Assembly (NCBI GenBank): GCA_035527535.1
Contig: DATLAK010000175.1
Span: 1 to 35,335 of the forward strand
DNA length: 35,335 nucleotides
Source of the DNA: Armatimonadota bacterium
GTDB taxonomy: Bacteria > Armatimonadota > Hebobacteria > GCA-020354555 > CP070648
Direction of reading: 5' to 3'
Program-made: the position numbers and the translations under genes
Part shown: positions 1 to 35,335 of the stretch, one piece after another
Layout of the letters: each line of letters begins with the position of its first letter
How positions within the stretch are numbered: the stretch's first letter is position 1
Notes under the pieces: model-generated
What the model was told of the DNA's origin: nothing
Databases searched by the model: none
The model's input: only the letters and a program-made list of their open reading frames with translations

Positions 1-44
1 TGAATTGATGGGTGTTCTTCGGGGTCGCACCGGGCGCGACACAG

Positions 45-72
45 GTAGGGGCAAGGCATGCCTTGCCCCTAC
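45..72. repeat. 28-bp perfect palindrome (REP-like, GTAGGGGC family)
   Basis: Arms GTAGGGGCAAGGCA and its exact complement meet without a loop. A near-identical copy lies at 4110-4137, inside a larger inverted-repeat element, and diverged relatives starting GTAGGGG lie at 16221-16242 and 17657-17682. It is therefore a dispersed palindrome family rather than a local operator. The rest of 1-424 holds no gene, RNA or promoter that I can recognise. Confidence 0.8.
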
Positions 73-424
73 GGGCGGCTTCGCGCGATTGACATCGCGC
101 GCCCAAGGAATCCCTCGAAACATGGTTGACGGAGCACTAGCCACCGCCACGGCGGTCGTAATGCGACCTAGCCGCCGGCCTCGATCCAGTCGGGGCTCAG
201 GGGCGAAACTCGGTCATACCCGAGGCCGGGGACTGGGGGCTGCGGTGTTCGCGACGGTGCATGATCCCCGGGTCACGCAGCGCGCGGTGCCCGAGCATTC
301 GGTACCCGCCATGCGCCATCCTGCACCCGCGGTTGGGCGCCCATGGCAAGAGGAATCCCGGCCGGTGGGCAGAAATGTGTTTGTGCGGCGTAGAGTTGAC
401 CAAGTCAAGGGAGGGCAGCTAGTC

Positions 425-694
425 ATGGGAAAGGCGCTCATTATCCTGTTGGGCATCATCTTCCTCGTGCTCGGCATCGTGCTCATCGTCACCTGGTGGG
501 ACGAGGCCAAGTACGTGATCGGCACCGCCATCGCCCTGACCCTGGTGCTGATCGGCCTGGGCATGCTCGCTTTCGGCATTAGCGAGATCCGCAGCGCGCA
601 GGAGGAGCAGCGGCTGGCTGCCGAGGCCGAAGCCACTCCGCCTCCGCCGCCGGTAGCGCCCGGTGCCAGCAGCACCAAAGAGAAAGAAAGCTAG
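425..694 (+). CDS. Small two-helix membrane protein, function unknown
   Basis: The protein has 89 residues. Residues 2-25 (KALIILLGIIFLVLGIVLIV) form one hydrophobic helix and about 30-55 a second. A charged Glu/Ala-rich stretch, a run of five prolines and a Lys/Glu tail follow, presumably on one face of the inner membrane. The start at 425 is chosen because a GGGAGG ribosome site lies about 10 bases upstream and the hydrophobic helix begins right after it; an upstream in-frame extension is Arg/Gly-rich and looks non-coding. The gene converges on rplT, with a shared hairpin terminator between. I recognise no family; it could be a small envelope or stress protein. Confidence 0.7.
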   Translation: MGKALIILLGIIFLVLGIVLIVTWWDEAKYVIGTAIALTLVLIGLGMLAFGISEIRSAQEEQRLAAEAEATPPPPPVAPGASSTKEKES

Positions 695-817
695 GTCGCA
701 CCGGCCGACCGCCCGCAGATGGGAGTTGACTTGAGGCGGGAACGCCGGGCGCGGCGTCGCGTCACAGGTGGGTCGGCTGAGGCCCAGGTCGCGGTTGCGG
801 CGTGAACGCGAACGACG

Positions 818-844
818 AGCACAGCCACCAGCGGTGGCTGTGCT
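818..844. terminator. Hairpin between convergent genes (probable terminator)
   Basis: A perfect 12-bp stem, AGCACAGCCACC with its complement, closes a 3-base AGC loop. On the plus strand a weak T-rich stretch (GCTTGTTTG) follows. It sits between the convergent small membrane protein and rplT, where a shared terminator is expected. Its arms resemble the GCACAGCCG palindromes of the arg cluster, so it may be a repeat recruited as a terminator. Confidence 0.5.
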
Positions 845-884
845 GCTTGTTTGGGCCGATGGCGGCGGGGGCGGCGGTAGCGGC

Positions 885-1253
885 TCAGGAGGCGGGCGCA
901 GTCGCGTGCGCGCGGGCGAGCTTGGCCAGCTCGGCGAACGCCGTGTCGTCCCGCACCGCAAGGTCGGCGAGCGTCTTGCGATCGATCCCGACCCCCGCCT
1001 TGCGCAGCCCCTCGGCGAAGCGGCTGTAGGTCAGGCCATGGCTGCGCGCGGCGGCGTTGATGCGGGCGATCCATAGGCGCCGGAAGTCGCGTTTGCGCTG
1101 CCGGCGGTCGCGATAGGCGTAGGCCAGCGCGCGCATCGTGGTTTCCTTGGCGGGGCGGATCCAGCGATGGCGCGCCCCCCAGTAGCCCTTGGCTTGCTGG
1201 CGGATCTTATTATGGCGCCGATGGGCGGCGACTTGTTTTCGCGCTCGAGGCAT
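885..1253 (-). CDS. rplT: 50S ribosomal protein L20
   Basis: L20 binds 23S rRNA domain I early in 50S assembly and in several bacteria represses its own operon. The 122-residue product has the family length and pattern: an Arg/Lys-rich N-terminus ([17 protein letters not shown]), the [17 protein letters not shown] core, then the [21 protein letters not shown] helix and the conserved G-L-T-Y-S-R-F segment. GGGAG lies just upstream of the ATG. It is the last gene of infC-rpmI-rplT; 144 bases separate it from rpmI, longer than usual, because the spacer contains repeat-like palindromic sequence. Confidence 0.97.
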
Positions 1254-1300
1254 GGTGGTCTCCCGTCTGCTCCTCGTCTCGCAGTTTCATCACCCTGGGC

Positions 1301-1345
1301 GCCGGCCTCTCCCGCAGCGGGAAGGGGCAGGGCCGGGGTGCGGCG
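1301..1345. repeat. REP-like palindromic spacer between rpmI and rplT
   Basis: The arms CCTCTCCCGC and GCGGGAAGGGG form an imperfect hairpin around 1306-1325, inside the unusually long rpmI-rplT spacer. A similar CTCTCC/GGGAGAG palindrome lies near 20560-20580. It resembles the short dispersed palindromes common in environmental bacterial genomes. No function is evident, although an RNA hairpin here could modulate read-through into rplT. Confidence 0.35.
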
Positions 1346-1397
1346 ATCGCTCAATCACGCTCCTGGTGAGGGAGGCGCCGGTGCGGGGTGCGTGCGC

Positions 1398-1601
1398 CTA
1401 CTTGGCGTGGTAGGGCAGCATGCGCTCAATGCGCTTGGCGTCACCGCCGACGAACTCCAGCGGGCGCCCCAGCCGACGCTTGCGCGCGGCGCTCTTGCGC
1501 GTCAGCAGGTGGCTCCGGTGCGTATGGCGCCCGATAATCTTGCCGCCGGCGGTGACCCGAAAGCGCTTCGCGGCGGACTTGTGAGTGCGCATCTTGGGCA
1601 T
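1398..1601 (-). CDS. rpmI: 50S ribosomal protein L35
   Basis: L35 is a small basic 50S subunit protein. The 67-residue product shows the family signature: MPKMRTHKSAAKRFRVTAGG at the N-terminus, then GRHTHRSHLLTRKSAARKRRL. The start at 1601 is fixed by a strong GGAGGT six bases upstream and by the family N-terminus; a longer in-frame reading upstream is non-native. It is the middle gene of the infC-rpmI-rplT operon, 97 bases after infC. Confidence 0.97.
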   Translation of the reverse strand: MPKMRTHKSAAKRFRVTAGGKIIGRHTHRSHLLTRKSAARKRRLGRPLEFVGGDAKRIERMLPYHAK

Positions 1602-1698
1602 CAATCTACCTCCACCAACCTTGGCGCCGCCCCAGACAGCGACCGCGGCCGTCGCAAGCGGCGACCGCGGCAGATGATACTGCGGGTGCGCCCGGTCG

Positions 1699-2280
1699 TC
1701 AGGGCGCTTCGGTGCGTACTGCTTGGTCGGCCTTTGCGACGGTCCCGGCGGCGGGCTTCTCCACCTTCTCCATTTTGGGGGCAATGACCATGGTCATCAT
1801 GCGCCCCTCCATTCCCGCCGACTTCTCGACCTGGCCGAGATCGCCAACCGCCTCCGCGAGCCGGTTGAGGACGCGATGCCCGAACTCCGGATGGGTGAAC
1901 TCGCGACTGCGAAACCGCAGGTCGAGCTTGACCTTGTCGCCATCGGTCAGCAGTCGCCGCAGGAGCTTGAGCTTGACGTTGAAGTCATGCTCCTCGATGC
2001 GCGGGCGTAACCGGATTGCCCGCACTTCCACCATCTTTTGTTTCTTGCGGGACTCGCGGTCGCGCTTGCTCCGGGCGTACTTGAACTTCCCAAAGTCCAT
2101 GATGCGGCAGACCGGTGGGTCCGCGGCCGGCGCCACCTCGATCAGGTCCAATCCCTTGTCCGCCGCTGTCTGCAGCGCCTCGCGCGTGGAGACGACCCCC
2201 AACTGCGCCCCGTTCTCGTCCACCACCCGCACCTGCGGAACGCGGATCGCCTGGTTCACCCGAAGCTCTCGCCTGTCGAT
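1699..2280 (-). CDS. infC: Translation initiation factor IF-3, AUC start
   Basis: IF-3 binds the 30S subunit, prevents premature joining of 50S and proofreads the start codon. The protein (about 193 residues) carries the N-domain (ELRVNQAIRVPQVRVVDENG, then AAPAADPPVCRIMDFGKFKY), the lysine-rich linker and the C-domain (RIEEHDFNVKLK, REFTHPEFG). No ATG, GTG or TTG lies at the right place. The family start falls on ATC at 2280-2278, behind GAGGTAAGG. Non-AUG starts (AUU, AUC, AUA) are a known hallmark of infC and allow IF-3 to repress its own translation. The C-terminus runs about 15-20 residues past the usual end and is Lys/Ala-rich. A consensus promoter lies 70-100 bases upstream. Confidence 0.96.
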   Translation of the reverse strand: MDRRELRVNQAIRVPQVRVVDENGAQLGVVSTREALQTAADKGLDLIEVAPAADPPVCRIMDFGKFKYARSKRDRESRKKQKMVEVRAIRLRPRIEEHDFNVKLKLLRRLLTDGDKVKLDLRFRSREFTHPEFGHRVLNRLAEAVGDLGQVEKSAGMEGRMMTMVIAPKMEKVEKPAAGTVAKADQAVRTEAP

Positions 2281-2351
2281 TGTGCCCTTACCTCTGGGTG
2301 CCGGAAATCCGCTCCATCCGCCACCAGTCGCTCCGGCCAACCACGGTCGCG

Positions 2352-2380
2352 AGTATAGCAAATCATGCGGTCGGTGTCAA
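2352..2380 (-). promoter_or_regulatory. Sigma70-type promoter of infC-rpmI-rplT
   Basis: Read on the minus strand, TTGACA (2380-2375) and TATACT (2357-2352) are separated by exactly 17 bases. Transcription should begin near 2345, giving a leader of about 65 bases before the AUC start of infC. I saw no obvious L20-binding mimic or terminator in that leader. Confidence 0.9.
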
Positions 2381-2398
2381 ACGCGTTCGCCCCTGAGA

Positions 2399-2441
2399 GT
2401 TACCTACTTACGGAGCTCCGCGATGCGGGTAGTAAGGTGAC
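2399..2441. terminator. Hairpin downstream of the FAD oxidoreductase
   Basis: GTTACCT pairs with AGGTGAC, followed after a one-base bulge by a shorter inner stem. It lies between the end of the FAD oxidoreductase and the infC promoter, where a terminator is expected, but no strong T-run follows on the minus strand. Confidence 0.3.
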
Positions 2442-2495
2442 AGAGAAGCGAAGCTTGTCGGTTCGGCGGCGCTTTGTCGGCGGAGATTCGATGGC

Positions 2496-3779
2496 TCAGT
2501 CAAAGGAGAGTTGGAGATTCTGACCCTGACCGCGCAGGACGGGCCGAATCGCCGCCGGATCCGCCTGCCGCGGCTGCCACTTCTCCCGAACACACCAGGC
2601 GGCTGCCACGCCGGCCGCCTGGCCGATGCTGGCCACAATGGGCTGGACACGATAAGCGCTCATCGCAAGGTGCGACCCGCTGATGCACTTCCCGGCGAGC
2701 AGAAGGCCATCCACACCCTTGGGCACTAGCGCGCGGTATGGTATGCCGTAGCCGGGGAGACGGCCCTCGTCCAACCCGGGATAGTCATCGCTCCAGATGT
2801 CGAGCGGGTAGTCACCTATGGCAATCGTGTCGTCGGGAAGCTTACCGGACCGGAGGTCGTTTTCAGTCACGACGTGCTCCCCAAGGATGCGATTCGATTC
2901 CCGGACACCGATCCGCGGCGCCAGGTGGATCGCGAACCCGTTCTCACGCAGCAGCGCGTGATCGCGATCCATCTCTTGAAGCGCCTCCGTCTGGGTTGCT
3001 CCAAGCTCGATTGGGTCGCGCGTATCCTTGCAGTCGGTTCTGCATCCCCAGTGCAGGTAGATGCCGGGGTTTGCCCTCATTGCCGCTTCCGGATTCCCGG
3101 GGAACGACTGGTTGGAGCCCAACACCAGCACCAAACGCGAAGCCTCCAGCTTGCTCATGTCGAACGGCTTCGGCGCGCCGAGATGCTGGCTGACGTACAT
3201 CCACGTGCACGCTTGCACCACCTCGTCCGCCTCGGCAACGGCGTGGGGCTCGCTGAAGTCCTCCTTCGAATCGCGTCCGTACATGGCGGTGCAGCCAGCC
3301 GCCAGTGCGAGCGCGCCGGTCCCGGTCGCATCTATGAAGACCCGGCCACGGAGGTCAAGTCGGCAACCATGTGCGCCCTCAACAGCCACGCCGATGATAA
3401 CGAGTCGCCCGTCGGCCTCAGCCACCTCGCAGCCAATGACGCGGGCGCCAACGAGAACCGTGAGGCGAGGCTCCCGGGCGATCAACTCCCGCCAGACCCG
3501 TTGGTGGCTCTCGGGCAGAAACCACTCGCCGGCGACGACACCTGGCAGAATGCTGTAGCGCTCCCGCAGCATGGCATGGGCTTGCGCGAGAACGCCCGTG
3601 ATCGGCCCGCCACAGAGCATGGACACATACATATCAACGGCCGCGCCGCCGATTACGGGATGTTCCTCAAGCAGCAGCACCGTCGCTCCGGCGCGAGCCG
3701 CGCCCAGCGCGGCAGGGATTCCTGACGCGCCCGCTCCAACAACCACGACATCGGCTGTCATCTCGCTTATTGCACTCAC
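2496..3779 (-). CDS. FAD-dependent oxidoreductase (FAD_oxidored type)
   Basis: The protein (427 residues) begins with a dinucleotide-binding fold: VVVVGAGASGIPAALGAARAG (GxGxxG) followed by the acidic LLLEEH strand end, then GGAAV. The central RGRVFIDATGTGALALAAG is the second FAD-contact motif of this family, and VDGLLLAGKCISGSHLA..SYRVQPIVASIGQAAGVAAAWC is the typical C-terminal FAD motif. The family often sits near carbohydrate or sulfatase genes in planctomycetes and Armatimonadota; its substrates are mostly unknown. The start is GTG at 3779, with AGGAG eight bases before it; the ATG at residue 7 lacks such a site. It is monocistronic, and no signal peptide is visible. Reaction unknown. 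Confidence 0.85.
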   Translation of the reverse strand: MSAISEMTADVVVVGAGASGIPAALGAARAGATVLLLEEHPVIGGAAVDMYVSMLCGGPITGVLAQAHAMLRERYSILPGVVAGEWFLPESHQRVWRELIAREPRLTVLVGARVIGCEVAEADGRLVIIGVAVEGAHGCRLDLRGRVFIDATGTGALALAAGCTAMYGRDSKEDFSEPHAVAEADEVVQACTWMYVSQHLGAPKPFDMSKLEASRLVLVLGSNQSFPGNPEAAMRANPGIYLHWGCRTDCKDTRDPIELGATQTEALQEMDRDHALLRENGFAIHLAPRIGVRESNRILGEHVVTENDLRSGKLPDDTIAIGDYPLDIWSDDYPGLDEGRLPGYGIPYRALVPKGVDGLLLAGKCISGSHLAMSAYRVQPIVASIGQAAGVAAAWCVREKWQPRQADPAAIRPVLRGQGQNLQLSFD

Positions 3780-4050
3780 CCGCGTCTCTCCTGCGCTATT
3801 ATGTTTCGCCAAACCAAGTAACCGCGACATGCGGCCGGAAGACGCTCGCACGGGCGGGAGCGCCAATTCCCGCATCACTTCATTGTGCGAGCGTCAATGG
3901 GGTCAGCTGGCAAGCTGCGTCAGAGCCTATCAGGCGCCGCTCTGCTGCGAGCTTCTCGCATTCCGGTTGTCACCGTAAGGCAGAAACCTCCTTCAGGCTA
4001 TGCTTCGGCCGTTCTCGGAAAAGGGGGCTGTCCCCAACGCTGTTCTTTTC

Positions 4051-4190
4051 GGGTGTGACCGCGAAAGGTTGAGGCCACCCTGGGCGCGTAGTCTCCGGAC
4101 CGCACGGATGTGGGGGCAAGGCATGCCTTGCCCTTACGAGGTCGCGCCCGGGTGTGCGCCCAGCCATCCCAACGAGAAACGGTCGCCCCC
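4051..4190. repeat. MITE-like element, copy A (140 bp)
   Basis: The left end GGGTGTGACCGCG..GGTTG and the right end CCCAACG..ACGGTCGCCCCC are imperfect inverted repeats. The 28-bp palindrome family copy (4110-4137) lies between them. The element has the same architecture as 16181-16316. It carries no coding sequence, so any mobility would need a transposase in trans. Position 3780-4050 upstream shows nothing else I can name. Confidence 0.65.
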
Positions 4191-4205
4191 TCCTTTTCCC
4201 CTGCC

Positions 4206-4235
4206 TTGACACCCCCTGTGACCGACGCTTACAAT
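4206..4235 (+). promoter_or_regulatory. Promoter of the zinc-ribbon membrane protein
   Basis: TTGACA (4206-4211) and TACAAT (4230-4235) are separated by 18 bases. The start of transcription would fall near 4242, only a few bases before the GGAGGGG ribosome site at about 4247-4253, so the leader is very short. It lies immediately outside MITE-like copy A. Confidence 0.75.
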
Positions 4236-4260
4236 GGGGCACCATCGGAGGGGCGCTGCC

Positions 4261-4521
4261 ATGGAGCCATGGATGATACTCTTCCTTACCGTGTTCGTCC
4301 TGCTCGTGTCCGCCTTTGTCGGGCTGTTGATCGGCACCACCAAGGGGCACACGCCCCTGGTCAGCGCGCTCGCCGGCATCCTCCTGCTGCCGCTGGGATG
4401 GGTGCTGCTGTGGATCATCCCCTCGGGCAAGCTGCGCAAGTGCCCCCACTGTGCGGAGATCATCAAGGACGAGGCCACCGTCTGCCGCTTCTGCGGGCGC
4501 GACATCCCGCCGAAGTATTGA
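4261..4521 (+). CDS. Two-helix membrane protein with C-terminal zinc ribbon
   Basis: The protein has 86 residues. Residues 4-24 (WMILFLTVFVLLVSAFVGLLI) and about 35-57 are hydrophobic helices. They are followed by a rubredoxin-like zinc ribbon, CPHCAEIIKDEATVCRFCGRDI, with two CxxC pairs that should bind one zinc ion, presumably in the cytoplasm. The arrangement is common in small bacterial membrane proteins of unknown role. The start ATG at 4261 follows GGAGGGG; an in-frame ATG 27 bases upstream overlaps the promoter start site and is unlikely. The gene is transcribed alone from its own promoter. Confidence 0.85.
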   Translation: MEPWMILFLTVFVLLVSAFVGLLIGTTKGHTPLVSALAGILLLPLGWVLLWIIPSGKLRKCPHCAEIIKDEATVCRFCGRDIPPKY

Positions 4522-4626
4522 GCGTCATTCACCGCGGAGACCGCCGGGGTCGCAGAGAGACTTAACCTCGGATGGACGCCTCCGCATCTGTGCTCCCCCT
4601 GGTTCAACACGAGGTCCCAAACGCCA

Positions 4627-4659
4627 ACCGGCTCCTCCGATCTCATCGGGGGAGCCGGT
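4627..4659 (-). terminator. Strong hairpin downstream of the 6S-like RNA
   Basis: A 15-bp stem (one T-G wobble) with a CTC loop: ACCGGCTCC..CCGAT pairs with ATCGG..GGAGCCGGT. On the minus strand it follows the predicted 3' end of the structured RNA by about 11 bases. The trailing T-run (GTTTG) is weak, so termination may be inefficient or the hairpin may protect the end. On the plus strand it could end the zinc-ribbon gene transcript. Confidence 0.45.
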
Positions 4660-4670
4660 CAATTAAGAAA

Positions 4671-4850
4671 CCCCGCATGTGCCGTGTGTCTCTCCGTTTT
4701 TGAACCCGCCTAAGCAGGTGGGTGCTCTCGCCGACCGCTTCGCGATTCTCCCCGCTGTGCGGGAAGCTGCCACTCGGCGCCCGGACTCAAGCTCCCAGTT
4801 TTTGAGTGTTGGCTCAAAACTTCTGATGACAAGTCACGTGCACCGCAGGG
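4671..4850 (-). ncRNA. ssrS: Structured RNA, probable 6S RNA
   Basis: On the minus strand the ends form an interrupted long stem: CCCTGCGGTGCACGTGAC..GTC at 4850-4828 pairs with GACACACGGCACATGCGGGG at 4690-4671. Inside, AGTTTTGAG pairs with TTCAAAAAC. Further in are the hairpins ACTCAA/TTGAGT, CGCCGA/TCGGCG (around CCCGC/GCGGG) and ACCCACC/GGCGGGT. The roughly 180-nt length, closing stem, large internal loop, terminal stem and the small ACCCACC..GGCGGGT hairpin on the 3' side match 6S RNA as known from several phyla. 6S RNA mimics an open promoter and sequesters sigma70-RNA polymerase. A promoter at 4904-4876 supports transcription from this strand. Another structured RNA cannot be excluded without a covariance search. 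Confidence 0.55.
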
Positions 4851-4875
4851 TTTCTTTCTCGCTTATTCCATGAGC

Positions 4876-4904
4876 ATCCTAGCATATCCACCACCGCATG
4901 ACAA
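4876..4904 (-). promoter_or_regulatory. Promoter of the 6S-like RNA
   Basis: On the minus strand TTGTCA (4904-4899) and TAGGAT (4881-4876) are separated by 17 bases. Transcription should begin near 4869, about 18 bases before the closing stem of the RNA. The -10 is imperfect. Confidence 0.55.
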
Positions 4905-5028
4905 GACGTATCCGCCCCGGTGGTGTCAACTTGTGTGGGTGAACTGCCAGCGCAGGGATTGGGTGCAGCGTCAGTCGGTGTGGTCGATAACGGCGTAGCG
5001 GGTGCGGTCGCCGCTGCGTGGGGTGGGT

Positions 5029-5171
5029 CCTTCGACTTCGCTAGGACAAGTTCTCCTGACCGACCCGCATGTTAGGGCAGGCTCTCAGCCTACCCAAGTC
5101 GCAGGCCAGGAGCCAATGCCACACCGTTCGGACGGGCCGGTCTGGAGGACTTGCCCTGAGCTTGCCGAAGG
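5029..5171. repeat. Inverted-repeat element (CCTTCGAC ends)
   Basis: A 22-bp imperfect inverted repeat frames about 100 bp: CCTTCGACTTCGCTAGGACA at 5029 and, in reverse, CTTGCCCTGAGCTTGCCGAA from 5150. It has no coding content. Ends of this type (CTTCGACAAGCTCAGG-like) are widespread as dispersed non-coding repeats in environmental genomes. The rest of 4851-5395 holds only the 6S-like promoter and no gene I can support. Confidence 0.55.
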
Positions 5172-5395
5172 GCTCGGGGTGACATCACTCGTTGGGTGAA
5201 CCACGCTCGGAATGCATCATCTCGGTCTGATGTTCTGTGCGGTGGGGCGCTACTGCTGGCGCACGGTGGACCGCACGGAATCACCACCGCCTGTGGCATC
5301 GCCACCACCACCGGCAAAGGATACCAAGCCCCGAGGGTGGAAGCCATCTGCGTCAGCGGATCGCATCAGCTTGCTGACCATCGGAGGTGGACGCA

Positions 5396-6886
5396 GTGAA
5401 TCTACACCTGATCGACGCTTTGTGCATCATACCGGCCCTCTTGGTCCTGGGGGTGCCCGCGCATGGGGCGGGCACCAGAAGCGACCTCGACGCTGACGGC
5501 ATGCTGATGGTCAACGGTCAGCGCATGCTGGTGCTGGGGTGCTACGAGCGGCCGAAAACCGACGAGGGGCTGGCCGAACTCGCGGCCGCCGGCTTCAACC
5601 TGGTGTACTCCAAGCCGACCACGGAGGCGCTCGACCAGTTGGCGGCTCACAACCTGTGGGGATGGGTCAACCTGGGCGGCAATCTCAATCTGTCCACGGC
5701 GGGCGACAAGCGCAGCCAGGCATTGACCGCGACCGTAAACGCGCTGCGCGGGCACCCGGCGCTGCTGGTGTGGGAAGGCCCGGACGAAGCGCTGTGGAAC
5801 ATCTTCCATGACGTCAAGGCGCGGGAGCGGACCGAGTATCGGCACCTGCGGGACGCAGTGGCGAAGCGCAAGGCCGAGGCCGGGGGCCAGGATTCGTCGG
5901 CGCTGGACGGCGCCTGGGCCAGGTTCGATGCGGCGCACGCCGAGGCCGACTATGAGCGCGAGGCGCCGGCGCGTCAGGAGCTGTACGCCCAGCTTGGCGA
6001 GCAAGCGCCGCCGGCGCCCTACGGCATGGCGGAGGCGCCCGCGCTCGCCCAGGTCGCGGCCGAGGGCTTTCGACAGGGTTACTATCTGCTCAAGCGGCTG
6101 GACGCCGACCACCCGCTGTGGTTCAACCACGCCCCGCGCAACAGCGTTGCCGCCCTTGCTGAGTTCAACCGCGCCTGCGACATCTGCGGCTGCGACATCT
6201 ACCCGGTTCCCCCCGACGTGATCGGCCACAGCGACCTGCGCGACCGGTCGTTGGCGGCGGTGGGCAGCTACACCGAGCGCATGAAGCTGGCGGGCCAGGG
6301 CCGGCCCGTGTGGATGGTGCTGCAGGGCTGCGGGTGGTATGACCTGGACTCGCCGGAGAGCCAGAAGGCGCACCCGGAGCAGCGCGAAACCGGCCGCCGG
6401 CCGACCTACGACGAGACGCGGTTCATGGCCTACTGCGCGCTGGTTCACGGCGCGACCGGGATCCTCTATTTCGGCACCTTCTCCATCGAGGACGATTGCG
6501 AGCTGTGGACCAGCATCAAGCGCACGGTGGGCGAACTCGCCGCGCTGCGACCCGTCTGGGAGGCGCCGACCCTCGCCTGGCGCCCGCAGGCCGAGCTGGT
6601 TGAATGCGGGAGCTCCGGCGACCACGGGCTGTGGGTGATGCCCAAGAAGTACGCGGGCGATCTCTACCTGCTGGTGGTGAACGAAGAACGCGAGCCGCGC
6701 GTGTTCTCCCTGCGCGGCATGGAGGCCTACGAGGGGAAGTCCTTCCATCGGCTGTTTGAGGGAGACACGGTGACCGTCAGCGACGGCGCCCTGTCCGGCT
6801 CGATTCGCGCCTACGGGGTGAGCATCTACGCCGGCGGCTCCGCCTTCGACGCCCGCGCCGCCGACCTGCGCGCCCGCCAGAAATAG
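5396..6886 (+). CDS. Exported glycoside-hydrolase-like TIM-barrel protein
   Basis: The protein (496 residues) starts with a hydrophobic export signal (ALCIIPALLVLGVPAHGAG, cut near residue 25). It then reads LMVNGQRMLVLGCYERP and AAAGFNLVYSKPT, a beginning typical of GH-A clan barrels such as GH2/GH42-like proteins. PALLVWEGPDEALWN has the form of a barrel strand carrying an acidic residue, and ATGILYFGTFSIEDD a later one. I cannot assign a numbered family. The GTG at 5396 is chosen because GGAGGTGG ends five bases before it; an earlier GTG overlaps that ribosome site. It leads a probable operon with the Gfo/Idh/MocA and GH130 genes, suggesting glycan processing outside the cytoplasm. Confidence 0.75.
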   Translation: MNLHLIDALCIIPALLVLGVPAHGAGTRSDLDADGMLMVNGQRMLVLGCYERPKTDEGLAELAAAGFNLVYSKPTTEALDQLAAHNLWGWVNLGGNLNLSTAGDKRSQALTATVNALRGHPALLVWEGPDEALWNIFHDVKARERTEYRHLRDAVAKRKAEAGGQDSSALDGAWARFDAAHAEADYEREAPARQELYAQLGEQAPPAPYGMAEAPALAQVAAEGFRQGYYLLKRLDADHPLWFNHAPRNSVAALAEFNRACDICGCDIYPVPPDVIGHSDLRDRSLAAVGSYTERMKLAGQGRPVWMVLQGCGWYDLDSPESQKAHPEQRETGRRPTYDETRFMAYCALVHGATGILYFGTFSIEDDCELWTSIKRTVGELAALRPVWEAPTLAWRPQAELVECGSSGDHGLWVMPKKYAGDLYLLVVNEEREPRVFSLRGMEAYEGKSFHRLFEGDTVTVSDGALSGSIRAYGVSIYAGGSAFDARAADLRARQK

Positions 6887-6951
6887 CGTCGGTACGGCAT
6901 GGCCGAGCGCAGTCGAGCCCAGGGCGGCAGTCCGCAGGGGGCGCAGGAACC

Positions 6952-8115
6952 ATGATCAACGCCGGTGGGGGCGCCAGTGATGCGCGCCCGTGGCGGTACG
7001 GGCTTATCGGCTGCGGCCGCTTCGGTTCGTTCTGCCTGGAGCGCCTGCGCGGCTGGCCGCGAGCGCGCCCGGTGGCGGCGGCTGACGCCGTCGCCGCGGC
7101 GGCGGCGGCGGCGGCGCGCGAATTCGACCTCACCGCCTGCGCCACCCCCGAGGAGCTGCTGGCGCGGTCGGATCTGGACCTGGTGCTGATTTCGACCCCT
7201 CCCCACACCCACTATCCCCTGACGCTGCAGGCGCTGGCGGCCGGCAAGCACGTCATCTGCGAGAAGCCGCTGGCGCTGACGCTGGGGCAGGCCGACGAGA
7301 TGATCGCGGCGGCGGCGGCGGCCGGACGCCTGCTCGTCGTCAACCACATGCTGAGGTACAACCCGCTGCTGGAGATAGTGCGGCGGATCATCGCGAGCCG
7401 CGCGCTGGGAGCGCCGCTGCATTTCCTGTTCGAGAACTATGCGGAGGATGAGCGCCTGCCCGCGAACCACTGGTTTTGGGATCGCCGCCAGAGCGGGGGC
7501 ATCTTCATCGAGCACGCGGTGCACTTCTTCGACCTCTACCGGTGGTGGTTGGGCGAGGGCGAGGTGCTGGCGGCCCACGTCGAGCGCCGGCCCGGAGGAC
7601 GCCAGGAGGACCGGGCCGGGTGCGCGGTGCGCCACCCCGGTGGGGTCGTCGGCCAGCAGTACCACGGGTTCGATCAGCCGGTGCGCCTGGATCGCGCCGA
7701 CCACCGCATAGTCCTGGAGCGCGGGGAGCTGGTGGTGCGAGGTTGGATCCCGGTCGAGCTGCAGGTCAACGGCATCGTGGACGAGGAGCAGCAGGCGCGC
7801 CTGGTCGAGCTCGGCGGCGATGCCGAGCTGGAAATGATCGAACGTTATGCGGGCCCGCAGCAGTTGTGCCGCGGGCGCGGTCACGGGTATCGCGTCACCG
7901 CCCGCGTCAGCCTGCGCCGGCGGCTCAGCGACGACAAGGGAGCAATCTACGGGGACATGATCAGGTCTTTCTTCGCCGACCAACTGTCGGCGTTGGAGCG
8001 GCCCGACCACCGCCCGCGCCTGCGCGTCGAGGACGCCCGCGAGGCGCTGCGAATGGCGGTGGAGGCCGCCGGGATGGCCGGACTCGCGGGGGGCGACGAT
8101 GATACTGCGCGCTGA
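6952..8115 (+). CDS. Gfo/Idh/MocA-family NAD(P)-dependent oxidoreductase
   Basis: The protein (387 residues) has an N-terminal Rossmann fold (YGLIGCGRFGSFCLERL; Gly20, Gly22, Gly25). STPPHTHYPL follows, then the diagnostic GKHVICEKPLALT (Glu104-Lys105-Pro106), whose lysine is catalytic in the family, and NHMLRYNPL. IFIEHAVHFFDLYRWW is the usual substrate-binding helix (His near 184 and 188). Members oxidise or reduce sugars, cyclitols and their derivatives. A run of nine alanines at 47-55, after the second strand, is unusual. The C-terminal third is Arg-rich and less typical. The 3' end overlaps the GH130 gene by 17 bases, implying translational coupling and a shared mannose-type substrate. 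Confidence 0.88.
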   Translation: MINAGGGASDARPWRYGLIGCGRFGSFCLERLRGWPRARPVAAADAVAAAAAAAAREFDLTACATPEELLARSDLDLVLISTPPHTHYPLTLQALAAGKHVICEKPLALTLGQADEMIAAAAAAGRLLVVNHMLRYNPLLEIVRRIIASRALGAPLHFLFENYAEDERLPANHWFWDRRQSGGIFIEHAVHFFDLYRWWLGEGEVLAAHVERRPGGRQEDRAGCAVRHPGGVVGQQYHGFDQPVRLDRADHRIVLERGELVVRGWIPVELQVNGIVDEEQQARLVELGGDAELEMIERYAGPQQLCRGRGHGYRVTARVSLRRRLSDDKGAIYGDMIRSFFADQLSALERPDHRPRLRVEDAREALRMAVEAAGMAGLAGGDDDTAR

Positions 8116-9169
8116 GCGTTTCGCCGAGAATCCGCTGATCTCGCCGGGCCAGGTGCGCCCCTCCCGCGAGGGATGGGAGGTCGTCTCGACGATGAATGCG
8201 GGGGCCATCGTTTGCGGCGGCGAGGTGCTGCTGCTGGTGCGCGTGGCGGAGCGCCCGCGCCCGGAGACGCCCGGTGAGCTGGTCGCCCCCATGCTGGACG
8301 CGGGCGTTGACCCTCCGACCCTGCGCCTGCTGCGGGTGCGTAAGGACGATCCCGATCTCGTCGGGGGCGATCCGCGCTTGTTCACCTACCGCGGGCAGAC
8401 CTATCTGACCTCGATCTCCCACCTGCGGCTCGCCCGCAGCCCGGACCGACGCCACTTCACCGTCGCCGACCAGCCCGCCCTCGCCCCCGCGACCTGGTAC
8501 GAAGCCTACGGCGTGGAGGACCCCCGCATCACCGCGCTCGCGGGACGCTACCTGGTGAGCTACACCGCGGTCAGCGAGCATGGCATCGCCACCGCGCTGG
8601 CCGCGACGGCGGACTTCGAGAGCTTCGCGCGGCGGGGGCTGATCTTCCCCCCCGAGAACCGCGATGTCACCATCTTCCCCGAAAAGGTCAACGGTCGCTA
8701 CGTCTGCCACCACCGGCCGGTGGGTCATCACATTCGCGCGCTGGACCTGTGGGCGGCCTATTCCCCCGACCTGCGGCACTGGGGCGACCACGCCCTGGTC
8801 ATGAGCCGCCGCCCGGATTGCTGGGACTCGGAGCGCATCGGCGGCGGGGCGGTGCCCCTGCGCACCGAGCGCGGATGGCTGGCGATCTACCACGGGGCGG
8901 ACGCGGCGCAGCGCTACTCGCTGGGGGCCGTCCTGTGCGATCTGGAGCGCCCGGAGCGGGTGCTGGCGCGCACCGTTGAGCCGCTGCTGCAACCGCAGGC
9001 GCCCTACGAGGTCGAGGGCTTTTTCGGCAACGTGGTCTTTACCTGCGGGGCGATCGTGCAGGGGGAGGCGCTGGTCATCTACTATGGAGCGGCGGACCAG
9101 TACGTGTGCGGGGCCTCGCTGTCATTGGCCGAGTTACTGGAGGCGCTCAGTGCGTCTCCAGCCACCTGA
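8099..9169 (+). CDS. GH130 glycosidase/phosphorylase (beta-mannoside type)
   Basis: GH130 enzymes mostly phosphorolyse beta-mannosides, producing mannose-1-phosphate; some members hydrolyse. The 356-residue protein has the family landmarks: ENPLISPGQVRPS near the N-terminus, WYEAYGVEDPRIT with the conserved Asp, VTIFPEKVNGRYVCHHRP, then SERIGGGAVPLRTERGWLAIYHGAD and VIYYGAADQYVCGA at the end. No signal peptide is present, so it should act in the cytoplasm. Its start lies inside the preceding oxidoreductase gene. With the Gfo/Idh/MocA partner and the GH38 mannosidase at 32647, it suggests use of mannose-containing glycans. Phosphorylase versus hydrolase cannot be decided by eye. Confidence 0.88.
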   Translation: MILRAERFAENPLISPGQVRPSREGWEVVSTMNAGAIVCGGEVLLLVRVAERPRPETPGELVAPMLDAGVDPPTLRLLRVRKDDPDLVGGDPRLFTYRGQTYLTSISHLRLARSPDRRHFTVADQPALAPATWYEAYGVEDPRITALAGRYLVSYTAVSEHGIATALAATADFESFARRGLIFPPENRDVTIFPEKVNGRYVCHHRPVGHHIRALDLWAAYSPDLRHWGDHALVMSRRPDCWDSERIGGGAVPLRTERGWLAIYHGADAAQRYSLGAVLCDLERPERVLARTVEPLLQPQAPYEVEGFFGNVVFTCGAIVQGEALVIYYGAADQYVCGASLSLAELLEALSASPAT

Positions 9170-9267
9170 GCGCACTGGCGGCGGCGCCGGCGGCCAGCGG
9201 GACACCGGGCGGGGCGCTTCCTCGGAGCCGGGGGGCTCGGTCGGCCAGCTCGGTCGGCCGGGACTGC

Positions 9268-9296
9268 TTGTCTGCACGCGGCACGTATGCTATACT
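9268..9296 (+). promoter_or_regulatory. Promoter of the PQQ-propeller gene
   Basis: TTGTCT (9268-9273) and TATACT (9291-9296) have a 17-base spacer, with initiation expected near 9303, about 38 bases before the start codon. It separates the exported propeller from the upstream GH130 operon. Confidence 0.8.
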
Positions 9297-9340
9297 CAGG
9301 CGCATAACCTGCAATACCGCAGCCTGCGGGGAGGCAGCCC

Positions 9341-10996
9341 ATGCGCGCGAAGGGGTCGTTCATGCTGGATCGCGTACTGCGCACAGCAGCAGTGGTGGTG
9401 ACTGCGGCCTTGGCGGCGGCGACCGCCGCGCCCGCTCGCAGCGCCGATTGGCCGATGTACCGCAATGGGCCGCAGCGCTTGAACCACAGCGCCGAAGCCT
9501 TCACTCCGCCCTTGAGCCTGGTGTGGAAGTTCACGACCGAGGCCTCCAGACGGCGCGTGCCCCCGGTGATCGCGGGCGACCGGGTATTTGTCGCCGCCGG
9601 GTCCACCGTGTATGGGCTCGACCTCGCTACCGGCGCGCAGTTGTGGCGGTATGATGCCGGGTCCACCGTCTTGGGCGCTCCCAGCTACGCCGAGGGCAAG
9701 GTCTTCCTCGGCGCTGACAACGGCAAGGTCATTGCGCTGAGTGCGGCGGACGGCACGGAGGCGTGGGCGGTGGCGATGGCGCGCTTTGTGCGGGCGGCGC
9801 CGGTGGTGGCGGACGGGGTGGTGTATGCGGCGTCGCTCGATCAGCGCGTGACGGCGATTGATGCCGAAACCGGGGCACAGCGATGGACGGTGCGGTTGAC
9901 CGACGAGGTATGGGGGGCGCCCGCGGTGCAGGGCGACCTGCTGGTCGTCACCACCGCGGACGCGCAGGTGTTCGGCCTCGATACGGATGACGGGCGCACG
10001 CGCATCCGGTTCACCGTCCCCCGCCGCCGCGCGCTGATGCATTCCGCGGTGGTGACCGATGACGCCATCTATGTCGCGGGCCGGGCCGAGTTGCGGGCGC
10101 TGAGCCTGCGCGGCACCCAGAGATGGGCGCTCGACGTGAGTTCCTTCGTGGCGGGCGCTCCGGCCTTCGCCGATGGGCGCCTCTACCTGGCGCTGGTGGA
10201 CGGCCGGGTGCTGGCGGTGGACACGCAGAAGGGGGCAGTGCTGTGGACCTTCGACTTCCACACCCCGATGTCGGCCGCGCCCACGGTGGTGGGCGATGTG
10301 GTCATAATGGGTGCCGTCGGCGGGACCGTGTACGCGGTGGATGCCGCGACCGGAACGCCGCGCTGGCGCTACCTGGCGCGGCCGCCGGGCCTGGCGGCGG
10401 GGGTGGACGCAGCCTTCGACCTGGTGGCGCCGGCGGTCTTCGCCAATGGTTCGCTGTACGTGGTGTGGGATGACGGAACCTTGGCGCGGTTCGATACTCA
10501 GGGCTCGGACCCGGCCCCGCCGACGATCGCGATGCTGACCCCGGCCGATAGCCAAGTCACCGGCGTCAGCGTGCCGAAGACGATTGGCGCCCAGGTGTTC
10601 GACGAGGAGAGCGGTCTCGACCTGGCCAGCCTCGAAATGACGCTCGACGGGGCCAAGGTCGAGGCCGACTATGATCCTTACACCGGGTACTTCACCCACG
10701 GCGTCGGCGAGGACGCGGGCGCGGTTGCGCTGCCCTCGGGATGGCATGTGGTGACCGTTAGCGCACGCGACCAGCGCGGTAATGTCGCGTCCAGGCTGTG
10801 GCGGTTCGAGGCGGTGCCCGGGGGCGAAGCAACGGAGATCGCACCCAGCTTCTACCAGCCGGCGCTCACCACCCCCGGCGCGCTCCCGCAGGCGCCGGGC
10901 TCCACACCCTATTCGCCTACGTACGCTCCCTTCGGGGCCGCGTCCCCTTCCGCGGGACCGACGCCTCCGCTGCCGGCATACCGGCTCATGCGGTAG
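9341..10996 (+). CDS. Exported PQQ-type beta-propeller protein
   Basis: The protein (551 residues) has a signal peptide at residues 8-35 (LRTAAVVVTAALAAATAAPARSA). It is followed by DWPMYRNGPQRLNHS, the usual lead-in of PQQ-like propellers, and about seven repeats of the form PVIAGDRVFVAAGSTVYGLDLATGAQLWRY. The GxVYALDxxTGxxxW blade ends mark it as BamB/PQQ_2-like; no quinone-enzyme active site is visible, so a scaffold or binding role is likelier. Around residues 385-500 lies an immunoglobulin-like domain (PPTIAMLTPADSQ..DEESGLD), and the last 50 residues are Pro/Ser/Thr-rich. GGGAGG precedes the ATG. It is transcribed from its own promoter. Confidence 0.88.
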   Translation: MRAKGSFMLDRVLRTAAVVVTAALAAATAAPARSADWPMYRNGPQRLNHSAEAFTPPLSLVWKFTTEASRRRVPPVIAGDRVFVAAGSTVYGLDLATGAQLWRYDAGSTVLGAPSYAEGKVFLGADNGKVIALSAADGTEAWAVAMARFVRAAPVVADGVVYAASLDQRVTAIDAETGAQRWTVRLTDEVWGAPAVQGDLLVVTTADAQVFGLDTDDGRTRIRFTVPRRRALMHSAVVTDDAIYVAGRAELRALSLRGTQRWALDVSSFVAGAPAFADGRLYLALVDGRVLAVDTQKGAVLWTFDFHTPMSAAPTVVGDVVIMGAVGGTVYAVDAATGTPRWRYLARPPGLAAGVDAAFDLVAPAVFANGSLYVVWDDGTLARFDTQGSDPAPPTIAMLTPADSQVTGVSVPKTIGAQVFDEESGLDLASLEMTLDGAKVEADYDPYTGYFTHGVGEDAGAVALPSGWHVVTVSARDQRGNVASRLWRFEAVPGGEATEIAPSFYQPALTTPGALPQAPGSTPYSPTYAPFGAASPSAGPTPPLPAYRLMR

Positions 10997-11147
10997 CACC
11001 GACCCGGCGCGGCCTGCCGGCGGGTGTGACTGTCTGTAATTGAGGGGGCCGAGGCACACAGCTGGAGGCGGCACCTCGATTCCTCGGGGTGCATCGGGCG
11101 CGCCCGCCCCCAACTTCTCGCGGTCCCACCCCCACAAATGGTTTGTG

Positions 11148-11177
11148 TTGTCCCACGCGGCGCGGATGTAGTATAAT
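11148..11177 (+). promoter_or_regulatory. Promoter of the arg cluster
   Basis: TTGTCC (11148-11153) and a perfect TATAAT (11172-11177) are separated by 18 bases, about 100 bases before argC. The leader of roughly 90 bases contains no clear ArgR box that I can recognise. Confidence 0.75.
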
Positions 11178-11274
11178 GACGCGCCGGCGCTAGCCGCCGG
11201 CCTTAGTCGCCAAGCGTGAATCCCCGTCGCCAGGTTGGTGCTTGCGGCGCCTGCGACGGCGCACCGGCTCGGTC

Positions 11275-12315
11275 ATGATCAAAGTGGCGATAGCAGGAGC
11301 GACGGGCTACGGCGGGGTGGAGCTGGTGCGGCTGCTCAAGCGCCACCCGCGGGTCGAGCTCGTCCACCTCACCTCCGAGAGCTATGCCGGCAAGACGCTG
11401 GAACAGGTGTATCCCCACTTGCGCGGCGTCGCCCTCGAATTGCAGCCGCTCGATGCGGAGAGCCTGGCGGCGCAGGCCGAGTTCGTGTTCCTGGCGCTGC
11501 CCGCGGGCAAGGCGATGGAGTTGGCGCCGAAGTTGCTGGCGCGGGGCCAGCGCGTGATTGACCTGAGCGCGGACTTCCGCTTGCGCGACCCGGCGGCCTA
11601 TCCGCGCTGGTACGGCATGGAGCATTCGCACCCCGAGCTGCTGGTGGAGGCGGTCTATGGTTTGCCCGAGCTGCACCGCCCCGAGATGCGCGAGGCGCGG
11701 CTGGTCGCGGCGCCGGGGTGCTACCCCACGGGGGCGATTCTGGCCCTGGCGCCGCTGGTCAACGCCGGCTTGGTCAACGCCGGCCATATGATCGTGGATT
11801 CCAAGTCCGGGGTCTCAGGCGCCGGGCGCACCGCGCTCGAGCTGGCTTTTCACTACCCCGAGGCCAACGAGAACGTCGCCGCCTACAAGGTAGCGAATCA
11901 CCGCCACACGCCGGAGATGGAACAGGAGCTGTCGGCGCTGGCCGGCGTCGCCGTCACCGTCACCTTCGCGCCCCACCTGGTGCCGATGACGCGCGGCATC
12001 GCCACCACCGCCTATGCGCCGCTGCGGGCAACGGGCAGCGCGGGCGATCTGATCGCGGAGATGCGGCGCTTCTACGCGCGCGAGCCGTTCGTGCAGGTGC
12101 TCGATGAGCAGACCTATCCGCACACCCGGCAGACCGCAGGCGGCAATCTCTGCCAGGTTACCGCGCGGGTGGACGAGCGCGCGGGCACGGCGGTCGCCCT
12201 GTCGGCGATAGACAACCTGGGCAAGGGGCTGTCCGGCACCTGCGTCCAGTGCTTCAATGTCATGTGCGGCTTCGACGAGGACACCGCCATCGCCGAGCCG
12301 GGGCCGTATCCGTAG
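11275..12315 (+). CDS. argC: N-acetyl-gamma-glutamyl-phosphate reductase
   Basis: ArgC reduces N-acetylglutamyl-phosphate to the semialdehyde with NADPH, the third step of arginine synthesis. The 346-residue protein begins MIKVAIAGATGYGGVELVRLL (GATGY nucleotide-binding motif). It carries LVAAPGCYPTGAILAL with the catalytic cysteine, the SKSGVSGAGR loop and HRHTPEME. ATG at 11275 matches the family N-terminus but has a poor ribosome site; a TTG 33 bases earlier is possible. It is first in argC-argJ-argB-argD and is followed by a 24-bp palindrome. Confidence 0.96.
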   Translation: MIKVAIAGATGYGGVELVRLLKRHPRVELVHLTSESYAGKTLEQVYPHLRGVALELQPLDAESLAAQAEFVFLALPAGKAMELAPKLLARGQRVIDLSADFRLRDPAAYPRWYGMEHSHPELLVEAVYGLPELHRPEMREARLVAAPGCYPTGAILALAPLVNAGLVNAGHMIVDSKSGVSGAGRTALELAFHYPEANENVAAYKVANHRHTPEMEQELSALAGVAVTVTFAPHLVPMTRGIATTAYAPLRATGSAGDLIAEMRRFYAREPFVQVLDEQTYPHTRQTAGGNLCQVTARVDERAGTAVALSAIDNLGKGLSGTCVQCFNVMCGFDEDTAIAEPGPYP

Positions 12316-12332
12316 GGCAGGACCATCCCCTG

Positions 12333-12356
12333 TGGCACAGCCGCCCTCGGCTGTGC
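12333..12356. repeat. 24-bp palindrome, argC-argJ spacer
   Basis: GTG is followed by GCACAGCCG, a CCCT loop and CGGCTGTG(C). The same 24 bases occur at 14494-14517 between argB and argD, and inverted with one change at 16248-16271 upstream of argG. As RNA it would form a stable hairpin between cistrons. Confidence 0.75.
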
Positions 12357-12368
12357 GCGGAGCCATCT

Positions 12369-13613
12369 GTGACTGAAGACAGCCACGAACACGACGAAGT
12401 CAGCGCCCTGCTGTGGCACGCGCTCGAGGGGCAAGGCGTCACCGCCGCCGAGGGCTTCCGCGCGTCGGGGGTCGCCTGCGGCCTCAAGCCCAGCGGCGAC
12501 GCGGACCTGGCGCTGGTTGCCGGCGACCGCCCCTGCACTGCGGCGGGCGTTTTCACCACCAACCAGTTCAAGGCCGCGCCGGTCTTGCTCAACCAGGCGC
12601 GGGTCGCCTGCGGGCGCGCGCAGGCGGTGGTCATCAACAGCGGCAACGCCAACGCCTGCACCGGCGAGCAGGGCCGCCGGGATGCCGAGGAAATGGGTGC
12701 CATCGCGGCGCGCGAGCTGGGGATCGCGGAGCAACTGGTGCTGGTCGCATCAACCGGAGTCATCGGTCGCCCGCTGCCCATGGAGGCGCTGCGCGCCGGG
12801 ATTCCCGCCGCCCGCGCGGCGCTCAGTCCCGACGGCGGCGCGGCGGCGGCGCGCGCCATCATGACCACCGATACGCGCCCCAAGGAGCTGGCGCTGGAGA
12901 TGGAAATCGAGGGGCGCACGGTGCGCGTCGGCGCCATGGCCAAGGGCGCGGCGATGATCGGGCCCTGCCTGGCGACCATGATCTGCGTCATCACCACCGA
13001 CGCCGACATCGGCGCGCGGGAGCTCGACCTGGCGCTGCGGTGGGCGGTGGATCGCTCCTTCAACTGCATCACCGTTGACGGCGACATGAGCACCAACGAC
13101 ACGGTGCTGGCGCTCGCCAGCGGCGCCTCCGGGGCCAAGGTGCGACAGGAGGGGGACCGCCGCAAGTTCGAGCGCGCGCTCGATTTCATCACCGCGCGGC
13201 TGGCGCGCGCCATGGTCGCCGACGGCGAGGGCGCGACCAAGACCATCCAGGTGCGGGTCTCGGGTGTCACCGAGTACGAACAGGCGCGGCGGATCGCCAT
13301 GGCGGTCGCCAACTCGCCGCTGGTCAAGACCGCGATCTACGGCGCCGACCCCAACTGGGGGCGCATCCTGGCGGCGGCGGGGGCGGCGGGCGTGGAGTTC
13401 GATCCGGGGAAGGTCGAGCTATTGTTGGCCGGCATCCCGGTGGTGGGCGCGGGCGCCATGCTGCCGTTTGACGAAGCGCGCGCCCATGCGGCGCTGCAGC
13501 AGAAGGAGGTCGTGATTGATCTCGACCTGCGCGCCGGCCCGCAGTCGGCGACGGTGTGGACTTGCGACCTGACCGAGGAATACGTGCGCGTCAATGCCCA
13601 CTACACCACGTGA
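12369..13613 (+). CDS. argJ: Bifunctional ornithine acetyltransferase / N-acetylglutamate synthase
   Basis: ArgJ moves the acetyl group from N-acetylornithine to glutamate, recycling acetate in the cyclic arginine pathway; some members also use acetyl-CoA. The 414-residue precursor contains AVVINSGNANACTG, ASTGVIG and the autocleavage region KGAAMIGPCLATM, whose Thr203 becomes the N-terminal nucleophile of the beta chain. ITVDGDMSTNDTV and GADPNWGRILAAAG follow; ending in T-T rather than the usual Y-R-T is slightly unusual. The start is GTG at 12369 with GCGGAG upstream; the N-terminus has about 20 extra residues. It lies 53 bases after argC, across the palindrome, and 10 bases before argB. 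Confidence 0.95.
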   Translation: MTEDSHEHDEVSALLWHALEGQGVTAAEGFRASGVACGLKPSGDADLALVAGDRPCTAAGVFTTNQFKAAPVLLNQARVACGRAQAVVINSGNANACTGEQGRRDAEEMGAIAARELGIAEQLVLVASTGVIGRPLPMEALRAGIPAARAALSPDGGAAAARAIMTTDTRPKELALEMEIEGRTVRVGAMAKGAAMIGPCLATMICVITTDADIGARELDLALRWAVDRSFNCITVDGDMSTNDTVLALASGASGAKVRQEGDRRKFERALDFITARLARAMVADGEGATKTIQVRVSGVTEYEQARRIAMAVANSPLVKTAIYGADPNWGRILAAAGAAGVEFDPGKVELLLAGIPVVGAGAMLPFDEARAHAALQQKEVVIDLDLRAGPQSATVWTCDLTEEYVRVNAHYTT

Positions 13614-13623
13614 TCGCGGGGCC

Positions 13624-14484
13624 ATGATGGAAAACCTGCAACAGCGAGCCAACACGCTGATCGAGGCGCTGCCCTATCTGCGCGAGTTCTGGGGCGCGAC
13701 CATGGTCATCAAATACGGCGGCGCGGCGATGACCGAGCCGGCGCTCAAGGCTATGGTCTTGCAGGACGTGGTGCTGCTGCGCTACGTGGGGATGAGCCCG
13801 GTGCTGGTGCACGGCGGCGGCCCGGAGATCAGCGACCTAATGCGCCGGCTGGGCAAGGAGCCGGCCTTCGTGCGCGGCCTGCGCGTCACCGATGAGGAGA
13901 CCATGGCCATCGCCGAGATGGTGCTGGTGGGACGCATCAACCAGGACCTGGTGGCGGCGGTCAATGCCGCCGGCGGCAAGGCGGTGGGGATGTCGGGCAC
14001 GCACGGGCGCATGCTCAAGGTCACCAAGCAGACCGGCGAGGTGGACCTCGGGTTCGTCGGCAGCATCCAGGAGGTGGACCCGACTCTCATCCGCACCGTC
14101 AGCGCGCAGGGCTACATTCCCCTGATTGCGCCCATCGGCGTCGGCGCGGACGGCCGCACCTATAATATCAACGCCGACCACGCCGCGGGCAAGCTCGCGG
14201 GCGCGCTGGGGGCGACCAAGCTCATCGTCCTCAGCGACGTGGCGGGCATCCTGGCCGATGTCAAGGATGAGGGCTCGCTGGTGTCCTCCCTGACCGCCGA
14301 GCGCGCGCGGGCCATGATCGCAAGCGGGCAGGTCGAATCGGGGATGATCCCCAAGGTCGAGGCCTGCCTCGATGCGCTGGCGGCGGGCGTGCTGCGCTGC
14401 CACATCATTGACGGGCGCGCCCCCCATGCCCTGCTGATGGAGATCTTCACCGACGTCGGCATCGGCACCATGGTTGTGCCGTAG
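13624..14484 (+). CDS. argB: Acetylglutamate kinase
   Basis: ArgB phosphorylates N-acetylglutamate and in many bacteria is the arginine-feedback step. The 286-residue product has the amino-acid-kinase fold: VIKYGGAAM, PVLVHGGGPEIS, the RVTDEETMAIAEMVL stretch, NINADHAAGKLAGALGATKLIVLSDVAGI, and SGMIPKVEACLDAL at the C-terminus. The MENLQQRANTLIEALPYLREF N-terminal helix is the type found in arginine-sensitive kinases, so feedback inhibition is likely. Two ATGs in tandem (13624, 13627) could start it. It is tightly coupled to argJ. Confidence 0.96.
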   Translation: MMENLQQRANTLIEALPYLREFWGATMVIKYGGAAMTEPALKAMVLQDVVLLRYVGMSPVLVHGGGPEISDLMRRLGKEPAFVRGLRVTDEETMAIAEMVLVGRINQDLVAAVNAAGGKAVGMSGTHGRMLKVTKQTGEVDLGFVGSIQEVDPTLIRTVSAQGYIPLIAPIGVGADGRTYNINADHAAGKLAGALGATKLIVLSDVAGILADVKDEGSLVSSLTAERARAMIASGQVESGMIPKVEACLDALAAGVLRCHIIDGRAPHALLMEIFTDVGIGTMVVP

Positions 14485-14493
14485 CGCATCCAC

Positions 14494-14517
14494 GTGGCAC
14501 AGCCGCCCTCGGCTGTG
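14494..14517. repeat. 24-bp palindrome, argB-argD spacer
   Basis: Identical over 24 bases to 12333-12356 (GCACAGCCG arm, CCCT loop, CGGCTGTG arm). It sits 10 bases after argB and before the argD ribosome site. Confidence 0.75.
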
Positions 14518-14545
14518 TCCCTCCCACGGTATGAGGAATGCATCC

Positions 14546-15754
14546 ATGAACTACGACCAAGCCCGCGCCATCGAATCCCGGAACATGTTCGCGGTTTACG
14601 AGAAGATCCGCCAGCCCATGGTCATGGCGCGCGGCGAGGGCGCGTATGTCTGGGACACGCAGGGCAATCGCTACCTCGATCTCGTCAGCGGCGGCCGCGC
14701 GGTGACGGCGCTGGGGCATTGTCCGCCGGCGGTGGTCGAGGCGGTGCGCGAGCAGGCGGGGCGGCTCCTCCACATGTCCAATGACTACTTCACCGAGCCG
14801 CAGATGGAGCTGGCGCGCCTGCTGGGCGAAGTCTGCGTCTGTCCGCGCGTTTTCTTCTGCAACAGCGGCGCCGAGGCCAACGAGGCCGCGATCAAGCTCG
14901 CGCGCAAGCACGCGCGCACCCACCACGGCCCCGACCAGTTCGAGATCGTGACCATGCTCGGCTCCTTCCACGGCCGCACCATGGCGACGCTGGCGGCGAC
15001 CGGGCAGCCCAAGTACCAGGCGGAGTTCGCGCCCCTCGTCCCCGGCTTCAAGCACGTCGAGTTCAACCACACCGCGGCGCTCGAGCAGGCGGTGAACGAG
15101 CGCACCTGCGCGGTGATGCTGGAGCCGGTGCTGGGGGAGAGCGGGGTCTATCCCGCGACCGCGGCATTCATGCGCGCCTGTCGCGGGGCGTGCGACCGCG
15201 TCGGCGCGCTGCTCATCCTCGACGAAGTCCAGACCGGTCTCGGGCGCACCGGCAAGCTATTCGCTTACGAGCACTACGACGTGCGCCCCGATGTGATAAC
15301 GCTGGCCAAGGCGCTCGGCAGCGGCATGCCCATCGGCGCGATGCTGGCGACGGACGAGGCGGCGACGGCGTTCGCGCCGTCGGACCACGCCTCCAGTTTC
15401 GGCGGCGGGGCGCTGGCGGCGGCGGCGGCGCTGGCGGGGGTGAGAACCATCATTGATCAGAGGATAGCGGACAACGCGGCGAGGATCGGCGCGCGCCTGC
15501 TCGCGGGGTTGCAGAATCTCGCGGCGAAGTATCCGGTCATTACCGCCGTGCGCGGGATAGGCATGATGCTCGCCGCGGATCTCGCGCAGCCGGTGGCGGC
15601 GGAGGTGCGGGCGGCGTGCCTGCGGCGCAGCGTGCTGATCCAGGTCGTGGGCGACTCAATGCTGCGCTTCATCCCGCCGCTCATCCTCGCCGCCGAGCAG
15701 GCGGACGCCGGGCTGGCGGCGCTCGACGAGGCGTTAGGTGAGGTCGCGGGATAG
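14546..15754 (+). CDS. argD: Acetylornithine aminotransferase
   Basis: This PLP-dependent class III aminotransferase converts N-acetylglutamate semialdehyde to N-acetylornithine. The 402-residue protein shows VWDTQGNRYLDLVSGGRAVTALGH, VFFCNSGAEANEAAIKLARK (phosphate-binding loop), GSFHGRTMATLAATGQPKY, LLILDEVQTGLGRTGKLFAYEHY (Asp that holds the PLP nitrogen) and ITLAKALGSGMPIGAML with the Schiff-base lysine. The ATG at 14546 has GAGGAA upstream. It could also act on succinyl-diaminopimelate precursors, as ArgD does in some species. It completes the C-J-B-D order typical of arg operons. Confidence 0.95.
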   Translation: MNYDQARAIESRNMFAVYEKIRQPMVMARGEGAYVWDTQGNRYLDLVSGGRAVTALGHCPPAVVEAVREQAGRLLHMSNDYFTEPQMELARLLGEVCVCPRVFFCNSGAEANEAAIKLARKHARTHHGPDQFEIVTMLGSFHGRTMATLAATGQPKYQAEFAPLVPGFKHVEFNHTAALEQAVNERTCAVMLEPVLGESGVYPATAAFMRACRGACDRVGALLILDEVQTGLGRTGKLFAYEHYDVRPDVITLAKALGSGMPIGAMLATDEAATAFAPSDHASSFGGGALAAAAALAGVRTIIDQRIADNAARIGARLLAGLQNLAAKYPVITAVRGIGMMLAADLAQPVAAEVRAACLRRSVLIQVVGDSMLRFIPPLILAAEQADAGLAALDEALGEVAG

Positions 15755-15769
15755 TCACACGGACCTGTC

Positions 15770-16123
15770 ATGTCCGATACCATCGTTATGATCGCCGTTG
15801 TCTTCGCGGTGCTGCTCCTGATCAGCTTCATGCTGGTGGTGCGGCTGCAGTCCGGGGGCGCGTCGCGCGCGGCGGCGAATTTGCTCATCGCCGAGCTGTG
15901 GCTGACCTTCGGGGTGATCGTCGCGCTGCTCGTGGCTATATCGAAGACACTGGGCCCGCCGGCGGCGGTCGGCCTGATGGGCGGCGGATTGCGCGACATC
16001 GGCGCCAGGTTCGTCGCGCTGAGCGCCGAATCCCAATGGCTGGTCGGCATTGGCGGCGTAATGGCCATCGGCCTGCTGGCGCACCTCATGTATGCCATCA
16101 ATCGCGCCACCAGATGCAGTTGA
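15770..16123 (+). CDS. Small membrane protein in the arg cluster, function unknown
   Basis: The protein (117 residues) has hydrophobic helices at about 4-25 (IVMIAVVFAVLLLISFMLVV), 38-60 (LLIAELWLTFGVIVALLVAI) and 90-110 (WLVGIGGVMAIGLLAHLMYAI), so it probably crosses the membrane three times. It starts 15 bases after argD with no clear ribosome site and would be co-transcribed. I recognise no family. Its place between argD and argG might hint at an arginine or polyamine link, but it may be there by chance. Confidence 0.65.
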   Translation: MSDTIVMIAVVFAVLLLISFMLVVRLQSGGASRAAANLLIAELWLTFGVIVALLVAISKTLGPPAAVGLMGGGLRDIGARFVALSAESQWLVGIGGVMAIGLLAHLMYAINRATRCS

Positions 16124-16180
16124 ACCGCGGAGCGGATACGGAAACAGATCATTACTGCTTTTCTCTGCGTTCTCAGCATC

Positions 16181-16316
16181 GGGTGTGACCGCGGAAAGTT
16201 GGGATCGGTCGCGAGAACCTGTAGGGGCGCACGGCGTGCGCCGCCTTCACAGCCGGGGGCGGCTGTGCCACATTCGGGCACATAACCGGTCACCCCAACC
16301 AAGAACGGTCACACCC
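16181..16316. repeat. MITE-like element, copy B (136 bp)
   Basis: The terminal inverted repeats share a perfect GGGTGTGACCG followed by (A/G)GTTGGG: 16181-16204 on the left, 16293-16316 on the right. Between them are a GTAGGGGCGCAC palindrome relative (16221-16242) and an inverted copy of the 24-bp arg palindrome (16248-16271). The architecture matches copy A at 4051-4190. It ends 30 bases before argG and may separate argG expression from the upstream genes. Confidence 0.75.
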
Positions 16317-16346
16317 TCAGCGGCTCTGCGGTGAAAGGAGTTGACT

Positions 16347-17549
<1,203 letters not shown>

Positions 17550-17586
17550 CCGCAGCCGCGCCGCAACAATCGTAGGGGCGCAATTC

Positions 17587-17709
17587 AGAAGCTGTCTCGT
17601 AATCCCCGGAAACGGGTCGGGATGGAACCCGACCCCTACGGTCCACGCGCACGGTCGTAGGGGTCGGCCTCCTGGCCGACCCGGCACCTGCAATTGTGGG
17701 ACAGCTTCT
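17587..17709. repeat. Inverted-repeat element between argG and the phosphatase
   Basis: The 10-bp ends AGAAGCTGTC (17587-17596) and GACAGCTTCT (17700-17709) are perfect inverted repeats around about 100 bp. That interior holds two more palindromes: GGGTCGG..CCCGACCC near 17614-17635, and GGGTCGGCC..GGCCGACCC at about 17661-17682. The second belongs to the GTAGGGG family. No coding sequence is present. A MITE or nested REP insertion is likely. Confidence 0.6.
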
Positions 17710-17747
17710 TCACCGCGCCCTCCGCCACCGGCAGACGGGGAGATCGC

Positions 17748-18395
17748 GTGACTACCACGACCCTCATCCTGGCGCGCCACGGCCAGACCGATCACAACCT
17801 GCACCAGCGCTACCAGGGGCAGTCGGATGTGCCCATGAACGACACGGGCAGAGCGCAAGTCCGGGCCGCGGCGCGGCATCTCGCCGGCGTGCAGGCGGCC
17901 GCCATCTATACCAGCGATCTGACGCGCTGCCGCGAGACGGCGAACATCATCGGCGCGGCCCTCGGCCTCGAACCAGTCATCGTTCCCGCGCTGCGCGAGC
18001 GCAGCTTCGGCCGGCTCGAAGGCCTGACGCATGAGGAAGCCGCTGCCCGGTTCCCCGAGTCCTGGGCGCAGCGGCTGCGCGCCCGCGACGACAGCGAGGG
18101 CTGGATCCCCCCCGCCGGGGAATCGCTGGCGGACATGTGGGGCCGCGTTCTGGATTCTGTCCGCCCGCTGTGGGAGCGACACGAAGGCCAGACGTTCATT
18201 ATCGCCGCCCATGCCGGCCCGCTGAAGACGATCATCTGCGAAGCGCTGGGCGCGGGCGTGGAAACGCGCTCCGCCTTCGTCGCGGCCAACGGTTCGATCA
18301 GCGTCGTCACGCAGGAGGCGACGAGGCCGGCGGTATCGCTGCTGAACGAGACCTGCCACCTGAAGGGGTTGCCCGCGGATGCCGAAGCTGACTGA
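17748..18395 (+). CDS. Histidine phosphatase, possibly alpha-ribazole phosphatase (CobC-like)
   Basis: This is a phosphoglycerate-mutase-superfamily phosphatase of 215 residues. LILARHGQTDHN places the nucleophile at His11 beside Arg10. Other active-site residues are Arg60 (LTRCRETA), Glu84 (RERSFGRLEG) and His155 (IIAAHAGPLK). The start GTG at 17748 has GGGGAG upstream. Its last 17 bases overlap cobO, the cobalamin adenosyltransferase, so a CobC role (removing phosphate from alpha-ribazole-5'-phosphate) is the best guess. The family is broad, and a general sugar phosphatase or mutase role remains possible. Confidence 0.88.
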   Translation: MTTTTLILARHGQTDHNLHQRYQGQSDVPMNDTGRAQVRAAARHLAGVQAAAIYTSDLTRCRETANIIGAALGLEPVIVPALRERSFGRLEGLTHEEAAARFPESWAQRLRARDDSEGWIPPAGESLADMWGRVLDSVRPLWERHEGQTFIIAAHAGPLKTIICEALGAGVETRSAFVAANGSISVVTQEATRPAVSLLNETCHLKGLPADAEAD

Positions 18396-18939
18396 GGGCT
18401 TAGTGCAGGTCTATACCGGCGACGGCAAGGGCAAGTCAACCGCCGCCTGGGGGCAGGCGCTGCGGGCGGTGGGGCAGGGCCTGCGCGTGTGCTTCATCAT
18501 GTTCCTCAAGGGCGAGGCGGACACCGGAGAGATGCGCGCAGCGATGCGCCTGGCGCCCGAGCTGACGGTGCGCCATTTCGGCGCCAGCCGTGCGGAGCTG
18601 GCGGCGCGGGGCGCGGGGCGGTGGTGGGAGGCGGGATACACCGACGACGACCGGCGCCTGGTGCGCGAGGGATTCGAGTTCGCCCGCGCGGCCGTCACCG
18701 GCGGCGAGTATGATCTGGTGGTGCTGGATGAAGCGAACGTGGCGATGGACGCAGGGCTGCTCGAGGTGAGGGAGGTGTTGGCGCTGTTGGATGAGCGGCC
18801 CCGCCACGTCGAGGTGGTGCTGACCGGCCGCGCCGCGCCCGCGCCGATGCTGGAGGCGGCGGACCTGGTGACCGAGATGTGCGAGATCAAACATCCGTTT
18901 CGAGAGGGTCACTCCGCCCGCCGCGGGATCGAGTATTGA
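18379..18939 (+). CDS. cobO: Cob(I)alamin adenosyltransferase (CobO/BtuR type)
   Basis: The enzyme attaches the adenosyl group of ATP to corrinoid cobalt, giving adenosylcobalamin. The 186-residue protein has the family P-loop VYTGDGKGKSTAAWGQALRA (Gly14-Thr21), VCFIMFLKGEADTGE, YDLVVLDEANVAMDAGLL (Walker B-like Asp-Glu) and VVLTGRAAPAPMLEAADLVTEM. It ends with KHPFREGHSARRGIEY, the conserved C-terminus of the family. It overlaps the phosphatase by 17 bases. No cobalamin riboswitch is visible upstream of the pair. Confidence 0.95.
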   Translation: MPKLTEGLVQVYTGDGKGKSTAAWGQALRAVGQGLRVCFIMFLKGEADTGEMRAAMRLAPELTVRHFGASRAELAARGAGRWWEAGYTDDDRRLVREGFEFARAAVTGGEYDLVVLDEANVAMDAGLLEVREVLALLDERPRHVEVVLTGRAAPAPMLEAADLVTEMCEIKHPFREGHSARRGIEY

Positions 18940-19147
18940 CCCGTGCGAAGCTGATCTGGTTGGCGGGCGAGACGCCCGCCCCACCATGTGGCCGCCGCCT
19001 GCTCCTCGCGTGCGAGGACGGCGCGTGCACCGGCCTCAAGCACGCCCTGGAGGACCGGTACCGTCTGATCGAGATGCTGCCGGGGGACCTGCTGATCGCG
19101 GCCGAACGCGAGCGGTCCGCCTCACCGCCGCCCTGCGCCGGGCGTGA
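18936..19147 (+). pseudogene. Frameshifted small gene after cobO, unknown
   Basis: A TTG at 18936 overlaps the cobO stop. The reading frame from about 18990 (LLLACEDGACTGLKH, then LIEMLPGDLLIAAERER) uses almost only G/C-ending codons, as real genes here do. At about 19113-19117 this pattern jumps to the next frame (VRLTAALRRA, stop at 19145-19147), as if one G had been lost from GAGCGGG. The original frame runs on into sequence antisense to the next gene and looks non-coding. The 5' part includes a GGCGGGCGAGACGCCCGCC palindrome. I do not recognise the family; a sequencing slip is as likely as true decay. Confidence 0.4.
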
Positions 19148-19192
19148 CCAAGCGCCCCCCCGTGCCGCGGGATCCAGTGCCGACCGCCAGCG

Positions 19193-20308
19193 TCAGAAGC
19201 GGTCGGCGTGGCAGATGTGCGCCGCGCCCGGCGGGAACAGAGCCTCCAGCAGTTGCACCGGCCCGCCGCGCAGGGACGCCCCACCCCACGCCAGCGCATC
19301 CGCGGCGCTGCGGTAGCCGAAGATGAGCTGCGTCAGCAGCGCCTGTCCGATGTCAAGCGCAGCGTCGGGCGCGACCCGAGGCTTCGGGGTCTCGCCCAGG
19401 GTGAGCGCGCCCGGCTCGATGTGCAAAGTCACGGCGCCGATGTCGGTGGCGACTTCCAGCCGGCCGCTCCAGTTGACGCAGCTCGCGCGCAGACGCCGCG
19501 TCAGCTCCGGGGCCAGGCGGGAAAAGCACCCCCGCAGGCTGATGATGCGTCCCATGGCGCCCCCGGCGCGCACGTAGTGCGTCGAGACCTGGCAGGTGTA
19601 CTGCCTGCACCACTCGACAAATGGATGATCGAGCGGCGCTTGCACGTGGATCTGCTCCGCCTTGGCCCGGCGCGCCTGGCGCGCCGCCGCCGCCAGCAGC
19701 GCGCTGAAGACCTCCGGCTGGCGGTAGCCGACTTCGATGATGACCGGCTCGCCGGGCTCCCGGTCAAGCGCGACATAGCCCAATAGTCGCCGGCGCTGGA
19801 ACGCCCCATACACATTGACGCGCCGGTCCGGGCGGCTGCCGCGGATGAACCCCGGCCACTTGCCTGCCCGCCGCACCACCGCTCCGGTACGCAAAGCGTT
19901 GTTGCGCCGGTACAGCTCCAGCGTCAGCTCCATCTCGTCCCGACGCAGACGCCGCACTGCGAGCGTCGCCGGGGCCCGGGCGGCCTCCTTGGTCGCCAGC
20001 GTCACCCGCGTCGAGCCGCAGATCGGCGCATACCCCCAGCGCGGGTAGAAGTCGGAGATGCCGAACAGCACCGCCAGGTCGTACTCTTGCCGGCGCATGA
20101 ACACCAGCGCGCGCTCCAAGACCTGGCGCGCGAAGCCGCGGCGGCGGTGCGACTCCTTGGTCTGGACGTCAGCGATGCCGGCCGTACGCAGCCTGGCGGT
20201 GCCGATGTGCATGCGCAGATCGCAGATGCACAGGCTGCTGACCGGCTCGCCGCCCAGCATGTAGCGCACTTCATGCCCGCGGTCGCAAGGACGGATCTCA
20301 ATGCTCAC
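19193..20308 (-). CDS. Eis-like GNAT acetyltransferase with SCP2-like C-terminus
   Basis: The protein (371 residues) has a first GNAT domain: GIADVQTKESHRRRGFARQVLERALVFMR is the acetyl-CoA pyrophosphate loop (RRRGFA), and LFGISDFYPRWGYAP is the usual end of the fold. A second, degenerate GNAT-like half (about residues 130-260) and a C-terminal sterol-carrier-like domain (LRASCVNWSGRLEVATD..HIEPGALTLGE) complete the Eis layout. Eis proteins acetylate amines, including aminoglycosides in mycobacteria; the substrate here is unknown. The start GTG at 20308 follows GGAGAA. It is transcribed alone, toward cobO. Confidence 0.85.
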   Translation of the reverse strand: MSIEIRPCDRGHEVRYMLGGEPVSSLCICDLRMHIGTARLRTAGIADVQTKESHRRRGFARQVLERALVFMRRQEYDLAVLFGISDFYPRWGYAPICGSTRVTLATKEAARAPATLAVRRLRRDEMELTLELYRRNNALRTGAVVRRAGKWPGFIRGSRPDRRVNVYGAFQRRRLLGYVALDREPGEPVIIEVGYRQPEVFSALLAAAARQARRAKAEQIHVQAPLDHPFVEWCRQYTCQVSTHYVRAGGAMGRIISLRGCFSRLAPELTRRLRASCVNWSGRLEVATDIGAVTLHIEPGALTLGETPKPRVAPDAALDIGQALLTQLIFGYRSAADALAWGGASLRGGPVQLLEALFPPGAAHICHADRF

Positions 20309-20454
20309 TGACGATTCTCCGGCGCCCCTACGGGGGCGGTACCAGGGGAAACGGAGATTCGGCGGGGCGTTCCGCGCCACCTGCCGCGGCGTGGCTGTGG
20401 CGCGGCTGCGAAGGCGGCTGGAGAGCCACCGCCCGCTGGCGACGGACGGGCAGC

Positions 20455-20477
20455 GGGTGTGACCGCGGGGGCCTTGG
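20455..20477 (+). repeat. Solo end of the MITE-like family
   Basis: GGGTGTGACCGCG followed by CTTGGG matches the left end of copies A and B, but I see no right end nearby. It lies in the gene-poor stretch 20309-20636. That stretch also contains a CTCTCCGCCTCGGAGAGAG-type palindrome near 20500-20520 and a CTCTCCCTGGGAGGGAGAG one near 20560-20580. No gene is supported there. Confidence 0.5.
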
Positions 20478-20636
20478 GTTCAGATGAATGCGCTCCTCTC
20501 CGCCTCGGAGAGAGAGGCGAGGTGTGTTCCGCCGCCCTTTACCCTCACCTCAATCCTCTCCCTGGGAGGGAGAGAAGGTCCGAGCGTGGCCTCAAGGATA
20601 TCGCGTCTCCAGGGGAAAAATCGCCAGCCGCGGGGG

Positions 20637-20858
20637 TCAGCGGCCGACCTGGTAGATAAGCGGACGATAACGCGGTGGCGGGATCGCCTTGCCGGCCTCG
20701 CGGGCCGCTTCCAGCCAGGCCTGTTTAGCACGCTCAACTTCCGCCAACGCCTGCTCGGGAGTTTCGCCAAACGCCGAGCAGTGTTCGAGGTCGGGGATAT
20801 CGGCGATGTACCCACCGTCCTCCTCGCTGTAGAAGATGTTGATGTGGTAGTCGCTCAT
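20637..20858 (-). CDS. hicB: HicB-family antitoxin
   Basis: HicB neutralises the HicA mRNA interferase by binding it directly. The 73-residue protein has the RNase H-like HicB fold: YHINIFYSEEDGGYIADIPDLEHCSAFGETPEQALAEVERAKQAWLE. A short basic/proline tail follows, and there is no added DNA-binding domain. GGAGGACGGGG precedes the ATG. Its start overlaps the end of a broken hicA, as expected for a hicAB operon. With the toxin disrupted, this is an orphan or cross-acting antitoxin. Confidence 0.88.
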   Translation of the reverse strand: MSDYHINIFYSEEDGGYIADIPDLEHCSAFGETPEQALAEVERAKQAWLEAAREAGKAIPPPRYRPLIYQVGR

Positions 20859-21113
20859 TCCCCGTCCTCCAGAGTGAGGTTGCGGCGCTCCACGAGCCTC
20901 AAGGACTATCGGATCTGATAGGGCTTGGCCTCGCCCCTGACCGCTTGCAGGTTCACTATCTCCGGAATCTCCGGGTGAGTGGGAACGTGGTGGCTTCCCT
21001 TGACCCGCGCCACGCAGAATCCGAAACCTTGCGCCAGGTCTATGTATGTGGTTGAAGGCGACATTGCTCAGGGCTCCCTCCACCAGCCGTCTGAGCAGCC
21101 GCTTGCGGTCCAC
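20855..21113 (-). pseudogene. hicA: Broken hicA toxin (frameshift plus amber codon)
   Basis: From GTG at 21113 (GGGAGG upstream), codons read VDRKRLLRRLVEGALSNVAF, the HicA N-terminus. An extra base at about 21044-21050 shifts the frame. From 21043 the next frame reads IDLAQGFGFCVARVKGSHHV, including the catalytic-His GSHH motif, then PEIVNLQAVRGEAKPYQIR. An in-frame TAG follows at 20908-20906, where relatives have glutamine (CAG). Beyond it the same frame continues SLRLVERRNLTLEDGE and ends in a TGA overlapping the hicB ATG. The full length is therefore preserved, but two lesions inactivate it. HicA normally cleaves mRNA. Confidence 0.8.
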
Positions 21114-21132
21114 GCTCGCGCCTCCCGCCGCC

Positions 21133-21161
21133 ATGATACTATTTGTGGTTGCACGGGGCAA
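21133..21161 (-). promoter_or_regulatory. Promoter of hicAB
   Basis: On the minus strand TTGCCC (21161-21156) and TATCAT (21138-21133) have a 17-base spacer, about 20 bases before the hicA start. Transcription of hicB probably survives despite the damaged toxin gene. Confidence 0.55.
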
Positions 21162-21256
21162 GGATCTACCTGTTCATCCCTGGGGGCGGCCGCCGGGGGC
21201 GACCGAAAACGGGGAGCGGGCGCGAAATCCGTCGGGGCGCCGCGTCGGCAGCGACG

Positions 21257-23467
21257 CTAGTACCACTCCCCGAGGCTGGTGTCGAGGCGCTGGCCGTAGC
21301 GGCCGACGTCGAAATCGGGGCGCCCCCAGTCGAACGCCTTGATGCGGAAATCGAGGCGGAAGAGGTTGCGCTGCAAGCTGTAGTACGCCACCGCCTGCCA
21401 GCAGTGGAGGTCGCGGGTGAGGAGCACTTCGCCGTACACGAACTTGTGCTGCAGCCCGTCCCAGCTGGTCAGCACTTGCAGCCGCCACTTGGGATCCGCC
21501 ACCCAATCGAGCGTGCCCGTGACCCGCTGCACCGTGCCGCTGCGCGGCTGGTAGCGGGCGCCCAGGTCGAGCGTGGTGCGGTGGTCGCCGAAGCGCAGCC
21601 GCGCCAGCAGGTCGCGCGGCTCGCCGCGGTTGGGATCGTAGCCCCCGGACAGTCCCAGCTGAAGGTTGCGATGCAGCGGCGCCTCCACCCGCGCGATGAC
21701 GTCCTGCCAGCGGCTGAGGCGCGCGTCGTAGCCCGTGCGCACCTGCGCCCGACGGCGCTCGCCGCGGTTGTAGGTAAGGTCGAAAGCCGCGCTGCGATAC
21801 GCGCCAATGTAATCGAAGCGGAAGGGGGTGAAGCCCTTGGGCTCCAACAGCGTGTATCCCACATGCGTCTGCCAGTGCTCACTCAGGTCGTGCTCCAGGC
21901 GCGCGCTGCCGCCGTAGGCGTACTGGGCGGTGTGGTCGCGATCGCCGTACAGGTACTGGCGGAGGCTGCCCTGAGCGCTGACGCGGGTGGAGGGCCCCAG
22001 GCGGACGGTCGCGGGCAGCGCCTCGTAGCCGAAGTGCACGCGGTAGGCGTCGAGGTCGGTGGGGTGCTCGGCGAAGTTGCCGACGCTCAAGCTCAGCCGC
22101 GCCGGCACCCCCAGCGGCGCCGCGCGCAAGCGGTAGGTGTCGGTCTCCAGCGTCAGCTCCGGGAGGTAATCCACCACCTGGTAGAAGTTATCGCCGGTGT
22201 AATCCGCCCCATCGAGGTCGAGGCGCTTGCTGACCGCCAGGCGCAGGTCCATGCGCGCCTGGTGGTCGGTGAGCTGGAGCCGGTTGTTGAGTTCGAGGTC
22301 ATCGCCCTGGCCGGAGACGGTGGAGTGGCGGTCATAGCGCGAGTCGAGGCTGAGGCCGTAGCGGGGGCCGCGCTGGTCGTGGCGCAGGGAAGTCGAGAGG
22401 CGGGTGAAATCGAAGCTGCCGCTGGTGCGGCTGTAATCTAAGGCGAGGCCGGAGCGCGACGAACCACCCTGGCGATCGAGCGCGACCTGGGAGCTGATGA
22501 CGCGGCTGTCGGCCTGGTAGTAAGAGCTGTCGTTGCGCACATCGGCGCCCGCGCGCAGGGTGAGGCCGCCGCCCAGGTCCTGCTCGTGGGCGCCGCGGGC
22601 GGTCCACTCCTGGGCGCCGGCAGCGGTGCCGCCGGCGCGGTAGAGATAGAGGTTGGTGCGCCCGGCGCTGTAGATTTCGGTGTGCTCGACGCCGGCGCCC
22701 AGCCCCCGACGGCTCATCAAGTCGAGGTGGCCGGTGCCGTAGGAGTTGTCGGTGCGGACGTAGTTGATGAGGGCCTTGAGGTAGCGCCCCTCGAGCTGGC
22801 TCTCGCCCACCAGGGGGATGAAGGGCTGGCGCTGGGGCTCGCGCAGGGGCACGACGAAGCGCGGCAGGGTCATCACGTGTTTACCGAGGAGCCACACCGC
22901 GGCGTCCTCGGCGATGAGCTTGCGCCCGGGCCAGATGCGCAAGCTGCGCGCGGTAACCTCGTAGTGCGGATGCGGGCGGTCGCAGGTGGTGAACTCGGCG
23001 CCGCGCACCTGCAGCCGGTCCTCGAGGCCCGCCGCCTCGCGCGCCCCCAGGTAGAGCGGCGACCGCACCCCGCGCTCGAAGTAGCCGGGTGAGATGGCGG
23101 TGCGCACGTCGGTGAATTCCCACTCCCGGGTGTCGAGATGCACGAGCAGGGTGTCGCCGCGGAACTCCTGGCCCTGGGCGCGCAGGGTGACATTGCCGCT
23201 CAGCAGCGCGCGGTCGGCGCGCAGGTCCGCCGCCAGGTCGTCGGCGCTGACCTCCACCTCGCGGTAGGCGAAGCGCACATCGCCGCGGGCGCGTACCACC
23301 CCCTGCTCGGCGTCGTAACGCACGTAGTCCGCCCCCCGCAGCTCGATGAAGTCATCCCCCTCGTCGGCCGCCTGCAGCGGCGTGATCGCGAGCACCACCG
23401 CCAGCGCGACGGCGACCAGGCGCGCGGCCGGCGCGCCCGCGATGCCGGTAATGAGCGCGCGGTTCAT
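21257..23467 (-). CDS. lptD: LptD-like outer-membrane LPS assembly protein (OstA)
   Basis: LptD with LptE inserts LPS into the outer leaflet. The 736-residue protein has a signal sequence (LVAVALAVVLAITPLQA, residues 17-33). An OstA/LptA-type beta-jellyroll follows at about 40-130 (VRYDAEQGVVRARGDVRF, DRALLSGNVTLRAQGQEFRGD). A large C-terminal barrel with alternating aromatic/polar strands ends in W-Y, as outer-membrane proteins often do. Few cysteines are present (one in FTTCDRPH, one near the end), so the disulfide pattern of enteric LptD is absent. The start at 23467 is chosen because its ATG overlaps the stop of lptF. The family is divergent, so LptD-like is safer than an exact name. Confidence 0.85.
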   Translation of the reverse strand: MNRALITGIAGAPAARLVAVALAVVLAITPLQAADEGDDFIELRGADYVRYDAEQGVVRARGDVRFAYREVEVSADDLAADLRADRALLSGNVTLRAQGQEFRGDTLLVHLDTREWEFTDVRTAISPGYFERGVRSPLYLGAREAAGLEDRLQVRGAEFTTCDRPHPHYEVTARSLRIWPGRKLIAEDAAVWLLGKHVMTLPRFVVPLREPQRQPFIPLVGESQLEGRYLKALINYVRTDNSYGTGHLDLMSRRGLGAGVEHTEIYSAGRTNLYLYRAGGTAAGAQEWTARGAHEQDLGGGLTLRAGADVRNDSSYYQADSRVISSQVALDRQGGSSRSGLALDYSRTSGSFDFTRLSTSLRHDQRGPRYGLSLDSRYDRHSTVSGQGDDLELNNRLQLTDHQARMDLRLAVSKRLDLDGADYTGDNFYQVVDYLPELTLETDTYRLRAAPLGVPARLSLSVGNFAEHPTDLDAYRVHFGYEALPATVRLGPSTRVSAQGSLRQYLYGDRDHTAQYAYGGSARLEHDLSEHWQTHVGYTLLEPKGFTPFRFDYIGAYRSAAFDLTYNRGERRRAQVRTGYDARLSRWQDVIARVEAPLHRNLQLGLSGGYDPNRGEPRDLLARLRFGDHRTTLDLGARYQPRSGTVQRVTGTLDWVADPKWRLQVLTSWDGLQHKFVYGEVLLTRDLHCWQAVAYYSLQRNLFRLDFRIKAFDWGRPDFDVGRYGQRLDTSLGEWY

Positions 23468-24534
23468 TCTTGCTTCGCGATGAGCACGATTCCCACCGCC
23501 CCGAAGACCAGGTTCTGCGACCACGCCGCGATCAGCGGCGGCAGGGAGCCCGATTCCCCCAGCAGCCGGCTCCACGACATCAGCACCTGGTAGAGGAATG
23601 CGAGCCCGAAAGTCACCAGCAGCCCCGTCATGGCGCCCCCGCGCGCGAAGCGCAGCGCCAGCGGCGCCGCCAGCAGCGCGAACACCAGCGGCGCCAGCGG
23701 CAGCGCGAACTTGAAATGATACTCCACCCGCAGACCGCTGACATCCACCCCGCTGCCGGCGAAGACGCCGATGTAGCGACTGAGCTCTTCGGCGGTCATC
23801 TCGCGCGGGGTTTTCTGCTCGGTCCAGAAGTCCGACTGCGCCTGGCGCAGGTTGACGGTGGCGCGAGCGAAGCGCGCCTCGTACTCCCAGGCGCCGTCGG
23901 GGCGCAGCTTGTGGCGCACGCCGTCGCGCAGGTAGAGCACCTCGCCTCGCCAGTAGCCGCTGCGGGCGACGGTGAGCAGCGGGTATCCCCGCCCCGTCAA
24001 CTCATAGACCATGAGGTCCTGGAACCGCTTGCTCCGGGGCTCCAGGCGATGGATGTAAACGTAGTAGTTGGGCGGCACGCGGAAGAAGACGTCCTGGCGA
24101 AACAGGGGCGTGGGCTGGCGCAGCACCATGCGGCGGACGAGGTTCTCGGCCGCGTGCGTCGCCCACGGCACCGCGCGTTCGGCGTCGAGGTAACCCACGG
24201 CGCTCACCACCACCGCCACCGCGACGATGGGCGCCAGGATGCGCCGCACGCTCGCCCCGCCTGCGCGCAGCGCCGTGACCTCGCCGTCGCGCGCCAGTCG
24301 CGTTACCGCCCACGACGCCGCCAGCAGCATCGCGAACGGAATGCCGTAGAGCGCGACCTCGGGCGCCCGCAGCGCCAGCAGCCGCGCCACCACCTCGAAG
24401 CCCGCGCCCGCGTCGCGGATCAGCCGCCAGTTGAGGTAGAGCACGTTGCCCAGCATGAGCAGTTCGAACCCCACCAGGCCCACCACCAAGGGGGCTAGCA
24501 GCTCTCTGGCAACGTAGCGGTCGAGGATCTTCAT
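23464..24534 (-). CDS. LptF/LptG-family LPS export permease
   Basis: LptF and LptG form the membrane part of the LptBFGC transporter that moves LPS from the inner membrane into the periplasmic bridge. The 356-residue protein has the YjgP/YjgQ pattern: MKILDRYVARELLAPLVVGL, an N-terminal helix pair, EVALYGIPFAMLLAASWAVTRLARDGEVTALRAGG with the conserved coupling segment, a periplasmic beta-rich domain (about 130-270), then three C-terminal helices (FALPLAPLVFALLAAPLALRF). Only one such gene is visible here; a partner may lie elsewhere or it may form a homodimer. It overlaps lptD by 4 bases. Confidence 0.92.
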   Translation of the reverse strand: MKILDRYVARELLAPLVVGLVGFELLMLGNVLYLNWRLIRDAGAGFEVVARLLALRAPEVALYGIPFAMLLAASWAVTRLARDGEVTALRAGGASVRRILAPIVAVAVVVSAVGYLDAERAVPWATHAAENLVRRMVLRQPTPLFRQDVFFRVPPNYYVYIHRLEPRSKRFQDLMVYELTGRGYPLLTVARSGYWRGEVLYLRDGVRHKLRPDGAWEYEARFARATVNLRQAQSDFWTEQKTPREMTAEELSRYIGVFAGSGVDVSGLRVEYHFKFALPLAPLVFALLAAPLALRFARGGAMTGLLVTFGLAFLYQVLMSWSRLLGESGSLPPLIAAWSQNLVFGAVGIVLIAKQE

Positions 24535-24556
24535 CCGTGGTCCGTCATCCGCGATC

Positions 24557-24592
24557 CGTAGTCCGCGCGGACGACGGACTCCGGACTACGGG
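24557..24592. terminator. Palindrome between the ferredoxin gene and lptF
   Basis: The 10-bp arms CCGTAGTCCG (24557-24566) and CGGACTACGG (24583-24592) are perfect complements around 16 bases that repeat GGAC/GTCC motifs. It occupies the spacer between two minus-strand units and may end the ferritin-ferredoxin transcript. A dispersed repeat is an alternative. Confidence 0.4.
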
Positions 24593-24602
24593 GGCCGCAG
24601 GT

Positions 24603-25436
24603 TCACCATCCCAGGGCCGGCGTCTCGGCGCGCGGGCGCAGGCTGATCGCGCCGCTGCGGCACCCGGCGCGGCACACCCCACAGCCCCAGCACCGCGCTT
24701 CGTCAATCACACACTTGCCGGCGGCGGCGCTGTGGCCGATGGCCCCGAACTGACACTGCTTCATGCACGCGCGGCATCCCTCGCACAGCTCCCAATCCAC
24801 CCGCGCCACGTACTCCGCCTTGAACATGACCTTGGTGTGGTGGCCGATGGTGGAGATCATCGCCAGGCAGTCGCTGCGGTCGCAGTTGCACACCCCCCCG
24901 ATGAACGGTGTCAGGAAGGTCCACACCGAGTGCACCAGCCCGCGGCGCTCGAAGTCCCCCATCAGCGTCAGCGCCTGCTCCGGCGTCAGCCGCTCGGTCA
25001 TGGTCGTGTCCGGCCCCGCCATGAGGTTCGGGTCCACCTCGCTGAAGGCGACCGCGTCAGGGCTGACGCTGACCCCGAAGCAGAAGCGCGCGCCGTGGTC
25101 GCCCCGCGTTACGCCGCGACACACGCACGGCACGCGCACTACCGAGTTGGCGATCCCCAATACCTTGCGCACGTCCTCCAGCGGCAGCACCTGCCCGAAG
25201 TGCCGCCGCTTCATGCGGCGCGTCACCAGGCCGCGCACCAGCCACTGCAGGACGCGGGGGGCGCGGTCAAGCCGGCGCAGTTGCTCCACGCTGCCCCCGG
25301 TGTCCCGGTCGAAGTCGTTGAAGAACGCGCCGATGAACCGCCGCCGCCGCAGGTCGGAGGCCAGGTCGAGCCCGTAGTTGCGCGCCTGCAGGTACCACTT
25401 CTCGCCTTCGCCGTGCTTGACGCAGAACTCGCACAT
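24603..25436 (-). CDS. 4Fe-4S ferredoxin-domain protein
   Basis: The protein (277 residues) has a C-terminal 2[4Fe-4S] ferredoxin domain: Cys218-x2-Cys221-x2-Cys224-x3-Cys228 (CEGCRACMKQC) and Cys249-x2-Cys252-x2-Cys255-x3-Cys259 (CWGCGVCRAGC). The roughly 210-residue N-terminal part has its own cysteine groups, MCEFC at the start, PCVCRG near 104 and CNCDRSDC near 183-190, which could hold further metal sites. No membrane helix or signal is seen, so it should be a cytoplasmic electron carrier or sensor. It starts 18 bases after the ferritin-like gene and is probably co-transcribed with it, suggesting a joint role in iron or oxidative metabolism. Confidence 0.88.
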   Translation of the reverse strand: MCEFCVKHGEGEKWYLQARNYGLDLASDLRRRRFIGAFFNDFDRDTGGSVEQLRRLDRAPRVLQWLVRGLVTRRMKRRHFGQVLPLEDVRKVLGIANSVVRVPCVCRGVTRGDHGARFCFGVSVSPDAVAFSEVDPNLMAGPDTTMTERLTPEQALTLMGDFERRGLVHSVWTFLTPFIGGVCNCDRSDCLAMISTIGHHTKVMFKAEYVARVDWELCEGCRACMKQCQFGAIGHSAAAGKCVIDEARCWGCGVCRAGCRSGAISLRPRAETPALGW

Positions 25437-25454
25437 GAGCCGGCCTCCGGGGCG

Positions 25455-25895
25455 CTAGGCCGCGCCGTCGGCGGGCGCCTGCTTGCCCGTCAGGTTCTCC
25501 AGCAGTTGGGTCAGGCGCTCGATGTGACAGTGTTCGTCGCGCTTGATGCGCTCCAGGCGCTCGCGCAGCTCGGGGTCTGTCGCGACCTCCAGGCAGCGGT
25601 CGTACTGCTGGAGGGCGCGCTGCTCGCCCTCGAGCGAGGAGCGGATGATGTCCTCGACGCTGGCGAACCACGGGGGCGGGGGCAGCTCCCATTCGGGCAG
25701 GCCGCCGAGGGCGATGATGATGCCCATGAGCTGGTGCGAGTGGCGCACCTCCATCTGCCCGATCTCACGCAGGTCCCGCGCCAGCTCCGGGTCCTCGATC
25801 TCCTGGGCGTAGCGGCTGTAGTGGATGACGGCGCGGTACTCGAGCTGACCCGCCTCGGACAGCAGGGAAACCAGTTGTTGCGTGGCGTCGTCCAT
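25455..25895 (-). CDS. Ferritin-like di-iron four-helix protein
   Basis: The protein (146 residues) is nearly all helical and has the spaced acidic/His ligands of ferritin-like carboxylate proteins: Glu19 (QLEYRAVIHY), Glu49 and His52 (QMEVRHSHQL), Glu91 (EGEQRALQQY), and Glu121 and His124 (DEHCHIERL). This pattern resembles bacterioferritin or rubrerythrin helices, without a rubredoxin domain. It may store iron or reduce peroxide; eye inspection cannot decide. The ATG at 25895 has AAGGGA upstream. It is divergent from ald and leads the pair with the 4Fe-4S protein, which could supply its electrons. Confidence 0.87.
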   Translation of the reverse strand: MDDATQQLVSLLSEAGQLEYRAVIHYSRYAQEIEDPELARDLREIGQMEVRHSHQLMGIIIALGGLPEWELPPPPWFASVEDIIRSSLEGEQRALQQYDRCLEVATDPELRERLERIKRDEHCHIERLTQLLENLTGKQAPADGAA

Positions 25896-26019
25896 GTCTC
25901 GAAATCCCTTCGCAGTGATACGGTTGGCGCCAGTTTCGACCGCCTTCGCGCTCGCTCCTGCACCCGCAGGCGCAGGAAAGCCACACCGCTTGCGGAAAAC
26001 ATCGAGGCGGGAGGCGCAT

Positions 26020-27126
26020 ATGCTGATCGGGGTTCCACGCGAGACCAAGGACGGGGAGAAGCGGGTCGCCATTACCCCGGCCGGCGTCACCGCTCTGCGC
26101 CAGCACGGGCATGAGGCGCTGGTGGAAGCGGGGGCGGGGCGGGGCAGCGGCTACGAGGACGAGGACTACTGCGTCGCCGGCGGGGCCATCGCGGCGACCG
26201 CGGACGCGGTCTGGGCGCGCGCCGAGGTGGTGCTCAAGGTCAAGGAGCCGCTGCCCAGCGAGTACGCCCGGCTGCGCCCGGAGCTGGTGCTCTTCACCTA
26301 CCTGCACCTGGCGTCATCGGAGCCGCTGACGCGCGCGCTGCTCGATTCCGGCGTCACCGCCATCGGCTACGAGACCGTGCAGACGGATGCGGGCGCCCTG
26401 CCCCTGCTGGTGCCCATGAGCGAGATCGCGGGGAAGATGTCGGTGCAGATCGGCGCGCGCTATCTCGAGGCCGACTTCGGCGGCCGCGGCGTGCTGGTGG
26501 GCGGGGTGCCGGGGGTGCCGCCGGCGGAGGTGGTCATCATCGGCTGCGGGGTGGTGGGCATCAATGCCGCCAAAGTCGCCATGGGCCTGGGCGCCCATGT
26601 CACCATCCTCGACGTTGACCACGAGCGCCTGCGCTACCTCGACGACATCATGCACGGCAACGTCATCACCGTCTATTCCAATTCCTTCAACATAGCGCGC
26701 GCGGCGGGCTACGCCGACCTGCTGGTGGGGGCGGTGCTGGTGGCGGGGGCGCGCGCGCCCAAGCTCGTGACCGCCGACATGGTGCGCGCGATGAAGCGCG
26801 GCGCGGTGATCGTGGATGTGGCGGTGGACCAGGGGGGATGCGTGGAGACGATACGGCCCACCAGTCACTCGCAGCCGACTTATGTCGAGCACGGGGTCAT
26901 CCACTACGGGGTGCCCAACATCCCGGCCGCGGTGCCGCGCACTGCCACCCACGCCTTGACCAACGCGACTCTGCCTTACGTCCTCGATCTCGCGGACTAC
27001 GGCCTTGACGACGCCCTCGCGCGCAACCCCGCCCTGGCGCGCGGGCTCAACCTGCGCACGGGGGAAATCATCCACCCGGCGGTGGCTGAAGCCTTTAATT
27101 CCGGGGACAGTCGACTTAATTATTGA
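26020..27126 (+). CDS. ald: Alanine dehydrogenase, 3' end replaced by mobile-element sequence
   Basis: Ald interconverts alanine with pyruvate plus ammonia using NAD. The protein has the canonical residues Arg15, Lys75 (VLKVKEPLPSEY) and His96 (FTYLHLAS). The NAD fold is VVIIGCGVVGINAAKVAMGLGAHVTILDVD, and DVAVDQGGCVET carries the catalytic Asp. HGVIHYGVPNIPAAVPRTAT is also typical. GGGAGG precedes the ATG at 26020. The last nine residues, NSGDSRLNY, and the stop come from the 26-bp terminal repeat of the RAYT element at 27097. Relatives usually continue about a dozen residues (G-L-P-type tail), so the natural C-terminus is lost. The active site is intact. Confidence 0.95.
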   Translation: MLIGVPRETKDGEKRVAITPAGVTALRQHGHEALVEAGAGRGSGYEDEDYCVAGGAIAATADAVWARAEVVLKVKEPLPSEYARLRPELVLFTYLHLASSEPLTRALLDSGVTAIGYETVQTDAGALPLLVPMSEIAGKMSVQIGARYLEADFGGRGVLVGGVPGVPPAEVVIIGCGVVGINAAKVAMGLGAHVTILDVDHERLRYLDDIMHGNVITVYSNSFNIARAAGYADLLVGAVLVAGARAPKLVTADMVRAMKRGAVIVDVAVDQGGCVETIRPTSHSQPTYVEHGVIHYGVPNIPAAVPRTATHALTNATLPYVLDLADYGLDDALARNPALARGLNLRTGEIIHPAVAEAFNSGDSRLNY

Positions 27127-27846
27127 CGCACAACCGCAATCGTGGTACAAGGGGGCCATGCCACGGGTCGGACGGATCGTTGTGCCAGGCGTACCTCATC
27201 ATGTCACCCAGCGCGGCAACCGCGGCATGGACGTTTTCTTCAGCGACGCTGACCGCGCCGCCTATCTCAGGCTGCTCGGGGAATGTAGCGCCGAGCACGG
27301 CGCCGACCTTTTCGCCTATTGCCTGATGTCGAATCACGTGCATTTGGTTCTGTCGCCACAGCGCGAAGACAGTCTCGCCCTGGCCGTCGGCTGGACGCAC
27401 TTTCACTACACTCGGCGGGTGAACTTCCGCAAGGACTGGCGCGGGCATCTGTGGCAGGGGAGGTTCCATTCCTGCGCGCTGGATGACGCGCATTGTCTGC
27501 GAGCGATTCGCTACGTCGAGCTTAATCCCGTGCGCGCCGGGTTGGTTGAGCAACCTGAGCAGTGGCCCTGGTCAAGCGCCCCGGCGCATCTCAACCATGC
27601 CCCTGACCCGGTGCTCGCGCCGCGGCCGTGGCGGACTGAAGAACTCGACTGGGCGGAGTTCCTGAGTCAGGGCACATCGGAGGCCGACCTGACGCAGGTG
27701 CGACGCAAGACCCGGACTGGCCGGCCCCTGGGCGAAAGTGGGTTCATCGAACAACTGGAATCCCAGCTCGGCCGGCAGCTTCGCTGCCGCAAACCGGGGC
27801 CAAAGGGGCCGAGAAAGCCGTAATTAAGTCGACTGTCCCCGGAATT
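27097..27846. mobile_element. RAYT transposon with perfect 26-bp inverted repeats
   Basis: AATTCCGGGGACAGTCGACT plus TAATTA (27097-27122) recurs as an exact reverse complement at 27821-27846, framing one transposase gene in 750 bp. The left repeat lies inside the 3' end of ald; the right one begins at the transposase stop codon. The same palindrome, without a transposase, occurs at 29236-29300. REP-associated transposases (IS200/IS605-like Y1 enzymes) are known to act on such palindromes. No clear target duplication is seen. Confidence 0.9.
27158..27823 (+). CDS. REP-associated tyrosine transposase (RAYT, Y1 family)
   Basis: RAYTs are single-strand-acting Y1 HUH nucleases related to IS200 TnpA that cut at REP palindromes. 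The 221-residue protein begins MPRVGRIVVPGVPHHVTQRGNRG, the family N-terminus. It has YCLMSNHVHLVL with the metal-binding His60-x-His62 pair, HYTRRVN with the likely catalytic Tyr84, then the family signatures GHLWQGRFHSCALDD and AIRYVELNPVRAGLVE. A basic C-terminal tail (RKPGPKGPRKP) follows. All motifs are intact, so it may be active. The stop codon is the first triplet of the right inverted repeat, so gene and repeat interlock. Confidence 0.93.
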   Translation: MPRVGRIVVPGVPHHVTQRGNRGMDVFFSDADRAAYLRLLGECSAEHGADLFAYCLMSNHVHLVLSPQREDSLALAVGWTHFHYTRRVNFRKDWRGHLWQGRFHSCALDDAHCLRAIRYVELNPVRAGLVEQPEQWPWSSAPAHLNHAPDPVLAPRPWRTEELDWAEFLSQGTSEADLTQVRRKTRTGRPLGESGFIEQLESQLGRQLRCRKPGPKGPRKP

Positions 27847-27887
27847 CCCCTGAATGAGGAATAGAGACGCAGAAACGAGCAGGAGCT

Positions 27888-28352
27888 ATGGAGGAGATGG
27901 GACACGAGACGGTGGCGGTGGTGGAGGCGCCCACCATCGCGAAGCCCGCGCTGCTGACGGACAATGGCTCCGGCTACATTGCCGCCGCCATGGAAGACTT
28001 CCTGCGTCTGCTCGGATTCGCCACCTGCGGGGCCGAGCGCATCACCCGCAGACCACCGGCAAGATCGAGCGGATGCACCGCACGATGAAAGACGATGTCA
28101 CGCTGGTGGTGTGGACCAGCCCGGAGGCCCTGGCCACGGCCATCGGCCGCTTCGTGGACTATTACAATTCCAAGCGCTATCACGAGGCGCTGCGGAATGT
28201 GACGCCAGACGATGTCTACTTCGGCAGAAGGGAACAGATCCCTTGCCCGGCGAAAAGCACTCCAGATCAAGACCTTGATCGCTCGCCGGGACGCCTACCG
28301 GAGACGCGGGATGCTATGCGAGGAAGCAGGGCCAGGAGCACCGGAGGGGTAG
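27888..28352 (+). pseudogene. IS transposase remnant (DDE integrase core), frameshifted
   Basis: Three consecutive pieces in different frames add up to the C-terminal half of an rve-type transposase (IS3/IS481-like). KPALLTDNGSGYIAAAMEDF (about 27940-28010) carries the second Asp. HHPQTTGKIERMHRTMKDDV (about 28045-28105) carries the catalytic Glu and is followed by YYNSKRYHEALRNVTPDDVYFGRRE. A third frame from 28239 reads SLARRKALQIKTLIARRDAY to a stop at 28350-28352. The first catalytic Asp and the N-terminus are missing. The sequence just after (ACCCCCATTTCGTCTCAC, about 28361-28378) looks like an IS right end. It is inactive. Confidence 0.8.
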
Positions 28353-28417
28353 CTTGTTTTTACCCCCATTTCGTCTCACAAACGCTGACTCTCTACAGGG
28401 TACAGATCCTTGACCTC

Positions 28418-28678
28418 ATGTCTGAGAAAGCTCAGGTCAAGGACTGCATCCACGCGCTAAAGGATATGACCCTCCGGTATGAAGACATACACGCTGCCGG
28501 AATGAACAGGTCTCCTGGCGACGTCGTTCATCTCCATACATCTCACGCTCCCAAGCTGGAACCTAGCCACCTACACGTCACTTCTGAAGAGCAAGCAATT
28601 ATCCCTGTCTATAATGCCGACATCACCGGTTTGTTGACACCCCCTCACACCGTTCTTCTCCAATGGACAGTAGACTAA
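28418..28678 (+). CDS. Hypothetical small ORF in the low-G+C island
   Basis: An 86-codon frame (MSEKAQVKDCIHALKDMTL at the start) runs from ATG 28418 to a TAA that overlaps the stop of the opposing acetyltransferase by a few bases. It has no good ribosome site, and I recognise no family; its His- and Pro-rich second half may be fortuitous. A 10-bp inverted repeat (TCCTTGACCT / AGGTCAAGGA, about 28407-28443) spans its start, which would fit an operator or hairpin. It belongs to the A+T-richer segment between the IS remnant and rlmN. Confidence 0.25.
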   Translation: MSEKAQVKDCIHALKDMTLRYEDIHAAGMNRSPGDVVHLHTSHAPKLEPSHLHVTSEEQAIIPVYNADITGLLTPPHTVLLQWTVD

Positions 28679-29166
28679 AGAGACAGCTCCATTTTACAGC
28701 GATCCACCATGGTTCCGTTCGACATCTTTTGCCCCGTCTTTTCGGACATTTCAAAACCACATCTATGATAACAACGCTGTGCGCGCACATTGCTAAGGTC
28801 AGTATAAAGCTCAAGAGACGCAAAACCTCTCAAGCGCAAGTTTTCAATCATCTCCTTAATAACATACTGACCAATTCCCCGTCCCTGATGCGTCGGGAGC
28901 AATGCAATCACTTTTATGAACACTTGCTTACTTTCAGATGAAAGACCATTTATACCCAGCCAGCCTATCGGCATACCTTCATCACAAATTATGTAGTTCT
29001 CCTCATCTGGATCGTTGTCCCATTCGATTATGGCATCTGCCCAAACATCTACGGATCTGGGGACCTCATGTAGTATCGCCATTATCTGATCACTGCTCAT
29101 GAGTTGTTGTAGGAACACCGCATCGTTCTGGGTTACTCGCCTGACCTCGATATTCTCCATTGCCAT
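28675..29166 (-). CDS. GNAT acetyltransferase, horizontally acquired
   Basis: The protein (163 residues) is a single GNAT domain. It begins MAMENIEVRRVTQNDAVFLQQL, has MPIGWLGINGLSSESKQVFIKVIALLPTHQGRGIGQYVIKEMIENL with the QGRGIG acetyl-CoA loop, and ends with LELYTDLSNVRAQRCYHRCGFEM. Substrates of such enzymes range from amines and antibiotics to protein N-termini. Codon use is A/T-rich (many AAA, ATT, GAA), unlike every neighbour, so it is a recent arrival. The start at 29166 follows GTGAGGA. It sits inside the RAYT/REPIN-bounded island between ald and rlmN. Confidence 0.88.
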   Translation of the reverse strand: MAMENIEVRRVTQNDAVFLQQLMSSDQIMAILHEVPRSVDVWADAIIEWDNDPDEENYIICDEGMPIGWLGINGLSSESKQVFIKVIALLPTHQGRGIGQYVIKEMIENLRLRGFASLELYTDLSNVRAQRCYHRCGFEMSEKTGQKMSNGTMVDRCKMELSL

Positions 29167-29235
29167 TTTTTCCTCACATAACGATATCAAATATTCCAGC
29201 AGTCCATTATTATTAAGGAATCATGGGGGAATCAT

Positions 29236-29300
29236 GGGGACAGTCGACTTAATTATTGCAGATGCCTTAAATCAATCGCAATTAAGTCGACTGTCCCCAC
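29236..29300. repeat. REPIN-like hairpin of the RAYT palindrome
   Basis: GGGGACAGTCGACTTAATT and its exact complement (29236-29254 and 29280-29298) face each other across about 25 bases. The arms are identical to the inner part of the RAYT element ends at 27097-27846. No transposase is between them, as in REP doublets mobilised in trans by a RAYT. On the minus strand the left-hand reading enters rlmN and provides its stop codon. Confidence 0.85.
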
Positions 29301-30339
29301 AATTAGGGCGGCCAGCCGCCAGCTGCCCGCACGCCGCCGCCACCTCTTCGCCGAAGGACCGGCGCACCGCGACTTCCACCCCCCGGCGCTCCAGCTCGGC
29401 GCGAAAGGCGCGCATAACCGCAGGCGCGGGGCGGGCGAAGGCGCCGCGCGCCTGGTTGTAGGGGATGAGGTTGACCATGCACGGCAGGCCTCGCAGCCGC
29501 TGGGCGAGGGCGGCGGCCTGGGCCGGCGCGTCGTTGACCCCCGCCAGCAGGCAATACTCGAAGGCTACTTTGCGTCCGGTGTGGGCGGCGAAGTCGCGCG
29601 CGGCGGCGACCACCGAGGCCAGCGGATGGCGGCGGTTGACCGGCATCAGGCGGCTGCGCAGGTCGTCGTCGGGCGCATTGAGCGATACCGCCAGGTGCAC
29701 GCCCAACCCCTCGCGCGCCAGGCGGCGCATCTCCGGCGGCAGCCCGCACGTGGAGATGGCGACGTGGCGGGCGCCGAAACCGAGGCATGCCGGGTCGAGG
29801 ATGATGCGCACCGCCTTCACCAGCGCGTCGTAGTTTGCGAGCGGCTCGCCCATGCCCATGAACACGACATTGGACAACCGGCGCTCGTCATCATCCGCGC
29901 GCGCGAGGAGCAATTGCCCGACGATTTCGGCGGCGGTGAGGTCGCGCTCGAAACCCATGCCGCCGGTGGCGCAGAACGCGCAGCCGTAGGCGCACCCCAC
30001 CTGGCTGGAGATGCAGGCGGTGCGACGGCGCGGGTAGGGCATGATCACCGTCTCGATGTGAGCGCCGTCGGGCAGGCGCAGCACCAGCTTGACGCCGCCG
30101 TCGCGGGCCGGGCGCCGCGCAACCGCGGTCAACGGGTGCACCGCCGCCTGTCGTCCCAGCTCGTCCCGCAGCGCCTGCGGCAGGTCGCTCATGTCCGCGA
30201 AGCCGCGCGCCCCGCGCTGGTATACCCAGCGCAGGACCTGGCGGGCGCGATAGGGCTCGTGCCCGCGGTCGGACAGGAGCTGCTCGAACTCGTGGGGCAA
30301 CAGGCCGCACACGAAAGGCATGGAAGGCATGGATGACAT
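29272..30339 (-). CDS. rlmN: 23S rRNA/tRNA adenine-C2 methyltransferase, with REP-derived tail
   Basis: RlmN is a radical-SAM enzyme that methylates A2503 of 23S rRNA and A37 of some tRNAs. The 355-residue protein has ACISSQVGCAYGCAFCATG with the cluster cysteines Cys116, Cys120 and Cys123. NVVFMGMGEPLANYD, HVAISTCGLPPEMRRLA, the HLAVSLNAPDD stretch and the methyl-carrying Cys337 (AAACGQLAAG) follow. The final residues NCGDSRLNCD and the stop are encoded by the adjoining REPIN; the natural end should be near AAGRP. The start is uncertain (ATGs at codons 1, 4 and 7, none with a clear ribosome site). Confidence 0.94.
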   Translation of the reverse strand: MSSMPSMPFVCGLLPHEFEQLLSDRGHEPYRARQVLRWVYQRGARGFADMSDLPQALRDELGRQAAVHPLTAVARRPARDGGVKLVLRLPDGAHIETVIMPYPRRRTACISSQVGCAYGCAFCATGGMGFERDLTAAEIVGQLLLARADDDERRLSNVVFMGMGEPLANYDALVKAVRIILDPACLGFGARHVAISTCGLPPEMRRLAREGLGVHLAVSLNAPDDDLRSRLMPVNRRHPLASVVAAARDFAAHTGRKVAFEYCLLAGVNDAPAQAAALAQRLRGLPCMVNLIPYNQARGAFARPAPAVMRAFRAELERRGVEVAVRRSFGEEVAAACGQLAAGRPNCGDSRLNCD

Positions 30340-30489
30340 GGGTGGGCGCAGACGCGCTCGGGCGCCGCGGGGAGGATTAGCCGCCGCCGCCGCAAGTCCT
30401 GTAGCGGCAGCTCACAGCAGGTGCACACGCGGCGGAGGTCGAAAGAGAAAGCAGGCTGCGAGGTGGGGGACGCCGCCAGGGGGACGCGC

Positions 30490-30879
30490 ATGAACATCCT
30501 GATCGCCGAGGACGAATTCCTCATTACCCTCACGCTCAAAGTGCAGCTCGAGGCGATGGGGCATACCGTGGTCGGCACGTCGCGTGACGGCGAAGCCGCC
30601 GTTGCGCTCGCCAAGCAACTGCGCCCGGACCTGGTGCTGATGGACATCGGCATGCCGGGGATGGACGGCATTGCGGCCACGGCCGAGATCATGGCGCAAG
30701 CCCCGGTGCCGATCGTCATGCTCACCGCACACAATGATCGTCAGCGCGTGCAGAAGGCGATGCGGGCTGGAGCCGCGGCGTACCTGCTCAAGCCCATCAG
30801 CGAGTCCCAACTGAAGCGCGCCATCGACACCTCGGTGGCGCGCTTCAACGAGGCGAACACGGAGACGCCGCAAGATTAA
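30490..30879 (+). CDS. Stand-alone response-regulator receiver domain
   Basis: The protein (129 residues) is one CheY-like receiver: acidic pocket Glu7-Asp8 (LIAEDEF), phospho-acceptor Asp52 (LVLMDIGMPGMDG), Thr79 (IVMLTAHND) and Lys101 (YLLKPIS). There is no output domain, although the helix-rich 15-residue tail resembles the start of the AmiR/NasT (ANTAR) linker, so an ancestral loss of that domain is possible. It would signal by protein-protein contact or as a phosphorelay intermediate. No histidine kinase is nearby. The start at 30490 fits the receiver N-terminus; the ribosome site is weak. Divergent from rlmN. Confidence 0.93.
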   Translation: MNILIAEDEFLITLTLKVQLEAMGHTVVGTSRDGEAAVALAKQLRPDLVLMDIGMPGMDGIAATAEIMAQAPVPIVMLTAHNDRQRVQKAMRAGAAAYLLKPISESQLKRAIDTSVARFNEANTETPQD

Positions 30880-30890
30880 CGAAGCTTGGC

Positions 30891-30928
30891 CTCCGCAGGC
30901 GGGCAAGCCCTCCGCAGGCGGGCAAGCC
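30891..30928. repeat. Tandem 19-bp direct repeat
   Basis: CTCCGCAGGCGGGCAAGCC occurs twice head to tail, just after the receiver-domain gene. Each unit begins near the inner palindrome GCTTG..CAAGC. It is not a CRISPR: two copies, no spacer. Confidence 0.85.
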
Positions 30929-30990
30929 CTCAAACCGCCGCGTGGGAGGCACCTCCACCCAGGCGGTTGCGGTGCGGTCGCGAGAAAAGC

Positions 30991-31016
30991 GCGGGGCGGC
31001 CCCATGGCCGCCCCGC
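30991..31016 (-). terminator. Intrinsic terminator of the beta-barrel gene
   Basis: A perfect 11-bp stem, GCGGGGCGGCC with GGCCGCCCCGC, closes a 4-base loop. On the minus strand it is followed by GCTTTTCTC, a usable T-run. It lies about 28 bases after the stop of the beta-barrel gene and may also stop the convergent receiver-domain transcript. Confidence 0.75.
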
Positions 31017-31043
31017 CAACGCCTGTGATTCGCGTGGCATTGC

Positions 31044-31808
31044 CTAGTAAGTCGCGCCGGTACCGCCAGCCGTGGCAAAGGCGTAGCTGAGGCCGACGGT
31101 GAAGCGGTAGTCGTCTTGCCCCAGCACGCTCCCGGCGCGCGCGGCGCCGGCCTGCACCGTCATCGCCGGGCTCACCGGGTAGCGGATGGCGGCGGCCGCC
31201 TGGTCGGCGCCGAACTTGCTCCACTTGTACTCCGCCACCAACGACGCACCCTCGGGCGTAGTGACATCGAAGCCGACGAAGGGCTTGAGCTCGTCGCCAT
31301 CAACGCCGTTGCTGACACGCGTGAGCATGAGCCCGAGGTGACCGCGCAGGCGCGCGCGCGGCGCCGCCGCCGCGTAGGCCTCAGGCGCGGCCGTCGCGAT
31401 CTCCTTGCTGGCGACCGCGTATAGGTCGAGGATGTTATCGCCGGTGCCGTTCACATACGACCCGCCGAACGCCAGACCGAAGTCCGCCGTCTCGGCTTTC
31501 ATCAGCGCCACCTTGGCCCCGATGCCGGTGAAGTGGTCATTCACCCCGTCCTTCAGTCTCGTATAGGCTATCCCTAGTTCCGCGCTATCCGAGACCCCGG
31601 CCAGCACGCGGATCGCCCACACTTTCTCCTCGCCAGCCAGCTTGGCGTAGTCAGCGGCGAGTTCTGCGCTGCCGGAGGCGGCCACGTCCGCCGTCGGCAG
31701 GTCAACCAGGCCCGTCATTGCCGTAAAGCGCGTGGGGTAGCCCCACGCCATCCCGCTCAGCAGCGCCACTGCCAGCACCGCTGACAAAATGCACAACCTG
31801 TGCTTCAT
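31044..31808 (-). CDS. Exported beta-barrel-like outer-membrane protein
   Basis: The protein (254 residues) has a signal peptide (HRLCILSAVLAVALLSGMAWG). Repeated amphipathic strands follow, such as SAELAADYAKLAG, AELGIAYTRLKDG, TADFGLAFGGSYVNG and DDYRFTVGLSYAFA, with turns of the D/N-G type. The early TGLVDLPTADVA motif resembles YjbH-type exopolysaccharide-export barrels, but the length is smaller. A pore or structural role in the outer membrane is inferred; the substrate is unknown. GGGAGGT lies upstream of ATG 31808. It is transcribed alone from a consensus promoter with a 215-base leader and ends in a strong terminator. Confidence 0.75.
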   Translation of the reverse strand: MKHRLCILSAVLAVALLSGMAWGYPTRFTAMTGLVDLPTADVAASGSAELAADYAKLAGEEKVWAIRVLAGVSDSAELGIAYTRLKDGVNDHFTGIGAKVALMKAETADFGLAFGGSYVNGTGDNILDLYAVASKEIATAAPEAYAAAAPRARLRGHLGLMLTRVSNGVDGDELKPFVGFDVTTPEGASLVAEYKWSKFGADQAAAAIRYPVSPAMTVQAGAARAGSVLGQDDYRFTVGLSYAFATAGGTGATY

Positions 31809-31885
31809 ACCCTGATACCTCCCTTCATCCGCCATGCATCCGTCGTCGAACAGCCCTCGTCACCACCCCCTTCCATGAAAGCAAA

Positions 31886-31987
31886 TCAAGGCCTCGACGC
31901 TTGCGCGCCGCGGCCCCGTCTGAGCGCGATACGATGCTTTTCCATCGGTATCTTGCCGCCGGCCGTGACGATCGTTTCCGCGCACAT
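31886..31987 (-). CDS. Possible 33-residue leader ORF upstream of the barrel gene
   Basis: An ATG at 31987, nine bases after GAGG, opens MCAETIVTAGGKIPMEKHRI and closes at TGA 31888-31886. It lies about 36 bases after the predicted transcription start and ends 77 bases before the barrel gene. Many codons end in G or C. It could be a regulatory leader peptide, a small protein or chance; I recognise no family. Confidence 0.3.
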   Translation of the reverse strand: MCAETIVTAGGKIPMEKHRIALRRGRGAQASRP

Positions 31988-32029
31988 GCCGCCTCTGTCA
32001 TCATCAGCGCCGCGGCCCACCGCGCCGGT

Positions 32030-32058
32030 AGTATAGCCAACGCATGATTGCCTGTCAA
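32030..32058 (-). promoter_or_regulatory. Sigma70-type promoter of the beta-barrel gene
   Basis: On the minus strand TTGACA (32058-32053) and TATACT (32035-32030) are separated by 17 bases, the same near-consensus pair as at infC. Transcription from about 32023 gives a leader of roughly 215 bases. Confidence 0.88.
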
Positions 32059-32153
32059 GCTGGCCGAGGCCGGGGGTTGGGACCGGACAGGTTGATTGTT
32101 ACCCCCTGGGGGAGGCGAAGGAGTTGCGGATTCTTGCTCTGAAATCCGTGGGG

Positions 32154-32194
32154 CCCGCGGGCGAGAAACGGTTGCGCGAGCTCTTGCCCGCGGG
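32154..32194. other. Inverted repeat upstream of the small membrane protein
   Basis: The perfect 9-bp arms CCCGCGGGC (32154-32162) and GCCCGCGGG (32186-32194) flank 23 bases. It lies in the 240-base stretch between the divergent barrel promoter and the small gene at 32301, where no other feature is seen. It could be an operator or an RNA hairpin. Confidence 0.35.
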
Positions 32195-32300
32195 AGGAAA
32201 GACGCGGTTGAAGATGGAATCTGTAGTCGTGCGGCGAGGGGGGCGTGCACCGACTCGGCGGCTCCCGCGCGGCGGGGCGCGGAGGAAAGGAATACCTCTC

Positions 32301-32474
32301 GTGCGCAAGCGAGCCATCCTGCCCCTGGCGATCGTCTGCCTCGTCCTGATCGTGGCCGCGATCACCGTCTATGCCGCCCGGGCGCAGGTCGTCCGCTTGT
32401 CCGCCCGGGCCCGATCGGCGGTTCCGCCGATCACCGCGGGGCGGACCTCGCTCCCGGACCTCCCCCGCCGATGA
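32301..32474 (+). CDS. Small single-helix membrane protein, unknown
   Basis: The protein has 57 residues: a basic start (RKR), one hydrophobic helix (ILPLAIVCLVLIVAAITVYAA) and a basic, Ser/Pro-containing tail. The GTG at 32301 has AGGAAAGGA upstream. It precedes the alpha-mannosidase by 172 bases and may share its transcript. No family is recognised; an anchored microprotein or a short export-signal remnant are both possible. Confidence 0.4.
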   Translation: MRKRAILPLAIVCLVLIVAAITVYAARAQVVRLSARARSAVPPITAGRTSLPDLPRR

Positions 32475-32646
32475 GACCCGTCCCCGCCCGGCAGACTCCG
32501 GTGCGGTAGTCGTTCGCGCCCTGCAAGGACCTCCTTCCGCGCTGGCGCAGGGAAGCCACACCTCTCCGGCGAAGTCACCCCCCTGCAACCGGCGTCTGGC
32601 GCCGAAGCCCCCCAGGCGGCGGGTGAATCCCCATGGAGGCAACTAC

Positions 32647-35211
32647 ATGACCCCGCGCAGGCCCATCGTGCACCTGGTGTGCAACGCCCACCTCGACCCC
32701 ATCTGGATGTGGCCCTGGGAGGAGGGCGCCCGTGAGGCGATCTCGACTTTCCGCACCGCCGCCGATTTCTGCGATGAATATCCCCGGTTCATCTTCAACC
32801 ATAACGAGAGCGTGCTCTACGAGTGGGTCGAGGAGTACGATCCCGCTCTTTTCGCCCGCCTCCAGGGCCTGGTCAAGGCCGGACGTTGGCATATTGCCGG
32901 CGGGTGGTATTTGCAGCCCGACTGCAACCTGCCGGGGGGTGAGACCTTCGTGCGGCTCATCTCCGTGGCGCGGCGCTACTTCGCGGACAAGTTCGGCGCG
33001 CGGCCCACCGTGGCCTACAACTTCGACCCCTTCGGCCACCACGGCAGTCTGCCGCAGATCCTGCGGCAGACCGGCTACGAGATGTACCTTCACTGCCGGC
33101 CCGGCGCCAATCTGCTGGAGCTGCCCGCCCCGCTCTATCGCTGGCAGGGCCTGGACGGGTCGCAGACCCTCGCCCTGCGGCCGGCCACCGGCTGGTACGG
33201 CACCTTCGAGCACACCGGCCTCGAAAGCGTGCGCCGCGGCGTGGAGTTCGCGCGCCACACCGGCGAGGACCAGCTCGTGCTGTGGGGCCTGGGCGACCAC
33301 GGCGGCGGCCCCAGCCGCAAGCTCCTGGAGGCGATCCACGCGGTGATGGATGAGACCGCCGACGTGGAGATTCGCCACAGCACGCCGGAGGCGTACCTGG
33401 CGCGAATCAAGGACCGCCCGGCGGGCCGCTGCGCGCCTGTTCACCGCGGCGACCTCCAGCGCAGCTTCCCCGGGTGCTACATCTCGATGGCGCCCATCAA
33501 GCGCGCCATGCGCCGCGGCGAGGCGCTGCTGGCGTCGGCGGAGCGCTGGTCCACGGTGGCGTGGCACGAGCGCGGGCGCGCCTACCCGCAGGGGCGACTC
33601 GATCAAGCCTGGAAGGGCGTGGCCTTCAACACCTTCCATGACATCCTGGCCGGCTCGTCGTCGGAGGCGGCGTCGCTGCAGGACGTAATGGAGATCTTCG
33701 GGCGCTCAGCCGATGTCTGCCGAAGCCTGCGCATGGCGGCGCAGATGGCGCTGCTGCCCGAGGTCCCGCCCCGCCCGGACACGATTCCGGTCTATGTCTT
33801 CAATCCACACGCCCACGCGATGACGGCGCCGGTGGGCCTCGAGTTCCTGATGGAATACATGCCGCGCCCGGAGGCGAAGTCGTTCGCGCTATACGACGAT
33901 ACCGGCCGCCAAATGGGGTGCCAGAACCAGGGCGGGCCTTTCGAGCGCACGGGGAGCCTGGGGGGGTGGCATCGGTATCTGGGGTTCGTGGCGCAGGTAC
34001 CGCCGCTATCGGCGCGGCGCTACGAGGTGCGCCGCCACGAGCAGCCCGCCGCCGGCCGCTCGCCGCTGACGGTCAGGCGCACCCGCGCCGGCATCGTCGT
34101 CGAGAACCGCTGGCTGCGAGCCAAGTTCTCGCGCGAGACCGGCGGCCTCGCCTCGCTGGTGGACAAGCGGAGCGGCCGGGATCTGCTGCGCGGCAGCGTG
34201 CGGCCGGCGGCGATGAAGGACACCCTCGACGCCTGGGGCGGGGAGGCCAACGCCAACTTCAGCACGCCGCTGGGTGAATTCGCGCCGCTGTCCCCGCGCG
34301 AGGTCGCGCGCTGGGCGGGGGAGGACAAGACCGAGGTTCCCGCGCTGCACGTCCTGTTCAGTGGCCCGGTGAGTGTGACGATTCAATCGCTGGTGGGGTG
34401 GCGGCGCTCGCGGGTGTGCCAGCAGTTCACGGTTTACGCGGACCTGCCGCAGATGGAGGTGAACCTGCGCGTCCACTGGCAGGAGCGCCGCCAGTGCCTG
34501 AAGTGGGTGCTGCCGTTCCGGCTGAAGGACAGCCGGGCGGTGTGCGAGGTGCCGTTCGCAGCCATCGAGCGTTCAACGGACGGAGCGGAGAACGTCGGCG
34601 GGCGCTGGGTGCGGCTGGAGGAGAAAGCGGGCGACCGCTTGGCCGTCGGCGTCGCCAACGACGGGCAGTACGCGTTTCACGCGCGCGGCGACGGCGAGCT
34701 GGGGCTGAGCCTGGTGCGGGGGGCGGCGCACTGCCGCTTCGACGATCTGCCCGCGCGGGCCGATGAGCACCACACCTACATGGACCAGGGGCAGCACGAC
34801 TTCCGCTTTCGCGTCTTGTGGGGCAAGGCGCCGGCGCTGGCCAAGGCCCTCATCCCCGCGGCAATGGAGCTCAACCTGCCGCTGGAGCCGTTCTTCATCT
34901 ACCACCAGCCCATGCCGCAGCCCGGTGCGCCGCGGCATGCCGCGCCCCTGCTGGAGGTCACGCCCGAAACGGTAGTGCTGTCCGCTCTCAAGCGCGCCGA
35001 CGACGGGGATGACCTCATCGTGCGCCTGTACGAGGCCCTGGGGCGGCGGACGCGGGCGACCCTGCGCCTGGCGGGGGCGCGCTCGCCGTTCGAGCTGGAC
35101 TTCGGCCCGTTCGAGATCAAGACCCTGCGGTTCACCCGCACCGCCCGCGGGTTCGCGCTCACCGCGTGCAACCTGCTGGAGGAGCCTGAGCCGAACATGT
35201 CGCCTTCATAG
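32647..35211 (+). CDS. GH38 alpha-mannosidase
   Basis: GH38 enzymes are zinc-dependent retaining alpha-mannosidases; bacterial members trim N-glycan-like or mannosylglycerate-type substrates. The 854-residue protein has the zinc ligands His15 and Asp17 (VCNAHLDPIWMWPWEEG). The nucleophile is Asp127 in AYNFDPFGHHGSLPQIL, and a further zinc histidine lies in VAFNTFHDILAGSS. The C-terminal beta-domains (about 400-850) include SGPVSVTIQSLVGWRRSRVCQQFTVY and end with the FELDFGPFEIKTLRF strand typical of the family. No signal peptide is present, so it acts in the cytoplasm. GGAGG precedes ATG 32647. With the GH130 enzyme it points to mannoside breakdown. Confidence 0.93.
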   Translation: MTPRRPIVHLVCNAHLDPIWMWPWEEGAREAISTFRTAADFCDEYPRFIFNHNESVLYEWVEEYDPALFARLQGLVKAGRWHIAGGWYLQPDCNLPGGETFVRLISVARRYFADKFGARPTVAYNFDPFGHHGSLPQILRQTGYEMYLHCRPGANLLELPAPLYRWQGLDGSQTLALRPATGWYGTFEHTGLESVRRGVEFARHTGEDQLVLWGLGDHGGGPSRKLLEAIHAVMDETADVEIRHSTPEAYLARIKDRPAGRCAPVHRGDLQRSFPGCYISMAPIKRAMRRGEALLASAERWSTVAWHERGRAYPQGRLDQAWKGVAFNTFHDILAGSSSEAASLQDVMEIFGRSADVCRSLRMAAQMALLPEVPPRPDTIPVYVFNPHAHAMTAPVGLEFLMEYMPRPEAKSFALYDDTGRQMGCQNQGGPFERTGSLGGWHRYLGFVAQVPPLSARRYEVRRHEQPAAGRSPLTVRRTRAGIVVENRWLRAKFSRETGGLASLVDKRSGRDLLRGSVRPAAMKDTLDAWGGEANANFSTPLGEFAPLSPREVARWAGEDKTEVPALHVLFSGPVSVTIQSLVGWRRSRVCQQFTVYADLPQMEVNLRVHWQERRQCLKWVLPFRLKDSRAVCEVPFAAIERSTDGAENVGGRWVRLEEKAGDRLAVGVANDGQYAFHARGDGELGLSLVRGAAHCRFDDLPARADEHHTYMDQGQHDFRFRVLWGKAPALAKALIPAAMELNLPLEPFFIYHQPMPQPGAPRHAAPLLEVTPETVVLSALKRADDGDDLIVRLYEALGRRTRATLRLAGARSPFELDFGPFEIKTLRFTRTARGFALTACNLLEEPEPNMSPS

Positions 35212-35308
35212 ATGGAAGTCGCGTTGCTGCCCTCGCGCCTCGACCTGTCGGGGCGCGCCCAAGGGCGATCCCCGCTTCTTGCGAACACACCTACCTTCGA
35301 TTTGGGTA

Positions 35309-35335
35309 TTGACAAATGCTCATAAGCATGGTATA
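35309..35335 (+). promoter_or_regulatory. Promoter truncated by the window end
   Basis: TTGACA (35309-35314), a 17-base spacer, then TATA at the last four bases: a sigma70-type promoter whose -10 is cut off. The spacer contains ATGCT-CATA-AGCAT, a short dyad placed like an operator. The controlled gene lies outside the window. Confidence 0.7.

Follow-up and report, generated by a model that had tools for sequence, protein, structure and literature searches.

The window, i.e., the whole stretch of 35,335 nucleotides from an Armatimonadota bacterium analysed here, contains an 865-base gap (4522-5386) bordered by a small zinc-ribbon ORF (4234-4521, plus strand) and a 499-aa ORF (5387-6886, plus strand). 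A previous sequence-only reading had described this stretch as otherwise gene-free, in line with our results: as tested, 4522-5386 carries no genes, and none of the submitted ORFs overlapping the gap had a Pfam match. The gap harbors on the minus strand the core of a 6S RNA (ssrS), preceded by a predicted promoter and adjoined on its 3' side by a strong hairpin. When six neighbouring proteins of the window were compared with the 6S flanks of relatives, no conserved neighbour was found, barring a weak Gfo/Idh match (34.8%) near the 6S RNA in L111.

Some additional features were observed elsewhere in the window. The infC-rpmI-rplT cluster (IF-3, L35, L20) was found in standard order at 885-2361 on the minus strand. 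The perfect palindrome GGGCAAGGCATGCCTTGCCC occurs at 49-68 and 4114-4133 and has 47 copies genome-wide, while its reversed control has none, marking the palindrome as a dispersed repeat. Four related copies of AATTAAGTCGACTGTCCCCGGAATT, both direct and inverted, are located at 27081-27122, 27819-27850 and 29226-29320 and resemble REP-type or small mobile element ends. Finally, the hairpin GTGGCACAGCCGCCCTCGGCTGTG is present in three identical or near-identical copies, direct and inverted, at 12331-12355, 14494-14517 and 16248-16272.

Identity and fold of the RNA

6S RNA is a well-known bacterial RNA that restrains RNA polymerase as an open-promoter mimic. A full-text search of open papers returned no studies of 6S RNA in Armatimonadota, a lineage that had been called poorly sampled and is indeed sparsely studied. 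Our cmscan against all of Rfam revealed a match to RF00013 (6S/SsrS) at 4854-4666 on the minus strand, with 95.7 bits and an E-value of 3.7e-18. This is about twice the gathering score of 46.4 bits, and the alignment covers model positions 1-187, that is the full length. Across the window as a whole, RF00013 was the sole Rfam family to exceed its gathering score; apart from it, E-values up to 1 brought up no plausible family. The core extends over 189 nt from closing stem to closing stem (4666-4854, minus strand), as supported by the RF00013 match and covariation, and it is present in a single copy in the 3.24 Mb genome, which is 95.75% complete. Weak matches to HIV-1_SL4 and ncS035, both under their own gathering scores, were taken as chance.

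The predicted fold is exceptionally stable. Its minimum free energy of -90.6 kcal/mol compares with an average of -64.4 (sd 4.0) over dinucleotide shuffles; the z-score is -6.59, and 0 of 200 shuffles reached the observed value. For covariation, 29 homologues were aligned with MAFFT without structural guidance and the Rfam structure was counted on top of the alignment. The stems proposed in the sequence-only reading were found to be rich in compensatory changes among relatives, with double-sided changes at 29 of the 51 Rfam stem pairs. In the same set 81.9% of the cells were paired compared with 76.2% after shuffling, and pairing dropped to only 46.6-49.9% when the partner was shifted by one column. 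The covariation score was 0.238 versus 0.151 in shuffled alignments, and none of 500 shuffles reached the observed score. A class-level set (n = 11 sequences) gave 88.7% pairing and 18 pairs with double changes, while RNAalifold recovered the rod and the bubble in an independent prediction.

The closing stem, the central bubble and the terminal stem are thus all backed by compensatory changes. According to the RF00013 alignment, the 5' strand of the bubble (4797-4810, minus strand) is unpaired between helices 2 and 3, and the 3' strand (4707-4719, minus strand) can form a small hairpin, as the RNAalifold prediction also indicates. The inner part of helix 3 was poorly kept (59% of cells in the MAFFT alignment), and much of this low pairing may be alignment drift. 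Taken together, the minus-strand locus is almost certainly ssrS, the canonical 6S RNA of an Armatimonadota bacterium, with its function assigned by homology. The earlier proposal of a 6S RNA was therefore borne out, as neither outcome named as refuting it (absence of an RF00013 hit, absence of compensatory changes in the stems) occurred, with the structure lying at the place claimed, except that its low end at 4671 omits the final five bases of the RNA core.

Predicted promoter and 3' end

A consensus scan placed a -35 box, TTGTCA, at 4899-4904 and an extended -10 box, TGC-TAGGAT, at 4876-4884 (hexamer 4881-4876), both on the minus strand. The nearest relative, G192, carries TTGCCA at the same spacing. 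The combination TTGTCA-17-TAGGAT with the extended TG is the sole sigma70-like site in the surrounding 1 kb, where 0.2 would be expected, and in the 3.2 kb scanned in G192 the sole such site (TTGCCA-17-TAGCAT) occupies the equivalent place upstream of the 6S RNA. Moreover, TGnTAnnAT was found within 80 bases upstream of the 6S RNA in 19 of 24 sequences (window included), against an expectation of 0.35 from mononucleotide shuffles. These findings agree with the same-strand -35/-10 promoter that had been suggested for the RNA. The -10 box lies 21 nt upstream of the RF00013 model start, so that the primary transcript probably begins about 15 nt ahead of the core. At the sequence level, the locus appears to be an independent gene, about 180-200 nt long and equipped with a predicted promoter (4904-4876) of its own.

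The hairpin adjoining the 3' side of the RNA (4626-4660, minus strand) folds with -28.1 kcal/mol (z -3.5) and has a homologous counterpart in G192. In the latter it is followed by TTTTTT, while in the window the T-tract is interrupted or degraded, and the terminator scan detected no clean T-tract terminator at this hairpin. The element at 4660-4626 is probably a terminator or the remnant of one, and transcription would end there.

Should the interrupted T-tract be considered jointly with the -10 hexamer TAGGAT, in place of which many relatives carry TATCAT, one might suspect a decayed or silenced 6S copy. We regard this as extremely unlikely given that the locus is the sole copy in the genome, that its closing stem and pRNA region are intact and that its score equals those of the best relatives. 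The idea of an unrelated structured RNA or a chance hairpin-rich sequence fares even worse: GC-rich intergenic DNA folds readily and a strong hairpin does lie adjacent at 4660-4626, but the E-value of 3.7e-18, the fold z-score of -6.6, the covariation reached by 0 of 500 shuffles and the conserved promoter have already refuted it, leaving it practically no probability. A genuine 6S RNA gene with its own promoter is the reading that we retain.

Occurrence in the phylum

At a threshold of E <= 0.001, homologues of the 6S RNA were detected in 105 of the 291 genomes of the phylum, over equal full model length. An example is the 6S RNA of G247 (C91:9046-9226, 87.7 bits). Two further models, R1 and R2, were built from phylum sequences. 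Members of family f20 that were missed or weakly scored by RF00013 were well found by both of them; since two f20 sequences belong to R2, the R1 result alone is independent for this family. At some 6S loci R1 also produced antisense matches (17-32 bits), which were attributed to the near-palindromic rod and excluded.

6S RNA is present in f20 and in further families of the phylum, but none was detected in family f19 with RF00013, R1 or R2 (85 genomes searched, part of the candidate stretches scored). The f19 genomes searched include, e.g., G077, G080, G135 and G154, and several of those without a match consist of a single contig. Similarly, those members of f9 and f23 that were searched yielded no 6S RNA with RF00013 or the phylum-built models, again with part of the candidate stretches scored. 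Lineage-specific loss or strong divergence is a possible explanation for the pattern in the three families; as only part of the candidate stretches was scored, loss is suggested rather than proven. It is tentatively conceivable, although we rate it somewhat short of probable, that 6S RNA is ancestral in Armatimonadota but has either disappeared or diverged past recognition across the large sister family f19. If this is true, close relatives with and without 6S RNA could reveal its purpose.

Predicted product RNA and comparison with known systems

The motif GCCRAC, located on the bubble's 5' strand, is kept in 22 of 24 sequences, rendering the putative start region of the product RNA (pRNA) nearly invariant. 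Initiation at the last C of this motif would yield 5'-GUUGGCUCAAAACUUC, a predicted pRNA templated by the 6S RNA from nt 47 (4808-4823, plus strand), as suggested by GCCRAC conservation and the likeness to Bacillus subtilis.

By analogy with the 6S RNAs of Escherichia coli and B. subtilis, a mechanism can be proposed. The sigma70-type promoter at 4904-4876 would drive transcription of the minus strand, and the transcript would end at or near the downstream hairpin. Homology and covariation show that the RNA folds as a rod, the central bubble of which imitates an open promoter. The housekeeping sigma70/sigmaA holoenzyme would bind 6S RNA instead of DNA. Upon nutrient exhaustion transcription would be lowered by 6S RNA. 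When nucleotides return, the polymerase would copy the bubble into a short pRNA starting with GUUGGCUC, the synthesis of which would open helix 2 and free the enzyme. For the present RNA, holoenzyme binding, control by growth phase and pRNA-driven release of the enzyme are all predictions.

A further alternative is that of a 6S-like RNA with a changed partner. Ms1, which binds core RNA polymerase without sigma, is known from Actinobacteria, whereas the present RNA comes from Armatimonadota and directly matches the 6S model. In structure, Ms1 is a relative of 6S RNA (PMC9130861), and the partner of the present RNA is predicted by homology. However, the full-length RF00013 match lies well above the cut-off, no other plausible Rfam family appeared at E-values up to 1, and the retention of GCCRAC in 22 of 24 sequences is expected of an RNA still serving as template. 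We thus consider an Ms1-like RNA very unlikely and keep the assignment to canonical 6S RNA.

With this locus, a little-studied phylum gains a canonical 6S RNA for which the promoter is conserved and a pRNA is predicted. A familiar global regulator is thereby recorded in one more lineage, and no concept changes. With regard to the pRNA, that of B. subtilis 6S-1 (BsrA) is 5'-GUUCGGUCAAAACUA (PMC12005410) and starts at nt 40 (PMC8876501), compared with the predicted nt 47 here; the start predicted here, GUUGGCUCAAAACU, is closely similar to the B. subtilis pRNA GUUCGGUCAAAACU. The RNA resembles the 6S/SsrS family (RF00013) in length, long closing stem, central bubble, terminal stem, own promoter and single copy, and shares with it the motifs CCCUGCGGUG, CACGGCA, GCGGGG, GAGCC-AACA and CACCCACCUG. 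Only lineage-level sequence differences set it apart; the locus shows no departure from canonical 6S RNA, and the RNA is an ordinary addition to this known family.

Follow-up and report, generated by a model that had tools for sequence, protein, structure and literature searches.

The window analysed here, a stretch of 35,335 nt from an Armatimonadota genome assembly (GCA_035527535.1, contig DATLAK010000175.1), includes a cluster of arginine genes with three copies of a short palindrome in the spacers between them (Table 1). Its core, GGCACAGCCGCCCTCGGCTGTG, is found exactly at 12334-12355 and 14496-14517 on the forward strand, and with a single loop change (T to C) at 16248-16269 on the reverse strand; 0.00 copies were expected from 100 dinucleotide shuffles of the window. 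Including the GT on its 5' side the identical part comes to 24 bp (GTGGCACAGCCGCCCTCGGCTGTG). The third copy is inverted, with the loop CCCC instead of CCCT, and ends 75 bp from the argG start. All three are where an initial annotation of the region had placed them. A hairpin at 818-844, which it took for a weaker relative, has the arm CACAGCC/GGCTGTG in common with the palindrome but differs from it in the loop and in its longer stem, lacks the GTGG tag, and is therefore not a member. The clustering of the three copies within 3915 bp is only mildly unusual: its chance probability, calculated post hoc, is 0.016 on the basis of the 29 genomic copies that have 0-1 mismatch and 0.17 on the basis of the full 66.

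Table 1. Positions in the window of the arginine genes, the palindrome copies (putative REPs), and associated elements.
Feature	Position	Strand	Remarks
Shorter relative of the inverted-repeat element	11022..11131	.	Upstream of argC; contains no REP; target duplication not seen
argC	11275..12315	+	Pfam; context gene
Putative GTGG-tagged REP, copy 1	12332..12355	+	Exact; argC-argJ spacer; 13 nt from hairpin end to argJ start
argJ	12369..13613	+	Pfam; context gene
argB	13627..14484	+	Pfam; context gene
Putative GTGG-tagged REP, copy 2	14494..14517	+	Exact; argB-argD spacer; tag starts 9 nt past argB stop
argD	14546..15754	+	Pfam; context gene
MITE-like element, 136 bp	16181..16316	.	Terminal inverted repeats GGGTGTGACCG at both ends; contains copy 3
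Second palindrome GTAGGGGCGCACGGCGTGCGCC (GTAG)	16221..16242	+	Tag outward; hybrid pair with copy 3
Putative GTGG-tagged REP, copy 3	16248..16271	-	Loop CCCC; upstream of argG, within MITE-like element
argG	16347..17549	+	Pfam; context gene
RAYT-like gene	27158..27823	+	Not cognate (34% identical); no palindrome copy within 10 kb

The palindrome is by no means confined to this cluster. In the host genome (3.24 Mb in 192 contigs, 95.75% complete) it occurs within 3 mismatches at 66 places on 50 contigs, 16 of them exact, while a control with the reversed pattern gave none. Most copies (53 of 66) are outside predicted genes, compared with an intergenic share of 14.4% in the loci sampled: 41 are between two genes, 12 are at the edge of the available stretch without an overlapping gene, and 13 are inside a predicted gene, although these last are uncertain since genes were called with a simple codon-usage script. 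Genes neighbouring the copies elsewhere are of mixed function, including a sulfatase, a Na/H exchanger, an oxidoreductase, and an amidohydrolase (10 proteins scanned, three without a Pfam family). With so many copies spread between genes, which the initial annotation had itself named as grounds for rejection, the regulatory or mRNA-processing role that it had considered for the arginine cluster does not hold up. Inverted pairs less than 150 bp apart with tags outward were found at two places in the host genome (C52 and C191). The seven neighbour pairs on opposite strands that are 0.05-1.8 kb apart all have their tags outward as well, but a pattern of long-range outward pairs enclosing genes was rejected, as it is not seen beyond 150 bp in other genomes.

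Named genomes from the Planctomycetota, Hydrogenedentota, Verrucomicrobiota, and Acidobacteriota also contain the exact 24-mer, in at least 120 stretches. In 24 such genomes there are between 1 and 681 copies within 2 mismatches, and none in the controls. Where neighbouring copies in these genomes are less than 150 bp apart, the tags point outward in 53 cases and inward in just one; another 51 are in tandem, many of them in arrays with a period of 27-39 bp.

The repeated unit is about 25 nt long, with the consensus YGTGG-CACAGCCG-CCC[TC]-CGGCTGTG, in which GTGG comes directly before a stem of 8 bp with a loop of 4 nt. As single-stranded DNA it is predicted to fold into a hairpin of -9.9 kcal/mol, leaving the GTGG unpaired at its 5' foot. 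In the 65 host copies with full flanks, conservation extends from the T of TGTGG to the end of the stem, with an abrupt drop at either edge, bearing in mind that gathering copies by similarity to the consensus favours conserved letters. The stem is maintained by paired changes: these 65 copies have 24 compensatory ones, against a mean of 2.8 and a maximum of 9 in 2000 shuffled sets, and subfamilies such as CAGGCG..CGCCTG and CACCCG..CGGGTG are visible by eye.

These properties correspond to those of the short REPs of the GT[AG]G superfamily, for which the published rule is a GTAG or GTGG lying 5' of a hairpin at a distance of 0-2 nt, the stem measuring 7-20 and the loop 2-5 (PMC6006769). As described (Di Nocera et al., 2013, PMC3733652; 2018 HuH survey, PMC6006769), these elements share with the palindrome the tag at the foot, a high copy number, a mostly intergenic location, subfamilies with compensatory changes, and a predominance of pairs with the tags outside (HH), the outward pair being the usual dimer in known families (PMC3733652). 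The palindrome differs in having GTGG instead of GTAG, and in keeping the same letters in at least four phyla. Replacement of GTAG by GTGG is on record for most GTAG-20 elements of O. terrae (PMC3733652), and a TnpA-REP is reported to be still able to cut beside a GTGG tag (PMC8266576). On this comparison the palindrome is very probably a mobile short REP of the GT[AG]G kind, whose presence in the arginine cluster would be incidental. No description of its consensus was found in the paper listings and text passages searched, and the only match to the palindrome sequence was an unrelated Echinococcus paper. The family is a new one of an already known kind; the surprise is to find one identical REP in several phyla.

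The copy upstream of argG is in a different setting from the other two. It is part of an element bounded by terminal inverted repeats, in which it is paired with a second, GTAG-tagged palindrome; a 139-nt stretch spanning the element has a predicted fold of -79 kcal/mol. This hybrid pair is also found at C113 and C176, and in part at C182. The sequences flanking the argG element (TCAGCATC/TCAGCGGC) match at 6 of 8 letters, and three sister elements elsewhere in the genome are bordered by perfect 8-bp direct repeats (8/8). Two of these, at C113 and C176, are about 91-92% identical to the argG element, while that at C92 is more distant and has a different palindrome inside. The family (136-142 bp, with terminal repeats GGGTGTGACCG and perfect 8-bp duplications at three sites) is like MITEs in these respects, but unlike them in having an interior full of REP palindromes that differ from site to site. 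The third copy would then have come, or been copied, with its carrier. Since copies 1 and 2 are bare, the three appear to have arrived by at least two routes, and the triple to be fortuitous, two kinds of mobile unit having ended up in the same region. The initial annotation had offered as an alternative that a repeat had spread locally; the repeat is borne out, but purely local spread is not, given that copy 3 is in a different mobile unit.

Short REPs are associated with RAYT (TnpA-REP) transposases, and in the REPtrons described in PMC8266576 and PMC6006769 a HuH transposase gene is located between two copies of its REP. Y1 transposase (PF01797) genes are present in all 24 of the copy-bearing genomes. 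Of 90 RAYT loci examined (30, and another 60 chosen from a list of roughly 155), none was between two copies of the palindrome; at L206 and L207 a single side has a copy, at a distance of about 1 kb. Reading the flanks in this way does work, because several of the 90 loci are flanked by other GTAG hairpins. A comparison of the positions of PF01797 genes with those of the palindrome did however identify one gene between two outward copies, in an Acidobacteriaceae genome (L298 in G018, apparently frame-broken). With this as seed, a search of 25 genomes recovered seven others at 54-58% identity, from Planctomycetota, Hydrogenedentota, and Acidobacteriota, and all seven have copies on both sides with tags outward. 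None of the other 22 RAYTs fetched is flanked by the palindrome at up to 4 mismatches, but one at 47% identity to the seed (L324) is between copies of a variant hairpin. In a fresh test on 12 further genomes and G012, with another member as query, there were three hits at 49-55%, all from one genome (G179) and all flanked, while the other 24 RAYTs were not flanked by the palindrome. Variant GTGG hairpins were found alongside the next closest of these, and other GT[AG]G hairpins with more distant relatives. Flanking in seven of seven cases and then three of three, along with the variant hairpins of the next relatives, argues that the REP and this RAYT group belong together, and that the hairpin changes as the RAYT diverges. 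Four of four members tested scored above the cut-off for NCBIfam NF047646, "REP-associated tyrosine transposase".

A RAYT of the group at 54% identity or more is absent from 15 of 23 copy-bearing genomes (G001-G024 without G012). The eight that have one carry more copies of the palindrome than the 15 that do not (p = 0.02, in a small and unevenly chosen set leaving out G012, G000, and G025). The host genome likewise lacks one: as assembled it has three RAYT-type genes, none of the cognate group and none adjoining the palindrome, so that no REPtron of this REP was found there. Besides the gene in the window, there is one at C149, flanked by GTAGGGGCCGATCTCCTGATCGGCCC, and one at C61 inside arrays of another hairpin, which at 44% is the host's best match to the cognate group. 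Thirteen class mates have no cognate-group RAYT either, with a best match of 42%. The cognate gene may be in the unassembled part of the genome or may have been lost; alternatively, a different enzyme may serve the REPs. Stems are more diverse among the host copies than among those of other genomes, which would fit a population freed from one enzyme, although the latter set was picked by exact match and the comparison is not a fair test.

The most likely sequence of events can be pieced together from these comparisons. The palindrome, as a single-stranded hairpin with its GTGG unpaired at the 5' foot, would be recognized by a dedicated RAYT (a HuH/Y1 enzyme), which would cut beside tag and hairpin and copy either a single unit or a pair with outward tags to other sites, with copies surviving mostly between genes. 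Copies 1 and 2 would be single insertions of the REP, and copy 3 would have travelled to its position upstream of argG inside the inverted-repeat element. We infer that the cutting and copying is done by the cognate RAYT, and that the host lineage formerly had one or borrowed another enzyme. Such a course of events would do away with a tempting but mistaken account of how the arginine genes are regulated, and identify the actual agent.

A mobile repeat could nonetheless have been put to use where it landed, with the hairpin shielding upstream arginine mRNA from 3'-5' decay or slowing translation across the spacer. This would be an addition to the REP reading, not a replacement for it. The two bare copies are close to coding sequence, at 9 nt past the argB stop and 13 nt before the argJ start, the RNA hairpin is predicted to be stable (-12.7 kcal/mol), and the copies have no terminator-like T tract. 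There is also a precedent in E. coli, whose REPs have been discussed as translational control elements when they lie no more than 15 nt downstream of an ORF (PMC12306157). By analogy with what is supposed of the E. coli REPs, the hairpins might affect the decay of the message or its translation. The copies are not conserved in relatives, however, and overall such a use seems rather unlikely; any effect on arginine mRNA would presumably be a side effect.

An arginine-specific element, whether an ArgR-like operator or an RNA processing site, is far less probable. Three copies within 4 kb in one pathway (p = 0.016 with the 29 closest copies), a further one after the gene for arginyl-tRNA synthetase, and a stable hairpin in the mRNA are what might be expected of one, but 63 of the 66 copies are elsewhere, and the p value rises to as much as 0.17 when all are included. 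No arginine repressor was found: PF01316 had no hit in the host genome, although it was detected in 9 of 14 control genomes. The same spacers in relatives, a check the initial annotation had proposed, do not bear it out either. Around argJ in the 12 class genomes with ArgJ there is no copy within 5 mismatches (in one of these argC is not beside argJ, and some of the stretches are short), and the nearest relative (G025), with nine copies within 2 mismatches in its genome, has none in the three spacers. Finally, copy 3 is inverted and carried by another element.

Spread of the palindrome solely within inverted-repeat MITEs, with no RAYT involved, is likewise very improbable. It would account for copy 3 and for the perfect 8-bp duplications at the three sister elements, but a complete pair of inverted repeats together with the palindrome was found only at C113, C175, and C176 among the host loci examined, copies 1 and 2 consist of the 25-nt unit alone, the C92 sister holds a different palindrome, and in other phyla the palindrome flanks RAYT genes. 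An intrinsic terminator or attenuator, finally, can hardly be entertained: the hairpins are G+C-rich and between genes, but have no T run after them, a terminator scan was empty at all three places, and the copies are found in either orientation, with 13 of the 66 located within predicted genes.

The RAYTs of the group are about 47-65% identical between genomes, with the REP unchanged; two near-copies within G179 are 80% identical. Such divergence around a constant REP is unlike the REPtrons described in PMC8266576 and PMC6006769, as is the absence of the cognate RAYT from the host assembly. In a first tree, the eight REP-flanked RAYTs formed one clade (SH-aLRT 95). In a second, with the three new sequences and more relatives, all 11 were in a group of 15 (93/93), but strict monophyly was unsupported because this group also contains four RAYTs with variant REPs. 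The trees leave the group unresolved, and since a single clade for the Acidobacteriota sequences was not rejected (p = 0.14), horizontal transfer is not demonstrated by them. Transfer between phyla is possible. Tentatively, and with some doubt, it may be suggested that the REP-RAYT pair spread between phyla, the 24-nt REP remaining identical to the letter while the transposase drifted to about 50% identity, as if the recognition code were frozen; the pair, or the REP alone with a resident enzyme, might then be able to invade, and the host would hold an orphan REP population.

One REP and one RAYT group across phyla offer a ready-made way of testing how hairpins are recognized by these enzymes. 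They also make it possible to test the view that RAYTs are vertically inherited (PMC8049555), since the REP is identical in different phyla and copies with 0-1 mismatch are found in only four of 151 genomes in the phylum sample, and in numbers in just one (host 29, family mate 3, two others 1 each). If the pair has indeed spread between phyla, the host would be an invaded one, with hardly any other carriers in its phylum sample. Around the named-genome and viral-collection copies (L066-L200, in stretches no longer than 8 kb) no RAYT genes were found; the viral collection has 15 contigs on which the 24-mer is also present.

Opposite-strand neighbours among the copies of REP, a short palindrome with a GTGG tag, follow a consistent arrangement in the window's own genome: where they lie no more than 1.8 kb apart, the tags are at the outer sides of the pair in all seven cases, although these are few (contigs C38, C45, C52, C65, C92, and C191, and the window pair with cores starting at 14496 and 16248). 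In other genomes, the rule holds only for REP neighbours less than 150 bp apart. The initial annotation had taken one window hairpin (818-844) as a weaker relative of this palindrome, but the two have just the arm CACAGCC/GGCTGTG in common and the hairpin has no GTGG tag, so it was rejected.

GGGTGTGACCG, which terminates the MITE-like element carrying the third REP copy, is in excess in the window, with eight sites against 1.1 expected; the lone ends may be decayed copies. The sister of the element on C92 has an interior filled by a palindrome near-identical to GTAGGGGCAAGGCATGCCTTGCCCCTAC.

Selected features of the window
Feature	Position	Strand	Score
GTAGGGGCAAGGCATGCCTTGCCCCTAC, palindromic, GTAG tag at either end	45-72; 4110-4137
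GGGTGTGACCG, 0-1 mismatch	211; 4051; 11022; 11121; 13262; 16181; 16306; 20455
Perfect hairpin, flanking genes convergent	818-844
6S RNA	4666-4854	-	95.7 bits
Long inverted repeat with GTAG hairpins GTAGGGGTCGGCCTCCTGGCCGACCC and inverted GTAGGGGTCGGG	17572-17720
RAYT-like gene bordered by inverted repeats GGGGACAGTCGACTTAATTA	27097-29320
RAYT-like gene itself	27158-27823	+
Additional GGGGACAGTCGACTTAATTA copies	29226-29255; 29280-29320

The RAYT-like gene (RAYT, REP-associated tyrosine transposase) and its GGGGACAGTCGACTTAATTA repeats fit the "TIRtron" plan with a GGGGWSAS motif set out in PMC3733652. Elsewhere in this genome, the RAYT gene on C61 (locus L063) is surrounded by dense GGGCGCGGGGTTCTNCTAACCCCGCG hairpin arrays. 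The long inverted repeat in the window resembles in plan the hairpins on both sides of the RAYT on C149 (L065). At more distant RAYTs (L306, L321, L322, L323, L324, L341, L363, and L364), GT[AG]G hairpins keep their foot while loop and upper stem are altered stepwise, a series that could serve for studying recognition.

Follow-up and report, generated by a model that had tools for sequence, protein, structure and literature searches.

In the genome of an Armatimonadota bacterium (GenBank assembly GCA_035527535.1), two unrelated conserved genes, ald and rlmN, both end within the same mobile repeat, namely the terminal repeat of a RAYT-like (TIRYT) transposon for the former and a two-arm derivative of this transposon for the latter. 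Very probably, the transposon and its derivative were inserted next to AT-rich, AATT-type sites near gene 3' ends, the C-terminal tail containing GDSRLN being incidental and selection filtering the insertions that persist. The window, i.e. the whole stretch of 35,335 nucleotides that was analysed (contig DATLAK010000175.1), belongs to a metagenome assembly of 3.24 Mb in 192 contigs, and its relevant features are listed in Table 1.

The repeat arm, GGGGACAGTCGACTTAATT, occurs as four exact copies in the window, at 27103-27121 and 29236-29254 on the plus strand and at 27822-27840 and 29280-29298 on the minus strand, none of this four-arm set being expected by chance in shuffled sequence. All four arms contain GGGGACAG, which fits the motif GGGGWSAS of terminal inverted repeats (TIRs). 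The transposase encoded between the first two arms matches the NCBIfam model NF047646 (REP_Tyr_transpos) with 75.4 bits (4.2e-21), slightly short of the curated cut-off of 80, and its alignment conserves H60-x-H62 together with the N and Y positions. Its stop codon TAA (27821-27823) overlaps the right arm, so that, with ald and rlmN, three genes end in the repeat. GTAG is absent at both arms, the flanks being AATTCC, AATCAT and AATTGT. Further paired copies exist elsewhere in the genome and are mostly flanked by AATTCC on one side and by variable sequence on the other; since only one flank is near-constant, they do not fix the exact target or cleavage position. Regarding the stop codons, which the initial annotation had placed in several frames of the palindrome, an arm entered in phase 0 closes the gene at +24 and one entered in phase 2 at +17, but phase 1 runs on (GTVDLI...).

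Table 1. Features of the window involved in the ends of ald and rlmN
Feature	Position	Strand	Support
ald, alanine dehydrogenase	26020-27126	+	TIGR00518 (alaDH), 528 bits; PF01262/PF05222
Left TIR of the transposon, AATTCCGGGGACAGTCGACTTAATTA	27097-27122	+	Inverted repeat, perfect over 26 nt, with 27821-27846
RAYT/TIRYT-like transposase gene, 221 aa	27158-27823	+	PF01797 (Y1_Tnp), E 1.4e-10
Right TIR of the transposon	27821-27846	-	Perfect 26-nt partner of 27097-27122
Displaced native 3' end of ald (probable), GGAATTCCCCTGAATGAGGAATAG = GIPLNEE-stop	27841-27864	+	Joined flanks give ...HPAVAEAFGIPLNEE-stop
Two-arm non-autonomous copy (REPIN-like), 63 bp, no gene	29236-29298		Two arms, one hairpin
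rlmN	29272-30339	-	TIGR00048, 353 bits; match stops at residue 344 of 355

As the initial annotation had claimed, ald is closed by the terminal repeat of the transposon: its reading frame enters the exact left arm so that the first G of GGGGAC opens a codon (phase 0, GGG-GAC-AGT-CGA-CTT-AAT), and residues 360-368 of the C-terminus ...VAEAF-NSGDSRLNY, i.e. NSGDSRLNY, as well as the stop are supplied by the element end. Mobile DNA does give both genes their tails and stops, but the tail of ald, described at first as an addition, is probably a replacement of the last seven native codons and not an extension, because the probable native end lies just past the right arm, where GGA ATT CCC CTG AAT GAG GAA TAG reads GIPLNEE and a stop. 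Once the flanks are joined, the frame is kept whether or not AATTCC is assigned to the element and leads to a native-looking end like that of orthologues, which supports the insertion model. In the joined-flank region, relatives read ...YPAVAAAFGMECGEV-stop, ...HPAVAKAFGMEATAV... and ...HPAVAEAHGMRY...; orthologues end in ...AFGMECGEV-stop or ...AFGMEATAV..., and in alanine dehydrogenases of solved structure the conserved block stops at about VAEAF(G), i.e. near the junction. The short GIPLNEE has a firm match to orthologues at its first residue only. If replacement did occur, the intact ald would read ...VAEAFGIPLNEE-stop across GGAATTCC, a reconstructed target seven codons ahead of the native stop, at which the gene would have been split and the arm would have provided a substitute tail and stop in whatever frame entered it. 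This target resembles the element's own ends and, as reconstructed, is compatible with insertion after AATTCC with zero duplication; a single-strand insertion into the lower strand that leaves the target unduplicated, as in IS200/IS605 relatives, can be inferred from this arrangement. A close relative with an empty site was found neither among 60 relatives nor in a GTDB scan, the ald and rlmN orthologues found being all distant. Directly downstream of the displaced ald end, the window also carries what remains of a transposase integrase core (rve_3, 27854-28300).

A rival reading is an assembly artefact, in which unrelated contigs would have been joined by repeat arms and the fusions would be unreal. 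In its favour is the metagenome assembly in 192 contigs. Such a misjoin is nevertheless highly improbable, as the element is effectively single copy (its nearest in-genome relatives are distant transposases with 28-29% identity), a complete ald in one frame results when its flanks are joined, and the same arrangement was found again in other assemblies.

The closure of rlmN by the REPIN-like copy was likewise confirmed. This gene enters the exact right arm of the two-arm copy in phase 0 at GGGG and ends in ...ACGQLAAGRP-NCGDSRLNCD, the element, together with its AATTGT flank, accounting for residues 346-355 (NCGDSRLNCD) and for the stop. Since the family match ends ahead of the tail and relatives have variable tails beyond ACGQL, the insertion point is at the end of the functional protein or immediately beyond it; the derivative would thus have landed beyond the last conserved residue. 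The native stop of rlmN is not recoverable with certainty and, for both genes, native ends are to be taken as reconstructions. Little harm to either gene is presumed, ald having lost its last seven residues and rlmN having been hit after its last conserved ones, and both proteins presumably still work, judging from their intact conserved domains. At the RNA level, the two-arm copy is predicted to fold with -41.7 kcal/mol (z -10) into a hairpin spanning the rlmN stop codon, so that a role as terminator or stabiliser is possible; for the single arm at ald, folding is no stronger than that of shuffled sequence. Between the two elements, the window holds an AT-rich island (28380-29235, 44-50% GC vs. 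68% for the window) that encloses a gene for a GNAT acetyltransferase (28675-29190, minus strand) and looks foreign.

Beyond these two genes, copies were mapped by pattern searches, with stretches of contigs taken around the matches. With at most one mismatch to GGGGACAGTCGACTTAATT, the genome holds 16 arms at nine loci (contigs C12, C19 with two loci, C27, C90, C175 with two, C185 and C187). As against a random placement, which the initial annotation had given as the alternative, all nine loci have a gene 3' end no more than 50 nt away, compared to 17% of random intergenic positions in the same sequence (p = 1.3e-7), this limit having been picked after the distances in this genome were known. 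Gene calls beyond the window are our own and rely on codon composition; for most genes ending beside a copy, they are supported by Pfam. At seven loci, the copy lies 42, 22, 10, 44, 33, 18 and 11 nt past the native stop, the other two being the fusions; a tail is thus created at only two of nine loci (ald and rlmN). Elsewhere in the genome, long open frames that enter an arm were rejected as antisense or shadow frames from codon-position composition and codon scoring, the real genes there stopping 10-44 nt ahead of the arm. AATT is 5.6-fold more frequent between genes than within them (1.45 vs. 0.26 per kb, from 19 intergenic and 15 genic sites), and target composition therefore explains part of the 3'-end bias. 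Insertions elsewhere were probably purged by selection, a filter that we infer.

The bias extends to a wider family. Among 80 homologous loci from many phyla, most have TIRs of the form AATTCCGGGGACA(C/G)NATACTTAATT, i.e. GGGGACA(C/G)-like, and 122 elements in 17 other genomes, drawn from those with such loci, were surveyed. For 46 of these elements a 3' end is found at a distance of up to 50 nt, where 12.4 were expected (a 3.7-fold excess), and 5' ends show no enrichment (11 vs. 12.9 expected). Discounting genes that enter an arm from its inner side, such as the element's own gene (L202, L229, L244), true fusions are rare and fall in phases 0, 1, 1 and 2: an Amidase_3 protein ending in ...LNSGDTILNY (phase 0, as in the window), a U32 peptidase in ...RKIRGTPY (phase 1), a RES-domain protein in ...VSGTRY (phase 1) and a VanZ-like protein in ...FRGHHT (phase 2), each followed by a stop. 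Given fusions in all three frames and the 3' excess in 17 genomes, the 3'-end bias is general across the family and the frame is not fixed. Frame targeting is rejected by these fusions in other frames; the earlier proposal that 3'-end insertion is tolerated or even targeted is supported in part, by the concentration at 3' ends in this genome and elsewhere. A preferred frame is not supported. That ald and rlmN share one phase has a chance of 1/3.

Whether the transposase actively chooses gene 3' ends or stop regions, by sequence, terminator structure or exposed single strand, instead of such sites being merely tolerated, has to be weighed against these counts. The gathering of all nine copies at 3' ends, the excess in other genomes with none at 5' ends, and the published 3'-end preference of REPs and QMITEs speak for a choice; yet the ald target lies within coding sequence at GGAATTCC, which points to sequence, AATT itself is more frequent between genes, and some genomes are without excess (e.g. 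G061, 2 of 13 elements vs. 1.7 expected). Besides, copies now present have already passed selection, so that targeting and tolerance are not separable from them. Active targeting is considered unlikely, and insertion next to AATT-type sites followed by selection is the preferred reading.

With regard to the tail, GDSRLN would be an incidental translation of the arm. It is not a natural protein ending, a candidate rejected as the ald and rlmN orthologues without the element end in other residues. It is extremely improbable that the tail is functional, for localisation, stability or as a common tag, and that the arm sequence is retained for it: one phase is common to ald and rlmN, and a similar phase-0 tail (NSGDTILNY-stop) closes an amidase in an unrelated genome, but seven of nine copies in the genome yield none, fusions elsewhere produce different tails in different frames, and what loci of many phyla conserve is the arm as terminal repeat DNA, read into by a gene or not. 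That the shared C-terminal peptide of the initial annotation has any importance is not supported. The amidase in question, an N-acetylmuramoyl-L-alanine amidase of a deltaproteobacterium (genome G068, locus L242, 1493-3001), ends in a related arm with the phase of ald and near-identical residues, which have arisen independently. It is also quite improbable that TIRYT arms across phyla constitute portable gene ends, with a sequence shaped to supply, on insertion at a 3' end, a stop preceded by a brief tail that is tolerated (N-S-G-D-x-x-L-N-Y in phase 0), in which case the transposon would live in gene ends at low cost to the host.

Among known systems, the element, from its sequence, best fits the TIRtrons/TIRYT, a class of tyrosine transposases whose terminal repeats carry GGGGWSAS (Di Nocera et al. 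2013, PMC3733652), by its Y1 (HUH) RAYT-related transposase gene set between long TIRs instead of REPs, by a repeat overlapping the gene 3' end and by further copies of the repeat in the genome, alone, as dimers or in groups; it differs by its arm, an own variant whose exact sequence was matched in no other genome searched (none of 60 relatives, no record in the GTDB scan). The gene-end figures of that study cover GTAG and CGTC REPs, not TIR repeats. With the RAYT/REP/REPIN systems (Nunvar 2010; Bertels and Rainey 2011), it shares a transposase with inverted repeats and non-autonomous hairpin doublets near genes, and 29236-29298, with two facing repeat copies and a short spacer in one hairpin, resembles a REPIN doublet; however, the window element has terminal repeats instead of REPs and no GTAG tag, occupies about nine loci instead of hundreds, and scores under the RAYT cut-off. 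GTAG REPs provide TAG stops to flanking ORFs (PMC3733652) and, as here, give a neighbouring gene its stop from the repeat end and crowd 3' ends, whereas the stop here is a TGA after a phase-0 tail of eight to nine residues and not the tag itself. In Coxiella, QMITE1 and QMITE2 affect annotated functional genes at 3' ends only, and EnhC of one strain takes 33 C-terminal residues from a QMITE, with the stop immediately downstream (PMC5896051), i.e. an element-derived C-terminus and 3'-end hits as well, but from another and larger mobile element family, in which QMITE2 duplicates 7-9 bp of its target. In enterobacteria, the amidase ECA3499 and the threonine dehydrogenase ECA0168, also conserved enzymes, have lost their native stop to RU-1/ERIC-type repeats that continue their 3' ends in frame (Delihas 2007, PMC2759123), but these repeats are larger (about 103-168 bp) and have no known transposase.

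Repeat-supplied stops and C-terminal tails are thus on record, as is tolerance of the C-terminus as their explanation. What is new is the sequence variant, the displaced native end probably kept beside the element, and the measured 3'-end excess and frame counts for GGGGACA-type RAYT-like elements in 17 genomes, a poorly studied type. The window offers a clear case where a transposon end replaced, in all probability, the C-terminus of one conserved enzyme and its derivative capped another, and a warning for annotation, since identical short C-terminal tails on unrelated proteins may be translated repeat DNA.

Some minor observations concern the edges and relatives of the element. Short tandem copies of its edge occur in the window at 29217-29246 (GGAATCATGGG twice) and, around 1481-1500 of locus L007, AATTCCGGGG is found twice ahead of the arm, with similar edge repeats at other loci of the wider family; these are possibly footprints of repeated insertion or excision. 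Two single arms (L001 and L012, both 1460-1525) have in common a segment of 66 bp with 95% identity. This segment begins similarly to the window transposon at its left end, and the two arms are probably truncated relics of a related element. Finally, a second element family is present in the same genome (L017, L023 and L024, on contigs C37, C125 and C127), with arms GGGGACA(C/G)ACGACTTGATT and related internal sequence.
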